A stretch of DNA of 64,000 bases from Candidatus Pantoea edessiphila (GTDB lineage: Bacteria; Pseudomonadota; Gammaproteobacteria; Enterobacterales; Enterobacteriaceae): positions 62,001-126,000 of the forward strand of contig NZ_PDKU01000002.1 of the NCBI RefSeq assembly GCF_002933355.1. The letters are read 5' to 3'. Below, in pieces: positions 1 through 64,000 of this stretch. The notes under the pieces were generated by a model. It saw only the letters and a list, made by a program, of their open reading frames with translations, had not been told where the DNA came from and did no database searches. The position numbers were made by a program, and so were the translations under genes. The first letter of the stretch is position 1, and every line of letters starts with the position of its first letter.

Positions 1-1746
1 TGTGAAGTAAATCAAGTGCCTGATGCACGTTTATTAAAATCAATTTCTTATACAGAAGCAATTGAAATGATTTGTTTTAATTCTAAAATTCTTAGTTTAA
101 AAATAATTAAAATTCTTATTCACTTTCAAATTACTTATTCAATTAAAAATATTACTAATATTAAAGCACATGGAACTATGATTAGTAATTATAGCAATCA
201 ATTTAGTAATTCAATTAAAGGAATTTTTAGTTTAAACAATATAGTTATGTTAAATATTTCTGGTCCTTTATTAAAACATGTAATTGGTGCAGCATCAAAA
301 ATAATTGATATGATTTCTAAAAATAATATTTTAGGATTTTTATTGATACAAGCTTATTCAGATTATGATATTAATGTCTACGTACTAAAAAATGATCTAG
401 AACAAATAAAACAAACTTTAAAAGAAAAGTTTAAATTTGAATTTACAAATAACTTGCTTAACTCTATAAAAATAATTAAAAATTTAGGAGTGATTTCAGT
501 TGTAGGTGATAGTATAAATACAGGCCTGAATAAAAAAATTTTTTCAGCACTAGCAAATAATAATATTAATACTATAGCAATTTTGAAAAATAATTCTAAA
601 AGTTCAATATCAATTGTTGTAAAAAACAGTGAAATTATTAATGGAGTACGATTAATTTACCGATCATTATTTATAAATCATAAGATAATTGAAGTGTTTC
701 TAATAGGAGTTGGTGGTGTAGGAAACACATTGTTAAATCAGATATACAAGCAAAAAGATTTCTTACAAAAAGAAAAAAAAATAAAATTATGTGTTTACGG
801 TATTGCAAATTCACAAAAATCACTGACTGATTTTAAAGGAATTAATTTAAATAACTGGAAATTTGCTTTAAATAAAACTAAAAAAATATTCAGTATTAGC
901 AAATGGATAAATTTAATTAAAAAACATAATATATTGAATCCAGTTATTGTCGACTGCACTTCTAGTCAAGAAGTTGCAGATCGATATGCTGATTTTTTAT
1001 CTAATGGTTTCCATGTAGTCACTTCCAATAAAAAAGCTAATACTTCTTCTTGGAATTATTATCAGAAAATACGTAAAATTGCTAATAGTGTAAACCGCAA
1101 GTTTTTATATGAGACTAATGTAGGAGCAGGGTTGCCAGTTATTCAAAATTTACAAAATCTATTAAATACAGGAGATCAATTAATAAGATTTTCTGGAATT
1201 TTATCGGGTTCTCTTTCATTCATCTTTGGTAAATTAGATGAAGGACTATCTATATCAGAAGCAACCAAAATAGCACGTAATATGGGTTTTACAGAGCCAG
1301 ATCCTCGAGAAGATCTTAGCGGTATTGATGTTGCACGTAAACTATTAATTTTAGCAAGGGAAATTGGATATCAATTGGAATTAAATGATGTAATTGTTGA
1401 GCCTGTATTACCATTAGATGTTATGAATAAAATTCAATGTATTGATAAATTTATGAAATCTTTATCAGAATTTGATGATGTGTTTAAGAATCGTGTAGCT
1501 AAAGCTCATACTTGTGGAAACGTTTTAAGATTTGTTGGTAGTATTGAAAAAGGTGGAGTATGTAAAGTCAAAATTGATGAAGTAGGAGCACAAAATCCTC
1601 TGTATAAAATAAAAAATGGTGAAAACGCTTTAGCATTTTATAGTCATTATTATCAGCCAATTCCTTTAGTCTTAAGGGGATATGGTGCAGGCAATAATGT
1701 GACAGCCGCTGGTGTATTTGCTGATTTACTTCATACTTTATCTTAA
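1..1746 (+). CDS. thrA: Bifunctional aspartokinase I / homoserine dehydrogenase I, 5' end outside window
   Basis: First and third steps from aspartate to threonine, cytoplasmic. The frame is open from base 1 and the first visible codons match E. coli ThrA near residue 236, so about 580 of roughly 820 residues are present. Order: end of the aspartokinase domain (to about visible residue 65), two ACT-type regulatory repeats (about 75-220), then homoserine dehydrogenase (about 225 to the end) with nucleotide-binding GVGGVG, VTSNKKANTSS, TNVGAGLPVI and GSLSFIFGKLDEG. The dehydrogenase half is close to E. coli; the kinase end is poor: the family motif GAKVLHPR reads NSKILSLK (bases 79-102). E. coli feedback positions S345 and G433 align with Leu (331-333) and Asn (589-591). 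First gene of thrABC; thrB starts 17 bases after the stop. Identity is certain; kinase activity is doubtful. Confidence 0.97.
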   Translation, partial: CEVNQVPDARLLKSISYTEAIEMICFNSKILSLKIIKILIHFQITYSIKNITNIKAHGTMISNYSNQFSNSIKGIFSLNNIVMLNISGPLLKHVIGAASKIIDMISKNNILGFLLIQAYSDYDINVYVLKNDLEQIKQTLKEKFKFEFTNNLLNSIKIIKNLGVISVVGDSINTGLNKKIFSALANNNINTIAILKNNSKSSISIVVKNSEIINGVRLIYRSLFINHKIIEVFLIGVGGVGNTLLNQIYKQKDFLQKEKKIKLCVYGIANSQKSLTDFKGINLNNWKFALNKTKKIFSISKWINLIKKHNILNPVIVDCTSSQEVADRYADFLSNGFHVVTSNKKANTSSWNYYQKIRKIANSVNRKFLYETNVGAGLPVIQNLQNLLNTGDQLIRFSGILSGSLSFIFGKLDEGLSISEATKIARNMGFTEPDPREDLSGIDVARKLLILAREIGYQLELNDVIVEPVLPLDVMNKIQCIDKFMKSLSEFDDVFKNRVAKAHTCGNVLRFVGSIEKGGVCKVKIDEVGAQNPLYKIKNGENALAFYSHYYQPIPLVLRGYGAGNNVTAAGVFADLLHTLS

Positions 1747-1763
1747 AAGTTAGGATTTGAATT

Positions 1764-2693
1764 ATGGTAAAAATTTATGCACCAGCATCTATTGGTAATG
1801 CTAATGTTGGATTTGATGTATTAGGTGTAGCAATTACTCCAATAGATGGTTCATTCTTAGGCGATTTTGTTACTATTCAAGCCTCAGATAAATTCGATCT
1901 AATTTGTGATGGTTTTTTTGCAAATCAATTACCTAATCTTACAGAAGATAATATTGTTTATCAATGTTGGCGAAGTTTTTGTACAAAAATGAAAAAATTT
2001 ATACCTGTAAAAATTTTATTAGAAAAAAATATGCCAATAGGATCAGGATTAGGATCTAGTGCTTGTTCGATAGTAGCTGGTTTTATGGCACTAAATGAAT
2101 TTTATGGTAATCCTTTAAATAAAAATGAATTATTAATGTTAATGGGTTATTTAGAAGGAAAAGTTTCTAATAGTATACATTATGACAATGTAGCTCCATG
2201 TTTTTTAGGCGGAATGCAGCTTATTTTAGAAGAAAATAATATAATAAGTCAAAAAATTCCTACTTTTAATGATTGGTTATGGGTAATATCTTATCCAGGT
2301 ATTAAGATATCCACTGCGCAGGCACGTTCAATTTTACCAGGACAATATTGTAAAAAAGATTGTATTAAACATAGTCAATTATTAGCTGGATTTATTCATG
2401 CTTGTTATACAAATCAGCCGTATTTAGCCGCTAAACTTATGAAAGACATAATAGCAGAACCTTATAGAGCTAAATTATTACCAAATTTTATAAAAGTTCA
2501 GCAAACTGTACACGAAATAGGCGCAATAGTATCTGGTATTTCTGGATCTGGTCCGACAATTTTCACTATTTGTGATAACATAAATATAGCAAACCAAGTA
2601 GCAAATTGGTTACAAAGTAATTATATAAAAAATAATGATGGTTTTGTTCACATTTGTAGAATAGATTATTTTGGTGCACGTAAATTAGGATAA
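1764..2693 (+). CDS. thrB: Homoserine kinase
   Basis: Phosphorylates homoserine with ATP, fourth step of threonine synthesis. It is a 309-residue GHMP kinase, the E. coli length (about 310). The N-terminus [20 protein letters not shown] matches the family, the ATP-binding loop [10 protein letters not shown] lies near residues 91-100, and the C-terminal GHMP motif GISGSGPT lies near 257-264. ATG start 17 bases after thrA; thrC follows after 4 bases, so the three genes form one tight operon in ancestral order. No truncation or frameshift seen. Confidence 0.97.
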
Positions 2694-2697
2694 ACAT

Positions 2698-3981
2698 ATG
2701 AAGTTATATAATCTTAAAAACCATAATGAACAATTAAGTTTTATTGAAGCTACTAAAATTGGTTTAGGATCTCAACAAGGATTGTTTTTTCCTTTAGAGC
2801 TTCCTAAGTTTAATATAAAAACTATTAACAGTTTATTAAACTTAGATTTTATCAGTCGCAATTATGAAATTTTATCGACTTATATAGGTAAAGAAATATC
2901 ATCAAGCAAATTAGCAAATTGTATCGAAAAAGCCTTTTCATTTCCTGTACCAGTAAAATATGTAACCAATAATATTTACTGTATAGAATTATTTCATGGT
3001 CCAACTTTAGCTTTCAAGGATTTTGGTGGTAGATTTTTAGCACAAATATTATCACATGTTATTGATGAAAATGAAAAAATTACTATTTTAACTGCAACTT
3101 CTGGAGATACTGGAGCAGCAATATCACATGCATTTCATGGAATGAAAAATATTAGAGTTGTAGTTTTATATCCCAAATATAACATTAGTATTTTACAAGA
3201 AAAATTATTCTGTACTATAGGAGACAATATTGAAACAATTGCTGTAGAAGGTGATTTTGATATTTGTCAATCACTAGTTAAAATGGCATTTAATGATAAA
3301 GATTTGAAAAAATCAATCTTTCTTAATTCGGCAAACTCTATTAATATTTGTCGTCTTTTAGCGCAAATTTGCTATTACTTTGAAGCTGTATCCTATTTTC
3401 CAGAGGAAATAAGAAATGATGTAGTCATATCAGTACCAAGCGGAAATTTTGGTAATTTGACAGCAGGATTATTAGCAAAATCACTTGGTTTACCGATTAA
3501 ACGATTTATAGCTGCTACAAATATAAATGATACTGTACCGAGATATTTATCTAATGGGATCTGGAAGCCAAAGAAAACTATTTCTACTATATCAAATGCA
3601 ATGGATATTAGTCATCCTAACAATTGGTCAAGAATAGAGGAATTATTTTGTCGTGAATCTTGGAATTTAACTGATTTAGCTTACGGTTCAGTATCAGATC
3701 AAACAACTAAATCCTCTATTCTGGAATTAGCAGAAAAAGGATATATTTCAGAACCTCATTCTATTATAGCTTGGTATTTACTACAAAAAAATATCAAAAA
3801 CAATGAATTTGGTTGTTTTCTTGGAACTGCACATCCTGCTAAATTTCAAGATACTATAGAAAAGATTATAAAAAAACAAATAATCTTACCTCCTGAATTA
3901 CTCAAATATATTAGTCTACCCATATTATCATATGATATAAAACCAACATTCAAAAATTTATGTGATGTCTTGTTAAAATAA
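2698..3981 (+). CDS. thrC: Threonine synthase
   Basis: PLP enzyme converting O-phosphohomoserine to threonine, last step of the operon's pathway. 427 residues against about 428 in E. coli. The PLP lysine lies in LAFKDFGGR (about residues 104-112); TATSGDTGAA (about 133-142) and SVPSGNFGN further on are the phosphate and cofactor loops. ATG start 4 bases after the thrB stop. The gene looks intact. Downstream, 3982-4204 is AT-rich with only a weak 6-bp hairpin (4068-4084) as a possible terminator. Confidence 0.97.
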   Translation: MKLYNLKNHNEQLSFIEATKIGLGSQQGLFFPLELPKFNIKTINSLLNLDFISRNYEILSTYIGKEISSSKLANCIEKAFSFPVPVKYVTNNIYCIELFHGPTLAFKDFGGRFLAQILSHVIDENEKITILTATSGDTGAAISHAFHGMKNIRVVVLYPKYNISILQEKLFCTIGDNIETIAVEGDFDICQSLVKMAFNDKDLKKSIFLNSANSINICRLLAQICYYFEAVSYFPEEIRNDVVISVPSGNFGNLTAGLLAKSLGLPIKRFIAATNINDTVPRYLSNGIWKPKKTISTISNAMDISHPNNWSRIEELFCRESWNLTDLAYGSVSDQTTKSSILELAEKGYISEPHSIIAWYLLQKNIKNNEFGCFLGTAHPAKFQDTIEKIIKKQIILPPELLKYISLPILSYDIKPTFKNLCDVLLK

Positions 3982-4204
3982 TTCTCATGAATACAAACTT
4001 TATTTTAATTACGATTATATAATTTTTATAACATAAATAAATATTATTGTGCTTTTATGATTGTTTCTATCTAAAAAGTAGATAATTTATTATCATTCAT
4101 GTTTACATCAATTTTTATTAAATTAAAATCTTTATATTGATAATATGGATAATGATATAATCAATATTTATCATTAAATTTGATCACATTTATAGTATAA
4201 AAAT

Positions 4205-4765
4205 ATGAAAACAATAATAATTGGATTAATTTCTGTTTCAGATCGCGCATTTACAGGTGTTTATGAAGATAAAAATACATTAATTTTAAAAAAATGGTTA
4301 AATAATGCTATTATTACACCATTTAACTTAGAATGTCGTTTAGTACCAGATGAAAAACATTTGATCAAACAAACAATTTGTCAATTAGTTGATAAATGCA
4401 ATTGTAATTTAATATTCACTATGGGTGGGACTGGACCAGCAAAACGTGATGTTACACCCGATGCTACTTTAGCAATAGCTGATAGAGAGCTTCCTGGTTT
4501 TGGAGAACAAATGCGTCAAATTAGCTTACAATTTGTACCTACTGCAGTACTATCACGCCAAGTTGGTGTTATTCGTAATAAATCATTAATAATTAATCTC
4601 CCTGGTCAAACAAAATCTATTAGAGAAACATTAGAAGGTGTTAAAGATGAAAAAGGCAATGTAAAAATACATGGTATTTTCTCTTCTATACCTTATTGTT
4701 TAGAGTTATTAAATAATCCAAGTATTGAAACTAATCCAAATATAATAGTATCATTTCATCCTTAA
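4205..4765 (+). CDS. mog: Molybdopterin adenylyltransferase
   Basis: Adenylates molybdopterin before molybdate insertion in molybdenum-cofactor synthesis; cytoplasmic. 186 residues, slightly shorter than E. coli Mog (195) at the C-terminus. Visible are the N-terminal IGLISVSDRA, the substrate-binding TMGGTGPAKRDVTPDAT (about residues 77-93) and INLPGQTKSI near residues 138-147. It lies upstream of dnaK as in E. coli, with yaaA, yaaJ, talB and satP missing in between. A possible -10 (TATAAT) is at 4156-4161. No other molybdenum-cofactor gene is in the window, so its present role is unclear. Confidence 0.93.
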   Translation: MKTIIIGLISVSDRAFTGVYEDKNTLILKKWLNNAIITPFNLECRLVPDEKHLIKQTICQLVDKCNCNLIFTMGGTGPAKRDVTPDATLAIADRELPGFGEQMRQISLQFVPTAVLSRQVGVIRNKSLIINLPGQTKSIRETLEGVKDEKGNVKIHGIFSSIPYCLELLNNPSIETNPNIIVSFHP

Positions 4766-4883
4766 ATAAGGTGTTTTAGAAATTATAAGTTGTTATGTTT
4801 GTTTTAAATTAAAAAATTTATCATGGAATAATATAATTTTTTAACAAAAATATTTACAAACATAAATATTTTTTATATTAACC

Positions 4884-4912
4884 CTTGATGGTTATGTAAC
4901 CTATCCCCATCT
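4884..4912 (+). promoter_or_regulatory. Sigma-32 type heat-shock promoter P1 of dnaK
   Basis: CTTGATG at 4884-4890, a 14-base spacer, then CCCCATCT at 4905-4912. This fits the sigma-32 consensus (CTTGAAA, about 14 bases, CCCCATNT) and resembles E. coli dnaK P1, which also reads CTTGATG and CCCCAT. It stands out as a GC-rich block in an AT-rich intergenic region and lies about 125 bases before the dnaK ATG. Confidence 0.8.
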
Positions 4913-4962
4913 ACCTTTACATTAGATGTTGTGAAACTGATTAAAAAGCGTATGAAGATAGG

Positions 4963-4988
4963 TTGAAAGTTAATGACCCGCCCTCATA
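4963..4988 (+). promoter_or_regulatory. Possible second sigma-32 promoter P2 of dnaK
   Basis: TTGAAAG at 4963-4969, 11 bases, then CCCTCATA at 4981-4988, about 50 bases before the dnaK ATG. It resembles in place and spacing the P2 promoter I recall from E. coli dnaK. The -10 is weaker than that of P1. Directly before the gene, GGGGAGACGTTTAG precedes the ATG at 5038, almost as in E. coli. Confidence 0.55.
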
Positions 4989-5037
4989 TATAAGGCTCAC
5001 AACCCAATTTGACAACAGTTAAAGGGGAGACGTTTAG

Positions 5038-6945
5038 ATGGGTAAGATTATTGGTATTGACCTAGGTACAACCAACTCTTGTGTAGCCATAATGGATGGT
5101 AATCAAGTTCGCGTGTTAGAAAATGCTGAAGGCGATCGTACAACTCCTTCTGTTATTGCTTATACGCAGGATGCCGAAATTCTGGTCGGTCAACCGGCTA
5201 AACGTCAGGCAGTTACTAACCCACAAAACACCTTGTTTGCGATAAAAAGATTGATTGGTCGTCGCTTTCAAGATGAGGAAGTACAGCGTGATATTAAAAT
5301 CATGCCTTATAAAATTGTTAAAGCAGATAATGGTGATGCTTGGCTAGAAGTAAAAGGTCAAAAAATGGCTCCTCCTCAAATCTCTGCTGAAGTATTAAAA
5401 AAGATGAAAAAAACAGCGGAAGATTTTCTTGGTGAATCTGTTAATGAAGCAGTAATTACTGTTCCTGCTTATTTTAATGATGCACAACGTCAAGCAACAA
5501 AAGATGCAGGTAAGATTGCTGGTCTAGAAGTTAAACGCATAATTAATGAGCCGACAGCAGCTGCTTTAGCTTATGGTTTAGACAAGGCTAAAGGGAATAA
5601 AACTATAGCAGTATACGATTTAGGTGGCGGAACTTTTGATATTTCTGTTATTGAAATAGATGAAGTTGATGGGGAAAAAACTTTTGAAGTTCTGGCTACA
5701 AATGGTGATACTCATTTAGGTGGAGAAGATTTTGATATTCGTTTAATCAATTACCTAGTTAGTGAATTTAAAAAAGATCAAGGAATTGATTTACATAAAG
5801 ATCCTTTAGCAATGCAGCGATTAAAAGAAGCTGCAGAAAAAGCAAAAATTGAACTTTCTTCAGTACAGCAAACTGATTTGAATTTACCATACATTACTGC
5901 AGATTCTTCTGGTCCTAAACATCTAAATATTAAATTAACTCGTGCAAAATTAGAATCGTTAGTAGAAGATTTAGTTGAGCGTTCTATTGAACCGTTAAAA
6001 GTTGCACTTAAGGATGCGGGTTTATCTGTGTCTGATATAAATGATGTGATTTTAGTAGGTGGTCAAACACGCATGCCTTTAGTTCAATTAAAAGTAACTG
6101 AATTCTTTGGTAAAGAACCGCGTAAAGATGTAAATCCTGATGAAGCCGTTGCAGTTGGTGCAGCTGTTCAGGGTGGTGTTTTAGGTGGAGATATCAAAGA
6201 CGTTCTGTTATTAGATGTTACTCCTTTATCATTGGGTATTGAAACAATGGGAGGAGTAATGACCTCTTTAATTAGTAAAAATACCACTATACCTACTAAA
6301 CATAGTCAAATATTCTCAACAGCAGAAGATAATCAATCTGCCGTAACAATCCATGTGCTTCAAGGAGAGCGCAAGCGTGCTAATGATAATAAATCTCTAG
6401 GACAATTTAATCTAGATGGTATTCAGCCAGCACCCAGAGGTATGCCGCAAATAGAAGTTACATTTGATATTGATGCTGATGGTATTTTACATGTTTCTGC
6501 TAAAGATAAAAATAGTGGTAAAGAACAAAAAATAACGATTAAGGCTTCTTCTGGTTTAAACGATCAAGAAATAGAAAAGATGGTACGTGATGCAGAAGCA
6601 AATGCTGAAGCTGACCGTAAATTTGAAGATTTGGTTAAGGTTCGTAATCAAGGTGATCAAATCGTTCATAGCACTCGTAAACAACTTGATTCTATTGGGG
6701 ATAAAATATCTCTTGACGATAGAAATGCTATTAAAACACCTTTATCTGAATTAGAGAATGCGTTAAAAGGTGAAAATAAAGTTGAGATTGAAGCCAAAAT
6801 ACAAGCATTGATACAAGTATCAAGTAAGTTAATGGAAACATCACAACAAACTGAAAATAGCAATGTAAATACAAACACTACAACAAAAAAAGATGATAAT
6901 GTAGTAGATGCTGAATTTGAAGAAATTAAAGATAATAAGAAATAA
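5038..6945 (+). CDS. dnaK: Chaperone protein DnaK (Hsp70)
   Basis: ATP-driven cytoplasmic chaperone working with DnaJ and GrpE. 635 residues, E. coli 638. The nucleotide-binding domain (1 to about 385) begins [17 protein letters not shown] and holds YDLGGGTFD near 194-202 and the signature [10 protein letters not shown] near 338-347. The linker [13 protein letters not shown] is near 386-398, followed by the substrate domain and lid, ending in an EEIKD-type tail. It uses more conservative codons than its neighbours, as expected of a highly expressed gene. The upstream region keeps heat-shock promoters. dnaJ follows after a 100-base gap holding a hairpin. Confidence 0.99.
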
Positions 6946-6978
6946 TGATTTCTAGTAATATTATTATCTTATTAAAAT

Positions 6979-7016
6979 TTTCACGGACGTAAGATGAACT
7001 TCATACGTCCGTGAAA
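6979..7016 (+). promoter_or_regulatory. Hairpin between dnaK and dnaJ
   Basis: Perfect 12-bp inverted repeat (6979-6990 with 7005-7016) around a 14-base loop, GC-richer than the surroundings. No T-run follows, so it is unlikely to be a full terminator. A partial terminator, mRNA-stabilising element or processing site that lowers dnaJ relative to dnaK fits better (inference). Confidence 0.65.
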
Positions 7017-7045
7017 TATATTAGGATATTAAGGATTGTGGAAAA

Positions 7046-8158
7046 ATGGCAAAAAAAGATTACTATGAAATTCTGGGTATTGATAAGTCAGCTGATGAAC
7101 GTGAAATTAAAAGGGCTTATAAAAGACTAGCAATGAAGTTTCATCCAGATCGCAATCCTGGTGATAAAAAGGCTGAGGCTAAATTTAAAGAAATTAAAGA
7201 AGCTTACGAAATCTTAACAGATTCAAATAAAAGAGCTGCCTATGACCAATATGGTCATTCTGCATTTGAAAAAGTTAATATGGGTAGTAGCACAGATTTT
7301 AGCGATATTTTTGGGGATGTTTTCGGTGATATATTTGGCAATAACCGCCGCCAGCGATCATCTAGGGGTGCAGATTTACGTTACAATTTAGAACTTACTC
7401 TTGAAGAAGTAGTTTTAGGTGTAATGAAAGAAATTCATATTCCTAATTTAGTGGAATGTAAAGCATGTAAAGGTAGTGGAACAAAGATAGGAACCAAACC
7501 GCAAACTTGTCACACCTGTCATGGTTCTGGGCAGATTCAAATGCGTCAAGGTTTTTTTACAGTTCAACAATCCTGTCATAGCTGCCATGGAGTAGGTTCA
7601 ATTATAAAAAATCCTTGCAATATTTGTCATGGTCAAGGACGTGTTGAAAAATCAAAAACATTATCGGTAAAAATTCCAGGAGGAGTAGATACAGGTGATC
7701 GTATTCGTTTAAATGGAGAGGGAGAGGCTGGAAAAAATGGAGCTCCATCAGGAGATCTATATGTTCAAATATCTGTTAAAAAACATTTAATTTTTGACCG
7801 AGAAGAAAACAATCTTTATTGTGAGGTACCAATAAATTTTGCAATGGCTGCTTTAGGTGGTGAAATCGAAGTTCCAACTTTAAATGGTAGAGTAAAATTA
7901 AAAATTCCTTCTGAAACACAAACCGGTAAGTTATTTCGTATACGAGGAAGAGGTGTAAAATCAGTTAGAAATGGTGTATTAGGAGATTTATTATGTCGTG
8001 TTGTAGTAGAAACTCCTGTTAGTTTAAATGAAAATCAGAAACAACTGCTGACTGAATTAGAAAAAAGTTTCGGTGGACCTACTGGTGAACGCAACAGCCC
8101 CCGTTCTAAACGTTTTTTTGATGGTGTAAAAAAATTTTTTGAAGATTTAACACATTGA
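7046..8158 (+). CDS. dnaJ: Chaperone protein DnaJ (Hsp40)
   Basis: Co-chaperone that delivers substrates to DnaK and stimulates its ATPase. 370 residues. The J domain (1 to about 70) has [15 protein letters not shown] with the HPD motif. A short G/F region follows, then four zinc motifs ([32 protein letters not shown], about residues 135-200) and the C-terminal substrate domains. The glycine-rich linker is reduced relative to E. coli. It shares the dnaK promoters. Confidence 0.98.
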
Positions 8159-8207
8159 AGATTCAACACATTATAGTGTTATACGAATGTTTAAGATATC
8201 CCTTTTA

Positions 8208-8507
8208 TTATTCTGTATTATTACTTGAACTTGATTCTTGATTATCGTGCATTTTATTAATAAGTGAAGTTAATTTAGATTTATAGCGAGCAGCTTTATT
8301 TTTGTTAATAAGTCCCTTGGAAGCTTGCCTATCAATTATTGGTTGCATGGTATCAAATGCTTTTTGCGCAACAAATTTATCCTCTTTGTCTATAGCTGAA
8401 TAAACTTTTTTAATAAAAGTACGTACCATAGAACGGTAACTGGAATTAATTTTACGACGCTTTTCAGATGTTATAACTCTCTTTTTAGCTGATTTAATGT
8501 TTGCCAA
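8208..8507 (-). CDS. rpsT: 30S ribosomal protein S20, TTG start
   Basis: Primary 16S rRNA-binding protein. The conserved N-terminus (M)ANIKSAKKR begins at a TTG codon (8507-8505), preceded by AGGA at 5-8 bases. E. coli rpsT also starts at UUG, which is part of its autoregulation, so TTG is preferred over an ATG 36 bases upstream that would add a non-homologous extension. 99 residues, about 12 more than E. coli; the extra C-terminus is Ser/Asn-rich. Convergent with dnaJ and divergent from ribF. Confidence 0.95.
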
Positions 8508-8741
8508 AATATTTTTCCTGAATAAAATAGTACAAAAAAGCAAGATTTAATTATCTACTTTATATATTTTTTTGTCAATATTTTTCTTGATAAAGTTAAA
8601 ATGTTATTGTTTAATTAAAACCGCATTTTTGTATAAATAAATATTTGTTACGGATATAAATAAAAGATAATCTTTAGATATTATATGGTTATATTATTAT
8701 CTAATTTTAGCTAATACCATTTAAAGTTAATAGAGTTAATT

Positions 8742-9677
8742 ATGCATCTAATTAGAGGTATTCATAATATCAAAAAACATCATCATGGTTGCGTATTGAC
8801 AATAGGTAATTTTGATGGTGTACACAAAGGTCATCAAACTTTACTAGTGAAACTACGGCAAGAAGCACTTAAATATAAACTACCAATGATGGTTATGTTA
8901 TTTGAACCACAGACAATTGAACTGTTTGCTAAAAAAAACACACCTATTACACGCTTGACATCTTTACGTGAGAAATTAAGATATTTATCAGAAGCGGGTG
9001 TTGATAATGTACTTTGTGCGCGTTTTAATTACGATTTTGCTAAAATGTCAGCAAATTGTTTTATTTCTGAACTATTAGTTAGTAAATTAGGAGTGAAATA
9101 TCTTGCCATAGGTAGTGATTTTCGTTTTGGTTCAGGTGGTCAAGGAAATATTTCGTTATTGAAAAAAGCTGGTAATAAGTATAATTTTAATGTAACAATT
9201 GTTAAAACATTACATGATGGTATGACTAGAATTAGTAGCACTTCTATACGTTATGCTCTTACTACCGGTAACTTAAAATTAGCAGAGTCGTTATTAGGTC
9301 ATCCTTTTATTATTTCTGGTAAAGTGATACATGGAAATTCATTAGGGAAAGTATTAGGTTTTCCCACTGCGAATGTTAATTTGAACCGTAAGATATATCC
9401 GATAAATGGAATTTATGTAGTTAAAGTGTATGGTCTATCTTTAAAACCTATGTTTGGAGTTGCAAATATAGGCACGCGTCCTACATTAAAGGACTATTAT
9501 TATCAATTAGAAGTTCATTTGTTTGATATAAAACTAAATTTATATGGTAAACGTATAGATGTAATGCTAATACATAAATTAAGAGATGAGAAATGTTTTA
9601 TATCATTAGAAGATTTAAAAAAACAAATTGCAAAGGATATAATAGCTGCTAAGAAGTTTTTTTCCTTGACATCATAA
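8742..9677 (+). CDS. ribF: Bifunctional riboflavin kinase / FAD synthetase
   Basis: Makes FMN and then FAD from riboflavin. 311 residues, E. coli 313. The N-terminal nucleotidyltransferase domain has TIGNFDGVHKGHQTL (about 21-35) and the ISSTSIR loop (about 165-171). The C-terminal flavokinase domain starts near 185 with GKVLGFPTANV and has GVANIGTRPT near 243-252. Followed after 24 bases by ileS, the ancestral ribF-ileS-lspA order. Confidence 0.97.
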   Translation: MHLIRGIHNIKKHHHGCVLTIGNFDGVHKGHQTLLVKLRQEALKYKLPMMVMLFEPQTIELFAKKNTPITRLTSLREKLRYLSEAGVDNVLCARFNYDFAKMSANCFISELLVSKLGVKYLAIGSDFRFGSGGQGNISLLKKAGNKYNFNVTIVKTLHDGMTRISSTSIRYALTTGNLKLAESLLGHPFIISGKVIHGNSLGKVLGFPTANVNLNRKIYPINGIYVVKVYGLSLKPMFGVANIGTRPTLKDYYYQLEVHLFDIKLNLYGKRIDVMLIHKLRDEKCFISLEDLKKQIAKDIIAAKKFFSLTS

Positions 9678-9701
9678 TAACAAAATGGAATTCAAAATAT
9701 A

Positions 9702-12512
9702 ATGATTGATTATAAATCCACCTTAAATCTACCTAAAACCAATTTTCCTATGAAAGGCAATCTTATTCATAAAGAACCAGAAATATTAAAGCGATGGCAT
9801 GACAGCAATCTATATGAAATACTTAGAAAAGTAAAGAAAGGAAAGAAAAGATTTATTTTACATGATGGACCTCCATATGCTAATGGTCAAATTCATATTG
9901 GTCATGCTGTTAATAAAATTTTGAAAGATATAATTATAAAATCTAAAGGAATGTCAGATTATGATGCTCCCTATATACCGGGATGGGATTGCCATGGTTT
10001 ACCTATTGAACATAAAATTGAACAGATATTTGGTAAACCAGGAAAAGAATTAAGCTTTTTAAATTTTCGCAATTTATGTCGTGATTTTGCAAATGAGCAA
10101 GTTGAAAGACAGAAAGTCGATTTTATACGTTTAGGTGTATTAGGTAACTGGAAAGATCCTTATTTAACAATGAATTTTGAAACTGAAGCTAATACTATTC
10201 GAGTATTAGGTAAACTTGTCAGAAAAGGATATGTATATAAAGGTGAAAAACCAGTTCATTGGTGTATAGATTGTCGTTCATCATTAGCAGAAGCTGAAGT
10301 TGAGTATTATGATAAGATTTCATCTTCTATAGATGTAATGTTTAAATTTATTAATTCTGATATGATTTGTCGTATATTTAATATATCACAAGTAATTAAT
10401 AGTCCTATTTCACTTGTTGTGTGGACTACTACTCCATGGACTATACCAGCTAATTGTGCCATATCATTACATCCAGAATTTTGTTATCAATTAATAAAAT
10501 CTAATAATTTATTTTTAATTTTTGCTAAAAATTTAACAGAAAATTCATTAAAACGAATTGGAATTAGTGAATGGACTGTACTTGGTGAATGTATGGGTAA
10601 ACAACTTGAATTCAAAAATGTTCAGCACCCTATTTTTAACAATATTTCTCAAGTAGTTTTAAGTGAACATGTTACGTTAAATATGGGTACTGGAGCAGTC
10701 CATATTGCACCAAGTCATGGTATGGATGATTATTATATTTGTAAAAAATATAATATTGAAAATGTAAATTTAGTTGGTCCGGATGGATTATACTTGAAAG
10801 GCACTCATGTATTACTAGATAACATTAATGTTTTTGAAGGTAATAATATAGTTATTAATTTATTAAAAAATAAAGGTGCACTATTAAGTCATAAAAATTT
10901 TTCACATCAATATCCTCATTGTTGGCGTCATAAAACTCCTATTCTTTTTCGAACTACACCTCAATGGTTTATTGATATGGATCATAAAGAGCTTCGGAAT
11001 AAATCTTTACAAACAATTAAAGGTGTAAAATGGATTCCAAGTTGGGGGCAATCATGTATGGAATCTATGTTATCAAATCGTCCGGATTGGTGTATATCAC
11101 GTCAGCGCACTTGGGGTGTACCTATTCCTTTATTTGTAAACAAAAAAACTGGAGTATTGCATCCAGATACAAATTCCATAATAGAAAAAATTGCATTACT
11201 AGTTGAAAAATATGGCATTCAAGTATGGTGGGATCTAGATCCAAATAATTTTATTACACAACCTGGTGATTATTTTAAGGTAACTGATGTTCTTGATGTA
11301 TGGTTTGATTCCGGTTCTACTATTTTTAGTGTAGTTAGTACACGTTTAGATTTAAGAGATAAACAAACTGACATGTATTTAGAAGGATTAGATCAATATC
11401 GTGGATGGTTTATGTCTTCTCTAGTTATTTCTAGTGCTTTGAGTAACAGAGCCCCTTATCGTCAAGTATTAACACAATGTTTTACCGTAGATGGTAATGG
11501 ACGTAAAATGTCAAAATCAATAGGTAATGTCATTTCCCCAGAAAAGGTAATAGAAAAATTTGGAGCTGATATTTTAAGATTATGGGTTGCATCAAGTGAT
11601 TATTCAAATGAAATGACGATTTCCGATTCTATTTTACAATGTTCAGCTGATGTGTATAGGAGAATTCGTAATTTCATACGTTTTTTATTAGCTAACTTAA
11701 ATGATTTTAATCCTATAGTAAATTTAGTAAAATCAGATGATATGTTAATCTTAGATAGATGGGCAGTAAGTCGTGCCTATGAAGCTCAAAAAGATATTAT
11801 TAATTTTTATGAAGAATATGATTTTCATAATGTTATTCAACGTCTGATGTCTTTTTGCTCTATAGAAATGAATTCTTTTTATTTTGATATAGTTAAAGAT
11901 CGTCTGTATACTATGAAAAAAAATAGTGTAGCTCGTCGAAGTTGTCAAACAGCTCTATGGCATATAATAGAAGCATTTGTTAGATGGATAGCACCAATTT
12001 TACCTTTTACATCTGATGAAACTTGGAGTTATTTATTAGGTAATCGTTCATCTCATATATTTATTGAAACATGGTATACAAACCTTCTAAATCTATCAGA
12101 ATATGATATCTTGGGTAATAAATATTGGAGTAATCTTATAAAAATAAAGAGTGATGTTAATAAAGTAATAGAAATAGCAAGAAAAGATAAAATAATTGGC
12201 AGTTCATTAGAGGCCGATATTAAATTTTATGTAAATGGGGAATTATTTAACAAATTACAGATATTAGGTCGTGAATTAAAGTTCGTTTTCTTGATATCTG
12301 ATTTTCAAATTTTAGATTATGAACTTGCTAGTAATCAAGCATATCAAAGTGAAATATTTGAAAATCTAAAAATAGAGTTTTATAAAGCGAAAGGCCAAAA
12401 ATGCCCTAGGTGTTGGAATTATAATGTTAAAAATAATATTTCTAATATCGATATATGCGACCGATGTTATTTAAACATAACTAAAAACGGTGAGGAACGC
12501 AAATTTGTATGA
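9702..12512 (+). CDS. ileS: Isoleucyl-tRNA synthetase
   Basis: Class I synthetase charging tRNA-Ile with editing of valine. 936 residues, E. coli 938. HIGH is at 65-68 and KMSKS near 602-606. The editing domain has VVWTTTPWTIPAN near 243-255. The C-terminal zinc knuckle CPRCWNY...CDRCY is retained. Its TGA stop overlaps the lspA start. Confidence 0.98.
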   Translation: MIDYKSTLNLPKTNFPMKGNLIHKEPEILKRWHDSNLYEILRKVKKGKKRFILHDGPPYANGQIHIGHAVNKILKDIIIKSKGMSDYDAPYIPGWDCHGLPIEHKIEQIFGKPGKELSFLNFRNLCRDFANEQVERQKVDFIRLGVLGNWKDPYLTMNFETEANTIRVLGKLVRKGYVYKGEKPVHWCIDCRSSLAEAEVEYYDKISSSIDVMFKFINSDMICRIFNISQVINSPISLVVWTTTPWTIPANCAISLHPEFCYQLIKSNNLFLIFAKNLTENSLKRIGISEWTVLGECMGKQLEFKNVQHPIFNNISQVVLSEHVTLNMGTGAVHIAPSHGMDDYYICKKYNIENVNLVGPDGLYLKGTHVLLDNINVFEGNNIVINLLKNKGALLSHKNFSHQYPHCWRHKTPILFRTTPQWFIDMDHKELRNKSLQTIKGVKWIPSWGQSCMESMLSNRPDWCISRQRTWGVPIPLFVNKKTGVLHPDTNSIIEKIALLVEKYGIQVWWDLDPNNFITQPGDYFKVTDVLDVWFDSGSTIFSVVSTRLDLRDKQTDMYLEGLDQYRGWFMSSLVISSALSNRAPYRQVLTQCFTVDGNGRKMSKSIGNVISPEKVIEKFGADILRLWVASSDYSNEMTISDSILQCSADVYRRIRNFIRFLLANLNDFNPIVNLVKSDDMLILDRWAVSRAYEAQKDIINFYEEYDFHNVIQRLMSFCSIEMNSFYFDIVKDRLYTMKKNSVARRSCQTALWHIIEAFVRWIAPILPFTSDETWSYLLGNRSSHIFIETWYTNLLNLSEYDILGNKYWSNLIKIKSDVNKVIEIARKDKIIGSSLEADIKFYVNGELFNKLQILGRELKFVFLISDFQILDYELASNQAYQSEIFENLKIEFYKAKGQKCPRCWNYNVKNNISNIDICDRCYLNITKNGEERKFV

Positions 12513-12982
12513 TGAAAAATTCTACCAATACACTGAAAATAAGTTGGTTGTCTTTAGCATTTATGATAGCTATCATAGATAATGTTGTTAAACAAGTAAT
12601 AATGCATAATATAATTTTGAAAGAAACATATCAATTAACATCATTTTTAAATTTATTTTATTGTCATAATTATGGCATAGCATTCAGTTTTCTATCTGAT
12701 GGTAATAAGTGGCAACATTGGTTGTTTATAATTATTACTATTATTATCATAATTACTTTGTTAGTGTCCATGTATTATAGTAATAATGTTAACAATATGA
12801 TATATATTTCCTATACGTTTATTATTGGCGGTGCATTAGGTAATTTATTTGATCGCTTTTATCATGGTTTTGTAGTAGATTTTATTGATTTTCATATACA
12901 AAAGTTTCATTTTGCTACTTTTAATATTGCAGATTGTTTTATATTTATAGGTTTAATATTCTTTGTGTTGAATGAATGTTAA
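12509..12982 (+). CDS. lspA: Lipoprotein signal peptidase (signal peptidase II)
   Basis: Inner-membrane aspartyl protease that removes signal peptides from prolipoproteins. 157 residues with four hydrophobic segments (about 12-32, 68-90, 95-115, 137-155). Catalytic aspartates lie in GFVVDFIDF and FNIADCF. It overlaps the ileS stop by 4 bases; a second ATG at 12512 is equally usable. Its retention implies some lipoproteins are still made. fkpB, which separates it from ispH in E. coli, is gone. Confidence 0.95.
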   Translation: MMKNSTNTLKISWLSLAFMIAIIDNVVKQVIMHNIILKETYQLTSFLNLFYCHNYGIAFSFLSDGNKWQHWLFIIITIIIIITLLVSMYYSNNVNNMIYISYTFIIGGALGNLFDRFYHGFVVDFIDFHIQKFHFATFNIADCFIFIGLIFFVLNEC

Positions 12983-13023
12983 TATCTTGATTCAGATGTT
13001 AATTATTAAAATTTGGAGTGATC

Positions 13024-13944
13024 ATGCAAATTCTACTAGCAAATCCTCGTGGTTTTTGCGCTGGTGTTAAGCGAGCAATTAGTATTGTAGAAGTAGCACT
13101 AAAGAATTATGGTGCACCAGTTTATATTTATAATGAAATAGTGCATAATCATTATATAGTTAATCGTTTACGTAAGATTGGTGCTATATTTGTTAAAAAT
13201 ATTACAGAAATACCTAATAATTCTGTTGTGATATTTTCTGCACATGGTGTATCACAAGAAATAAGAAAAAAAACTAAAAAAACTAATCCTAGAGTTTTAT
13301 TGGACGCAACATGTCCTTTGGTAACAAAAATTCATATGGAAGTAAAACAAGCTAGTCGTAAAGGTATAGAAGCTATATTAATTGGTCATTCAAATCATCC
13401 TGAAGTACAAGGTACTATGGGACAATATGATAATAAAATTGGTGGTATTTATTTAATAAATTCAATAAAAGATATATCTAAATTAAAAGTAAAAAACAAA
13501 CAAAAAATTAACTTTATGACACAAAGTACCCTGTCAGTTGATGATACTGCCAAAATTATAGATGAATTACGTCATTGTTTTCCATCAATTACTGGTCCAC
13601 GCAAAGAAGATATTTGCTATGCTACTACTAATAGACAAGAAGCAGTAAAAAATTTAGCACAATATGCAGAATTAATATTAGTTATTGGTTCAGCAAATTC
13701 TTCTAATGCTAATCGATTGGTTGAAGTAGTACAAAATATGGGTAAAGTAGCTAAATTAATAAATTCAGCTATAGATATTCAAACACACTGGTTAAGTAAT
13801 ATTAATTATGTTGGTATTACAGCAGGTGCTTCAGTACCAGATATCTTAGTCAATGAAGTAATAGAATATTTAATTCAATTAGGTGGAAGTTATGTTACAG
13901 AACTAATAGGAAAAAAAGAAAAAATTGTATTTAATATTATGTAA
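13024..13944 (+). CDS. ispH: 4-hydroxy-3-methylbut-2-enyl diphosphate reductase
   Basis: Last step of the MEP isoprenoid pathway, an Fe-S enzyme. About 306 residues. Cluster cysteines are in RGFCAGV, DATCPLV and [11 protein letters not shown]. The ATG at 13024 is chosen because it gives the family N-terminus [15 protein letters not shown] and sits 6 bases after GGAG; a GTG two codons earlier is possible. It lies 41 bases downstream of lspA. Confidence 0.97.
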
Positions 13945-14032
13945 TATTTAATTTTTAAATAAAACTATTAATAATTTAATATATTTCATTCAAGATGATT
14001 TATTATTATAGCAATTTATAAAGGATATTATT

Positions 14033-14845
14033 ATGAATCAGATTAGAGTTGCTATTGCAGGAGCTCAAGGTAGAATGGGACGTGAGTTAATTAAAGCTGC
14101 TAACAAAGAAGATATTAATTTAAGCAGTGTTTTAGTTAAAGCTGGATCTTCAATGGTTGGTTGCGATGCTGGAATATTAATAAATTCTTCTCAAATAAAT
14201 ATAACAATAACAGATAATATACATAATATAATTGATTCTTTTGATTTATTGATAGATTTTACGACTCCACAATCAACTATGGAATATTTAAGTTTATGTA
14301 AACAACATAAAAAATCTATGGTTATTGGTACTACAGGTTTTAATCAAAAAGAATATAAATTAATTGATCTCGCATCAAAAGAAATTGCTATTGTCTTATC
14401 AGCCAATTTCAGTATAGGAATGAATGTAGTATTAAAATTATTAGAAGCTACATCTAAAATAATAGGAAATGATTCGGATATCGAAATCATTGAAGCACAT
14501 CATCGAAACAAGATTGATGCCCCTTCGGGCACAGCCTTATCTATGGGTAAAATAATAGCTAATACAATGCATTGGAAATTTGATGAAAGTGCAGTATACA
14601 AACGTGAAGGAATTATTGGAAAAAGAAAAGAACAATCAATTGGTTTTTCTACAATAAGAGGTGGAGATATAATAGGTGAACATAAAGCAATATTTGCAAG
14701 TATAGGTGAACAAATAGAAATCACTCATAAAGTCAGTAATCGTATGAATTTTGCTTTAGGTGCAATTAAAGCAACAAAATGGCTAAAACATAAAAAATCC
14801 GGTCTTTTCAACATGTGGGATGTGCTTGGTTTATCAAGTTTATAA
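14033..14845 (+). CDS. dapB: 4-hydroxy-tetrahydrodipicolinate reductase
   Basis: NAD(P)H reductase of the diaminopimelate/lysine pathway, needed for lysine and for peptidoglycan (see murE). 270 residues, E. coli 273. The nucleotide-binding loop VAIAGAQGRMGREL (about 6-19), IIEAHHRNKIDAPSGTAL (about 152-169) and the C-terminal FALGAIKA are visible. Shine-Dalgarno AAGGA before the ATG. A hairpin terminator follows at 14867. Confidence 0.97.
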   Translation: MNQIRVAIAGAQGRMGRELIKAANKEDINLSSVLVKAGSSMVGCDAGILINSSQINITITDNIHNIIDSFDLLIDFTTPQSTMEYLSLCKQHKKSMVIGTTGFNQKEYKLIDLASKEIAIVLSANFSIGMNVVLKLLEATSKIIGNDSDIEIIEAHHRNKIDAPSGTALSMGKIIANTMHWKFDESAVYKREGIIGKRKEQSIGFSTIRGGDIIGEHKAIFASIGEQIEITHKVSNRMNFALGAIKATKWLKHKKSGLFNMWDVLGLSSL

Positions 14846-14866
14846 TATTCCACTATCACAATATGC

Positions 14867-14891
14867 AAAAGATATAAGATTTTATCTTTTT
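14867..14891 (+). terminator. Probable terminator after dapB
   Basis: 8-bp stem (14867-14874 with 14883-14890) and an 8-base loop, with the stem ending in a T-run. It lies 22 bases after the dapB stop and separates dapB from carAB. Confidence 0.5.
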
Positions 14892-14962
14892 CAATACTGA
14901 TTAAATTAATTAATAAATAATTTTCTTAATTTAAATTTTATATTAATAACGATAGTAAACAT

Positions 14963-14987
14963 TAATATCCAATTAAATTGGATATTA
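14963..14987. promoter_or_regulatory. Perfect palindrome upstream of carA
   Basis: 11-bp inverted repeat (14963-14973 with 14977-14987) around the 3-base spacer TAA, 60 bases before the carA start. As RNA it is a strong hairpin, as DNA a possible operator. It does not resemble an ArgR box. It sits where E. coli carries the carAB control region. Confidence 0.5.
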
Positions 14988-15046
14988 GTATTAATTTATA
15001 TATCAATTATTTATATGTTATTTTTTATTATCTTTAGGAGGATATT

Positions 15047-16195
15047 TTGATTAAATCCGCTCTTTTAACATTAGAAGACGGTACTCAATTTTACGGTCGT
15101 TCTATTGGGGCCATAGGTTCAGCAGTAGGGGAAATTGTATTTAATACATCAATGACAGGTTACCAAGAAATTTTAACTGATCCTTCATATTTTATGCAAA
15201 TTATTGTTTTAACCTATCCTCACATTGGTAATGTTGGTACTAATTCTGAAGACGAGGAATCAAATCGAATTTACGCTCAAGGTTTAATTATTCGGGATTT
15301 ATCATTATTAGCTAGTAGTTTTCGTAATAAAGAAAGTCTATCAAAGTATTTAAAACGTAAGAATATTGTAGCAATTGCAAATATTGATACTAGAAAATTA
15401 ACTCGTATAATACGTAAGAAAGGTAATCAAAATGGTTGTATTATGACACATAACAATATAAATAATTCAAAAGCTTTACATAAAATTAAATCGTTTAAAG
15501 GATTAGAAGCAATAGATATATTAAAAGAAGTTACTACTACTTACAGTTACACATGGAATCAAGGGAATGTCTCGTTAAAACCACCGTTTTTAAAAAAACA
15601 AAAATCAACAAAAAGTCCTTATCATGTAATTGTTTATGACTATGGTGTTAAACGCAATATTTTACGTATTCTCGTAGACAAGGGTTGTCAATTGACAGTG
15701 GTACCAGCAAAAACTTCTGCTAAGGAAGTAATTGATATGAATCCTGATGGCATTTTTCTTTCTAATGGTCCTGGAAATCCTCAATCATGTGATTATGCTA
15801 TTGATTATATTAATTATTTTTTAAAAATAAACATTCCAATATTTGGTATTTGTCTTGGTCATCAACTTTTAGCTTTAGCTAATGGTGCAAAAATTATAAA
15901 AATGAAAACAGGACATCATGGTGGAAATCATCCAGTAAAAAATCTTAGTAATAATAAAATAATGATAACTGCACAAAATCATTGTTTTGTAGTAGATAAA
16001 CTTAGTTTACCTATTAATTTACGTGTAACACATATTTCATTATTTGATAATACAATACAAGGTATTCATCATATCGATAAACCAGCATTTGGATTTCAGG
16101 GGCATCCAGAAGCAAGCCCAGGACCATCTGATGCAATTTTATTGTTTGATCATTTTATTGAATTGATTAATCAATTTTACTTAATCAGGAGTTAA
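15047..16195 (+). CDS. carA: Carbamoyl-phosphate synthase small (glutaminase) subunit
   Basis: Hydrolyses glutamine and channels ammonia to CarB, for pyrimidine and arginine synthesis. 382 residues as in E. coli. The frame begins at TTG (15047), 6 bases after a very strong AGGAGG; no in-frame ATG fits, and the N-terminus then reads [18 protein letters not shown] as in the family. Class I glutaminase triad: Cys in FGICLGHQL, His and Glu in [12 protein letters not shown]. carB follows after 2 bases. Confidence 0.97.
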
Positions 16196-16197
16196 TA

Positions 16198-19100
16198 ATG
16201 CCAAAACGAATAGATATAAAATCCATCCTGATTCTTGGTGCTGGTCCAATTATAATTGGACAAGCTTGTGAATTTGATTATTCTGGTGTACAAGCTTGCA
16301 AAGCTCTTAAATCTGAAGGGTATCGTATCATCCTAGTAAACTCTAATCCAGCAACTATTATGACTGATCCAAATATAGCTGATATTACTTATATTGAACC
16401 AATACATTGGAAAATAGTAAAAAAAATAATTGAAAAAGAAAAACCAGATGCATTACTTCCTACTATGGGAGGACAAACGGCATTAACTTGTGCGTTAGAA
16501 TTAGATCGTCAAGGTATACTAACGATGTTTAATGTAATTATGATAGGTGCAAATGCTGATAGTATTGATAAAGCAGAAAATCGCCAGCGCTTTGATACAA
16601 TCATGAATAATATTGGTTTAGAAACAGCTCGTTCTAGTACTGCAAAAACAATGGAAGAAGCTTTAATTATCTGTGATTATGTTGGCTTCCCATGTATTAT
16701 TCGTCCATCATTTACTATGGGTGGAGCTGGAGGTGGTATTGCATATAACTATTGTGATTTCAAGGAAATATGTAAACAAGGTTTTGATGTTTCACCTACT
16801 AATGAATTATTAATTGATGAATCATTAATTGGTTGGAAAGAATATGAAATGGAAGTATTACGGGATAAAAATGATAATTGTATAATAGTCTGTTCAATAG
16901 AAAATTTTGATGCAATGGGAATCCATACTGGTGACTCTATCACAGTTGCGCCTGCTCAAACATTAACAGATAAAGAATATCAAATTATGCGTAATGCTTC
17001 TATATCAGTAATGCGTGCAATAGGTGTAGAAACTGGTGGATCTAACGTACAGTTTGCAATTAATCCTAAAAATGGTCGTCTAATAATCATTGAAATGAAT
17101 CCACGTGTGTCACGTTCATCAGCATTAGCTTCAAAAGCTACTGGTTTCCCCATTGCGAAAATAGCTGCTAAATTAGCAGTAGGTTATACTCTTGATGAAC
17201 TGAAAAATGATATTACTGGAAATAGAATACCTGCTTCCTTTGAACCTTCTCTTGATTATATTATAACTAAAATACCACGTTTTAATTTCGAAAAGTTTCC
17301 TGGTTCAAATAATATTTTAACAACTCAAATGAAATCTGTTGGTGAAGTAATGGCTATAGGTCGTACTTTTCAAGAATCATTACAAAAAGCATTACGCAGT
17401 TTAGAAGTTGGAGTTAATGGTTTAGATTCTAAATTTAATGCAAGCTGTAATAAAAATATGAATGATATTCGTAATGCACTTAAAATAGCTAGTTCAGATA
17501 GAATCTGGTATATTGCTGATGCATTTCGGGCAGGTATGTCTGTATATAGTGTATTTAAGCTTACTAATATTGATAAGTGGTTTTTGATTCAAATTAAAGA
17601 ATTAATTAATCTAGAAAAACAGATAGTTGTCAAGGGTTTGAATTGTTTAAATAAATCATTTTTATATATGTTAAAACGTAAAGGTTTTTCTGATGCGCGT
17701 CTATCCAGTTTAACTGGATTAAAAGAAAATGATATTCGTCAGCTTAGATATTCTTATAACATTCATCCTGTTTATAAACGTATTGATACTTGCTCTGCTG
17801 AATTTGATACTAATACTGCATATATGTATTCAACTTATGAAGAAGAATGTGAATCTGATCCAAACGAAAATAAAGAAAAAATTATGATAATAGGAGGAGG
17901 ACCCAATCGCATAGGTCAAGGAATAGAATTTGATTATTGCTGCGTTCATGCTTCTTTAGCATTACGTGAAAATGGTTATGAAACTATTATGGTAAACTGT
18001 AATCCGGAAACTGTGTCAACAGATTATGATATTTCTGACCGTCTTTATTTTGAACCGATAACATTAGAAGATATACTCGAAATAGTAAGAATTGAAAAAC
18101 CTAAAGGAGTTATTGTTCAATACGGAGGTCAAACACCATTAAAACTAGCTAGGTTATTAGAAACCTTTGGTGTACCAATTATTGGTACAAGTACAGATTC
18201 TATTGATTGCGCTGAAAATCGTAATAGATTTCAACAATTAGTTAAAAGACTTAATCTAAAACAACCAGATAATGCTACTGTTATAACATTAGAGCAAGCT
18301 ATAAATAAAGCTACAGATATTGGTTATCCATTACTTGTGCGTCCTTCATACGTTCTAGGTGGACGTGCTATGGAAATCATTTATGATGAATTTGATCTTA
18401 AGCGTTATTTTCAATCAGCTATATTTATAGCTGATGATAATCCAATATTATTAGATCATTTTATAGAAGATGCGATTGAAGTTGATGTGGATGCAATTTT
18501 TGATGGTCATAATTTACTAATTGGTGGTATTATGGAACATGTAGAACAAGCAGGAGTACATTCAGGTGACTCTGCATGTTCGCTTCCGGCTCATACTTTA
18601 AACAATGACATTCAAGACACAATACGTCATCAAATAAAGAAATTAGCTGTCGAGCTAAAAATCAATGGTCTTATGAATGTTCAATTTGCGATTAAAGATA
18701 ATAATGTGTACTTAATTGAGATTAATCCACGAGCTGCACGTACTATTCCATTTGTATCTAAAGCCACTGGTATTCCGTTAGCAAAAGTTGCTGCATTAGT
18801 AATGATAGGAAAAACTCTATCGCAACAAAAAATGACTAAAGAAATAATTCCGCATTACTATTCAGTTAAAGAAGTAGTTTTTCCATTTGTTAAATTTCAA
18901 GGATCTGATCCTATTTTAGGTCCAGAAATGCGTTCAACTGGTGAAGTCATGGGTATCGGTAGAACTTTTGAACAAGCTTTTGCTAAAGTAATGTTAGCTA
19001 TTCAATGTAATATGAAAAGAAATGGCAGAGCATTATTATCGGTTAGAAAAAATGATAAAAAACGCATTGTTGATCTTGCAATAAAGTTAAAACATTTTGG

Positions 19101-19434
19101 ATTTGAAATAGATGCTACACACGGCACAGCATTAACATTAGAAAAAGCAGGGATTGATGTTTGTTTAGTTAAAAAAGTACATGAAGAAGGTTATCCAAAT
19201 ATTCAAGACCGTTTAAATAATGGAGAATATACTTATATTGTCAATACTGCTTCTGGTCGTCAATCTATTGAAGATTCAAGAATGATTAGATATAGTGCTT
19301 TAAGATCTAATATATACTATAATACTACTTTAAATGGAAGTTTTGCTACATTAATGGCATTAAATGCTGACGCAATAGATGAGATTATTTCTATTCAAGA
19401 ATTACATTTACAATTAAATAATAAAATTAAATAA
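16198..19434 (+). CDS. carB: Carbamoyl-phosphate synthase large subunit
   Basis: ATP-dependent synthesis of carbamoyl phosphate. 1078 residues, E. coli 1073. Two homologous ATP-grasp halves: the first with [14 protein letters not shown] near 171-184, the second with [12 protein letters not shown] near 715-726. Each half has a paired NPR motif ([20 protein letters not shown]). The C-terminal MGS-like allosteric domain is kept to the end. ATG 2 bases after carA, translationally coupled. Intact despite its size, so selection on the pathway is strong. Confidence 0.98.
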
Positions 19435-19549
19435 TTTTTAAAAATAATTTAAATTGCATGTATAATTAATTCAAACTAATTTTAACTACATGTAAATGTA
19501 ATAAAATGTTTGGATAAGTCTTCAATGAAGAAATAAAATAATAGAACAC

Positions 19550-20038
19550 ATGATCAGTATTATTGCTGCATTTGAATATAACAGATTTATAGGTTTAAAG
19601 AATAACCTGATGTGGAGGCTTCCTGTAGATTTATCTTGGTTTAAGAAAAATACTATCAATAAACCGGTCATAATGGGTAGACTTACTTTTGAATCTATTG
19701 GACGTGCGTTGCCGAAAAGGTTAAATATTGTTGTTAGTAAACGTTATAGTAAATCTAAAAATGTTATTTGGGCTTCATCTTTAGATGAAGCAATTAATAT
19801 CGTTAATACGTCTAATGAAATAATGATTATTGGTGGTGCTAGCATATATGAACAAACTATCAATTATGCTGATGCACTTTATTTAACTCATGTTAATACA
19901 ACTATTGATGGTGATAAAAAATTTCCTTACTATAATCCTTGTGATTGGAACCTAATTTTTAATAAATTTCATGATATTGATAAAGAAAATATTTATAGTT
20001 GTAATTTTGAAATTCTATATCGCAAATCAAAAAAATAA
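19550..20038 (+). CDS. folA: Dihydrofolate reductase
   Basis: NADPH-dependent reduction of dihydrofolate. 162 residues, E. coli 159. MISIIAAFEYNRFIG at the start, active-site region PVDLSWFKKNT with the Asp near residue 27, KPVIMGRLTFESIGR near 38-52 and IIGGASIYEQ near 93-102. In E. coli the Trp22 region reads MPWNLP; here it is LMWRLP. A TATAAT box lies at 19461-19466. Convergent with apaH, 26 bases apart. Confidence 0.96.
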   Translation: MISIIAAFEYNRFIGLKNNLMWRLPVDLSWFKKNTINKPVIMGRLTFESIGRALPKRLNIVVSKRYSKSKNVIWASSLDEAINIVNTSNEIMIIGGASIYEQTINYADALYLTHVNTTIDGDKKFPYYNPCDWNLIFNKFHDIDKENIYSCNFEILYRKSKK

Positions 20039-20064
20039 ATCTTAAGGATAATATTTTTATTATA

Positions 20065-20880
20065 TCAATTTACTATTTTATTAATTCTATAATATTTACT
20101 TTCTTCCCAATGTAAAAGTGTAAGAGTTCCTCCCCAGCAACAGCCTGTATCTAAAGGAATAATTTTTTCTGGGGTACCTTTACCTTTTAGCGCAGACCAA
20201 TGACCAAACACTATTGTATAATTATTTGTTAATTCAGTTTTAATATTAAACCAAGGTGTTATTGATAAATGATTTTTTCCTATAATATTTTTAGAAAACA
20301 TTTCTAATTGACCATTTTTAAAACAATATCTCATTCTTGTTAACACATTGGTGATAAAACGCAATCTAGCTAACCCACTAAGTTTTTCATCCCAATTATT
20401 AGGCATATTCCCATACATAGAGTTAAGAAATAATGGATATACATTGCTGGATAGTACTTTTTTTATTTCATATGCACATTTTTTTGCCGTTTTTAAATCC
20501 CACTGTGGAGTAATTCCAGCATGTGACATAATTATTTTATTTTTTTCATCTATTTGTAGTAGCGGTTGACAACGTAGCCAATAAATTAAGTTATCAATAT
20601 CCTTAGCTTCTAAGAGATGTGTCAATTGATCTTTGGGTCTATCGATATTAATTCCAGAATAAATTGCTAACAGATTTAAATCATGATTACCTAAAACTAA
20701 TCGGATAGATGTTTCAATAGATTTTACATAACGTAATACATCTAATGAATTAGGCCCGCGAGCTACTAAATCACCAGTCAACCATAAAATATCTTTTTTA
20801 GGATTAAAATTTACTTGATTCAATAAAATACGAAATTCTTCATAACAACCATGAATATCACCAATTAGATATGTACTCAT
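20065..20880 (-). CDS. apaH: Bis(5'-nucleosyl)-tetraphosphatase, symmetrical (Ap4A hydrolase)
   Basis: Splits Ap4A into two ADP. About 271 residues, PPP-family metallophosphatase: GDIHGCYEE near 7-15, [10 protein letters not shown] near 37-46 and LGNHDLNLL near 63-71 are the metal-binding motifs; [11 protein letters not shown] and FGHWSA follow. The ATG at 20880 is used because it gives the family N-terminus [11 protein letters not shown]; an ATG 30 bases upstream lacks a Shine-Dalgarno. In E. coli apaG lies between rsmA and apaH; here it is lost. Confidence 0.95.
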
Positions 20881-21315
20881 AGATTTTAAAATCCACTTTA
20901 AAATTATCATTTAGTTAATGAAATTATTGTACTAAATAGATATAAATCTTATTGCAAATTTGGAGTTTTGGAATTAATTAATCATGATGTATGATTTATT
21001 CCACTACTTATAATATTAAGTTGTAGCAAATGTGATATTTTAATCAATATATATCTAATGATTTCATTAAATTTACTAACTGATTAAATATGTAACGTTC
21101 TGTTTATTTATTTATATTGTATTATAAATTTCTATTTATTAAAAATTGTTATTAGTAATTTGAAACTTCATTAATTTAATAAAAGGTTTATTTTGTTAAT
21201 ATTATTGATATTACAGATGATAACAAAATAATTAGGTATTTCCTTGTTACCTTTAATTTTGTGTGTAAAATTTGATCTAAATAAATAATATATTGTAATT
21301 TATATTTATTTATTA
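20881..21315. other. Gene-free gap where apaG is expected, with hairpins
   Basis: 435 AT-rich bases between rsmA and apaH, about the size of apaG (125 codons) plus spacers. I see no readable ApaG remnant. It holds a perfect 11-bp inverted repeat (21188-21198 with 21221-21231, 22-base loop) and a 10-bp one touching the rsmA end (21278-21287 with 21303-21312). Either could end the surA-pdxA-rsmA transcript, which would leave apaH needing its own promoter. Confidence 0.55.
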
Positions 21316-22140
21316 TTAAGTTGAAGAATTATAATTTTTATCATTAGCTAACCAATTCGCTAAACTACAATATTCTGAGACTGAAACATTTTCTGCACGT
21401 AGGGAAGGATCAATATACAGTTCTTTAAGAATACTTATAGGAATTATTTTATTTAAACTATTTCTCAGTGTCTTACGACGTTGACTAAAAGCTATAGTAG
21501 TGATGTACTTAAGTAAGTTTAAATTATTTACTTGATGTATTAGTGTTTTATGAGGAACTAACCGAATAAATGTAGAATATACTTTCGGTGCTGGTATAAA
21601 AGATATGGGATTTACTTCTAATAACGAAATAATTTTACAGTAGTATTGTGTCATTACACTGAGACGGCCATATTTTTTATTACCTGGACCAACAATCATA
21701 CGATCAGCTACTTCTTTTTGTAGCATAAAATGCATGTCTTTAATGTATTTAACGTATTTAAAGAGATAAAATATAAGTGTAGTAGATATATTGTAAGGTA
21801 GATTTCCAAATATACGAATTGGTTTTTGTCTTTCTAAAGATAATGCTTTAAAATCAAATTTCAAAGCATTATCTCGAAAAATATTTAACTTATATCTTAA
21901 TTCATTATCTTCTTTTAATTTTTTTATAAGATTATTATCTAATTCAATTACAATTAATTTATTAATATTTTCACAAATTTGTTTTGTTAAAGCACCTAAA
22001 CCTGGTCCAATTTCTACTAATAATTGATCATTATTAGGATTAATAGCTGATATTATATTAGCAATCACATTATGGTCAGATAAGAAATTTTGTCCTAAAT
22101 TTTTTCGGACATAATGTCCTTGATATATAACGCTATTCAT
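21316..22140 (-). CDS. rsmA: 16S rRNA dimethyladenosine transferase (A1518/A1519)
   Basis: Dimethylates two adenines in helix 45 of 16S rRNA (KsgA). 274 residues, E. coli 273. SAM-binding [14 protein letters not shown] near 42-55, catalytic NLPYNIST near 114-121, and RRKTLRNSL near 219-227. Its ATG lies inside the pdxA end (8-base overlap), so it is coupled to the frameshifted pdxA; this predicts that the pdxA message is still made. Confidence 0.97.
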
Positions 22141-23121
22141 TATTAATTTTAATCATATTAATTGCAAGATTAACTGCCATAAAAAAACTTTCTGAGTTAA
22201 TTTTTCCTTTAGAAGCTAATTCAACTGCAGTTCCATGATCAACAGAAGTTCTAATAAAAGGTAAACCAAGGGTAATATTTACTGCTTTATTAAATGAACA
22301 AAATTTCAAGACTGGTAACCCTTGATCATGATACATAGCTAAAATTACATCAGCATTATTTAAGTACTTGTCTTGAAAAATAGTGTCTGCTGGTAATGGT
22401 CCTGTTATGTTTAGACCTTCTTTTCTAAGATTATTAATGACAGGAATAATAATTTCAATTTCCTCTTTACCGATATAACCACCTTCACCTGCATGGGGAT
22501 TTAATCCACAAACGTAGATAGAAGGATCTTTAATAGAAAATTTTTTTTTAATTCATTATGTAAAATATTAATGATTACATTTAAATTATCTTTCGTAATA
22601 GCATCAGCAACATTTTTTATTGGCAAATGAGTAGTTGCTAGAGCTACACGCAAATTATTATTTACTAACATCATAACGACTTTATCAACACCTGTGCGAT
22701 TAGCAAGAAATTCAGTATGACCAATAAAAGGTATTCCAGCCTCATTAATAATACTTTTATTTACCGGTCCTGTAACCATTGCTTTAAATCTTCCTTTTAA
22801 ACATTCATCACATGATTTTATTAAAGTTTTTATTACATAATTACTATTATCTATTGATAATTTACCTGGAGTTACCTTTTTCGATAATTCTATAGGAATT
22901 ATAGCTAAACTACCTTTTTTTTTCTTTCTATTGCTATTAGAATTATATTCATACAATGATATAGGTAAATGTAGCTGAGAAGCACGTTGATATAGTAAAT
23001 CTGCGGAAGCACATACTACTAATTCAACAGGCCAATTTTTTTGAGCTAATTGTATTGTAATATCAGGACCAATCCCTGCAGGCTCACCTGGAGTTATAAT
23101 GATACGAGGATAATTAATCAT
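22133..23121 (-). pseudogene. pdxA: 4-hydroxythreonine-4-phosphate dehydrogenase, frameshifted in an A9 run, possibly rescued
   Basis: NAD-dependent step of PLP synthesis. The N-terminal part (23121-22501) starts MINYPRIIITPGEPAGIGPD and has GHTEFLA, then shifts out of frame at nine A's (plus-strand T's 22541-22549) and stops. The other frame continues without a stop through [28 protein letters not shown] and [18 protein letters not shown] to 22133. Adding one A gives 329 codons, the E. coli length. The zero frame reads TTA AAA AAA, a classic -1 slippery heptamer. The rest of the gene is well kept, which is unlike an old pseudogene. Overlaps surA and rsmA by 8 bases each. A sequencing indel is the main alternative. 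Confidence 0.9.
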
Positions 23122-24400
23122 TATTATGTTTTATAATTTTAATATAAGACTTTGAAATTTTTTGTTGTATTAAATATTCAAGTTCTTCATATATTTTATT
23201 ATTAATAATATTCATAAAAGAAAGTTTTTTTTGTATTGTATTATGATTACTTATTGTATTCATATCTGATTTATAAAGGATATACCATCCTGAATTAAAG
23301 AAAATTGGTTGAGTTATTTGATTATTTTTTAAATTTTTTAAGGTATTATTAATATTTTGAACAGAACTGTTATTAAATAATATCCATCTTGAATTAATAT
23401 TTTTATCTACAAAAAATAAATTTTTGTATAACTGTTTAATTGTATTTTTAAGATTGATTTCTTTTGAATTAAATTTAGATATAATATCCTTCAGCTGTAT
23501 TAAAAATTTTTTCTTTTTTATAGTATCTGAATTTAATTTTTTAAAGAATACTTTAATTTGCATATCGTTTGAAGTAATATTGTTATTACTATCTAAATCA
23601 TTTATTTTTAAAATATGAAAACCAATTCCAGAACGGATTGGACCAACTATATCACCTTTTTTTGAATTCATTATTTCTTTAACAAAAATACTTGGTATTT
23701 TTTTTATTTTACTCCAGCCCATATTTTCTATATTTATTGAATATGGAATATTTTTTTTTAATTCGTAAATATTATTATTTCTTTTAAGTTTAATAACTAA
23801 ATTTCTAGCTATATTTTCTTTTTCATATAATTGATGTTTATTTGGATTTTCTGGTAAAGGTACAATCACTTGACTTAAGTTTATTTCTCTCTCATTAAAT
23901 TTATTTAAGAAAACCTGATTAGCTAATCTAGTTATTTCTTGAGGATAAACAATAATTCTATTTATTAACTCTTTACTACTAATAATGGAAACTATTATTT
24001 GCTTTTTTATTTGTTTTCGATATGAATCGTAATCAATATTATTACGTGATAAAGTTTCAAAAAATTGATTCATACTAGTATGATGCATAGTAGATATTTT
24101 TTTTATAATCATATCTATTTTATCATTTGTAACCATTAGCCCTATTTGTTTTGCCATTTGAAAAATAATTGTATCTACTATTTTTTTTTGAATAATCTGA
24201 TTACGTAATGCGTCATAGTCAGGAAATTGTTCACCTTCAAGATAAAATTCAGATTTTAATCTTTGTATATAACTGGTTATTTCGCTTTCAAGAATTATAT
24301 CGTTATTGACTATTACTGCTATTTTATCTTCTAATTTAGTTGCTGCAAATAAATTTAAGCTTATTAATATGTTAATAATTAATATTCCTAATTTTTTCAT
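23114..24400 (-). CDS. surA: Periplasmic chaperone / peptidyl-prolyl isomerase SurA
   Basis: Chaperone for outer-membrane proteins. 428 residues, E. coli 428. Signal peptide MKKLGILIINILISLNLFAA, then the N-terminal chaperone domain beginning KLEDKIAVIVNNDIILESEI. One parvulin domain is recognisable (about 175-275; NMGWSKIKKIP, GDIVGPIRSGIGFHILKI). The second is badly eroded (about 285-390), keeping only NSRWILFNN and FFNSGWYILYKSD. It is one of the most diverged proteins here and very Lys/Asn/Ile-rich. lptD, its usual upstream neighbour, is missing. Confidence 0.9.
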   Translation of the reverse strand: MKKLGILIINILISLNLFAATKLEDKIAVIVNNDIILESEITSYIQRLKSEFYLEGEQFPDYDALRNQIIQKKIVDTIIFQMAKQIGLMVTNDKIDMIIKKISTMHHTSMNQFFETLSRNNIDYDSYRKQIKKQIIVSIISSKELINRIIVYPQEITRLANQVFLNKFNEREINLSQVIVPLPENPNKHQLYEKENIARNLVIKLKRNNNIYELKKNIPYSINIENMGWSKIKKIPSIFVKEIMNSKKGDIVGPIRSGIGFHILKINDLDSNNNITSNDMQIKVFFKKLNSDTIKKKKFLIQLKDIISKFNSKEINLKNTIKQLYKNLFFVDKNINSRWILFNNSSVQNINNTLKNLKNNQITQPIFFNSGWYILYKSDMNTISNHNTIQKKLSFMNIINNKIYEELEYLIQQKISKSYIKIIKHNND

Positions 24401-24421
24401 GTTATATCTTATCCGCTGTAA

Positions 24422-24448
24422 TATACTATATATTATATACTATATATT
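24422..24448. repeat. Two-copy AT-only style tandem repeat upstream of surA
   Basis: The 13-mer TATACTATATATT occurs at 24422-24434 and again at 24436-24448, just upstream of the surA start. It may overlap its promoter; its low complexity makes chance or slippage likely. Confidence 0.6.
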
Positions 24449-24666
24449 TAAAGTTATTATATTGAAAATAATGTGTTACTGAAATCTTGAGATGTCAATA
24501 TTAAATTTATTAAATTATATATTTTTATAATTGATATTCAGTATTTCTGCAATAATACATATAATCATGTTATTACAAATAAATATTAAAAATATATAGA
24601 GAGATTATGAATTTAAGAATAATATATAAATAATATACGAATATAAAATAAATAACACGATTAGAT

Positions 24667-25278
24667 CTAATTCATAAACTTAAGATTATTTTTTTCATAC
24701 TGTGAAATTAATGGTTCATATTGTAACGTTAATCGAATATTGTCAATTCCATTAACAATACATTCACGATGATATTTATCAATATGAAAAGAATAGATGT
24801 TATTTTCTGTAAATATATTAGATTTCTTAATATCAATACTAAACATAATACCGCTATTATTATTAACCAAATAAAACATTTCATCTATTTCTTTATCTTT
24901 TAATATTATGGGTAATAATTGATTATTAATACTATTTTTATAAAAAATATCTGCAAAACTAGGTGCTATAATAATACGAAATCCAAAATCTACTAAAGCC
25001 CAAACAGCATGCTCTCTTGATGAACCGCAACCAAAATTTTCGCGAGTTAGTAATATACTTGCAAATTTAAATTCTGGTTTGTTAAGAACAAAATATAAAT
25101 TTGGTATCTTACCAGACATATCTTTATAACGCCAATAATGAAACAAATTTTTACCAAAGCCAATACGTGAAATTCTATGTAAAAATTGTTTAGGAATAAT
25201 TGCATCGGTATCTACATTAGCTATATCTAAAGGTGCAACAATTCCAGTGTGTTGAATCAGCTTTTTTAACATTTTCAT
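24667..25278 (-). CDS. leuD: 3-isopropylmalate dehydratase small subunit
   Basis: With LeuC isomerises isopropylmalate. 203 residues, E. coli 201. IVAPLDIANVDTDAIIPKQF near 14-33 and NFGCGSSREHAVWAL near 76-90 are family signatures; the C-terminus ends KFMN as in E. coli. The ATG shares bases with the leuC stop (TAATG), with AGGAG inside the leuC end. Last gene of leuABCD. Confidence 0.97.
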   Translation of the reverse strand: MKMLKKLIQHTGIVAPLDIANVDTDAIIPKQFLHRISRIGFGKNLFHYWRYKDMSGKIPNLYFVLNKPEFKFASILLTRENFGCGSSREHAVWALVDFGFRIIIAPSFADIFYKNSINNQLLPIILKDKEIDEMFYLVNNNSGIMFSIDIKKSNIFTENNIYSFHIDKYHRECIVNGIDNIRLTLQYEPLISQYEKNNLKFMN

Positions 25279-26684
25279 TAGCTCCTGATATTTAATTCAC
25301 GAACATCAACAAAATGACCGTTTATAGCAGCTGCTGCAGCCATTAAAGGGCTAACAAGATGTGTTAATCCTCCACGACCTTGACGACCTTCAAAATTTCT
25401 ATTACTTGTAGAGGCACAACGTTCACCTGGATTTAAACGATCTTCATTCATAGCTAAGCACATTGAACATCCTGGCAAACGCCATTCAAAACCAGCTTCT
25501 AAAAAAATCTTATCTAAACCCTCAGATTCTGCTTGTGCTTTTACGATTCCGGAACCTGGAACTACTATTGCTAAAACACCTGATGCAACTTTTTTACCTT
25601 TTATTACCATAGCTGCTGAACGTAAATCTTCAATTCTAGAATTAGTACAGGATCCAATAAATACTTTGTCAATATTAATATTTGTTAACTTTGTATCTGG
25701 TTTTAACTTCATATAATTTAATGCTTTTTCAGCTGATATTCGTTCAATTGGATTAGAAAATAAACTAGGATTAGGTACTGATTGATCAATTGATATGACT
25801 TGACTCGGATTTGTACCCCATGTTACTTGAGGTGCTATTTCTGAAATGTTAACTTCTATTATAGAATCAAAATTAGCATGATGATCCGATTTTAATGTAC
25901 GCCAGTATTCAACTGCTTTTTCCCATTCTTTACCTTTTGGAGAAAATTTACGATTTTTTAAATATGTAAAGGTAATATCATCTGGTGCTATTAAACCTGC
26001 TTTTGCACCCATTTCAATTACCATATTACATAAAGTCATTCGACTTTCCATGCTCATCTGATTAATAATAAAACCAGAAAATTCCACGACATATCCATTT
26101 CCTTTACTACTACCTAAATGTCCAATAATTGCTAAGATTATATCTTTTGCAGTGATACCAACTGACATATTACCTATCAAATGAATTTTCATTGTTTTAG
26201 CTCTATCTTGTTTTATAGTTTGTGTCGCTAAAACATGTTCTACTTCTGACGTACCAATACCGAAAGCAAGAGCACCGAAAGCACCATGAGTTGATGTATG
26301 AGAATCACCACAAACAATAGTCATACCTGGCAAGGTTATACCTTGCTCTGGACCCATAACATGTACTATTCCTTGAAATGGATGATTAATATCATACAAT
26401 TGAATCTTGAATTCTTTACAATTTTTTATCAGTTCTTGCATTTGGATACGTGATAACTTTCCTGATGCATTGATATCTTTAGTGATTGTAGAAACATTAT
26501 GATCCATAGTTGCAAAAGTTTTACATGGCTGACGTACTTTTCTTAGGTTTGTTCTAAGATTATTAAAAGCTTGAGGTGAAGTAACTTCATGAATTAAATG
26601 TCTATCTACATACAATAATGGTATGTTATCAGTTGTGTTATGAATAATATGAGCATCGAATATTTTTTGATATAGTGTTTGCAT
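25278..26684 (-). CDS. leuC: 3-isopropylmalate dehydratase large subunit
   Basis: Aconitase-family Fe-S subunit. 468 residues, E. coli 466. Substrate loop [20 protein letters not shown] near 131-150. Cluster cysteines are in FIGSCTNSR (near 345-353) and GCSMCLAMN (near 409-417). It starts 4 bases after leuB and overlaps leuD. Confidence 0.97.
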
Positions 26685-26688
26685 GACT

Positions 26689-29342
<2,654 letters not shown>

Positions 29343-29376
29343 TATTTTATCCTTAATCCTTTTATATAAAACAATT

Positions 29377-29405
29377 AAAAAACCCGCGACAAGCACGGGC
29401 TTTTT
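29377..29405 (-). terminator. Attenuator-type terminator of the leu operon
   Basis: On the minus strand AAGCCCGTG, loop CTTGT, CGCGGGTTTTTT: about 9 bp including G-U pairs, GC-rich, followed by a T-run, about 35 bases before the leuA ATG. A strong terminator pointing into its own operon is the classic layout of leu attenuation. It stands out in very AT-rich DNA. Confidence 0.75.
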
Positions 29406-29414
29406 AATTTAAAT

Positions 29415-29450
29415 TTACGTTTGAATTATTGAACTTATTAATAACAACAG
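29415..29450 (-). other. Remnant of a leu leader-peptide region (four Leu codons, no start)
   Basis: Minus strand 29450-29439 reads CTG TTG TTA TTA, four leucine codons, then eight more codons to a TAA at 29415, 10 bases before the terminator stem. E. coli LeuL also has four consecutive leucine codons before its terminator. An in-frame stop lies just upstream (TAA CTT CAT ATT TTC CTG) with no ATG or GTG; only CTG, TTG or ATT could start it. Probably a decayed leuL; chance is possible. Confidence 0.4.
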
Positions 29451-29766
29451 GAAAATATGAAGTTAAATAAAAACATATCTGAAAAAGTAATCTATTGAAT
29501 AATTTTGAATGATCTATGATCATAAAATTATTTATAAACAACTAATTAACAGTAAATTATTAATAATAGATAACCTTCTGATTATTTATAATAGTCATTA
29601 ATTATCTACATTAAAATAATTTTATTCTTATATGTTAAGTATAAATTTTTATTTAAATTTTTTAAAAATAAAAATCTATCAATTGATATTATACGTAGTT
29701 ACATTAAGTTAAATGATACATAAATACTATTGACATGTGTGATATTTTTTTAAGCTTGGAGGCAAA
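29451..29766. other. Divergent leu / ilvIH promoter region, no gene
   Basis: AT-rich intergenic DNA between the leu leader and ilvI. leuO, present here in E. coli, is gone and I see no remnant. It must hold a minus-strand leu promoter and a plus-strand ilvI promoter; I could not pick either with confidence. TTGGAGGCAAA is the ilvI ribosome-binding site just before 29767. Confidence 0.5.
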
Positions 29767-31488
29767 ATGGATATGTTGTCAGGAGCTGAAATGGTTGTTC
29801 GTTCATTAATAGATCAAGGTGTAAAACAAATTTTTGGCTACCCAGGTGGGTCAGTATTAGATATTTATGATGCTTTGCAAACTATTGGAGGTATTGATCA
29901 TATTTTAGTAAGACATGAACAAGGAGCTGTACATATGGCTGATGGTTTAGCTCGTGCAACAGGTGAAGTAGGTGTTGTTTTGGTAACATCAGGACCAGGA
30001 GCAACTAACTCTATCACTGGCATCGCAACAGCATATATGGATTCAGTTCCATTAGTCGTTTTATCTGGTCAAGTTTCTTCTTCATTAATTGGATATGATG
30101 CTTTTCAAGAATGTGATATGATCGGTATTTCTAGACCAATTGTTAAACATAGTTTTTTAGTAAAATATACCAAAGACATTCCGATCGTATTCAAGAAAGC
30201 TTTTTGGTTGGCTTCAACAGGTCGTCCAGGACCTATAGTTATAGATTTACCTAAAGATATACTAGATCCTAATAATAAGATTCCTTATAAATGGCCGAAA
30301 TCCATAAATATTCGTTCTTATAATCCTATTGTTCCAATAAATAAAGCACAAATCAAACGTGCATTAATAAAACTTATTAATGCAAAAAGACCAGTTATCT
30401 ATTCTGGTGGAGGAGCTGTTAATTCTAATTGCGAAAATGAATTGCTAATGTTAGCTAATTATTTAAAGAGTCCTGTAACTACTTCTTTGATGGGTTTAGG
30501 ATCATTTCCAGGCACTCATGATCAATCTATCGGTATGTTAGGTATGCATGGTACCTACGAGGCTAACATGGCAATGCATAATTCCGATTTTATTCTTGGC
30601 ATTGGAGTTCGTTTCGATGATCGCACTACTAACAATATAGAAAAGTATTGTCCTAATGCTACTATAATGCACATTGATATAGATCCTACTTCAATATCTA
30701 AAACTATAACGTCAGATATTTCCATTATAGGTGATATAAAGCAAATTCTACAAGTCATGCTGAAATTACTTGAAACAATCGAATTTAAATATAAAAATCA
30801 ACTAGAAAATTGGTGGATAGCTATTAAAAATTGGCGTAATAAACAATGCCTATCTTTTGATCGTACAAGTAAAAAAATTAAACCACAATTAGTAATAGAA
30901 ACTATTTTTCATTTAACAAAAGGCAATGCTTATGTAACCTCAGATGTAGGTCAACACCAAATGTTTACAGCCCTTTACTATTATTTCGATAAACCTCGTC
31001 GTTGGATTAATTCCGGAGGACTTGGGACTATGGGTTTTGGTTTACCTGCTGCATTAGGCGTTAAGATTGCTTTACCAAAAGAAACTGTTGTTTGTATTAC
31101 TGGAGATGGCAGCATTCAAATGAATATTCAAGAACTTTCAACTGCATTGCAATATAATTTATCTATTTTAATTTTAAATTTAAATAATAATGTATTAGGT
31201 ATGGTAAAACAATGGCAAGATATGATTTATTCAGGAAGACATTCCCAATCATATATGAAATCATTACCTAATTTTGTTAATTTAGCAGAATCTTATGGTC
31301 ATGTTGGTATTAACATTAATCATTCTTTAGAATTGAAAGATAAATTAGTATTAGCACTAGATATTCTATCTAAAGGTAAATTAGTTTTTGTTGATATTAA
31401 TATTGATGAAAATGAGCATGTGTACCCAATGCAAATTAGGGGTGGTGGTATGAATGATATGTGGTTAAGCAAAACGGAGAGAACTTAA
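29767..31488 (+). CDS. ilvI: Acetolactate synthase III large subunit
   Basis: ThDP enzyme making acetolactate or acetohydroxybutyrate for valine, leucine and isoleucine. 573 residues, E. coli 574. [15 protein letters not shown] near 23-37 and [15 protein letters not shown] near 48-62 (ThDP glutamate). The ThDP/Mg motif [12 protein letters not shown] is in the C-terminal domain near 447-458. Near-complete identity around the active site. ilvH follows after 3 bases. Confidence 0.98.
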
Positions 31489-31491
31489 ATT

Positions 31492-31983
31492 ATGCGTCGT
31501 GTTTTATCAATTTTAATAGAAAATGAATCTGGTGCATTATCTCGTGTAGTTGGATTATTCTCACAACGGGGTTATAATATTGAAAGTCTAACAGTAGCTC
31601 CTACTGATGATCCTACTTTATCACGTATGACTATTCAAACTTTTGGTGATTTAAAAGTATTAGAACAAATTGAAAAACAACTACATAAATTAATTGATGT
31701 TCTAAATGTTTTTGAATTAAGTGAAAAAAATTGTGTTGAACGTGAAATTATGCTAATAAAAATAAAAGCGAGCGGATATGAAAGAGAGGAAATAAAAAGA
31801 ATTGTAGAAATTTTTCGTGGTCAGATTATTGATGTTACTAAAATAATGTATACAGTTCAACTCGTAGGCACTACTAATAAATTAGATGCATTTTTAAATA
31901 TTATCAGAAATATAGCAGAAATTATTGAGATGGTTCGTTCTGGAATTATAGGAGTATTGCGTGGCAATTACATTATTCGCTAA
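31492..31983 (+). CDS. ilvH: Acetolactate synthase III regulatory subunit
   Basis: ACT-domain subunit that activates IlvI and confers valine inhibition. 163 residues as in E. coli. The N-terminal ACT domain [20 protein letters not shown] keeps the Gly14 and Ser17 positions where E. coli mutants lose valine control, so feedback looks preserved, unlike ThrA. An 18-bp TA-rich palindrome (31993-32010) directly follows the stop. cra and mraZ, next in E. coli, are gone. Confidence 0.97.
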
Positions 31984-32261
31984 TGTGTTTCTATGTATAT
32001 ATATATACATCATACAAAATCATGAAATGTTTTTGATTCTATTTTATTATTTAAAGTAAATTACAATATTTATTTGCAATAGTTTTAATTGAAATAATAT
32101 CTGTTTAAATATAATTAATACAAATAAAATATTAACACAAAAAATCAATAAGTGAATGTTAATTTTTTACTTTGAATATCGTTTTATTTATATTTAAAAA
32201 TTATTTCTAAATTTATATTAATATTCATTAATCAATTATTTTATTAACAAGTAAATAAAAA

Positions 32262-33218
32262 ATGATAAAAACATTTAGCAAAAAGTATTACAAACATAAT
32301 ACTGTTTTATTACATGAAGCAGTTGATAGCTTAAATATTAAAGAAAATGGTATTTATATAGATGGAACTTTTGGTATGGGAGGACATTCGCGTTTAATTC
32401 TTTCAAAAATTGGGTTGCAAGGAGGACTAATTGCAATAGATCGTGATCCGCATGCTATCATAGAAGCTATGGATATAAAAGATCAACGTTTTACAATTAT
32501 TGAAGGAACTTTTTCTAAACTAGAAACATATGTTTCTAGTTTAAATTTAATCGGAAAGATTGATGGAATACTGTTAGATCTTGGTGTTTCTTCTCTTCAA
32601 TTAGATAATAATGAACGTGGATTTTCTTTTATGAATGATGGACCATTAGACATGCGAATGGATCCTAATTGTCAATATACAGCATCAGATTGGTTACTGA
32701 ATGCAGATGAAAAAGAGATTGCTTATGTATTAAAATTATATGGAGAAGAAAGATTCGCTAAGCGTATAGCTAGTGCAATTATAAAACGTAATCGTAAATT
32801 ACCAATTACAAGAACAAAAGAATTAGTTGAAGTAATTGAATTAGCTATTCCAGTGAAAGATAAATTTAAACATCCTGCTACACGTAGTTTTCAAGCAATA
32901 CGTATATGGGTTAATAGAGAATTAGAAGAACTAAAAAATATATTAAAATGTTCTATTAAGATACTTGCTCCCAAAGGACGTTTATCTATTATTAGTTTTC
33001 ATTCATTAGAAGATAGAATGGTTAAATATTTTATGCGTGAAAACAGCAGCCTTTTACAAATTCCACATGGATTACCAATTACAGAAGCGCAATTAATCGA
33101 TATGAGTAATTGTAAACTTAAATTATTAGGTAAGTTGATTCCAAGTAATTTAGAAATAAAAAATAACCCAAGGTCAAGAAGTTCTATATTACGTATAGCT
33201 GAAAAAATTCATTTATAA
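32262..33218 (+). CDS. rsmH: 16S rRNA m4C1402 methyltransferase
   Basis: Methylates C1402 of 16S rRNA; first remaining gene of the dcw cluster (mraZ lost). 318 residues, E. coli 313. SAM site [14 protein letters not shown] near 34-47, [12 protein letters not shown] near 105-116, and the C-terminal [14 protein letters not shown] and [11 protein letters not shown] 13-bp hairpin starts at its stop codon, so it is probably transcribed apart from murE. ftsL and ftsI, next in E. coli, are missing. Confidence 0.97.
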
Positions 33219-33257
33219 TAAATAAATCTTCTGTATGAATATAAAAGATTTATTTAT
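33218..33257 (+). terminator. Hairpin at the end of rsmH
   Basis: Perfect 13-bp inverted repeat (33218-33230 with 33245-33257), 14-base loop, beginning on the last base of the rsmH stop codon. All AT except one G-C/C-G pair; no clean T-run, so termination is likely but not sure. Confidence 0.5.
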
Positions 33258-33322
33258 TATAAATTCTGTACTTAGCTTTAGATAATATATATATACATTA
33301 ATATAAAAATTGCTATTAATAC

Positions 33323-34861
33323 ATGAGAAAATTAGTGAAAACACTTAACAATCTTCATTATTTACTTAAAAATTGGGTTCCTAACGCACCTCTCTGTTTT
33401 TTTAATACAATAAAATTAGATAGTCGTAAAATAGTAAAAGGAGATTTATTTATTGCTGTTTTAGGATGTTTCAATGATGGCAGAAATTTTATTTTAGAAG
33501 CAATAAGTAATGGTGCTGTTGCTATCTTAGCAGAAGCAAACGGTAAGACTCATCATGGAAAACAATATGTAGTAAATGGGATACCTGTTATTTACTTATC
33601 AGATTTAAATAAAAAATTATCAACTTTAGCTAAAATATTTTATCGAAATCCAGGAAAAAAACAAAAAATCATTGGAGTAACGGGAACAAATGGAAAAACT
33701 ACTGTTACTCAATTAATAGCACAATGGGTAAACCTGATAGGTGAAAAAAGTGCAGTAATGGGGACTATGGGTTATGGATTACTTGGGCACCTAAAAACTA
33801 CAAGCAACACTACAGAATCTGCAATTAATGTTCAAAAAATACTATACTTGTTAGATAAGGAAAAAGTCAATCTAACATCAATGGAAATATCTTCGCATGC
33901 TTTATTACAGCATCGTGTATCTGATATAAACTTTTCTGCTGGCATATTCACTAATTTAAGTCACGATCATCTTGATTATCACAATAGTATGGAAAGTTAT
34001 AAAACAGCTAAATGGTCTTTTTTTACGCAACATAAAATCAAACAAGTTATAATTAATATAGATGATAAAATTGGTAAAAAATGGCTAGAAAACATTCCTA
34101 ATGCAGTTGCAGTTAGTATAAACCAGAATATCAAGATTAACATAGGTAAATATTGGTTAAAAGTTGTTAAAATACATTTACATAAAGATATATCAACAAT
34201 TTTTTTTAATTCAAGTTGGGGACAAGGTACAATTAATACTATATTGATTGGAGATTTTAATATTAGTAATTTAATGCTTGCATTGGCAACCTTATTAACT
34301 CTTAAATATCCATTAGATTCGTTATTAAGAGTGGCTTCTAAATTACAACCAATTCATGGTCGTATGGAATTGTTTTTTCAAAAAGGTAAACCCAAATTAA
34401 TTCTTGACTACGCACATACTCCTGAAGCGCTTAAATTAGCCTTAATAGCGGCTCGTAAACATTGTACGGGTAAACTTTGGTGTTTATTCGGTTGTGGTGG
34501 TGGAAGAGATAAAAGTAAAAGGCCAATTATGGGATCAATTTCTAAACAATTTGCTGATATCAGCATCATTACTCAAGATAATCCACGTACTGAAGATCCA
34601 GATAAAATCATTAATGATATTTTAAGTGGTATGAAAGATCTATCTGATATTTATGTAATAAATGAACGTATAAAAGCAATTGTTCAGTGTTTTATTACAG
34701 CTGAACCTAATGATTTAATTTTAATTGCAGGTAAAGGTCATGAAACATATCAAATTATAGGTGATAATTACTTTCAATATTCAGATCAAACTATCATTAA
34801 ACATTTATTAGAAGAAAAATATGATTCCAATTTTCTTAAGTACATTAGCAAAAATAACTAA
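33323..34861 (+). CDS. murE: UDP-MurNAc-tripeptide synthetase (meso-DAP adding)
   Basis: Adds meso-diaminopimelate to UDP-MurNAc-L-Ala-D-Glu. 512 residues, E. coli 495. ATP loop GVTGTNGKTTVTQLIAQW near 118-135, LSHDHLDYH, carbamylated-lysine region TAKWSFF near 229-235, and the DAP-specific DNPRTEDP near 418-425. It overlaps murF by 41 bases. It directly follows rsmH across a 104-base gap where ftsL and ftsI (about 2 kb) have been deleted. Confidence 0.97.
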   Translation: MRKLVKTLNNLHYLLKNWVPNAPLCFFNTIKLDSRKIVKGDLFIAVLGCFNDGRNFILEAISNGAVAILAEANGKTHHGKQYVVNGIPVIYLSDLNKKLSTLAKIFYRNPGKKQKIIGVTGTNGKTTVTQLIAQWVNLIGEKSAVMGTMGYGLLGHLKTTSNTTESAINVQKILYLLDKEKVNLTSMEISSHALLQHRVSDINFSAGIFTNLSHDHLDYHNSMESYKTAKWSFFTQHKIKQVIINIDDKIGKKWLENIPNAVAVSINQNIKINIGKYWLKVVKIHLHKDISTIFFNSSWGQGTINTILIGDFNISNLMLALATLLTLKYPLDSLLRVASKLQPIHGRMELFFQKGKPKLILDYAHTPEALKLALIAARKHCTGKLWCLFGCGGGRDKSKRPIMGSISKQFADISIITQDNPRTEDPDKIINDILSGMKDLSDIYVINERIKAIVQCFITAEPNDLILIAGKGHETYQIIGDNYFQYSDQTIIKHLLEEKYDSNFLKYISKNN

Positions 34862-36164
34862 AGGTAAATTGTATGGAAAAGATACATTACTAGATAATAT
34901 ATCTATAGATACAAGCAAAATACAATTAGGTACCTTATTTATAGCTATTATCGGCAAACAATTTGATGCGCATAATTTTGTTGATCATGCAATTAACCAA
35001 GGTGCAAAAGCTCTGTTGGTAAACAGATATTTACCAATCTCAATACCGCAAGTAATTGTTAAAGATACTAGTTTAGCACTTGGAACATTATCATCTTGGG
35101 TACGTAATCAAGTAAAAACACGTGTTGTTGCTTTAACTGGATCTGCAGGTAAAACATCTGTTAAAGAAATGACTGCTTCTATTTTTCGTCAGTGTGGTAA
35201 AACTCTTTGTAATAAAGATAATTTAAACAATAAATTTGGAGTATCTTTAACTTTATTACAACTTTCAACAGAACATAAATATGCAGTAATTGAATTAGGA
35301 GCAAATCATCCAGGTGAAATTGATTATATAACTAAAATAACATGCCCTGAAAGCGTATTAGTAAATAATATTGCAGAAGCACATCTCGAAGGCTTTGGAT
35401 CTATGGCTAATATTGCAAAAGCAAAAGGGGAAATATTTTATCATTTGCATGAAAAAGGAACTGCAATCATTAATGATGATAGCCATGGTATGCTACACTG
35501 GAAAAAATATTTAAATAATAAGAAAACATGGACTTTTTCTTTAAAAAAGAATACAAGTGATTTTTTTGCTTATAATATTAAAATAAATAAAAACTACACT
35601 AGTTTTTGTATGCATACTCCTGATGGTTTAGTTAAACCAAACATTCCTATAACAGGGACACATAATATATATAATGCATTAGCTGCATCTGCACTATCAC
35701 TATCCATAGGTATTCCTTTAGATGCAATAATTAGCGGTCTTGCAACTTTTAATCCTATCCCAGGTAGATTATTTCCCATTTATTTATCTAAAAATAAAAT
35801 ATTATTAGATGATAGTTACAATTCTAATATAGGGTCTATGAAGGTTGCAATAGAATTATTATCATCTATGCCAGGATATCGTGTTATGGTAGTTAGTGAT
35901 ATTGCGGAATTAGGTTTAGAAAGTGAGAGGTTACATCGTAAATTAGGTGTTTATGCTAAAAATATGGCAATAGATCTTGTCATAAGCATAGGCACTTTAA
36001 GTTATTTAATAAGTCAAAATAGTAAAATAGGTAAACATTTCACAAGTAAAAAATTAGTGGTTAAATATCTAAAATTATTATTATTTAAATATGAAAATAT
36101 TACTATTTTAATTAAAGGTTCAAGGAATGCTAATATGGAAGAAGTAATAAAAGAATTATTATAG
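34821..36164 (+). CDS. murF: UDP-MurNAc-tripeptide--D-Ala-D-Ala ligase
   Basis: Adds D-Ala-D-Ala, giving the pentapeptide. 447 residues, E. coli 452. ATP loop [14 protein letters not shown] near 106-119, [12 protein letters not shown] near 156-167, PGRLFPI and [12 protein letters not shown]. The start ATG ([13 protein letters not shown]) aligns with E. coli and lies 41 bases inside murE, preceded by AGAAGAAA. The overlap is larger than in most dcw pairs. Confidence 0.97.
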
Positions 36165-36172
36165 GGAAAATT

Positions 36173-37249
36173 ATGCTCGTTCTATTAGCAAATTATTTTA
36201 CTAATGTTTATTCCAATATATTCTTACATTTAATATTTCGTGCTACTAGTAGTTTATTGACATCTTTGTTAATTTCTTTATATATAGGACCGTATTTGAT
36301 TAATTGGTTAAAAAAGCTACAAATAAATCAAGTAGTGCGTAATGATGGTCCTGAATCTCATTTGAATAAGTATGGTACCCCAACAATGGGTGGTATTATA
36401 ATTATCATCTCAGTGTTTATTTCAACATTAATTTGGTCCTGTTTATCTAATATTTATATATGGTATTTATTAATAGTATTTATTGGATATGGTATCGTTG
36501 GTTTTATAGATGATTACTACAAGGTTATATATAAAAATTCTACAGGGTTAGCGGCAAAATGGAAATATTTATGGATGTCTATTATCGCAATAATTATTGT
36601 AGTATTATTATATCTAACAAATAATAATGCTTCTTCAACACAATTACTAATTCCCTTCTTTAAAAATTTTATGCCGCAATTAGGAATAATATATATCGTG
36701 TTAGCTTATTTTGTTATAGTTGGTACAGGCAATGCAGTCAACTTAACTGATGGTTTAGATGGTTTAGCAATAGTACCTATAATATTTGTAACTTCTGGTT
36801 TTAGTATAGTATGCTGGTTAACTGCTAATATAGCACTTGCTCAACATTTTTATATACCTTATATCAAAAATGCAGATGAAATAATAATTTTTTGTACTGC
36901 AATTATTGGTTCTGGTATTGGTTTTTTATATTTTAATATTTATCCAGCAAGAATTTTTATGGGTGATATTGGTTCGTTAGCACTTGGGGGAGCATTAGGT
37001 ACTATTGCTGTATTAGTACATGAGGAATTATTATTATTCATAATGGGAGGAATATTTGTAATTGAAGCTTGTTCAGTTATATTACAAGTATGTTCATTCA
37101 AATTATTAGGTTTTAGAATTTTCCTTATGGCACCTATTCATCATCATTATGAATTAAAAGGATGGTCTGAGTATCGTGTTATTGTAACTTTTTGGATTAT
37201 CTCATTAATATTAGTTTTATTAGGTTTAATAATATTAAAGATACGTTAA
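36173..37249 (+). CDS. mraY: Phospho-MurNAc-pentapeptide transferase
   Basis: Integral inner-membrane enzyme making lipid I from UDP-MurNAc-pentapeptide and undecaprenyl phosphate. 358 residues, E. coli 360, about ten hydrophobic segments. Motifs: PTMGGIIII near 68-76, FIDDYYKV near 113-120 (catalytic aspartates), [10 protein letters not shown] near 188-197 and the His-rich [11 protein letters not shown] near 320-330. murD starts 2 bases after the stop. Confidence 0.97.
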
Positions 37250-37251
37250 TT

Positions 37252-38592
37252 ATGATTGAATACAAAGGTAAAAAAGTTGTTATTATTGGTTTAGGTTTAA
37301 CCGGACTATCTTGCGTTAAATTTTTTTTGAAAAAGGGTGTCATACCCCGAGTAATTGATACTCGTTTATGTCCTCCTCAACTAAAACAATTACCTAAAAA
37401 TGTTGAGTTTCATTTAGGTGAATTTAATACTGATTGGTTATTTCAAGCTGATTTAATTATTACAAGTCCAGGAATTGATTTATCATGCCAAGAATTACAA
37501 CAAGCCCTTAATAAGGGAATAGAAATTTTAGGTGATATAGAATTATTTTGCCGTGAATTAACTGTGCCTATAATAGCTATTACCGGATCAAATGGTAAAA
37601 GTACAGTTACTGTTCTAATAAAAGAAATGGCAAAAGCAGCTGGTTATCAAGTAGGTGTTGGAGGTAATATTGGTTTCCCTGTCCTTGATTTGTTAAATGA
37701 ACCTATAAAACAATTATATATTTTGGAAGTATCTAGTTTTCAATTAGAAGTTACTAACAGTTTACGAGCTAATGTAGCTACTATCTTAAATGTATCAGAA
37801 AATCATCTAAATCGTTATCCATTAGGTATTAATCAATATCGTAATGTCAAAATGCGAATTTATCAAAATGCGTTAATTTATGTAATTAATAAAGATGATC
37901 CATCAATTATACCTGAAAATAGCAATAATCAAAATTCTATTAGTTTTGGTATTAACAAAGGTGATTATCATCTTGTTAATAATAAAGATGAAATTTATAT
38001 AAAAAATATTTATTACGATCAAAATTTTAATATTGAAAACATAAAAATTACTGGTCAACATAATTATATTAACATTCTTGCAGCTTTAGCATTAGCAGGT
38101 GCAATAGGATTGCCATATAATTCTAGTTTAGAAACATTATGTTCGTTCAAAGGCTTAAAACATCGTTTTCAGTTAATAACTGAACATAAGGGCATTAAAT
38201 GGATTAATGATTCTAAATCAACAAATATAAAAAGTACTGAAGCTGCACTATTTAGTTTAAATTCCAGTTTAAAATTTAAAGGTACGATATGGTTGTTACT
38301 AGGTGGTGATGGTAAAAATGCTGATTTTTCTTCTTTAAGAAGATACGTTATTAATAAAAATATAAGGTTCTTTTGCTTTGGCAAAGATGGAAAAAAGATA
38401 GCTTCCATGAATCCTGAAATTTCAACGTATACCAAAACAATGCAGCAGGCTGTTATGCAAATTGCATCTTTAGTTAAAACTAATGATACTGTACTTTTAT
38501 CACCAGCATGTGCTAGCCTAGATCAGTTTGATAATTTTGAACATCGCGGTAATATTTTTATTAAATTAGTCAAAAAAATTATCAATGAGTAA
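37252..38592 (+). CDS. murD: UDP-MurNAc-L-alanine--D-glutamate ligase
   Basis: Adds D-glutamate to UDP-MurNAc-L-Ala. About 446 residues, E. coli 438. The ATG at 37252 gives MIEYKGKKVVIIGLGLTGLS as in the family; an upstream ATG inside mraY is rejected. ATP loop ITGSNGKSTVTVL near 113-125, LEVSSFQLE, NHLNRYPLG, KSTNIKSTEAAL and LLSPACASLDQF near the end. Followed by 248 gene-free bases where ftsW is missing. Confidence 0.97.
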   Translation: MIEYKGKKVVIIGLGLTGLSCVKFFLKKGVIPRVIDTRLCPPQLKQLPKNVEFHLGEFNTDWLFQADLIITSPGIDLSCQELQQALNKGIEILGDIELFCRELTVPIIAITGSNGKSTVTVLIKEMAKAAGYQVGVGGNIGFPVLDLLNEPIKQLYILEVSSFQLEVTNSLRANVATILNVSENHLNRYPLGINQYRNVKMRIYQNALIYVINKDDPSIIPENSNNQNSISFGINKGDYHLVNNKDEIYIKNIYYDQNFNIENIKITGQHNYINILAALALAGAIGLPYNSSLETLCSFKGLKHRFQLITEHKGIKWINDSKSTNIKSTEAALFSLNSSLKFKGTIWLLLGGDGKNADFSSLRRYVINKNIRFFCFGKDGKKIASMNPEISTYTKTMQQAVMQIASLVKTNDTVLLSPACASLDQFDNFEHRGNIFIKLVKKIINE

Positions 38593-38840
38593 TAAAATCT
38601 TTTATCATAAAGACTAAATGCTTGATGTTTACAGTATACTAAAAACGACTATAATTTATATCATTGGGTAATTAAATATTTATTTATTTAAGTTATAATA
38701 ACTATTAATATTATTAGTTAATAATTCGATTCAAATATAATAGAGTAAATCATGAACAAACAGTATTATTTCAATAATTTCATAGTGTATCATAATTTCA
38801 TTCTTAAAAGCTTGAAAAAAGTTATAATCTGAGGTAGTCA
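38593..38840. other. Gap where ftsW is expected
   Basis: 248 AT-rich bases between murD and murG. In E. coli ftsW (over 1.2 kb) sits here. Nothing in either strand resembles FtsW. It ends with GAGGTAGTCA, the murG ribosome-binding site. Confidence 0.6.
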
Positions 38841-39899
38841 ATGAGCAAAACATTGATGGTTATGGCCGGAGGTACTGGAGGACATATTTTTCCTGGATTA
38901 GCTATCGCTAATTATATGATAGAACAACTAAATTGGAATGTGTGTTGGTTAGGCACAATCAATCATATGGAAAGTAATATAGTTCCAAAACATAATATAA
39001 AAATTTATTTTGTTAAAATACAAGGATTACGTGGTAAAAATATTAGAACTAAATTACTAGCCCCTATCTCTATCTTCAATGCTTTAATGCAAGCAAGAAA
39101 CATTATAAAATTGTGCAAACCAAATGTAGTATTAGGCATGGGAGGTTATGTATCAGGACCTGGTGGTTTAGCTACATGGAGTTATGGTATACCTTTATTA
39201 ATACATGAACAAAATAGTGTTGCTGGTTTAACGAATAAGTGGTTAGCAAAGATAGCTACAAAAGTTTTACAAGGTTTTCCAAATGCTTTTCCTAATGCAG
39301 ATATAGTTGGTAACCCTTTACGTAAAGATATATATAAAGTACCTATACCAGAAAAGCGTTTTATAGGACGCACTGGACCCATTAGGGTTTTAGTGGTAGG
39401 TGGAAGTCAAGGTGCTAAAATTATTAATGATATTGTATTAAGAGTTGCATTTTGTTTAGAAAAAAAAATCATTATATGGCATCAAACTGGAATTAATGAG
39501 AAACAAAAAGTTCAGGAAATATATAGACGATTAGGCCATACACAGCATATCGTAACAGAATTTATTGAGGATATTTTTTCTGCTTATTCATGGGCTGATG
39601 TAATTATTTCTAGATCAGGAGCACTCACGGTTAGTGAAATAGCTGCAGTGGGACTAGCGGCTATTTTTATACCATTCAAACATAAAGACCGCCAGCAATA
39701 TCTAAATGCTTTAAACCTTGTACAAATAGGTGCTGCTAAAATATTTGAGTCTGAACAACCGATTGCAGATGATATAGTTAAGACAATTCTTTGTTGGAAT
39801 AGATCTATATTACTCCATATGGCACAAAATGCAAGAAAATTAGCTTCTTATAATGCAACTGAACGAATTTCTAAAGAAATAACATATATATCCAAATAA
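38841..39899 (+). CDS. murG: Lipid II synthase (GlcNAc transferase)
   Basis: Peripheral inner-membrane GT-B glycosyltransferase turning lipid I into lipid II. 352 residues, E. coli 355. N-terminal glycine loop [13 protein letters not shown] near 8-20, [11 protein letters not shown] near 100-110, [15 protein letters not shown] near 124-138, [13 protein letters not shown], and [11 protein letters not shown] in the donor domain. Shine-Dalgarno GAGG at 6 bases. Confidence 0.98.
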
Positions 39900-39935
39900 T
39901 AAACTTAACTGAAAGTAAAAAGTCAAATATTAAAG

Positions 39936-41432
39936 ATGGATAAAGAAAAATCAATAAAAATATATTCTATGAAATCAAAAATGCACCAAATTAATCATAT
40001 CCATTTTATAGGTATTGGTGGTTCTGGTATGGGGGGAATTGCAAAAATATTAATTTGTGAAGGATATCATATTAGTGGTTCTGACATATTTCCTAATGTA
40101 ATTACCCGATATTTATCTACGTTGGGAGCAAAAATTTATTTTAATCATAGAAGTGAGAATGTAAATAATGCCAATGTTGTAGTGATTTCTAGTGCAATAC
40201 CATTTAATAATCCAGAAATTCTTTCTGCAAAGAAACAAAATATTCCTATAATAAGCCGTGCTGAAATGCTAGCTGAATTGATGCGTTTCCGCTATGGCAT
40301 CGCTATTTCAGGCACTCATGGAAAAACTACTACTACTTCTATATTATCAAGTATATATATTGAAAGTGGCTTGAATCCGACATTTATTAGTGGAGGTATA
40401 GTAAAGAAAAGAAATGTTTTAGCAAACTTAGGTGATAGTAACTACTTAATAGCCGAAGCTGATGAAAGCGATGCATCTTTTTTACATTTAAATCCGATGG
40501 TTGCTATTATAACAAATATTGATCTTGATCATATGGATACTTATCAAGGTGAAGTTGAAAATCTTAAAAAAGCTTTTGTTGATTTTTTACATAATTTACC
40601 TTTTTATGGATATGCTGTTGTATGTATAGATAATAAGATAATACGTGAGATTATTCCTAATATAAATCGTCAAATTATTACTTATGGTTTTAATGAAGAC
40701 GCTGATTTTAAGATTGACAATTATGTACAATACGGTTTGCAAAGCCATTTTAATTTGATAATAAAAAATCAATTATGTTTAAAAATAATTTTGAATACTC
40801 CAGGACATCATAATGTTCTAAATGCGACAGCTGCCATTGCTGTATGTTATAAAGAAGGTATTCATGAAAAATATATTATTGACGCTTTAAAAAATTTTGA
40901 AGGAACTGAAAGACGTTTTGATTGTCTAGGTATATTTCCAACACAACCTATAAACGGTAATATTGGAAATGCTATATTAATAGATGATTACGGTCACCAT
41001 CCAACTGAAATTAATGAAATAATTCAAACTATGCGATCTGGATGGCCAAGTCGACAATTAATCATGATTTTTCAACCACACAGATATACACGCACTAGAG
41101 ATCTATTAAACGATTTTGTTGCTGTTTTATCAAAAGTTGATATATTGCTAATATTAAATGTATACCCAGCAGGAGAAAAAATAATTTCTGGTGCTAGTAG
41201 TTCTTGTTTGTGTAACTTAATTCAAAGCATTAGTAAAATAAATCCTATCTTAATTACTGAAAACAATTGTATACCAGAAACTTTAGCATTATATATTTCT
41301 GGTAATGATATAATTTTAATTCAAGGAGCTGGTGATATTAGTCAGGTTGCACTTGACCTTGCAGAATATAAATTACAACCAAAATATAAAGTACAAAGTT
41401 ATAAACTTGAAGAACAATATGAACAGAAATGA
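39936..41432 (+). CDS. murC: UDP-MurNAc--L-alanine ligase
   Basis: First amino-acid addition to UDP-MurNAc. 498 residues, E. coli 491. HFIGIGGSGMGGIA near 25-38, ATP loop ISGTHGKTTTTS near 127-138, EADESDASFLHL, DDYGHHPTE and FQPHRYTRTRDL. An in-frame ATG at 39969 is an alternative start. The C-terminus overlaps the ddlB start by 14 bases. Confidence 0.97.
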   Translation: MDKEKSIKIYSMKSKMHQINHIHFIGIGGSGMGGIAKILICEGYHISGSDIFPNVITRYLSTLGAKIYFNHRSENVNNANVVVISSAIPFNNPEILSAKKQNIPIISRAEMLAELMRFRYGIAISGTHGKTTTTSILSSIYIESGLNPTFISGGIVKKRNVLANLGDSNYLIAEADESDASFLHLNPMVAIITNIDLDHMDTYQGEVENLKKAFVDFLHNLPFYGYAVVCIDNKIIREIIPNINRQIITYGFNEDADFKIDNYVQYGLQSHFNLIIKNQLCLKIILNTPGHHNVLNATAAIAVCYKEGIHEKYIIDALKNFEGTERRFDCLGIFPTQPINGNIGNAILIDDYGHHPTEINEIIQTMRSGWPSRQLIMIFQPHRYTRTRDLLNDFVAVLSKVDILLILNVYPAGEKIISGASSSCLCNLIQSISKINPILITENNCIPETLALYISGNDIILIQGAGDISQVALDLAEYKLQPKYKVQSYKLEEQYEQK

Positions 41433-42345
41433 CAAAATAGCTGTATTGATGGGAGGGAATTCATCAGAACGTAAAATTTCACTAATGTCAGGAAATGCAG
41501 TTGTAGCTGGCTTACGTAATGCGAAAATCAATGCTGATGCTATTGATGTAAGAAATTATTCAATATTAAATATAAAAAAACAAGGTTTTAACAAGGTTTT
41601 TATTGCTTTACATGGTCGTGGTGGTGAAGATGGAAGAATACAAGCAATTTTAGAATTTTTAGATATACCATATACTGGAAGTAGAATTATGGCTTCATCT
41701 ATTGCTATAGATAAAATAAGAACTAAATTGTTATGGAAAGGATTCGGATTAAAATCAAGTAATTTTATCTGGCTTTCACATAAACAGATAAGACAAGGTT
41801 TAGACAGAAAAATTAAAAATGATATTTCTATGCTAGGTTTACCTCTTTTTGTTAAGCCTAATCGTGAAGGATCAAGTATAGGAATTAGTAAAGTAAATAA
41901 AATTAGTGAATTACCACAGGCTTTAGAAAATGCATTACAGTATGATAAGGATATTATTATTGAACAATTCCTATGTGGACAAGAATATTCTGTTGGCATT
42001 TTAGGAGATACAACACTACCCACAGTAGCAATAAAAACTAATAATAAATTTTATAATTATGAAGCAAAATATTGTTCTGACAATACTGAATATTGTTTTT
42101 CTAATGATTTAAGTTTTGATCAAAATTTAAAGTTAAAAAAATTGGTATTATCTGCTTGGCATTCTTTAGGATGTAGAGGATGTGGTCGTATAGATTTAAT
42201 GACAGACAGTAATGGAGAATTCTATTTGTTAGAGATTAATACTTCTCCAGGAATGACTCATACTAGTTTAGTTCCGTTAGCTGCTGAAAAAGCAGGAATA
42301 TCGTTTTCGCAGTTAGTCACTAATATACTAGAATTAGCTGTTTGA
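41419..42345 (+). CDS. ddlB: D-alanine--D-alanine ligase B
   Basis: ATP-grasp ligase making the D-Ala-D-Ala substrate of MurF. About 308 residues, E. coli 306. The ATG at 41419 gives MNRNDKIAVLMGGNSSERK; an earlier ATG inside murC is rejected. IALHGRGGEDGRIQ, PYTGSRIMASSIAIDK, FVKPNREGSSIG and LEINTSPGMTHTSLVP are kept. ftsQ and ftsA, next in E. coli, are missing. Confidence 0.97.
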   Translation: MNRNDKIAVLMGGNSSERKISLMSGNAVVAGLRNAKINADAIDVRNYSILNIKKQGFNKVFIALHGRGGEDGRIQAILEFLDIPYTGSRIMASSIAIDKIRTKLLWKGFGLKSSNFIWLSHKQIRQGLDRKIKNDISMLGLPLFVKPNREGSSIGISKVNKISELPQALENALQYDKDIIIEQFLCGQEYSVGILGDTTLPTVAIKTNNKFYNYEAKYCSDNTEYCFSNDLSFDQNLKLKKLVLSAWHSLGCRGCGRIDLMTDSNGEFYLLEINTSPGMTHTSLVPLAAEKAGISFSQLVTNILELAV

Positions 42346-42644
42346 TTTAAATGTCTTTATCTATTATATAATTTCATTTATATTGATACAGCATTAATAT
42401 AATTTATTATTTAATAAAAAATTAAAAATCATTATCTTAAGGTAGGAAATAAAACATAAATACAATTATTCATTGTAATTATATAATAATGTAATTATAT
42501 AAACATAAAATGTATCCAAATAAAATAATAAATGCGGTTAGTGTTGCAATATAAAAATATTTATAATTATGCAAAAAAAAATCTGTAATTCATGTCTATT
42601 CAAAATGAATAATCTCTTAATAAAATACGTTCAGGAGAAAATAA
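42346..42644. other. Gap where ftsQ and ftsA are expected, ftsZ promoter region
   Basis: 299 AT-rich bases. In E. coli ftsQ and ftsA (about 2 kb) lie here together with several ftsZ promoters. No FtsQ or FtsA remnant is readable. A 13-mer TGTAATTATATAA is repeated at 42474-42486 and 42490-42502. CAGGAGA before 42645 is the ftsZ ribosome-binding site. Confidence 0.6.
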
Positions 42645-43793
42645 ATGGTAGAGACTAATGAATTAAACAATGAAGCAGTAATTAAAGTAATAGGTGTAGG
42701 TGGTGGTGGTGGTAATGCTGTAGAACATATGGTACGTGAACGTATTGAAGGTGTAGAATTTTTTATCGTAAATACAGATTCACAAGCGTTACGTAAAACA
42801 GCTGTAGGCAAAACTATACAAATCGGTAATAAAATTACAAAAGGCTTAGGTGCAGGTGCAAATCCAGAAGTAGGACGTAATGCTGCTGAAGAGGATAGAG
42901 AATCTCTTCGTGCTTCTTTAGAAGGTGCAGATATGATATTTATTACAGCAGGTATGGGAGGGGGTACTGGTACAGGTGCAGCACCTGTTGTAGCTGAATT
43001 AGCAAAGGATCTAGGTATTTTAACTGTTTCAGTCGTAACTAAGCCATTTAATTTTGAAGGTAAAAAACGTATGGCTTTTGCGGAAAAGGGCATAACAGAA
43101 TTATCTAAATATGTCGATTCTTTAATTATAATACCAAATGATAAATTATTAAAAGTATTAGGACGTGGTATTTCATTACTAGATGCTTTTGGTGCAGCTA
43201 ATAATGTACTTAAAGGAGCTGTACAGGGGATAGCAGAGCTTATTACTCGTCCTGGACTTATTAATGTTGATTTTGCTGATGTACGAACTGTAATGTCTGA
43301 AATGGGATATGCAATGATGGGTTCTGGTATATCATGTGGTGAAGATCGTGCTGAAGATGCTGCTGAAATAGCTATTTCTAGTCCACTATTGGAAGATATA
43401 GATTTATCTGGTGCCCGCGGAGTATTAGTTAATATTACTGCTGGTTTTGATTTACGTCTAGATGAATTTGAAACTGTTGGTAATACTATTCGTTCTTTTG
43501 CTTCTGATAATGCAACTGTAGTAATTGGCACCTCATTAGATTCAGACATGAATGATGAATTGCGTGTTACTGTTGTGGCAACAGGTATTGGTAGTGACAA
43601 ACATCAAGAAATTAAGTTAGTATCTAATAAAACATTAAATAAATCAATTTTAGATTGCCGATATCAACAACATGGAATATCAGTTGTACAAAAAGAACAA
43701 AAATCTGCAAAATTACTTAATCAAATACAAAAAATTAACAAAGATCCTAATTACTTAGATGTTCCAGCTTTTTTAAGGAAGCAATCTGACTAA
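42645..43793 (+). CDS. ftsZ: Cell division GTPase FtsZ
   Basis: Tubulin homologue forming the Z ring. 382 residues, E. coli 383. N-terminal [15 protein letters not shown], tubulin signature [10 protein letters not shown] near 105-114, T7-type [11 protein letters not shown] near 205-215. The variable linker (about 320-368) is short and Lys/Asn/Gln-rich. The C-terminal conserved peptide [13 protein letters not shown] is intact; it binds FtsA, ZipA and ZapD in E. coli. ftsA is absent here, zapD is kept 3.3 kb downstream. Codons are more conservative than its neighbours. Confidence 0.99.
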
Positions 43794-44326
43794 TAATATT
43801 GATATAATATCATATATTGTAAATGAAATTTTGGAAGTAAATGTAAATAATGATAAAAAAGAAGATGGATTAATTACTAATTTCATAAAGATTGCTTTTG
43901 AAAATTTTTATACTAAAAATTCAAATTGAACATTACTAATATTCTAATGCTTACTATATTAATTTAGTGTAATCATATGACTTAATAATTATTAAAATTA
44001 GTGTCGTGATTATTAAAATTAGTGTCGTGATTATTAAAATTAGTGTCGTGTGAAATATTTAATTGATTATATAAATTGCAGATTTTACATTAAATAATTT
44101 TTAAAGTCAATTAATTACACGTAATAGTTACATAATTATTTTTAACTTGCTTGGCAGTATAAAATACTAAAATTTTTTGAAATAAATTTATTAAATTAAA
44201 TATTGTAATTATAGTACTGTATGGTTTTTGTTAATCTCATCCATGATTTCTTTTTTTTATTAATAGTTTTAATTTTATATACATCAAAAAACATGTATCA
44301 ATAAAATTGACATTGAGAATAAATTC
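43794..44326. other. 533-base gap where lpxC and secM are expected
   Basis: Between ftsZ and secA. E. coli has lpxC and secM here. No LpxC or SecM remnant is visible, and no SecM-type arrest sequence. An open frame runs to a TGA at 43929 but has no ATG and no recognisable similarity. A perfect 21-bp three-copy tandem repeat lies at 43988-44050. The rest is plain AT-rich DNA. Confidence 0.6.
43988..44050. repeat. Perfect 3 x 21-bp tandem repeat
   Basis: Unit ATTATTAAAATTAGTGTCGTG, copies at 43988-44008, 44009-44029 and 44030-44050, no mismatches and no spacers. The GTGTCGTG core is unusually GC-rich for this intergenic DNA. Confidence 0.97.
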
Positions 44327-46963
44327 ATGAATTTAATAAAATTATTAACTAATTTTTTTCTTAGTAGCAATGATCGAATTCTTCGTCGTTTAAGTAAAAT
44401 AGTTCACAGTATTAATAAATTAGAAACTAAATTTGAAAAACTTTCTGATCGCGATCTTAAAAATAATAGTGAAGTTTTTCGTAAAAAACTAAAAGAAGGA
44501 GAAACATTAGAAAATTTAATTCCAGAAGCATTTGCTACCGTACGTGAAGCTAGTAAACGTGTATTTGGAATGCGTCATTTCGATGTGCAATTAATAGGTG
44601 GTTTAGTGTTAAATAGTCGTTGTATTGCTGAAATGCGTACTGGTGAAGGAAAGACACTTACCTCAACATTACCTGCTTATTTAAATGCTTTAATGGGTCA
44701 AGGAGTTCATATAGTTACTGTTAATGATTATCTTGCTAAACGAGATGCAGAAAATAATCGTCCTTTATTTGAATTTTTAGGATTAACTATAGGTATCAAT
44801 TTAGCAAACATGTCTGTAGAAGATAAGCGTTTAGCTTATTCTGCTGATATTACTTATGGTACTAACAATGAATATGGTTTTGATTATTTACGAGATAACA
44901 TGGCAATTCTTCCAGAAGAACGTGTACAAAGAAAACTATATTATGCAATAATAGATGAAGTGGATTCTATTTTAATTGATGAAGCACGTACACCATTAAT
45001 TATTTCAGGTCCTTCTGAAAATAGTTCAGAACTGTATATTAAAATAAATCAAATAGTTCCCTACTTAATTCGCCAAGATAAAGAAGATTCAGAAACATTT
45101 CAAGGAGAAGGTGATTATTGGGTTGATGAAAAAATGCGTCAAGTCCAAATATCTGAACGTGGTTTAATAAAAATAGAAAAACTACTAGTTGATAAAAATA
45201 TCATAGATGCTTCAGAATCACTTTATTCTGCAATGAACATAATATTGATGCATCATGTTAACGTTGCTCTACGTGCTCATGAATTATTCATAAAAAATGT
45301 TGACTATATTATAAAAAACAATGAAGTAGTTATTGTTGATGAACATACTGGTCGTATTATGAAAGGTCGTCGTTGGTCTGATGGTCTTCATCAAGCTATA
45401 GAAGCAAAAGAAAATGTCACAATACAAAACGAGAATCGTACATTAGCATCAATTACTTTTCAAAATTATTTTCGTCTTTATGATAAATTGGCTGGTATGA
45501 CTGGAACTGCTGAAACAGAAGCATTTGAATTCAATTCTATATATAAATTAAATACAGTAGTAATTCCTACTAATCGTCCTATGATAAGAAAAGATTTGCC
45601 TGATCTTATCTATATGACTGAAACAGAAAAAATAAATGCTATTATAGAAGATATTCGCAAGTGTATAGCGCGGGAACAACCAGTATTAGTTGGTACTATT
45701 TCAATTGAAAAATCTGAAATCATATCTAATAAATTAAAAAATGCTGGTATCAAACATAGCGTTCTTAACGCTAAATTTCATGCCCATGAAGCAGACATAA
45801 TCGCACAAGCTGGTAAACCAGGAACGGTAACTATTGCTACTAATATGGCTGGTCGTGGCACTGATATTGTATTAGGTGGTAATTGGCGTACAGAAATATC
45901 TAAAATAAAAGAATTGTCTGAAGATAAAATTAAAGAAATTAAATCATCTTGGCAGATAATTCATAATGCTGTGATATCTTCTGGGGGATTACATATTATA
46001 GGCACTGAGCGTCACGAATCTCGTCGTATAGACAATCAATTACGTGGTAGATCTGGCCGTCAAGGAGATATTGGATCTTCCCGTTTTTACTTATCAATGG
46101 ATGATTCATTAATGCGAATTTTTGCCTCTGATAGGATTGCAAATGTAATGCGTAAATTAGGAATTCAAGAAGGAGAAGCAATTGAACATCCATGGGTTAC
46201 TAAAGCTATTGCTAATGCTCAACGTAAAGTCGAAAATCGTAATTTTGATATTCGCAAACAGTTACTTGAATATGATGATGTAACAAATGAACAAAGGATT
46301 GCGTTTTATCATCAGCGTAATAATATTTTAGATGTATATGATATTAGTGAAACTATCAATGATATTCGTAAAGATGTTTATAAAAAAATTATCGAAGATT
46401 ATATTATTATGCAATCTGAAAATGATTGGGATCTTTCAGTGTTAGAAAATCAGTTGAGGGTGGATTTTAATTTAAATATCAATCTTACAGAATGGTTCAA
46501 TAAACATAAAGAATTAAGTGTAGAAGAAGATATTTTATGTATTTTATTAAATTATATTAATAATATTACAATTGAAAATTATATACGAATAGAAAATAGT
46601 ATTGGATCTAATATGATGCGTATTACAGAAAAAAAAATAATGTTACATACTTTAGATTCAATGTGGAAAGATCATTTAGCAGCTATGGACTATTTGCGTC
46701 AAGGTATTCATCTGAGGGGATATGCACAAAAAGATCCAAAACAAGAATACAAACGTGAATCCTTTTTAATGTTCACTTACATGTTAGAAAATATAAAATA
46801 TGAAGTTATTAGTGCTTTAAGTAAGTTGCAATTAGAAAATGATAAAAAAGATAAATGTATACAAAAAAATATTAATATTTTTAATAATAAAATTAGACGT
46901 AATGATCCGTGTCCATGTAATTCCGGTAAAAAATATAAACGTTGTCACGGTGCTTTACTTTAA
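44327..46963 (+). CDS. secA: Protein translocase ATPase SecA
   Basis: Motor of the Sec pathway at the inner membrane. 878 residues, E. coli 901. Walker [10 protein letters not shown] near 102-110, DEVD box [15 protein letters not shown] near 206-220, [10 protein letters not shown] and [19 protein letters not shown] in the second nucleotide domain. The C-terminal zinc motif [14 protein letters not shown] is kept, implying SecB or phospholipid contact remains. The C-terminal linker is shortened. SecM control cannot apply since secM is absent. Confidence 0.98.
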
Positions 46964-47015
46964 AATATAAAAATATTATTAAATTATTTTTAATAAATGA
47001 AAATCATCAAGAATA

Positions 47016-47034
47016 AAAAAATACAGTATTTTTT
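47016..47034. terminator. Weak bidirectional terminator between secA and zapD
   Basis: A-run/T-run inverted repeat AAAAAATAC-A-GTATTTTTT between the convergent secA and zapD. The stem is almost entirely A-T and would have to open a loop of at least 3 bases. Location fits, strength is low. Confidence 0.35.
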
Positions 47035-47106
47035 GCTCAACTTTAAAAATCATAAAAAAATGAGCTAATTATTTTTTAATATTATTATGGCTTGTAGTGT
47101 ACTTAT

Positions 47107-47850
47107 TTAACAACATGCAATTTGGAAATTAAATTTGATTGGTATAATACTGTGTTCTTTGTCTAAAGCTACAAAACGAATCGAATAACGACTTCTATGT
47201 CCAGAAATTTTTGGGTATATAAAATTTTCCATTGCCAGTTGTAAACGTAATAAATCAGCACCTACAGCATTATCTTGATAAAAACCATTTAAGCTAGTTT
47301 GAGTACGGAAAGTGCCTGCTTGTCTAATTAAATTTAAAATTGTGGATAAAGTTTTATGTACTGGTGATAAAGTTTCAATCCAATTGTTAACTTGATTATC
47401 ACGTGTTTCTTGTAAAGAATTTAACCAAATATGTAAACCTGGTAAATCAAAACTACAACATCCACCGGGAATATTTAATCTTTGACGTATAATTCCAATT
47501 AAATGATCTTCTCTTAAGATTTGACCTATTCTTGGTGATTTCATTAATTGATCTGCATGAATTTTTAATTTTCGATGTATAGTATCAACTATTCCAACGT
47601 CTACACCTGGAATGTTAGCCCATGTGATCAATTTTTGCTTTTGACGTTCTAATTCTTTTAATAATTGAGTTCTTATATCTCCACGTTCAAAAATATCTAA
47701 TAATTCATCAATAAACCTAAAGAAAATTAATGCATTAACAGTCTTATTAATAGGAATTGTTTCATCAATTTGATTCATGAGAAACTCTATTCTTAGCCAT
47801 GTTCTCATTTTTTCACTTAGCGGGTGCTCGAATAGTACAGCGTTACTCAT
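47107..47850 (-). CDS. zapD: Cell division protein ZapD
   Basis: Cytoplasmic protein that binds the FtsZ C-terminal tail and bundles protofilaments. 247 residues, exactly the E. coli length. VLFEHPLSEKMRTWLRIEFL near 5-24, SPRIGQILREDHLIG, RQRLNIPGGCCSFDLPGLHIW and TSLNGFYQDNA are kept, and the C-terminus ends ACC as in E. coli. Coupled to coaE (8-base overlap). yacG and mutT, its E. coli neighbours, are gone. Its conservation shows it is still used. Confidence 0.96.
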   Translation of the reverse strand: MSNAVLFEHPLSEKMRTWLRIEFLMNQIDETIPINKTVNALIFFRFIDELLDIFERGDIRTQLLKELERQKQKLITWANIPGVDVGIVDTIHRKLKIHADQLMKSPRIGQILREDHLIGIIRQRLNIPGGCCSFDLPGLHIWLNSLQETRDNQVNNWIETLSPVHKTLSTILNLIRQAGTFRTQTSLNGFYQDNAVGADLLRLQLAMENFIYPKISGHRSRYSIRFVALDKEHSIIPIKFNFQIACC

Positions 47851-48472
47851 GATACTTATCCTGTTTTATTTTTGCTAAATTAAGATAGAATTGATGTAGT
47901 TTAGCAACTTGTAAAAAGGTATTTTCTATTGTGCCCATATTATTTATAATATCATCAGCAAAGAATAGACGTTGACTTGCTGTAGCTTGTATCGCAATTA
48001 TTTTTTCTACCTGTGAAATTGGAACATTATCACGAATATGTACTCTTTTTAATTGTATTGCCTCATTGACATTAACTACTAATATACGATCAGCCTGATA
48101 TTGTAATTTATTTTCTATTAACAGAGGAATAACCCATAGAATATATGGAGATTTTGATGATTCTTGTAATTTTTTAGTTTTTATATTAATAAGTGGATGT
48201 AAAATATTATTTAACCAAAATCTCTCTTTATTATCTTGAAAAATTATTTGACGTAAATTAGAACGCAATAGCATACCTTGTTCACTTATAATTGAATTAC
48301 CGTAACGTCTAATAATTTTTTTAAATGCATGTGATTTGGGTTTAACTACTTCACGAGCAATTGCATCAGAATCAACAATATTAATATTGAATTTAGAAAA
48401 AATATTAGAAATGGTACTTTTACCACTACCAATTCCACCTGTACAAGCTACTATATACGGAAGATTTTTCAC
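47843..48472 (-). CDS. coaE: Dephospho-CoA kinase
   Basis: Last step of CoA synthesis. 209 residues, E. coli 206. P-loop CTGGIGSGKSTISNIF near 10-25, DSDAIAREVV near 35-44, LHPLI, WVIPLLIENKLQ near 108-119. Complements panBC in the same window; the middle steps (panK, coaBC, coaD) are not here. The stop overlaps the zapD start. Confidence 0.97.
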   Translation of the reverse strand: MKNLPYIVACTGGIGSGKSTISNIFSKFNINIVDSDAIAREVVKPKSHAFKKIIRRYGNSIISEQGMLLRSNLRQIIFQDNKERFWLNNILHPLINIKTKKLQESSKSPYILWVIPLLIENKLQYQADRILVVNVNEAIQLKRVHIRDNVPISQVEKIIAIQATASQRLFFADDIINNMGTIENTFLQVAKLHQFYLNLAKIKQDKYHE

Positions 48473-48661
48473 TGAAAAGCTCTTTTAAATAAAATCAATA
48501 TAGTACTCTAGTTAAAAAATTATATGAATAAAAATACAACCAATCCATCATTTATTAATTATTAACTATTGATAGTTTAATTTATTTATTAGATAATTTC
48601 ACTAATAATTAATATTAATTATAACATCTAATACTAGTAGACTTATTCCTTTCAAAAAATA

Positions 48662-49558
48662 TTATTTTATCTTTAGTCTCATTGACATATCTAGTGAACA
48701 TATATTTTTAGTGAAATCGCCAATTGAGATATAATCTATCCCAATTTGTGCAAGCTTACTTATTAAACAATCATTTATATTACCAGATAGCTCTAGAGGT
48801 ACGCGTTTATTATTAATTTTTATAGCTTGTTTTGTTTTTTCAAAGTCAAAATTATCTAGCATTATAATATCTGCTCCAGCATTTATAGCTTGGATTAATT
48901 CAGCTATCGATTCCACTTCTACTTCAATAGTATTATCAGGTAACATAGAGCGGGCGCTTTCGATAGCTTTTTGTATAGATCCAATAGCAATAATATGATT
49001 TTCTTTAATTAAAAAAGCATCTGATAATCCAACACGATGACTATTGCCTCCTCCACATATCACAGCATGCTTTAAAGCAGTACGTAATCCTGGTAAAGTT
49101 TTACGTGTATCTAATAATTTCGTATTAGTATTATTTATCAATGAAACATAATGACTAACTTTAGTAGCAACACCAGATAAAGTTTGTATAAAATTTAATA
49201 TAGTACGTTCAGATGTAATAATTGCACGTGATGATCCTTCAATTTCAATTAGTAATTGTTTAGGTTTTATTTTTTGTCTTTCTTCAACATGCCAAGTTAA
49301 ATTGACTGATTGATGTAATTGTTTAAATATTTCTTTAACCCAATCAGTACCACAAAAAATACCTTCCTCGTTAGTAATAATTTGAGCATATGCTTTACTA
49401 TTTTTTGGTAATATATTAACAGTAATATCATTATTAATATTAATTTCTCCTCCTAAATCTTCTTCTAGAGCTCTCATAACAGTCTTTGGAATATCTTTTT
49501 TCACTAATTTCGTTAATTCAATATAATGATTATCTGATTCGCATATATGATTATACAT
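48662..49558 (-). CDS. nadC: Nicotinate-nucleotide pyrophosphorylase (carboxylating)
   Basis: Quinolinate to nicotinate mononucleotide in de novo NAD synthesis. About 298 residues, E. coli 297. RALEEDLGGEININNDIT, LNFIQTLSGVATKVSHYV, LDTRKTLPGLRTALKHAV, CGGGNSHRVGLSDAFLIKENH and EVEVES are kept. The start at 49558 (MYNHICES) is chosen by length; an ATG 45 bases upstream would add residues the family lacks. guaC and the pilus genes before it in E. coli are gone. Confidence 0.95.
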   Translation of the reverse strand: MYNHICESDNHYIELTKLVKKDIPKTVMRALEEDLGGEININNDITVNILPKNSKAYAQIITNEEGIFCGTDWVKEIFKQLHQSVNLTWHVEERQKIKPKQLLIEIEGSSRAIITSERTILNFIQTLSGVATKVSHYVSLINNTNTKLLDTRKTLPGLRTALKHAVICGGGNSHRVGLSDAFLIKENHIIAIGSIQKAIESARSMLPDNTIEVEVESIAELIQAINAGADIIMLDNFDFEKTKQAIKINNKRVPLELSGNINDCLISKLAQIGIDYISIGDFTKNICSLDMSMRLKIK

Positions 49559-49766
49559 ATCGGTTCTATCATTCCTATAAAATAATATATATGATATAAT
49601 CATATATAGTGTTGAAATTATTCATGATAATGTAATCTTCAATTATCCAATAGTTACTGTTATAACATGTAATGTTATTGTTAATAATAATTTATATAAA
49701 AATATTTAAAGAAACATTCTTTCAGTAATATGAAAACATATTTAATTATATAAAACAATTAATTGG

Positions 49767-49823
49767 ATTTTGAAAAAACATATAAAATATTACACGTTAA
49801 TATTTTATATGTTTTTTCAAAAT
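49767..49823. repeat. Perfect 26-bp inverted repeat (57-base hairpin)
   Basis: Left arm 49767-49792, loop CACGT 49793-49797, right arm 49798-49823; all 26 pairs match. Arms begin ATTTTGAAAAAACAT and end ATATTA. It lies between genes transcribed away from each other, where a terminator is not expected. It is the longest perfect inverted repeat I found. Confidence 0.95.
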
Positions 49824-49940
49824 AATTATCACAAAAAAATAGTTTCATTAAATTCACGAATAAAAATTATTGGGTTAATCGAATAAATAATATAATGTAA
49901 CAACATTATCAATTAATTATCTAAAAACAGTGTTACTTTA

Positions 49941-49993
49941 AATTAATAACTGATAAAATCATTTTGGTAAAGATACTCTATCAGTTATCAATT
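49941..49993 (+). promoter_or_regulatory. Inverted repeat in the aceE leader
   Basis: 15-base arms 49941-49955 and 49979-49993, 14 of 15 pairing (one A-C mismatch), 23-base loop, ending 59 bases before the aceE ATG. Possibly a leader hairpin or operator. Confidence 0.4.
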
Positions 49994-50052
49994 AAATGCT
50001 TAAATATAAATTTATTTACTTTTTAATTATAATAAATACATAAGGAAATACC

Positions 50053-52716
50053 ATGTCAGATGATCTGTATAATGACGTGGATCCGATTGAAACTCGTGAA
50101 TGGTTACAGGCGATTGAATCGGTTATCCGTGAAGAAGGTATTGAACGGGCACAATACTTAATTAATCAAGTTTTGATAACAGCTCGTAAAAGCGGAGTAC
50201 AAGTTAATTCGAGTGCGTTTATTAGTGATTATATAAATTCCATTCCTGTTGAAGATGAACCTGATTATCCAGGTGATGTTTTCCTTGAACGTCGTATTCG
50301 ATCTGCAATTCGTTGGAATGCTATTATATCTGTATTAAGAGCTTCAAACAAAAATCTAGAGCTCGGTGGCCATCTTGCATCTTTTCAATCTTCTGCTACT
50401 ATCTACGAAGTTTGTTTCAATCACTTTTTTCGTGCACCTAACAACAAAGATGGTGGTGATTTAGTATATTTCCAAGGACATATATCTCCAGGTATTTATT
50501 CTAGGGCGTTTTTAGAAGGTCGTTTAACTGAAGAACAAATGAATAATTTTCGTCAAGAAGTATATGGTAATGGTTTATCCTCTTATCCTCATCCTAAATT
50601 AATGCCAGATTTTTGGCAATTTCCAACTGTTTCCATGGGTCTTGGTCCTCTATCAGCAATTTATCAAGCTAAGTTCTTAAAATATCTTCATCACCGTGGT
50701 TTAAAAGATACATCAGCACAAACTGTTTATGCTTTTCTTGGCGATGGAGAAATGGATGAACCGGAAGCAAAGGGTGCTATTACTATTGCAACTCGTGAAC
50801 AACTAGATAATTTAATTTTTATAATCAATTGTAATTTACAACGATTAGATGGACCAGTTATCGGTAATGGAAAGATAATTAATGAGCTTGAAGGAATTTT
50901 TATCGGAGCAGGATGGGAAGTGATTAAAGTAATTTGGGGTGGTCGTTGGGATAAATTATTAAATAAAGATACTACCGGTAAATTAAAACAATTGATGAAT
51001 GAAACTGTTGATGGTGATTATCAAACTTTTAAGTCACGTAATGGTGCTTATGTACGTAAATATTTTTTTGGTAAATATCTAGAAACAGCTAATCTTGTTA
51101 AAGATATGTCTGATGATGAAATATGGGCATTAAATCGAGGAGGTCATGATCCTAAAAAAATTTATGCTGCACTAAAGAGAGCAAAAAATATAAAAAATAA
51201 ACCAGTACTAATTTTAGCTCATACCATAAAAGGTTATGGTATGGGAGATATTGCTGAAGGTAAAAATATTGCTCATCAAGTCAAAAAACTGAACTTGGAT
51301 AATCTTCGTTATATTAGAGATCGATTTAATATTGAAATAGAAAATGAAAAAATTGAGCAACTTCCATATATAACTTTTGAACCAAATTCAAGTGAATATA
51401 ATTATTTACATCAACAAAGAAAACAATTAGGTGGTTATTTACCAACACGTAAGTCTCAATTTACAGAAACTTTAGATATTCCAGATCTAGAAGAATTTAA
51501 ATCTTTATTGCAAAAACAAAACAAAGATATTTCAACTACAATAGCTTTTGTACGTGTTTTAAATATAATGTTAAGAAATAATTCAATTAAAAGTAGAATA
51601 GTTCCTATTCTTGCTGATGAAGCACGCACTTTTGGTATGGAAGGTTTATTTCGTCAAATTGGTATTTATAATCCAAATGGTCAGAAATACATACCTCAAG
51701 ATCATGCACAAGTTGCATACTATAAAGAAGATAAAAAAGGGCAAATTTTACAAGAAGGAATTAATGAATTAGGTGCAGGTTCATCTTGGTTAGCTGCTGC
51801 AACTTCATACAGTACTAATAATTTACCAATGATTCCATTTTATATCTATTATTCAATATTTGGATTTCAGCGTATTGGTGATTTAATGTGGTTAGCAGGA
51901 GATCAACAAGCTAGAGGTTTTTTAGTTGGAGCCACCTCTGGCAGAACTACTCTCAATGGTGAAGGTCTACAACACGAAGATGGTCATAGTCACATTCATT
52001 CCTTAACAATACCAAATTGTGTATCTTATGATCCTGCATACGCTTACGAACTAGCTGTTATTATGCATGCCGGTTTAGTACGTATGTATGGAAAATCTCA
52101 AGAAAATATTTATTATTATATTACGACTTTAAATGAAAATTATCATATGCCAGAAATGCCTCAGGGAGTTGAAGAAGGGATATGTAAAGGTATTTATAAA
52201 CTAGAAAGCATAGGAAGAAAAAATATTGAAGTTCAACTATTAGGTTCAGGTTCAATATTAAGACATGTACGTGAAGCTGCTAAAATTTTATTAAAAAATT
52301 ATAATATTAGTTCAGATGTATATAGTGTCACATCATTTACTGAATTAGCTCGTGATGGTCAAGATTGTGAAAGGTGGAATATGCTACATCCAAATGAGAA
52401 AGCTCGAATTCCATATATTGCTCAAGTAATCAAAAATATACCAACTGTTGCATCAACAGACTACATAAAACTATTTGCTGAACAAGTTCGTAACTATATT
52501 CCTACAAGTAATTATAGAGTTTTAGGTACAGATGGTTTCGGACGTTCTGATAGTCGTGAAAATTTACGTCATCACTTTGAAATTGATACTTCTTATATTG
52601 TGGTTGCAGCATTAGCTGAACTAGCTAAATGTGATAAAATTGATAAAGATGTAGTAGCAAAAACCATTAATCAATTTAATATTGATCCTGATAAAATTAA
52701 CCCACGTTTAGCTTGA
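50053..52716 (+). CDS. aceE: Pyruvate dehydrogenase E1 component
   Basis: ThDP-dependent decarboxylation of pyruvate within the PDH complex. 887 residues, exactly E. coli length. N-terminal E2-binding stretch MSDDLYNDVDPIETREWLQA. The ThDP/Mg motif region GDGEMDEPEAKGAI is near 232-245, followed by NCNLQRLDGPV. HEDGHSHIHSL near 636-646 and DGFGRSDSR near the C-terminus. aceF begins 14 bases after the stop. Confidence 0.98.
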   Translation: MSDDLYNDVDPIETREWLQAIESVIREEGIERAQYLINQVLITARKSGVQVNSSAFISDYINSIPVEDEPDYPGDVFLERRIRSAIRWNAIISVLRASNKNLELGGHLASFQSSATIYEVCFNHFFRAPNNKDGGDLVYFQGHISPGIYSRAFLEGRLTEEQMNNFRQEVYGNGLSSYPHPKLMPDFWQFPTVSMGLGPLSAIYQAKFLKYLHHRGLKDTSAQTVYAFLGDGEMDEPEAKGAITIATREQLDNLIFIINCNLQRLDGPVIGNGKIINELEGIFIGAGWEVIKVIWGGRWDKLLNKDTTGKLKQLMNETVDGDYQTFKSRNGAYVRKYFFGKYLETANLVKDMSDDEIWALNRGGHDPKKIYAALKRAKNIKNKPVLILAHTIKGYGMGDIAEGKNIAHQVKKLNLDNLRYIRDRFNIEIENEKIEQLPYITFEPNSSEYNYLHQQRKQLGGYLPTRKSQFTETLDIPDLEEFKSLLQKQNKDISTTIAFVRVLNIMLRNNSIKSRIVPILADEARTFGMEGLFRQIGIYNPNGQKYIPQDHAQVAYYKEDKKGQILQEGINELGAGSSWLAAATSYSTNNLPMIPFYIYYSIFGFQRIGDLMWLAGDQQARGFLVGATSGRTTLNGEGLQHEDGHSHIHSLTIPNCVSYDPAYAYELAVIMHAGLVRMYGKSQENIYYYITTLNENYHMPEMPQGVEEGICKGIYKLESIGRKNIEVQLLGSGSILRHVREAAKILLKNYNISSDVYSVTSFTELARDGQDCERWNMLHPNEKARIPYIAQVIKNIPTVASTDYIKLFAEQVRNYIPTSNYRVLGTDGFGRSDSRENLRHHFEIDTSYIVVAALAELAKCDKIDKDVVAKTINQFNIDPDKINPRLA

Positions 52717-52730
52717 GAGGTGATATAGGA

Positions 52731-54053
52731 ATGAATGTTAATATCAATATACCCGATATTGGAGATGGTGAATTTGAAGTAACTGAAGTTTTAGTTAAAG
52801 TTGGTGACATAATAGATACTGAGCAATCATTGATAACAGTTGAAGGAAATAAGGCTTCAATAGAAATACCTTCTCCACATAAAGGAATAATACAGAATAT
52901 TAATCTTATTCCTGGCGATAAAGTCAAAACTGGTTCTTTAATTATGGTATTAAAAAAAATAAATGGAATGCCCATTAATATTGATCAGAATAAAAAAGAA
53001 ATAATATCTTCTGAAGTAAAAAAAGAAATAATATCTTCTGAAGTAAAATCTGAATCCGAATATATTTTAACTAATAATATAGATCATTTATGTAATAAAA
53101 AAAATGATAAAGTTGATAATAAAATTTATGTTCATGCTTCTCCTGTAGTTCGTCGTATAGCACGTAAATTTGGTGTTAATTTAGCTAAGGTAAAAGGTAC
53201 GGGCAGAAAAAATCGTATTCTTAAAGAATGTATTTATAATTACATAAAAGAAGCAGTTGAATTTGTTGAAACTAAGTTCACATCACATAATTTTAAAGAT
53301 ACATATAAAAATAATGATTTAATCAAAAATATTAGTAATATTAATAATTTTAGTGATGTTAAAGAAATTAAATTAAGTACTATTCAAAAGATTTCTGGTA
53401 AGCATTTAAGTCATAATTGGGTAACGATTCCACATGTTACACACTTTGATAAAGTTGATATTACTAATCTGGAAGATTTTCGTAATAAACAAAATACAGA
53501 AATTAAAAAAACACATCCAAATACAAAAATTAACCTTCTGATATTTATTATGAAAGCAGTTTATTACGCGCTTAATCAAATGCCAAGATTTAATAGTTCA
53601 TTATCTTCAGATTTACAAAAATTAATACTTAAAAAAAATATCAATATTGGTATTGCAGTAGATACTCCCAGAGGATTACTTGTTCCTGTTTTTAAAAACA
53701 TTGATAAAAAAAACATTATTCAATTATCAATAGAATTAATAGATATTGTAAAAAATGCTATTCAAGGACGATTAACTGCAGAAATAATGCAAGATGGAAC
53801 CTTTACGATTTCCAGTTTAGGAGGCATTGGTACAAAATTTTTTACACCTATTATCAATGCTCCGGAAGTTGCCATTTTGGGAATTTCTACATTTTCTATA
53901 GAACCAGTATGGAATGGTAAAGAATTTTTACCACGTTTGATGTTACCTATTTCTCTTTCATTTGATCATAGAGTGATTGATGGTGCAGATGGTGCACGTT
54001 TTATAAATTTAGTAAAAAATATATTAGAAGATATTCGTCTCTTAATAATTTAA
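52731..54053 (+). CDS. aceF: Pyruvate dehydrogenase E2 (dihydrolipoyl acetyltransferase), single lipoyl domain
   Basis: Core of the PDH complex. 440 residues against about 630 in E. coli, because only one lipoyl domain remains (1 to about 80, lipoyl lysine in EGNKASIEIPSP near 42-53) instead of three. An E1/E3-binding domain (HASPVVRRIARKFGVNL, about 135-151) and the catalytic domain follow, ending with the active-site SFDHRVIDGADGARF. The linker contains a perfect 27-base tandem duplication coding KKEIISSEV twice (52992-53045). The ATG at 52731 is chosen over an upstream in-frame ATG because of TAGGA spacing and the family N-terminus. Confidence 0.97.
   Translation: MNVNINIPDIGDGEFEVTEVLVKVGDIIDTEQSLITVEGNKASIEIPSPHKGIIQNINLIPGDKVKTGSLIMVLKKINGMPINIDQNKKEIISSEVKKEIISSEVKSESEYILTNNIDHLCNKKNDKVDNKIYVHASPVVRRIARKFGVNLAKVKGTGRKNRILKECIYNYIKEAVEFVETKFTSHNFKDTYKNNDLIKNISNINNFSDVKEIKLSTIQKISGKHLSHNWVTIPHVTHFDKVDITNLEDFRNKQNTEIKKTHPNTKINLLIFIMKAVYYALNQMPRFNSSLSSDLQKLILKKNINIGIAVDTPRGLLVPVFKNIDKKNIIQLSIELIDIVKNAIQGRLTAEIMQDGTFTISSLGGIGTKFFTPIINAPEVAILGISTFSIEPVWNGKEFLPRLMLPISLSFDHRVIDGADGARFINLVKNILEDIRLLII
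52992..53045 (+). repeat. In-frame 27-bp tandem duplication in the AceF linker
   Basis: Two perfect copies (52992-53018 and 53019-53045) encoding KKEIISSEV-KKEIISSEV between the lipoyl and peripheral-subunit-binding domains. Absence of any difference suggests a recent event. Confidence 0.97.
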
Positions 54054-54093
54054 GAAAATAAAACATTAGTAAAATATAAGATAAGAGGTCAAA

Positions 54094-55518
54094 ATGAATA
54101 TTGATATTAAAACACAAGTAGTAGTAATAGGAGGAGGACCATCAGGTTATTCTGCGGCTTTTCGTTGTAGCGATTTAGGTTTAGAAACAGTTTTAATAGA
54201 ACGTTATAATAGTCTCGGTGGCGTATGTTTAAACGTAGGTTGTATCCCATCGAAAGCTTTATTACATATTGCTAAGGTAATTAAAGAAACAAAGGTATTA
54301 AAAAATAAAGGTATTAACTTTGATAATATATCCATTAATCTAGAGCAGATAAGATCCTGGAAATCAAATATTATTAATAAGTTTACTAGTGGTTTATTTA
54401 ATATGGCAAAAATTAGAAAAGTCAGGGTTATTCATGGTTTAGGTAAATTTATTGATTCTCATACCTTAGTAGTCAATGATAACAATAAAATTACAACAAT
54501 CTACTTTGATAATGCTATTATTGCTTGCGGTTCAATTCCTATCAAATTACCTATTTTTCCTTATGAAGATTCTAGAATATGGGATTCAACAGATGCACTT
54601 CAATTAAAAGAAATACCGAAAAAATTACTAATTATAGGTGGTGGTATCATAGGTTTAGAAATGGCTACTATCTATCATGCATTAGGTTCTGAAATTACAA
54701 TAATAGAAATGTATGATCAAATAATACCAAATGCTGATAAAGATATTATTAAAAATTTTACTAGTAGTATTAGTAGTAAATTTAAAATAATGTTAGAAAC
54801 GAAAATCAAAACAGTAGAAGCAAAACAGGATGGAATTTATGTTGATATAAAAGAAACAAACTTAGTAAATAACATTCAACGTTATGATACGGTATTAGTT
54901 GCTATTGGTAGAGTGCCAAACGTACAGATATTAGATCTTGAAAACGCAGGAGTTCAGACAGAAAATAATTATATTTGCGTTAATAAGCAAATGCGTACAA
55001 ATATTCCACATATTTATGCAGTTGGCGACATTGTTGGTCAACCCATGCTAGCTCATAAAGGTACTCATGAAGGTCATGTTGCAGCGGAGGTTATTGCAGG
55101 ATTAAAACACTATTTTGATACTAAAATAATTCCGTCTGTTTCTTATACTGAACCAGAAGTAGCTTGGGTAGGCATAACAGAAAAAGAAGCAAAGAAGCAA
55201 GGTATTGAATATGAAACATCTGTTTTTCCTTGGACAGCGTCTGGTCGAGCTCTAGCTTCTCAGTGTGAAAATGGCATGACTAAATTAATTTTTGATAAAA
55301 AAACACATCGCATTATTGGTGGAGCAATAGTTGGAACTAATGCAGGGGAACTATTAGGTGAAATATCTTTAGGCATTGAAATGGGATGTGATGCAGAAGA
55401 TATTGCTTTAACTATACATGCTCATCCTACTTTGTATGAATCTATAGGATTAGCAGCTGAAATTTTCGAAGGCACTGTTACTGATATAATCAATACAAAA
55501 AATAAATTAAAAATTTAA
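54094..55518 (+). CDS. lpd: Dihydrolipoamide dehydrogenase (E3)
   Basis: FAD/NAD oxidoreductase shared by PDH and, if present, other 2-oxoacid complexes. 474 residues as in E. coli. FAD loop VVIGGGPSGYSAAFRC near 10-25, redox disulfide GGVCLNVGCIPSK near 42-54, NAD loop IIGGGIIGLEMA, and the C-terminal HAHPTLYESIGLAAE with the catalytic His. SD AGAGG before the ATG, 40 bases after aceF. Confidence 0.98.
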   Translation: MNIDIKTQVVVIGGGPSGYSAAFRCSDLGLETVLIERYNSLGGVCLNVGCIPSKALLHIAKVIKETKVLKNKGINFDNISINLEQIRSWKSNIINKFTSGLFNMAKIRKVRVIHGLGKFIDSHTLVVNDNNKITTIYFDNAIIACGSIPIKLPIFPYEDSRIWDSTDALQLKEIPKKLLIIGGGIIGLEMATIYHALGSEITIIEMYDQIIPNADKDIIKNFTSSISSKFKIMLETKIKTVEAKQDGIYVDIKETNLVNNIQRYDTVLVAIGRVPNVQILDLENAGVQTENNYICVNKQMRTNIPHIYAVGDIVGQPMLAHKGTHEGHVAAEVIAGLKHYFDTKIIPSVSYTEPEVAWVGITEKEAKKQGIEYETSVFPWTASGRALASQCENGMTKLIFDKKTHRIIGGAIVGTNAGELLGEISLGIEMGCDAEDIALTIHAHPTLYESIGLAAEIFEGTVTDIINTKNKLKI

Positions 55519-55818
55519 AACATATTTTATTAAGTAACATTATAGATCTAATGAATCAATGTCTTTAATAAATGATATATTTTTAATGTGTTATAGTGGG
55601 GGTGATTATATTTATAAAGACTGCTATTTATTTTTAATAAAGCAATAGAAATATAAAATTTATTTTAAGACTAGAGAATAATTAATAATCTTTAATTAAG
55701 TTATTTAAAATTTATATTCGTTTCGTTAACATAAAATATGTTGTAATTTAATATGACATGAGTTTACTATGAAAAACAGTAGCTAATTGGTTTTGACTAT
55801 AATAGTTAGGCTAAAAAT
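55519..55818. other. Gap between lpd and hpt
   Basis: 300 AT-rich bases replacing a long E. coli stretch (acnB, speDE and others). No gene or remnant seen. TATAAT at 55798-55803 lies only 15 bases before hpt, probably too close to be its -10. A GTGGGGGTGATT island near 55597 is unexplained. Confidence 0.5.
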
Positions 55819-56358
55819 ATGAAACATGTTATTGAAGTAATGATTCCTGAACGAGCAATTGCTATGCGTATAATTGAGCTAGGTAATGATATTAATAATT
55901 ATTATAATGGTAAAAGTAATAATATAATAATAGTTGGATTACTTCGCGGTTCATTTATGTTTATGGCAGATTTATGCCGAGCTATAAAAGTACCTCATAA
56001 AGTTGATTTTATTACTGTGTCTAGTTATTACGGCAATATGACAAGACAAAATGATGTAAAAATTTTAAAAGATCTGGATGAAGACATTCGTGATAAAGAT
56101 GTATTACTTGTTGAAGATATTATAGATTCTGGAAACACATTAAAAAGCGTGTGTAATATTTTGAAATCACGTCAACCAAAATCATTGATTTTATGTACTT
56201 TACTAGATAAATCAAAACAACGTAAAATAAAAATTCATGTTGAATATGTTGGATTCATTATACCAGATGAATTTGTTGTTGGATTTGGTATTGATTATAA
56301 GCAGCAATATCGTAACTTACCTTATATTGGCAAGGTAATACAGCTTAAACAAAAATAA
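55819..56358 (+). CDS. hpt: Hypoxanthine phosphoribosyltransferase
   Basis: Purine salvage, hypoxanthine (or guanine) to IMP (GMP). 179 residues, E. coli 178. [29 protein letters not shown] near 40-54, PRPP loop [13 protein letters not shown] near 96-108, [20 protein letters not shown]. Convergent with panC, 54 bases apart. Confidence 0.97.
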
Positions 56359-56412
56359 TTTTTTGTATATTAGCAAAAACAAAAAATATTTTTTAATATT
56401 TTGTATAAATAT

Positions 56413-57270
56413 TTATAATATAAATTTTTTACAGTCTATTAGTCTTGTATTACCAATTTTAGCTGCTGCCAGTATAACTACATTCTTGCTTTTTCTCTTT
56501 AATGTTAACGTTTGTAACGTAAATTCATCACAAATAGCTAAACCATCTGGTTTTAACCCATAATGTATTAGTATTTTATTGGCTTTATCAATAGTGTGAA
56601 TAGTATTAAATTTAAAATCATTAATTAACTTGTTAGCGATATAATCTATTACTTTATTTAAATATGTTGCTTTTTTAAGTTCCTTTTCATTTAAATGTAT
56701 ATTACGCGAACTTAGTGCTAAACCATCTGCATTTCGCACAGTAGGAACACCAACAATGATGATATCAAAATTCATATCAATGACCATTTTACGGATAATT
56801 ACCAGTTGTTGAAAATCTTTTTCACCAAAATAAGCAATATTTGGTTGCACTAAATTAAATAATTTACTGACTATAGTTGTTACTCCTTGAAAATGATAAG
56901 GACGATTGATACCTTCTAACATAGAAGATAATATGGGTACTTGGACAAATGTTTGATGTTTGAGTCCATTTGGATATATTTCAATTATTTTTGGAACAAA
57001 AACAATATTAACTAAATTTTTTTTTAATTTTTTATAATCTTCACTTAGAGTACGTGGATAATTTAATAAATCATTATCATTATCGAATTGCATGGGATTA
57101 ATAAATATAGATACCACCAATATATCACTGTTCTTACGTGCTTCTCTAACTAATTTTAAATGTCCATCATGTATGTTACCCATGGTAGGTACTAACGAAA
57201 TAATTTTATTTTTCTTTTTCCAATGCTTGATTTGATCATTTAACTGAGATATATCTTTAATAATAAACAT
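56413..57270 (-). CDS. panC: Pantothenate synthetase
   Basis: Condenses pantoate with beta-alanine. 285 residues, E. coli 283. Class I nucleotidyltransferase: VPTMGNIHDGHLKLV near 27-41, SIFINPMQF, GVTTIVSKLFN, YFGEKDFQQL near 148-157, VRNADGLALSSRN. panD is not next to it, so beta-alanine must come from elsewhere. Coupled to panB 16 bases upstream. Confidence 0.97.
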   Translation of the reverse strand: MFIIKDISQLNDQIKHWKKKNKIISLVPTMGNIHDGHLKLVREARKNSDILVVSIFINPMQFDNDNDLLNYPRTLSEDYKKLKKNLVNIVFVPKIIEIYPNGLKHQTFVQVPILSSMLEGINRPYHFQGVTTIVSKLFNLVQPNIAYFGEKDFQQLVIIRKMVIDMNFDIIIVGVPTVRNADGLALSSRNIHLNEKELKKATYLNKVIDYIANKLINDFKFNTIHTIDKANKILIHYGLKPDGLAICDEFTLQTLTLKRKSKNVVILAAAKIGNTRLIDCKKFIL

Positions 57271-57286
57271 TATATTTCATTTATTC

Positions 57287-58078
57287 CTAAAAACAATTTT
57301 TTATCGTTGGATAAGATCCAGATTCTACTTCATTAATATACTGGCGAACAGCTGAACGAATATCTCCTGTTTCAGATAAGAAATTTTTAGCAAATTTTGG
57401 AATACATCCATCAGTAATACCTAAAATATCATGCATTACCAATATTTGGCCATCTGTACTATTTCCCGCACCAATACCTATTACAGGGATTTTCAGTGTA
57501 TTAGTAATAATTTGTGCTAGTGTACTTGGTATGCATTCCACAACTAATAATTGTGCTCCTGCAGATTCAATTGCTTTTGCATTATTAAGTATAATATTAG
57601 CATTTTCTTTACCGCAGCCTTGTAGTTTGTAACTACTTAAAATATTTATTGATTGAGGTGTGAGACCTATATGACCACAAACTGCTACTGAACGTTCAGT
57701 AAGCATACGTATTGTTTCAGTAACCCATAAACCCCCTTCTAGTTTTACTAGATTAGCTCCCATACGCATCAATTTAGCAGCATTTTTAAAAGATTGTTGT
57801 GGAGTAGAGTAGCTCATAAAAGGCATATCAGCTATTAATAATGCATAAGGTACACCACTATGTACTGCAGAAGTATGATAACAAATATCATCTATCGTTA
57901 CAGGAATAGTTGAATTATGACCTTTAATAGTCATACCTAAGGAATCCCCTACTAACAAAACTTGTATACCTTCATTAAAAAATAATTTAGCAAAACTAAA
58001 ATCATATGCAGTTAAAGCAGCAAATTTTTTCCCCGCTTTTTTTAATTTGTTTAAGTGTGAAATTTTAGTATATTTCAT
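57287..58078 (-). CDS. panB: 3-methyl-2-oxobutanoate hydroxymethyltransferase
   Basis: Makes ketopantoate from ketoisovalerate, the product of the IlvI pathway here. 263 residues, E. coli 264. [30 protein letters not shown] near 43-57, [18 protein letters not shown] near 109-116, [15 protein letters not shown]. First of panBC, 64 bases after folK. Confidence 0.97.
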
Positions 58079-58142
58079 TATGTTCTCAATGTTATAAAAT
58101 AATGATGCAATTTAATAGTAAATTTCAAAAATTAATAATCAG

Positions 58143-58628
58143 TTATGGTTGCCATATTTTGATATTACTAGTATCAAGCTTGGTGAGAATTGTTTTAACA
58201 GATTTTCCATTAGGCAGTATGATATTTGGAGCTATCTGGATCAATGGTAGTAACATAAAAACACGATTTGTCAGATCGTAATGTGGTATAATTAAACTAT
58301 TAGTCTTAATTATTAAATTACCAAATAAAATAATGTCAATATCTAAAGTACGGGGTCCCCAATGCTCAATTTCACGAACACGACCCTGTTGTAACTCAAT
58401 TTTTTGTGTGAATTTAAATAAATTATCTACTGACAGTTTAGTGTCTAATGATACAACTATATTAAGATAGTCTGGCTGATTTTGTAATCCATAAGGTGGT
58501 GAAAGATAAATTTTAGAAGTTTTGATACGCTTTGTGTTTGGAATAGCATCCAAACATGTTAAAGCTGTTTTAATTTGATTTAACGGATTATTAAGATTAC
58601 TTCCTAAAGCAAGATAAGTTATGGTCAT
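58143..58628 (-). CDS. folK: HPPK, 6-hydroxymethyl-7,8-dihydropterin pyrophosphokinase
   Basis: Folate synthesis. 161 residues, E. coli 159. TYLALGSNLNNPLNQI, PPYGLQNQPDYLN near 44-56, RVREIEHWGPRTLDIDIILFG near 81-101 with the metal aspartates, IPHYDLTNRVFMLLPL. It lies 13 bases downstream of pcnB, as in E. coli. Confidence 0.97.
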   Translation of the reverse strand: MTITYLALGSNLNNPLNQIKTALTCLDAIPNTKRIKTSKIYLSPPYGLQNQPDYLNIVVSLDTKLSVDNLFKFTQKIELQQGRVREIEHWGPRTLDIDIILFGNLIIKTNSLIIPHYDLTNRVFMLLPLIQIAPNIILPNGKSVKTILTKLDTSNIKIWQP

Positions 58629-58641
58629 GTGTTTTAATTAT

Positions 58642-59931
58642 TTATATAATATTATTTCCACATAAAAAAGTAGTATTACTGATTTTAGTAATAATAGTAC
58701 TTTTTTGTTTTAATAATGATGTTTGATGTTGATTCAAATTTTTACTAAGCTTTATTAATTCTGGATTTTTTTCTACTTTAGCACGTAATATTAGTAAATC
58801 ATAAGCTACCCTAAATTTTGGATGTAATATTAGTTTTTTAGCTTTTTTACCATATATACTTGACATATATAGTTGTAGTTTCCAAATATCTTTAACTAAA
58901 GCAGTAATACGTTTGGGAATTGCTAATACTTGACATGCTTCTTCTAAAGTAGAGTTTATTGCAATTAAAAAAGCATCATAATAGGTTAAAGAATTAGAAT
59001 TTTTTTGAGCTATGATATCTGCAGATTTGAGTTGAGGATACCAAAACATTGCAGCAAACAGAAATACAGGGTTAACACGCATATGATTTTTTATTCTGTT
59101 ATCTGTGTTTTTAAATATTTGAATTAACATACGTTCTATTATACTATCACCTCCTATAGTAAAGTTATTTGCTAATGTTGGAAATAATAATTGAAATAAT
59201 TTGTATTCACATAATTTACAATAAGTCAGATAACTATAACCAGTTTGAAATAGTTTAAGAGATTCTTCAAATAGTCTTGATGGTGGGATATTATGTAATA
59301 ATAAAGCCAGTCTGGGTATCGGTTCAGCAGTTTCTGGAGCAATACTCATGTTTAGTTTTGCAGCAAATCGTGTTACACGTAACATACGAACGGGATCTTC
59401 ACGATAACGTGTCTCTGGATCTCCAATTAGCCTAATAATACCCTTTTTAAGATCACTTAATCCTCCTACATAATCACGCACACTTAAATCCGTCATGCTA
59501 TAATAAAGACTGTTAATGGTTATGTCTCTACGATATGCATCGTCTTCAATTTTACCGAATATATTATCATTTAATAACATACCATTATTATTAAACTGTA
59601 ATTTTTTATAATGATCTTTATATTCCTCTATTAAATTATCACCTCTAAAAGTAGCTACTTCAATTATTTCTGAACCAAAAACTATGTGAGCTAGTATAAA
59701 TCTTCTGCCAACTAAACGACAGTTACGAAATAATCTTATCATTTGTTCTGGTGTAGCGTTAGTGGTTATATCAAAATCCTTTGGTTTTTGTCCTAATAGT
59801 AAATCACGCACACCACCACCTACTAAATAAGCTTCATAACCGGCTTTATTAAGTCTATATAATACCTTAAGGGCATTTTTACTAATATTTTTACGAGATA
59901 TTGTCTTTGCTATATGAGGAATCATTATCAT
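58642..59931 (-). CDS. pcnB: Poly(A) polymerase I
   Basis: Adds poly(A) tails that mark RNA for decay. 429 residues, E. coli 465; the Arg-rich C-terminal tail is missing, as is the N-terminal leader. [22 protein letters not shown] near 36-57 holds the catalytic aspartates; [31 protein letters not shown]. The start could be ATG 59931, ATG 59925, or an in-frame ATT at 59937 that sits 8 bases after AAAGG; E. coli pcnB is reported to start at AUU. A perfect AAGGAGGT lies further upstream with no start codon at normal spacing. Confidence 0.95.
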
Positions 59932-60251
59932 GATAATATTTTAAACCTTTATTGGTACCTCCTTGTTTTAATAATAAAATTGTTATAATTTATGATTAAG
60001 ATCATCACAGATTTTTTATTTATAATAATACATTATATATTGTTTAGTATTAGAAACATCAAAAATCAAAATGGTTTTGTTTTTTTGATAATTATAATTA
60101 ATTTAGTAATTTTTAGTAAATTAGATCAATTTTTATAAATACAGTTTCAAATTATTGATATAAATTGAAAATCAATAAAAATAATCACATTATATTGCTT
60201 AACAAGCATATATTAATCCTTGCTTATTCATATAAATCTTGATTAATTATC
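59932..60251. other. Gap between dksA and pcnB
   Basis: 320 AT-rich bases (E. coli has gluQ here). No gene visible on either strand. On the minus strand a full Shine-Dalgarno AAGGAGGT (about 59952-59959) precedes pcnB by 28 bases. Confidence 0.5.
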
Positions 60252-60707
60252 TTAACCTGACATTTGTTTTTCACGAATTTCTGCTATTGTTTTACAATCA
60301 ATGCATAGATCAGCAGTTGGTCGTGCTTCTAAACGACGAATTCCTATTTCAATCCCACAAGATTCGCAATAACCAAAATCATCCTCTTCTATTTTTTTCA
60401 ATGTTTTATCTATTTTTTTTATTAATTTATGTTCTCTATCTCTAGTACGTAACTCTAAGCTAAACTCTTCTTCTTGTGAAGCTCGATCAATAGGATCAGG
60501 GAAATTAGAAGCTTCATCTTGCATGTGAATTAAAGTGCGGTTAATTTCTTTTTGTAACTGATTACGCCATGCTTGTAAAATCTTACGAAAATGATCCAAT
60601 TGATTTGCATTCATATATTTTTCATTTGCTTTTTCTTGATAAGTTTTAACCCCAGCTATCGCAAGAATACTTAGAGATGAGATTTTGCGTTTTTTATCTT
60701 CTTGCAT
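60252..60707 (-). CDS. dksA: RNA polymerase-binding transcription factor DksA
   Basis: Secondary-channel regulator acting with ppGpp on rRNA and amino-acid promoters. 151 residues, exactly E. coli length. Coiled-coil tip [19 protein letters not shown] with the key Asp/Ala region near 70-77. Zinc finger [20 protein letters not shown]...CIDC near 114-138. Very highly conserved, unusual for a regulator in so reduced a genome. sfsA, its usual upstream neighbour, is gone. Confidence 0.98.
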
Positions 60708-61123
60708 GTTTTTCTCCTAAAGAACAATAAAAAAATATTTTATATTAGAGAAATAATATTTTTATCATAAAATATCTTTAATATGGAATTCTATCAATAC
60801 AGAAATAAGCTAATATTAACTAATGTTTAATATTAAATGTTTACAAAAATGATTTTTAAATTTAATTATAGTAGAAAGTATAAAATTATTAATTATTTTA
60901 ATTTTAAATATCAATCAAATGAACTTAATTGAGATCAATATTAAGTTAACATAACCAATATTTACACTAAAAATATTACTAATAATTTATTATTTAAATT
61001 TAATAAAAACAACATAAAATAAAAAATTAAATTTGTTAATTATCAAAACTATTTATTATGATAGAATTCATCAATAAAAATATTACATTATCAAAAATTA
61101 TAATTAATAAATTAATGATAATT
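60708..61123. other. Gap between hemL and dksA
   Basis: 416 very AT-rich bases standing for a large deletion relative to E. coli (sfsA, hrpB, mrcB, fhu and others). No gene, remnant or clear hairpin seen; it must hold the dksA promoter on the minus strand. Confidence 0.5.
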
Positions 61124-62437
61124 CTAAAGTTTAGAAAAACAAATATCAGCGATGTCTATAGTTTTTTGAATATCTTCCAAGGTGTGTGCTAATGACATAA
61201 AATTTGTTTCAAAAGGAGATGGACTAAAATATATTCCCTTGTTTAACATTAAATGAAAAAATTTTTTAAATGTTCTAATATCACATCTTTTAACATCAGA
61301 ATAACAAGTTACGTTGTTATATTCAGTAAAAAATAAACCAAACATACCTCCAATATGATTAATTACTAAGGGTATATCATTTCTTGCTGCTGCACTGCGC
61401 AAACCTAAAATTAATTTTGTAGTTAAATCATTTAATCTTTCATACGTATACGGTTTCATAATTTGAACTAAACAATTATATCCTGCATTCATAATAACTG
61501 GGTTACCAGAAAATGTTCCAGCTTGGTATACATCTCCAATAGGAGCCAATTTACTCATAATTTTCTTACTTCCTCCGAAAGCTCCGACAGACATCCCTCC
61601 ACCTATTATTTTACCTAAACAAGTAATGTCTGGTCTTATATTGTAATATTCTTGAACACCTCCTAAAGCTATTCGAAAACCAGTCATAACTTCATCAGCA
61701 ATTAATAATGCATTAAATTCATCACATAAATTTCGTAGTCCTTCTAAAAAATATGGTTGTGGTAAAATACAGTTCATATTACCAGCTACTGGTTCAACTA
61801 TTATTGCAGCAATATCATTCGGATGTTTTGTGAATATATTTCGTACTGAACTTAAATCATTATATTCACAAACAACAGTATCTTTTACAAAGTCATGTGG
61901 GACTCCTGATGAACTTGGATAGGTTTGACTATTTATTGAATAATCATGATCACCCACTAATAAGTAATCAACATGACCATGATAACAGCCTCTAAATATG
62001 ATAATTTTGTTACGTTTAGTAAATCCTCTTGCTAAACGAATAGCACTCATCGTAGCCTCAGTGCCAGAATTGACCATACGTATCATATCAATACTTTGTA
62101 TTAAATTACAAAGTAATTGAGCTATAAGTACTTCTATTTTTGTAGGAGTTCCAAAACTTAAACCATTTTTTACTACTTCTATAATTGATTCACGAATATA
62201 ATCGTTATTATGCCCTACTATCATAGCTCCCCAGGAACCCACATAATCGATGTAACAATTATCATTTATATCGTATAAATAAGCACCTTGAGCTTTTTGT
62301 ACAAAAAAAGGAGTTCCTCCTACAGCATTAAAAGATCTTACTGGAGAATTAACTCCTCCTGGAATAAAAGATTTTGCAACAGAAAAGAGCTTCTGAGAAT
62401 TATTAATTTCGTTAATAATAAAATTATTATAGACCAT
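61124..62437 (-). CDS. hemL: Glutamate-1-semialdehyde 2,1-aminomutase
   Basis: PLP enzyme forming 5-aminolevulinate in the C5 tetrapyrrole pathway. 437 residues, E. coli 426; the extra residues are at the N-terminus. [14 protein letters not shown] near 23-36, [33 protein letters not shown] near 124-142, [17 protein letters not shown] near 249-256, PLP lysine in [17 protein letters not shown] near 274-290. Isolated from other heme genes. A later start is possible; the first ATG has no close Shine-Dalgarno. Confidence 0.97.
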
Positions 62438-62619
62438 AAAAATATTTAAAGTACCTTAACTTATTCTATATAATAGCTTACTCATATATATAAAATATAA
62501 CAATTGAATAATTTATATCATAGATTTACAATATACTTGATATCTTGATTTTAATTATATTAAAAAATCAGTTGATTGAAAAATATTTTTTAATTTAAAT
62601 ATTTCATTGGAATTAAATT

Positions 62620-62964
62620 ATGAATATAAATTCATCAATATCCTTAAGATTTACCGATACTGCAATAAATAAATTGAAATACATAATAAATCAAGAAAAC
62701 AATAAATTATTAAAATTACGTATTTATATAACAGGTGGAGGATGTAGTGGGTTTCAATATGGTTTTATTTTAGATGATAAAAAAAATGAAGAAGATATAA
62801 TTATTAAAAAAAATGGTATAGCAGTTATTATTGATCCTATAAGCATACAATATTTAAATGGAAGTTTAATAGATTACAAAGAAAATTTAGAAGCTTCACG
62901 TTTTACAGTGATAAATCCCAATGCTAAAATAACTTGTAGCTGCGGTTCGTCTTTTAGCATTTAA
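62620..62964 (+). CDS. erpA: Iron-sulfur cluster insertion protein ErpA
   Basis: A-type carrier delivering Fe-S clusters to apoproteins such as IspH. 114 residues as in E. coli. [17 protein letters not shown] near 32-48 and the C-terminal CSCGSSFSI; the three cluster cysteines are present, though the CGC motif reads CSC. IspH and LeuC in this window are likely clients. Convergent with mtn. Confidence 0.96.
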
Positions 62965-63015
62965 AGTATTCGTTAAAATTATGATTTTATATAGTAAGTA
63001 TACTTGTTTGATTTA

Positions 63016-63717
63016 TCACCTGCCTAAAGATAGATTTGTTATGAATTTATTTATCATAATACAACATTTTGCAGAACTACTTTTTAAATGTTTTTTAAAA
63101 CTTAAATAGGACTGACCGTTTACAATATCAGAAATAGAACGTATAACTACAAACGGTAGTTGATATTGATAACAAACTTGAGCAATAGCCGTTGCTTCCA
63201 TGTCAACAGCAATTGCTTGTGGAAACAGTTTGCGAACACGTGTAAAAGATTTAATGTTACTTATAAATGTATCTCCACTAATTATAAGACCTTTTTTTGC
63301 ATTAAAATTTAATTGTTTAATACAAATTTCTGCTTGATTAATTAAATTTTTATCTGCTGAAAATTTAGCAGGAAAACCACTTACCTGTCCTAAACTATAA
63401 CCAAAAACAGTCATGTCTACATCGTGATAACAAACCTCATCGGATATTACAATATCTCCTACTTTTAAATCTAAAGAAAGACTTCCAGCTGTACCTATAT
63501 TTACAATTATATTTGGTTTGAAAAAATTTATTAATAATGTAGTTTTTAATGCAGCTATAGTTTTTCCAATACCCGATTCCAGAAGAAATATTTTAATATT
63601 TTTAAAATAGCCTAAATAAATTTTACATCCACTAATTGAATAAGATTTACACTTTTCGATCATATTAAGTATAAGTTGAATTTCTTCTTTCATAGCACCT
63701 ATAATACCTATTTTCAT
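63016..63717 (-). CDS. mtn: 5'-methylthioadenosine / S-adenosylhomocysteine nucleosidase
   Basis: Removes inhibitory by-products of SAM reactions. 233 residues, E. coli 232. MKIGIIGAMKEEIQLI, ESGIGKTIAALKTTLL near 47-62, NIGTAGSLSLDLKVGDIVIS, GLIISGDTFI, AVDMEATAIAQVC near 169-181 (purine and ribose binding) and IRSISDIV with the catalytic Asp near 197. Clients such as RsmA and RsmH are in the window. Confidence 0.97.
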   Translation of the reverse strand: MKIGIIGAMKEEIQLILNMIEKCKSYSISGCKIYLGYFKNIKIFLLESGIGKTIAALKTTLLINFFKPNIIVNIGTAGSLSLDLKVGDIVISDEVCYHDVDMTVFGYSLGQVSGFPAKFSADKNLINQAEICIKQLNFNAKKGLIISGDTFISNIKSFTRVRKLFPQAIAVDMEATAIAQVCYQYQLPFVVIRSISDIVNGQSYLSFKKHLKSSSAKCCIMINKFITNLSLGR

Positions 63718-64000
63718 ACAGAATCTCTTTAGATTAATAAAATTACGTGAAATCTATTCAATAATTATTGCACTTATTTAATCAGTAAAATGCTTTTTTA
63801 CATTATATTTTAATAAATATAATAAATTACAGATTTTTAATGTATAATTTTATGTATTATTAAAACTATTCTTAAATTTCAATTAAATATTAAAGTTGAA
63901 TTTTCAGTTTTTTGATACTTGATCAAATTAATAGAAATCTAATATTGATTTTTTTGTAAAAAAACAAATTTTATGCACTACAAAACTTATTTCATGAATT

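Follow-up and report, generated by a model that had tools for sequence, protein, structure and literature searches.

A poly(A) frame break in pdxA of Candidatus Pantoea edessiphila and its probable correction by transcriptional slippage

The DNA analyzed here is a window of 64,000 nucleotides from Candidatus Pantoea edessiphila, in which surA, pdxA and rsmA lie on the minus strand. The coordinates of these genes and of the other features discussed below were listed in Table 1. The pdxA gene is broken at a run of nine A's (A9), where it is one base short of frame. The zero frame runs from an ATG at 23121 to a TAA at 22503-22501 and reads GAA TTA AAA AAA AAT TTT CTA over the run, and the second frame stays free of stops between 22552 and its end at 22133. 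Profile searches with NCBIfam models matched the N part to positions 1-192 of TIGR00557 (E 1.9e-56) and the C part to positions 191-319 (E 2.1e-63), which indicates that there is a single break point and that no stretch of PdxA has been lost. When one extra base is supplied, the gene has 990 nt and encodes 329 amino acids; the PdxA chains 1ps6 and 1ps7 of the PDB, which we take to be those of E. coli, comprise 328 and 329 amino acids, respectively. The main observations of the initial annotation were thus confirmed, including the loss of frame at the A9 with a stop at 22501 (correct on re-reading of the coordinates), the later PdxA motifs kept in the other frame, the restored length of 329 codons and the overlaps of pdxA with both surA and rsmA, each of which amounts to 8 nt.

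Table 1. Features of the pdxA locus and the second poly(A) frame break found in the genome
Feature	Position	Strand	Remarks
surA	23114..24400	-	8-nt overlap with pdxA start; SurA model E 3.6e-81, under the curated cut-off
pdxA N part	22501..23121	-	zero-frame ORF, 206 aa, the last ~13 out of frame past the run
second A9 of pdxA	22915..22923	-	in frame
A9 run, frame-break site	22541..22549	-	one base short
pdxA C part	22133..22540	-	135 codons and stop; open back to 22552; TIGR00557 191-319
rsmA (ksgA)	21316..22140	-	8-nt overlap (22133-22140) with the stop of the pdxA C part
rluD break	L175:792-1762 (A10 at G000:C8:3479-3488)		also L193, L185

The C part was also considered as a separate C-terminal protein and rejected, the first ATG, GTG or TTG of its frame being an ATG at 22336 from which just a 67-aa ORF can be read (22133-22336). 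A scan of positions 20000-25500 for promoters and terminators returned 40 promoter-like sites, compared with 50.7 in shuffled sequences, and no terminator. An ATG suited to rsmA was seen by eye just before the pdxA stop in all five other genomes of the genus, whose rsmA starts are unannotated. The proposal that the break site sets rsmA levels was therefore left unsupported, since a similar overlap can be read by eye in these five relatives, whose pdxA keeps its frame there. By stopping early, at 22501 and 361 nt ahead of the start of rsmA, translation might weaken whatever coupling there may be between pdxA and rsmA. The neighboring surA was found to be the fastest-evolving among 48 compared ORFs (mean distance 0.74), and it contains six in-frame copies of A_AAA_AAA, two of them within A9 runs, with no frame break.

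A pdxA gene scoring above the cut-off was detected in 78 of 99 genomes, the present one counted. Among the relatives of the same genus, pdxA is one open frame in G001, G002, G004 and G005, and in G003 it spans two contig ends, the stretch over the site being in one frame. The homologous A-run measures 8, 9, 5, 6 and 8 in G001 to G005, respectively, and is in frame in all five, so the lost A is particular to the present lineage and the pdxA frameshift is not one that has been kept across diverged lineages (0/5 other genomes of the genus). The site also lies within one frame in six genomes outside the genus, which were chosen by hand among those with good pdxA matches. A scan of the C part against named genomes gave no near relative among the matches listed, the best identity among them being 70%.

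Trees and rate tests covered G001, G002, G004 and G005, for which the counterpart of the rest of the window was included, and left out G003, in which pdxA lies on two contig ends. The branch of the present genome takes up a fraction of 0.197 of the tree in the C part (0.181 in the N part), with a median of 0.199 over 46 window genes (interquartile range 0.179-0.220, range 0.082-0.277). In relative rate, the C part stood at 1.07 and the N part at 1.18, and the 48 ORFs compared (both parts included) had a median of 1.05 and spanned 0.77-1.22; the N part, which precedes the break, is accordingly near the top of the range in rate and ordinary in its own-branch fraction. The 135 codons of the C part contain zero stops, and its differences are concentrated in third positions like those between intact relatives. 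The four relatives in the tree share 75-77% protein identity with the present genome, which implies a long terminal branch on which the break is undated. These comparisons suggest that the C part is under purifying selection, as a single estimate spanning the time before and after the break, and the constraint on pdxA appears to be that of a gene which is in use or was broken very recently. As a nearby decay control we used apaG, two places along from pdxA and assigned to its family from the G001 copy. G001 and G004 carry an intact apaG, the G002 copy is broken and that of G005 is down to 35% identity, and no match to the gene was obtained anywhere in the window, including positions 20911-21315 between rsmA and apaH.

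The other genes of vitamin B6 synthesis were also searched for in the genus. Whole-model matches to pdxJ and pdxH were recovered from all six genomes, and the C-terminal domain of PdxB was recovered from five of the six, with no hit in G004; in the present genome PdxB occupies an open frame of 382 amino acids. By their sequences pdxB, pdxJ and pdxH look intact, and a pathway kept on either side of PdxA argues for the use of pdxA.

Because the split gene otherwise looks maintained, the cell probably corrects the frame during transcription. We consider it probable that one A was lost by replication slippage and that RNA polymerase slips on the run in a fraction of transcripts, bringing these back into frame. 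A single A would have been lost from the poly(A) run of pdxA on this lineage, for which replication slippage is the simplest cause. RNA polymerase would re-copy A's on the A9 template, generating some mRNA with 10 A's, from which full-length PdxA would be translated. The remaining mRNA would give the 206-aa fragment without the C-terminal 135 residues; as these presumably hold two of the three metal-binding histidines, the fragment would very probably be inactive. The partial output of full-length enzyme would then be sufficient for vitamin B6 synthesis.

Such rescue in AT-rich endosymbionts, to which the initial annotation had appealed, is indeed a documented class (PMC5009743, PMC3017870 and PMC4389277; all papers given by PMC number are cited from the accessible part of their text). 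The share of transcripts corrected by slippage in symbionts is given as 12-50% (PMC5009743, from its reference 244, taken here as Tamas et al. 2008), and PMC3017870 mentions a figure of 30%. Homopolymeric tracts held 151 of the 157 transcription insertions of Buchnera, and the insertions of both E. coli and Buchnera are mostly single bases in A/T runs (PMC5574713). The break in pdxA and that in rluD, described below, each require an insertion, which is the same direction as the usual transcription errors. Several observations count against rescue. A transcriptome survey of Buchnera detected zero frame-restoring transcription errors, according to the accessible part of PMC5574713, an E. coli reporter with the plastid atpB oligoA minus one A had ~5% residual activity, and an A8 tract was insufficient for slippage in plants (both PMC8254509). 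The A9 of pdxA is at the short end for slippage, which likewise counts against rescue.

The first alternative is a recent null mutation, in which the loss of the A has left too little time for decay of the C part, pdxA being a young pseudogene. The break is lineage-specific and undated on a long terminal branch, the relatives compared not being close strains, so it could be recent. Moreover, pdxA is reported to be a pseudogene in B. obliquus (accessible part of PMC4389277), hence the loss of the gene is tolerated in some hosts. However, the loss would have to be recent indeed, for neutral simulation of the C part placed the first stop at a median of 0.02-0.04 substitutions per site, with the 95% point at 0.09-0.17. 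The rate of the C part is not raised either, and the retention of pdxB, pdxJ and pdxH also speaks against a null gene, so that we regard this alternative as unlikely.

The frequency of similar breaks was then estimated in the window and in the genome, a reduced one of the insect-symbiont type, which has a size of 0.84 Mb and a GC content of 0.274 in its sampled part. The comparison with four relatives took in 48-50 window genes for each (~18,400-19,000 aligned residues per relative); pdxA was the sole split gene, and all four relatives agreed on the split. Many small split ORFs of the first window census were gone once ORFs lying mostly inside a longer ORF had been removed. Two weaker split calls in the relatives were supported by one query each; the one in G001 is a short start-end mismatch, and the one in G002 concerns apaG. 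A9 runs are not rare, the window containing 9 as compared with a mean of 19.3 in shuffled sequences. The 300,163 bases sampled from the genome contain 85 poly(A) runs of nine or more, 76 of which are traversed by an open frame of 150 codons or more, a number to which pdxA and rluD each contribute one frame. Overlapping A9 places numbered 103, three of which were left out unless they fell within the sampled stretches. Outside the window the scan covered only breaks at A9 or longer runs and required 35 or more codons to either side as well as a gain of 35, so that it misses breaks located close to gene ends or in shorter runs. Four places were flagged, among which those at pqiB/pqiC and uppS/cdsA were rejected as overlapping or abutting neighbor genes with no frameshift, leaving frame breaks at 2 of the 85 runs, in pdxA and rluD. 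The longest poly(A) of the sampled stretches is an A14 at G000:C9:60948-60961 (L181), where no frame break was flagged. Apart from these runs, part of a 12.9-kb contig (L147, G000:C1:9800-12700) resembles plasmids of Candidatus Erwinia haradaeae at ~72%; the ORFs of this contig appear by eye to be thiamin-synthesis genes, and it may be a plasmid.

The second gene, rluD, is one A short at an A10 and is split after ~60 codons. The same frame change at the A10 is present in rluD of G002 and G005, making three separate assemblies in all, and rluD is in frame in G004 (A11), G001 (A7) and G003 (an interrupted run), so that the break is found in three of six genomes. Downstream open frames of 263-271 amino acids have been kept in the three broken lineages. 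In an unrooted tree of 46 genes and five taxa, G002 pairs with G005 as its sister (support 100) and the present genome is placed apart from them (split support 88), which means that the rluD break either goes far back and was later undone or has arisen at least twice. The RluD C parts of the sisters G002 and G005 are 74% identical and still open. The RluD branches are 0.19, 0.20 and 0.25 in the frame-broken lineages vs 0.36 and 0.42 in the intact G001 and G004, and the shorter branches of the former are the pattern that a still-used gene would show. On these sequence comparisons rluD is the best indirect evidence for working frame correction in the genus, and it is a possible candidate for an old or recurrent slippage-dependent gene. 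With three diverged lineages that carry the break and three that do not, rluD offers a natural test of the persistence of frameshifts.

The second alternative is an assembly or read error, the real genome having 10 A's. Indel errors commonly fall in long homopolymers, and the pdxA break was seen in one assembly only. Against such an error stand the absence of any other split gene in the window comparison, the A9 or longer runs elsewhere that are passed by open frames, and the recurrence of the rluD A10 break in three separate assemblies; we therefore judge it to be improbable.

A third route to the same protein is -1 ribosomal slipping on A_AAA_AAA. The initial annotation had pointed out that this heptamer lies in the exact register for a -1 shift, which is true, although as a special feature of the site it did not survive: any A9 holds A_AAA_AAA in all three registers, so that its presence in register is automatic and uninformative, and 30 in-frame copies were counted in 20 of 46 other window ORFs (taken from stop to stop, so that a few pre-start codons are possible), the heptamer being common in intact genes. 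Its use as special evidence was thus rejected. A hairpin of -12.7 kcal/mol was predicted ~15 nt past the run in a 61-nt downstream segment (z -1.62, with 15 of 200 shuffles as good), while the fold of the longer 103-nt segment had a z of -0.37. No Shine-Dalgarno-like element was seen by eye upstream of the run, and conserved use of the shift was not found, all five genus relatives being in a single frame at the site. Ribosomes are known to slide along AAA repeats, and for a plastid atpB oligoA with two A's added the authors favor translational correction, whereas with one A added they could not exclude transcriptional slippage (PMC8254509, in its accessible part). Despite the fitting register and the hairpin, ribosomal slipping is very unlikely to be the main rescue route, given that A_AAA_AAA is a much poorer shift site than A_AAA_AAG for E. 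coli ribosomes (PMC5009743), that the z of the longer fold is -0.37 and that relatives in the genus show no such shift.

Under transcriptional slippage, pdxA (vitamin B6) and rluD (ribosome modification) join the genes of reduced genomes that look broken in DNA and are probably expressed. If pdxA were annotated as a pseudogene, the loss of vitamin B6 synthesis would be inferred. We tentatively raise a broader possibility, itself rather doubtful, that poly(A) correction in this genus is so good that one lost A in an important gene is nearly neutral, so that genes such as rluD drift in and out of frame (A10, A11) and pdxA has lately entered that state. If this is true, the genus could show directly how RNA polymerase sets which frameshifts evolution tolerates. 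A literature search brought no paper on such a pdxA or rluD frameshift to our notice, which is weak evidence, as most subscription titles were outside its reach.

The pdxA site can be compared with several known systems. It resembles E. coli dnaX, a case of programmed -1 ribosomal frameshifting, in having an A-rich heptamer in register. Frameshifting in dnaX uses stimulators, whereas the pdxA site has no clear stimulator and its shift is not conserved. The heptamer also differs, being A_AAA_AAG in dnaX (PMC5009743) and A_AAA_AAA in pdxA. As in tssM1 of Citrobacter rodentium, a case of transcriptional slippage, an A run shortly precedes a premature stop and added A's restore the frame, but the run of tssM1 is an A11 and both of its products are needed, whereas that of pdxA is an A9 and its short product is very probably functionless (tssM1 from the accessible part of PMC4256274). 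With the cases of Buchnera and Blochmannia, pdxA shares an AT-rich reduced genome, a single poly(A) indel and a gene that is otherwise open and constrained. Poly(A) frameshifts of these two symbionts are reportedly rescued by transcriptional slippage, in work ascribed to Tamas et al. in 2008 and Wernegreen et al. in 2010. The pdxA indel is single and lies within an A/T run of at least 9, as in the symbiont slippage class. It differs in that pdxA is not named as frameshifted there in the accessible parts of the sources. For each of six Blochmannia genomes, 4-8 genes of this kind are tabulated (PMC4389277), and lineage-specific frameshift cases were also counted in B. vafer (PMC3017870). Urease is common to the three Blochmannia genomes compared in PMC3017870, and urease alpha was found in none of the six genomes of the present genus, which is therefore probably not Blochmannia. 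The pdxA of this lineage would add a new instance to a kind of rescue that insect symbionts have shown before.
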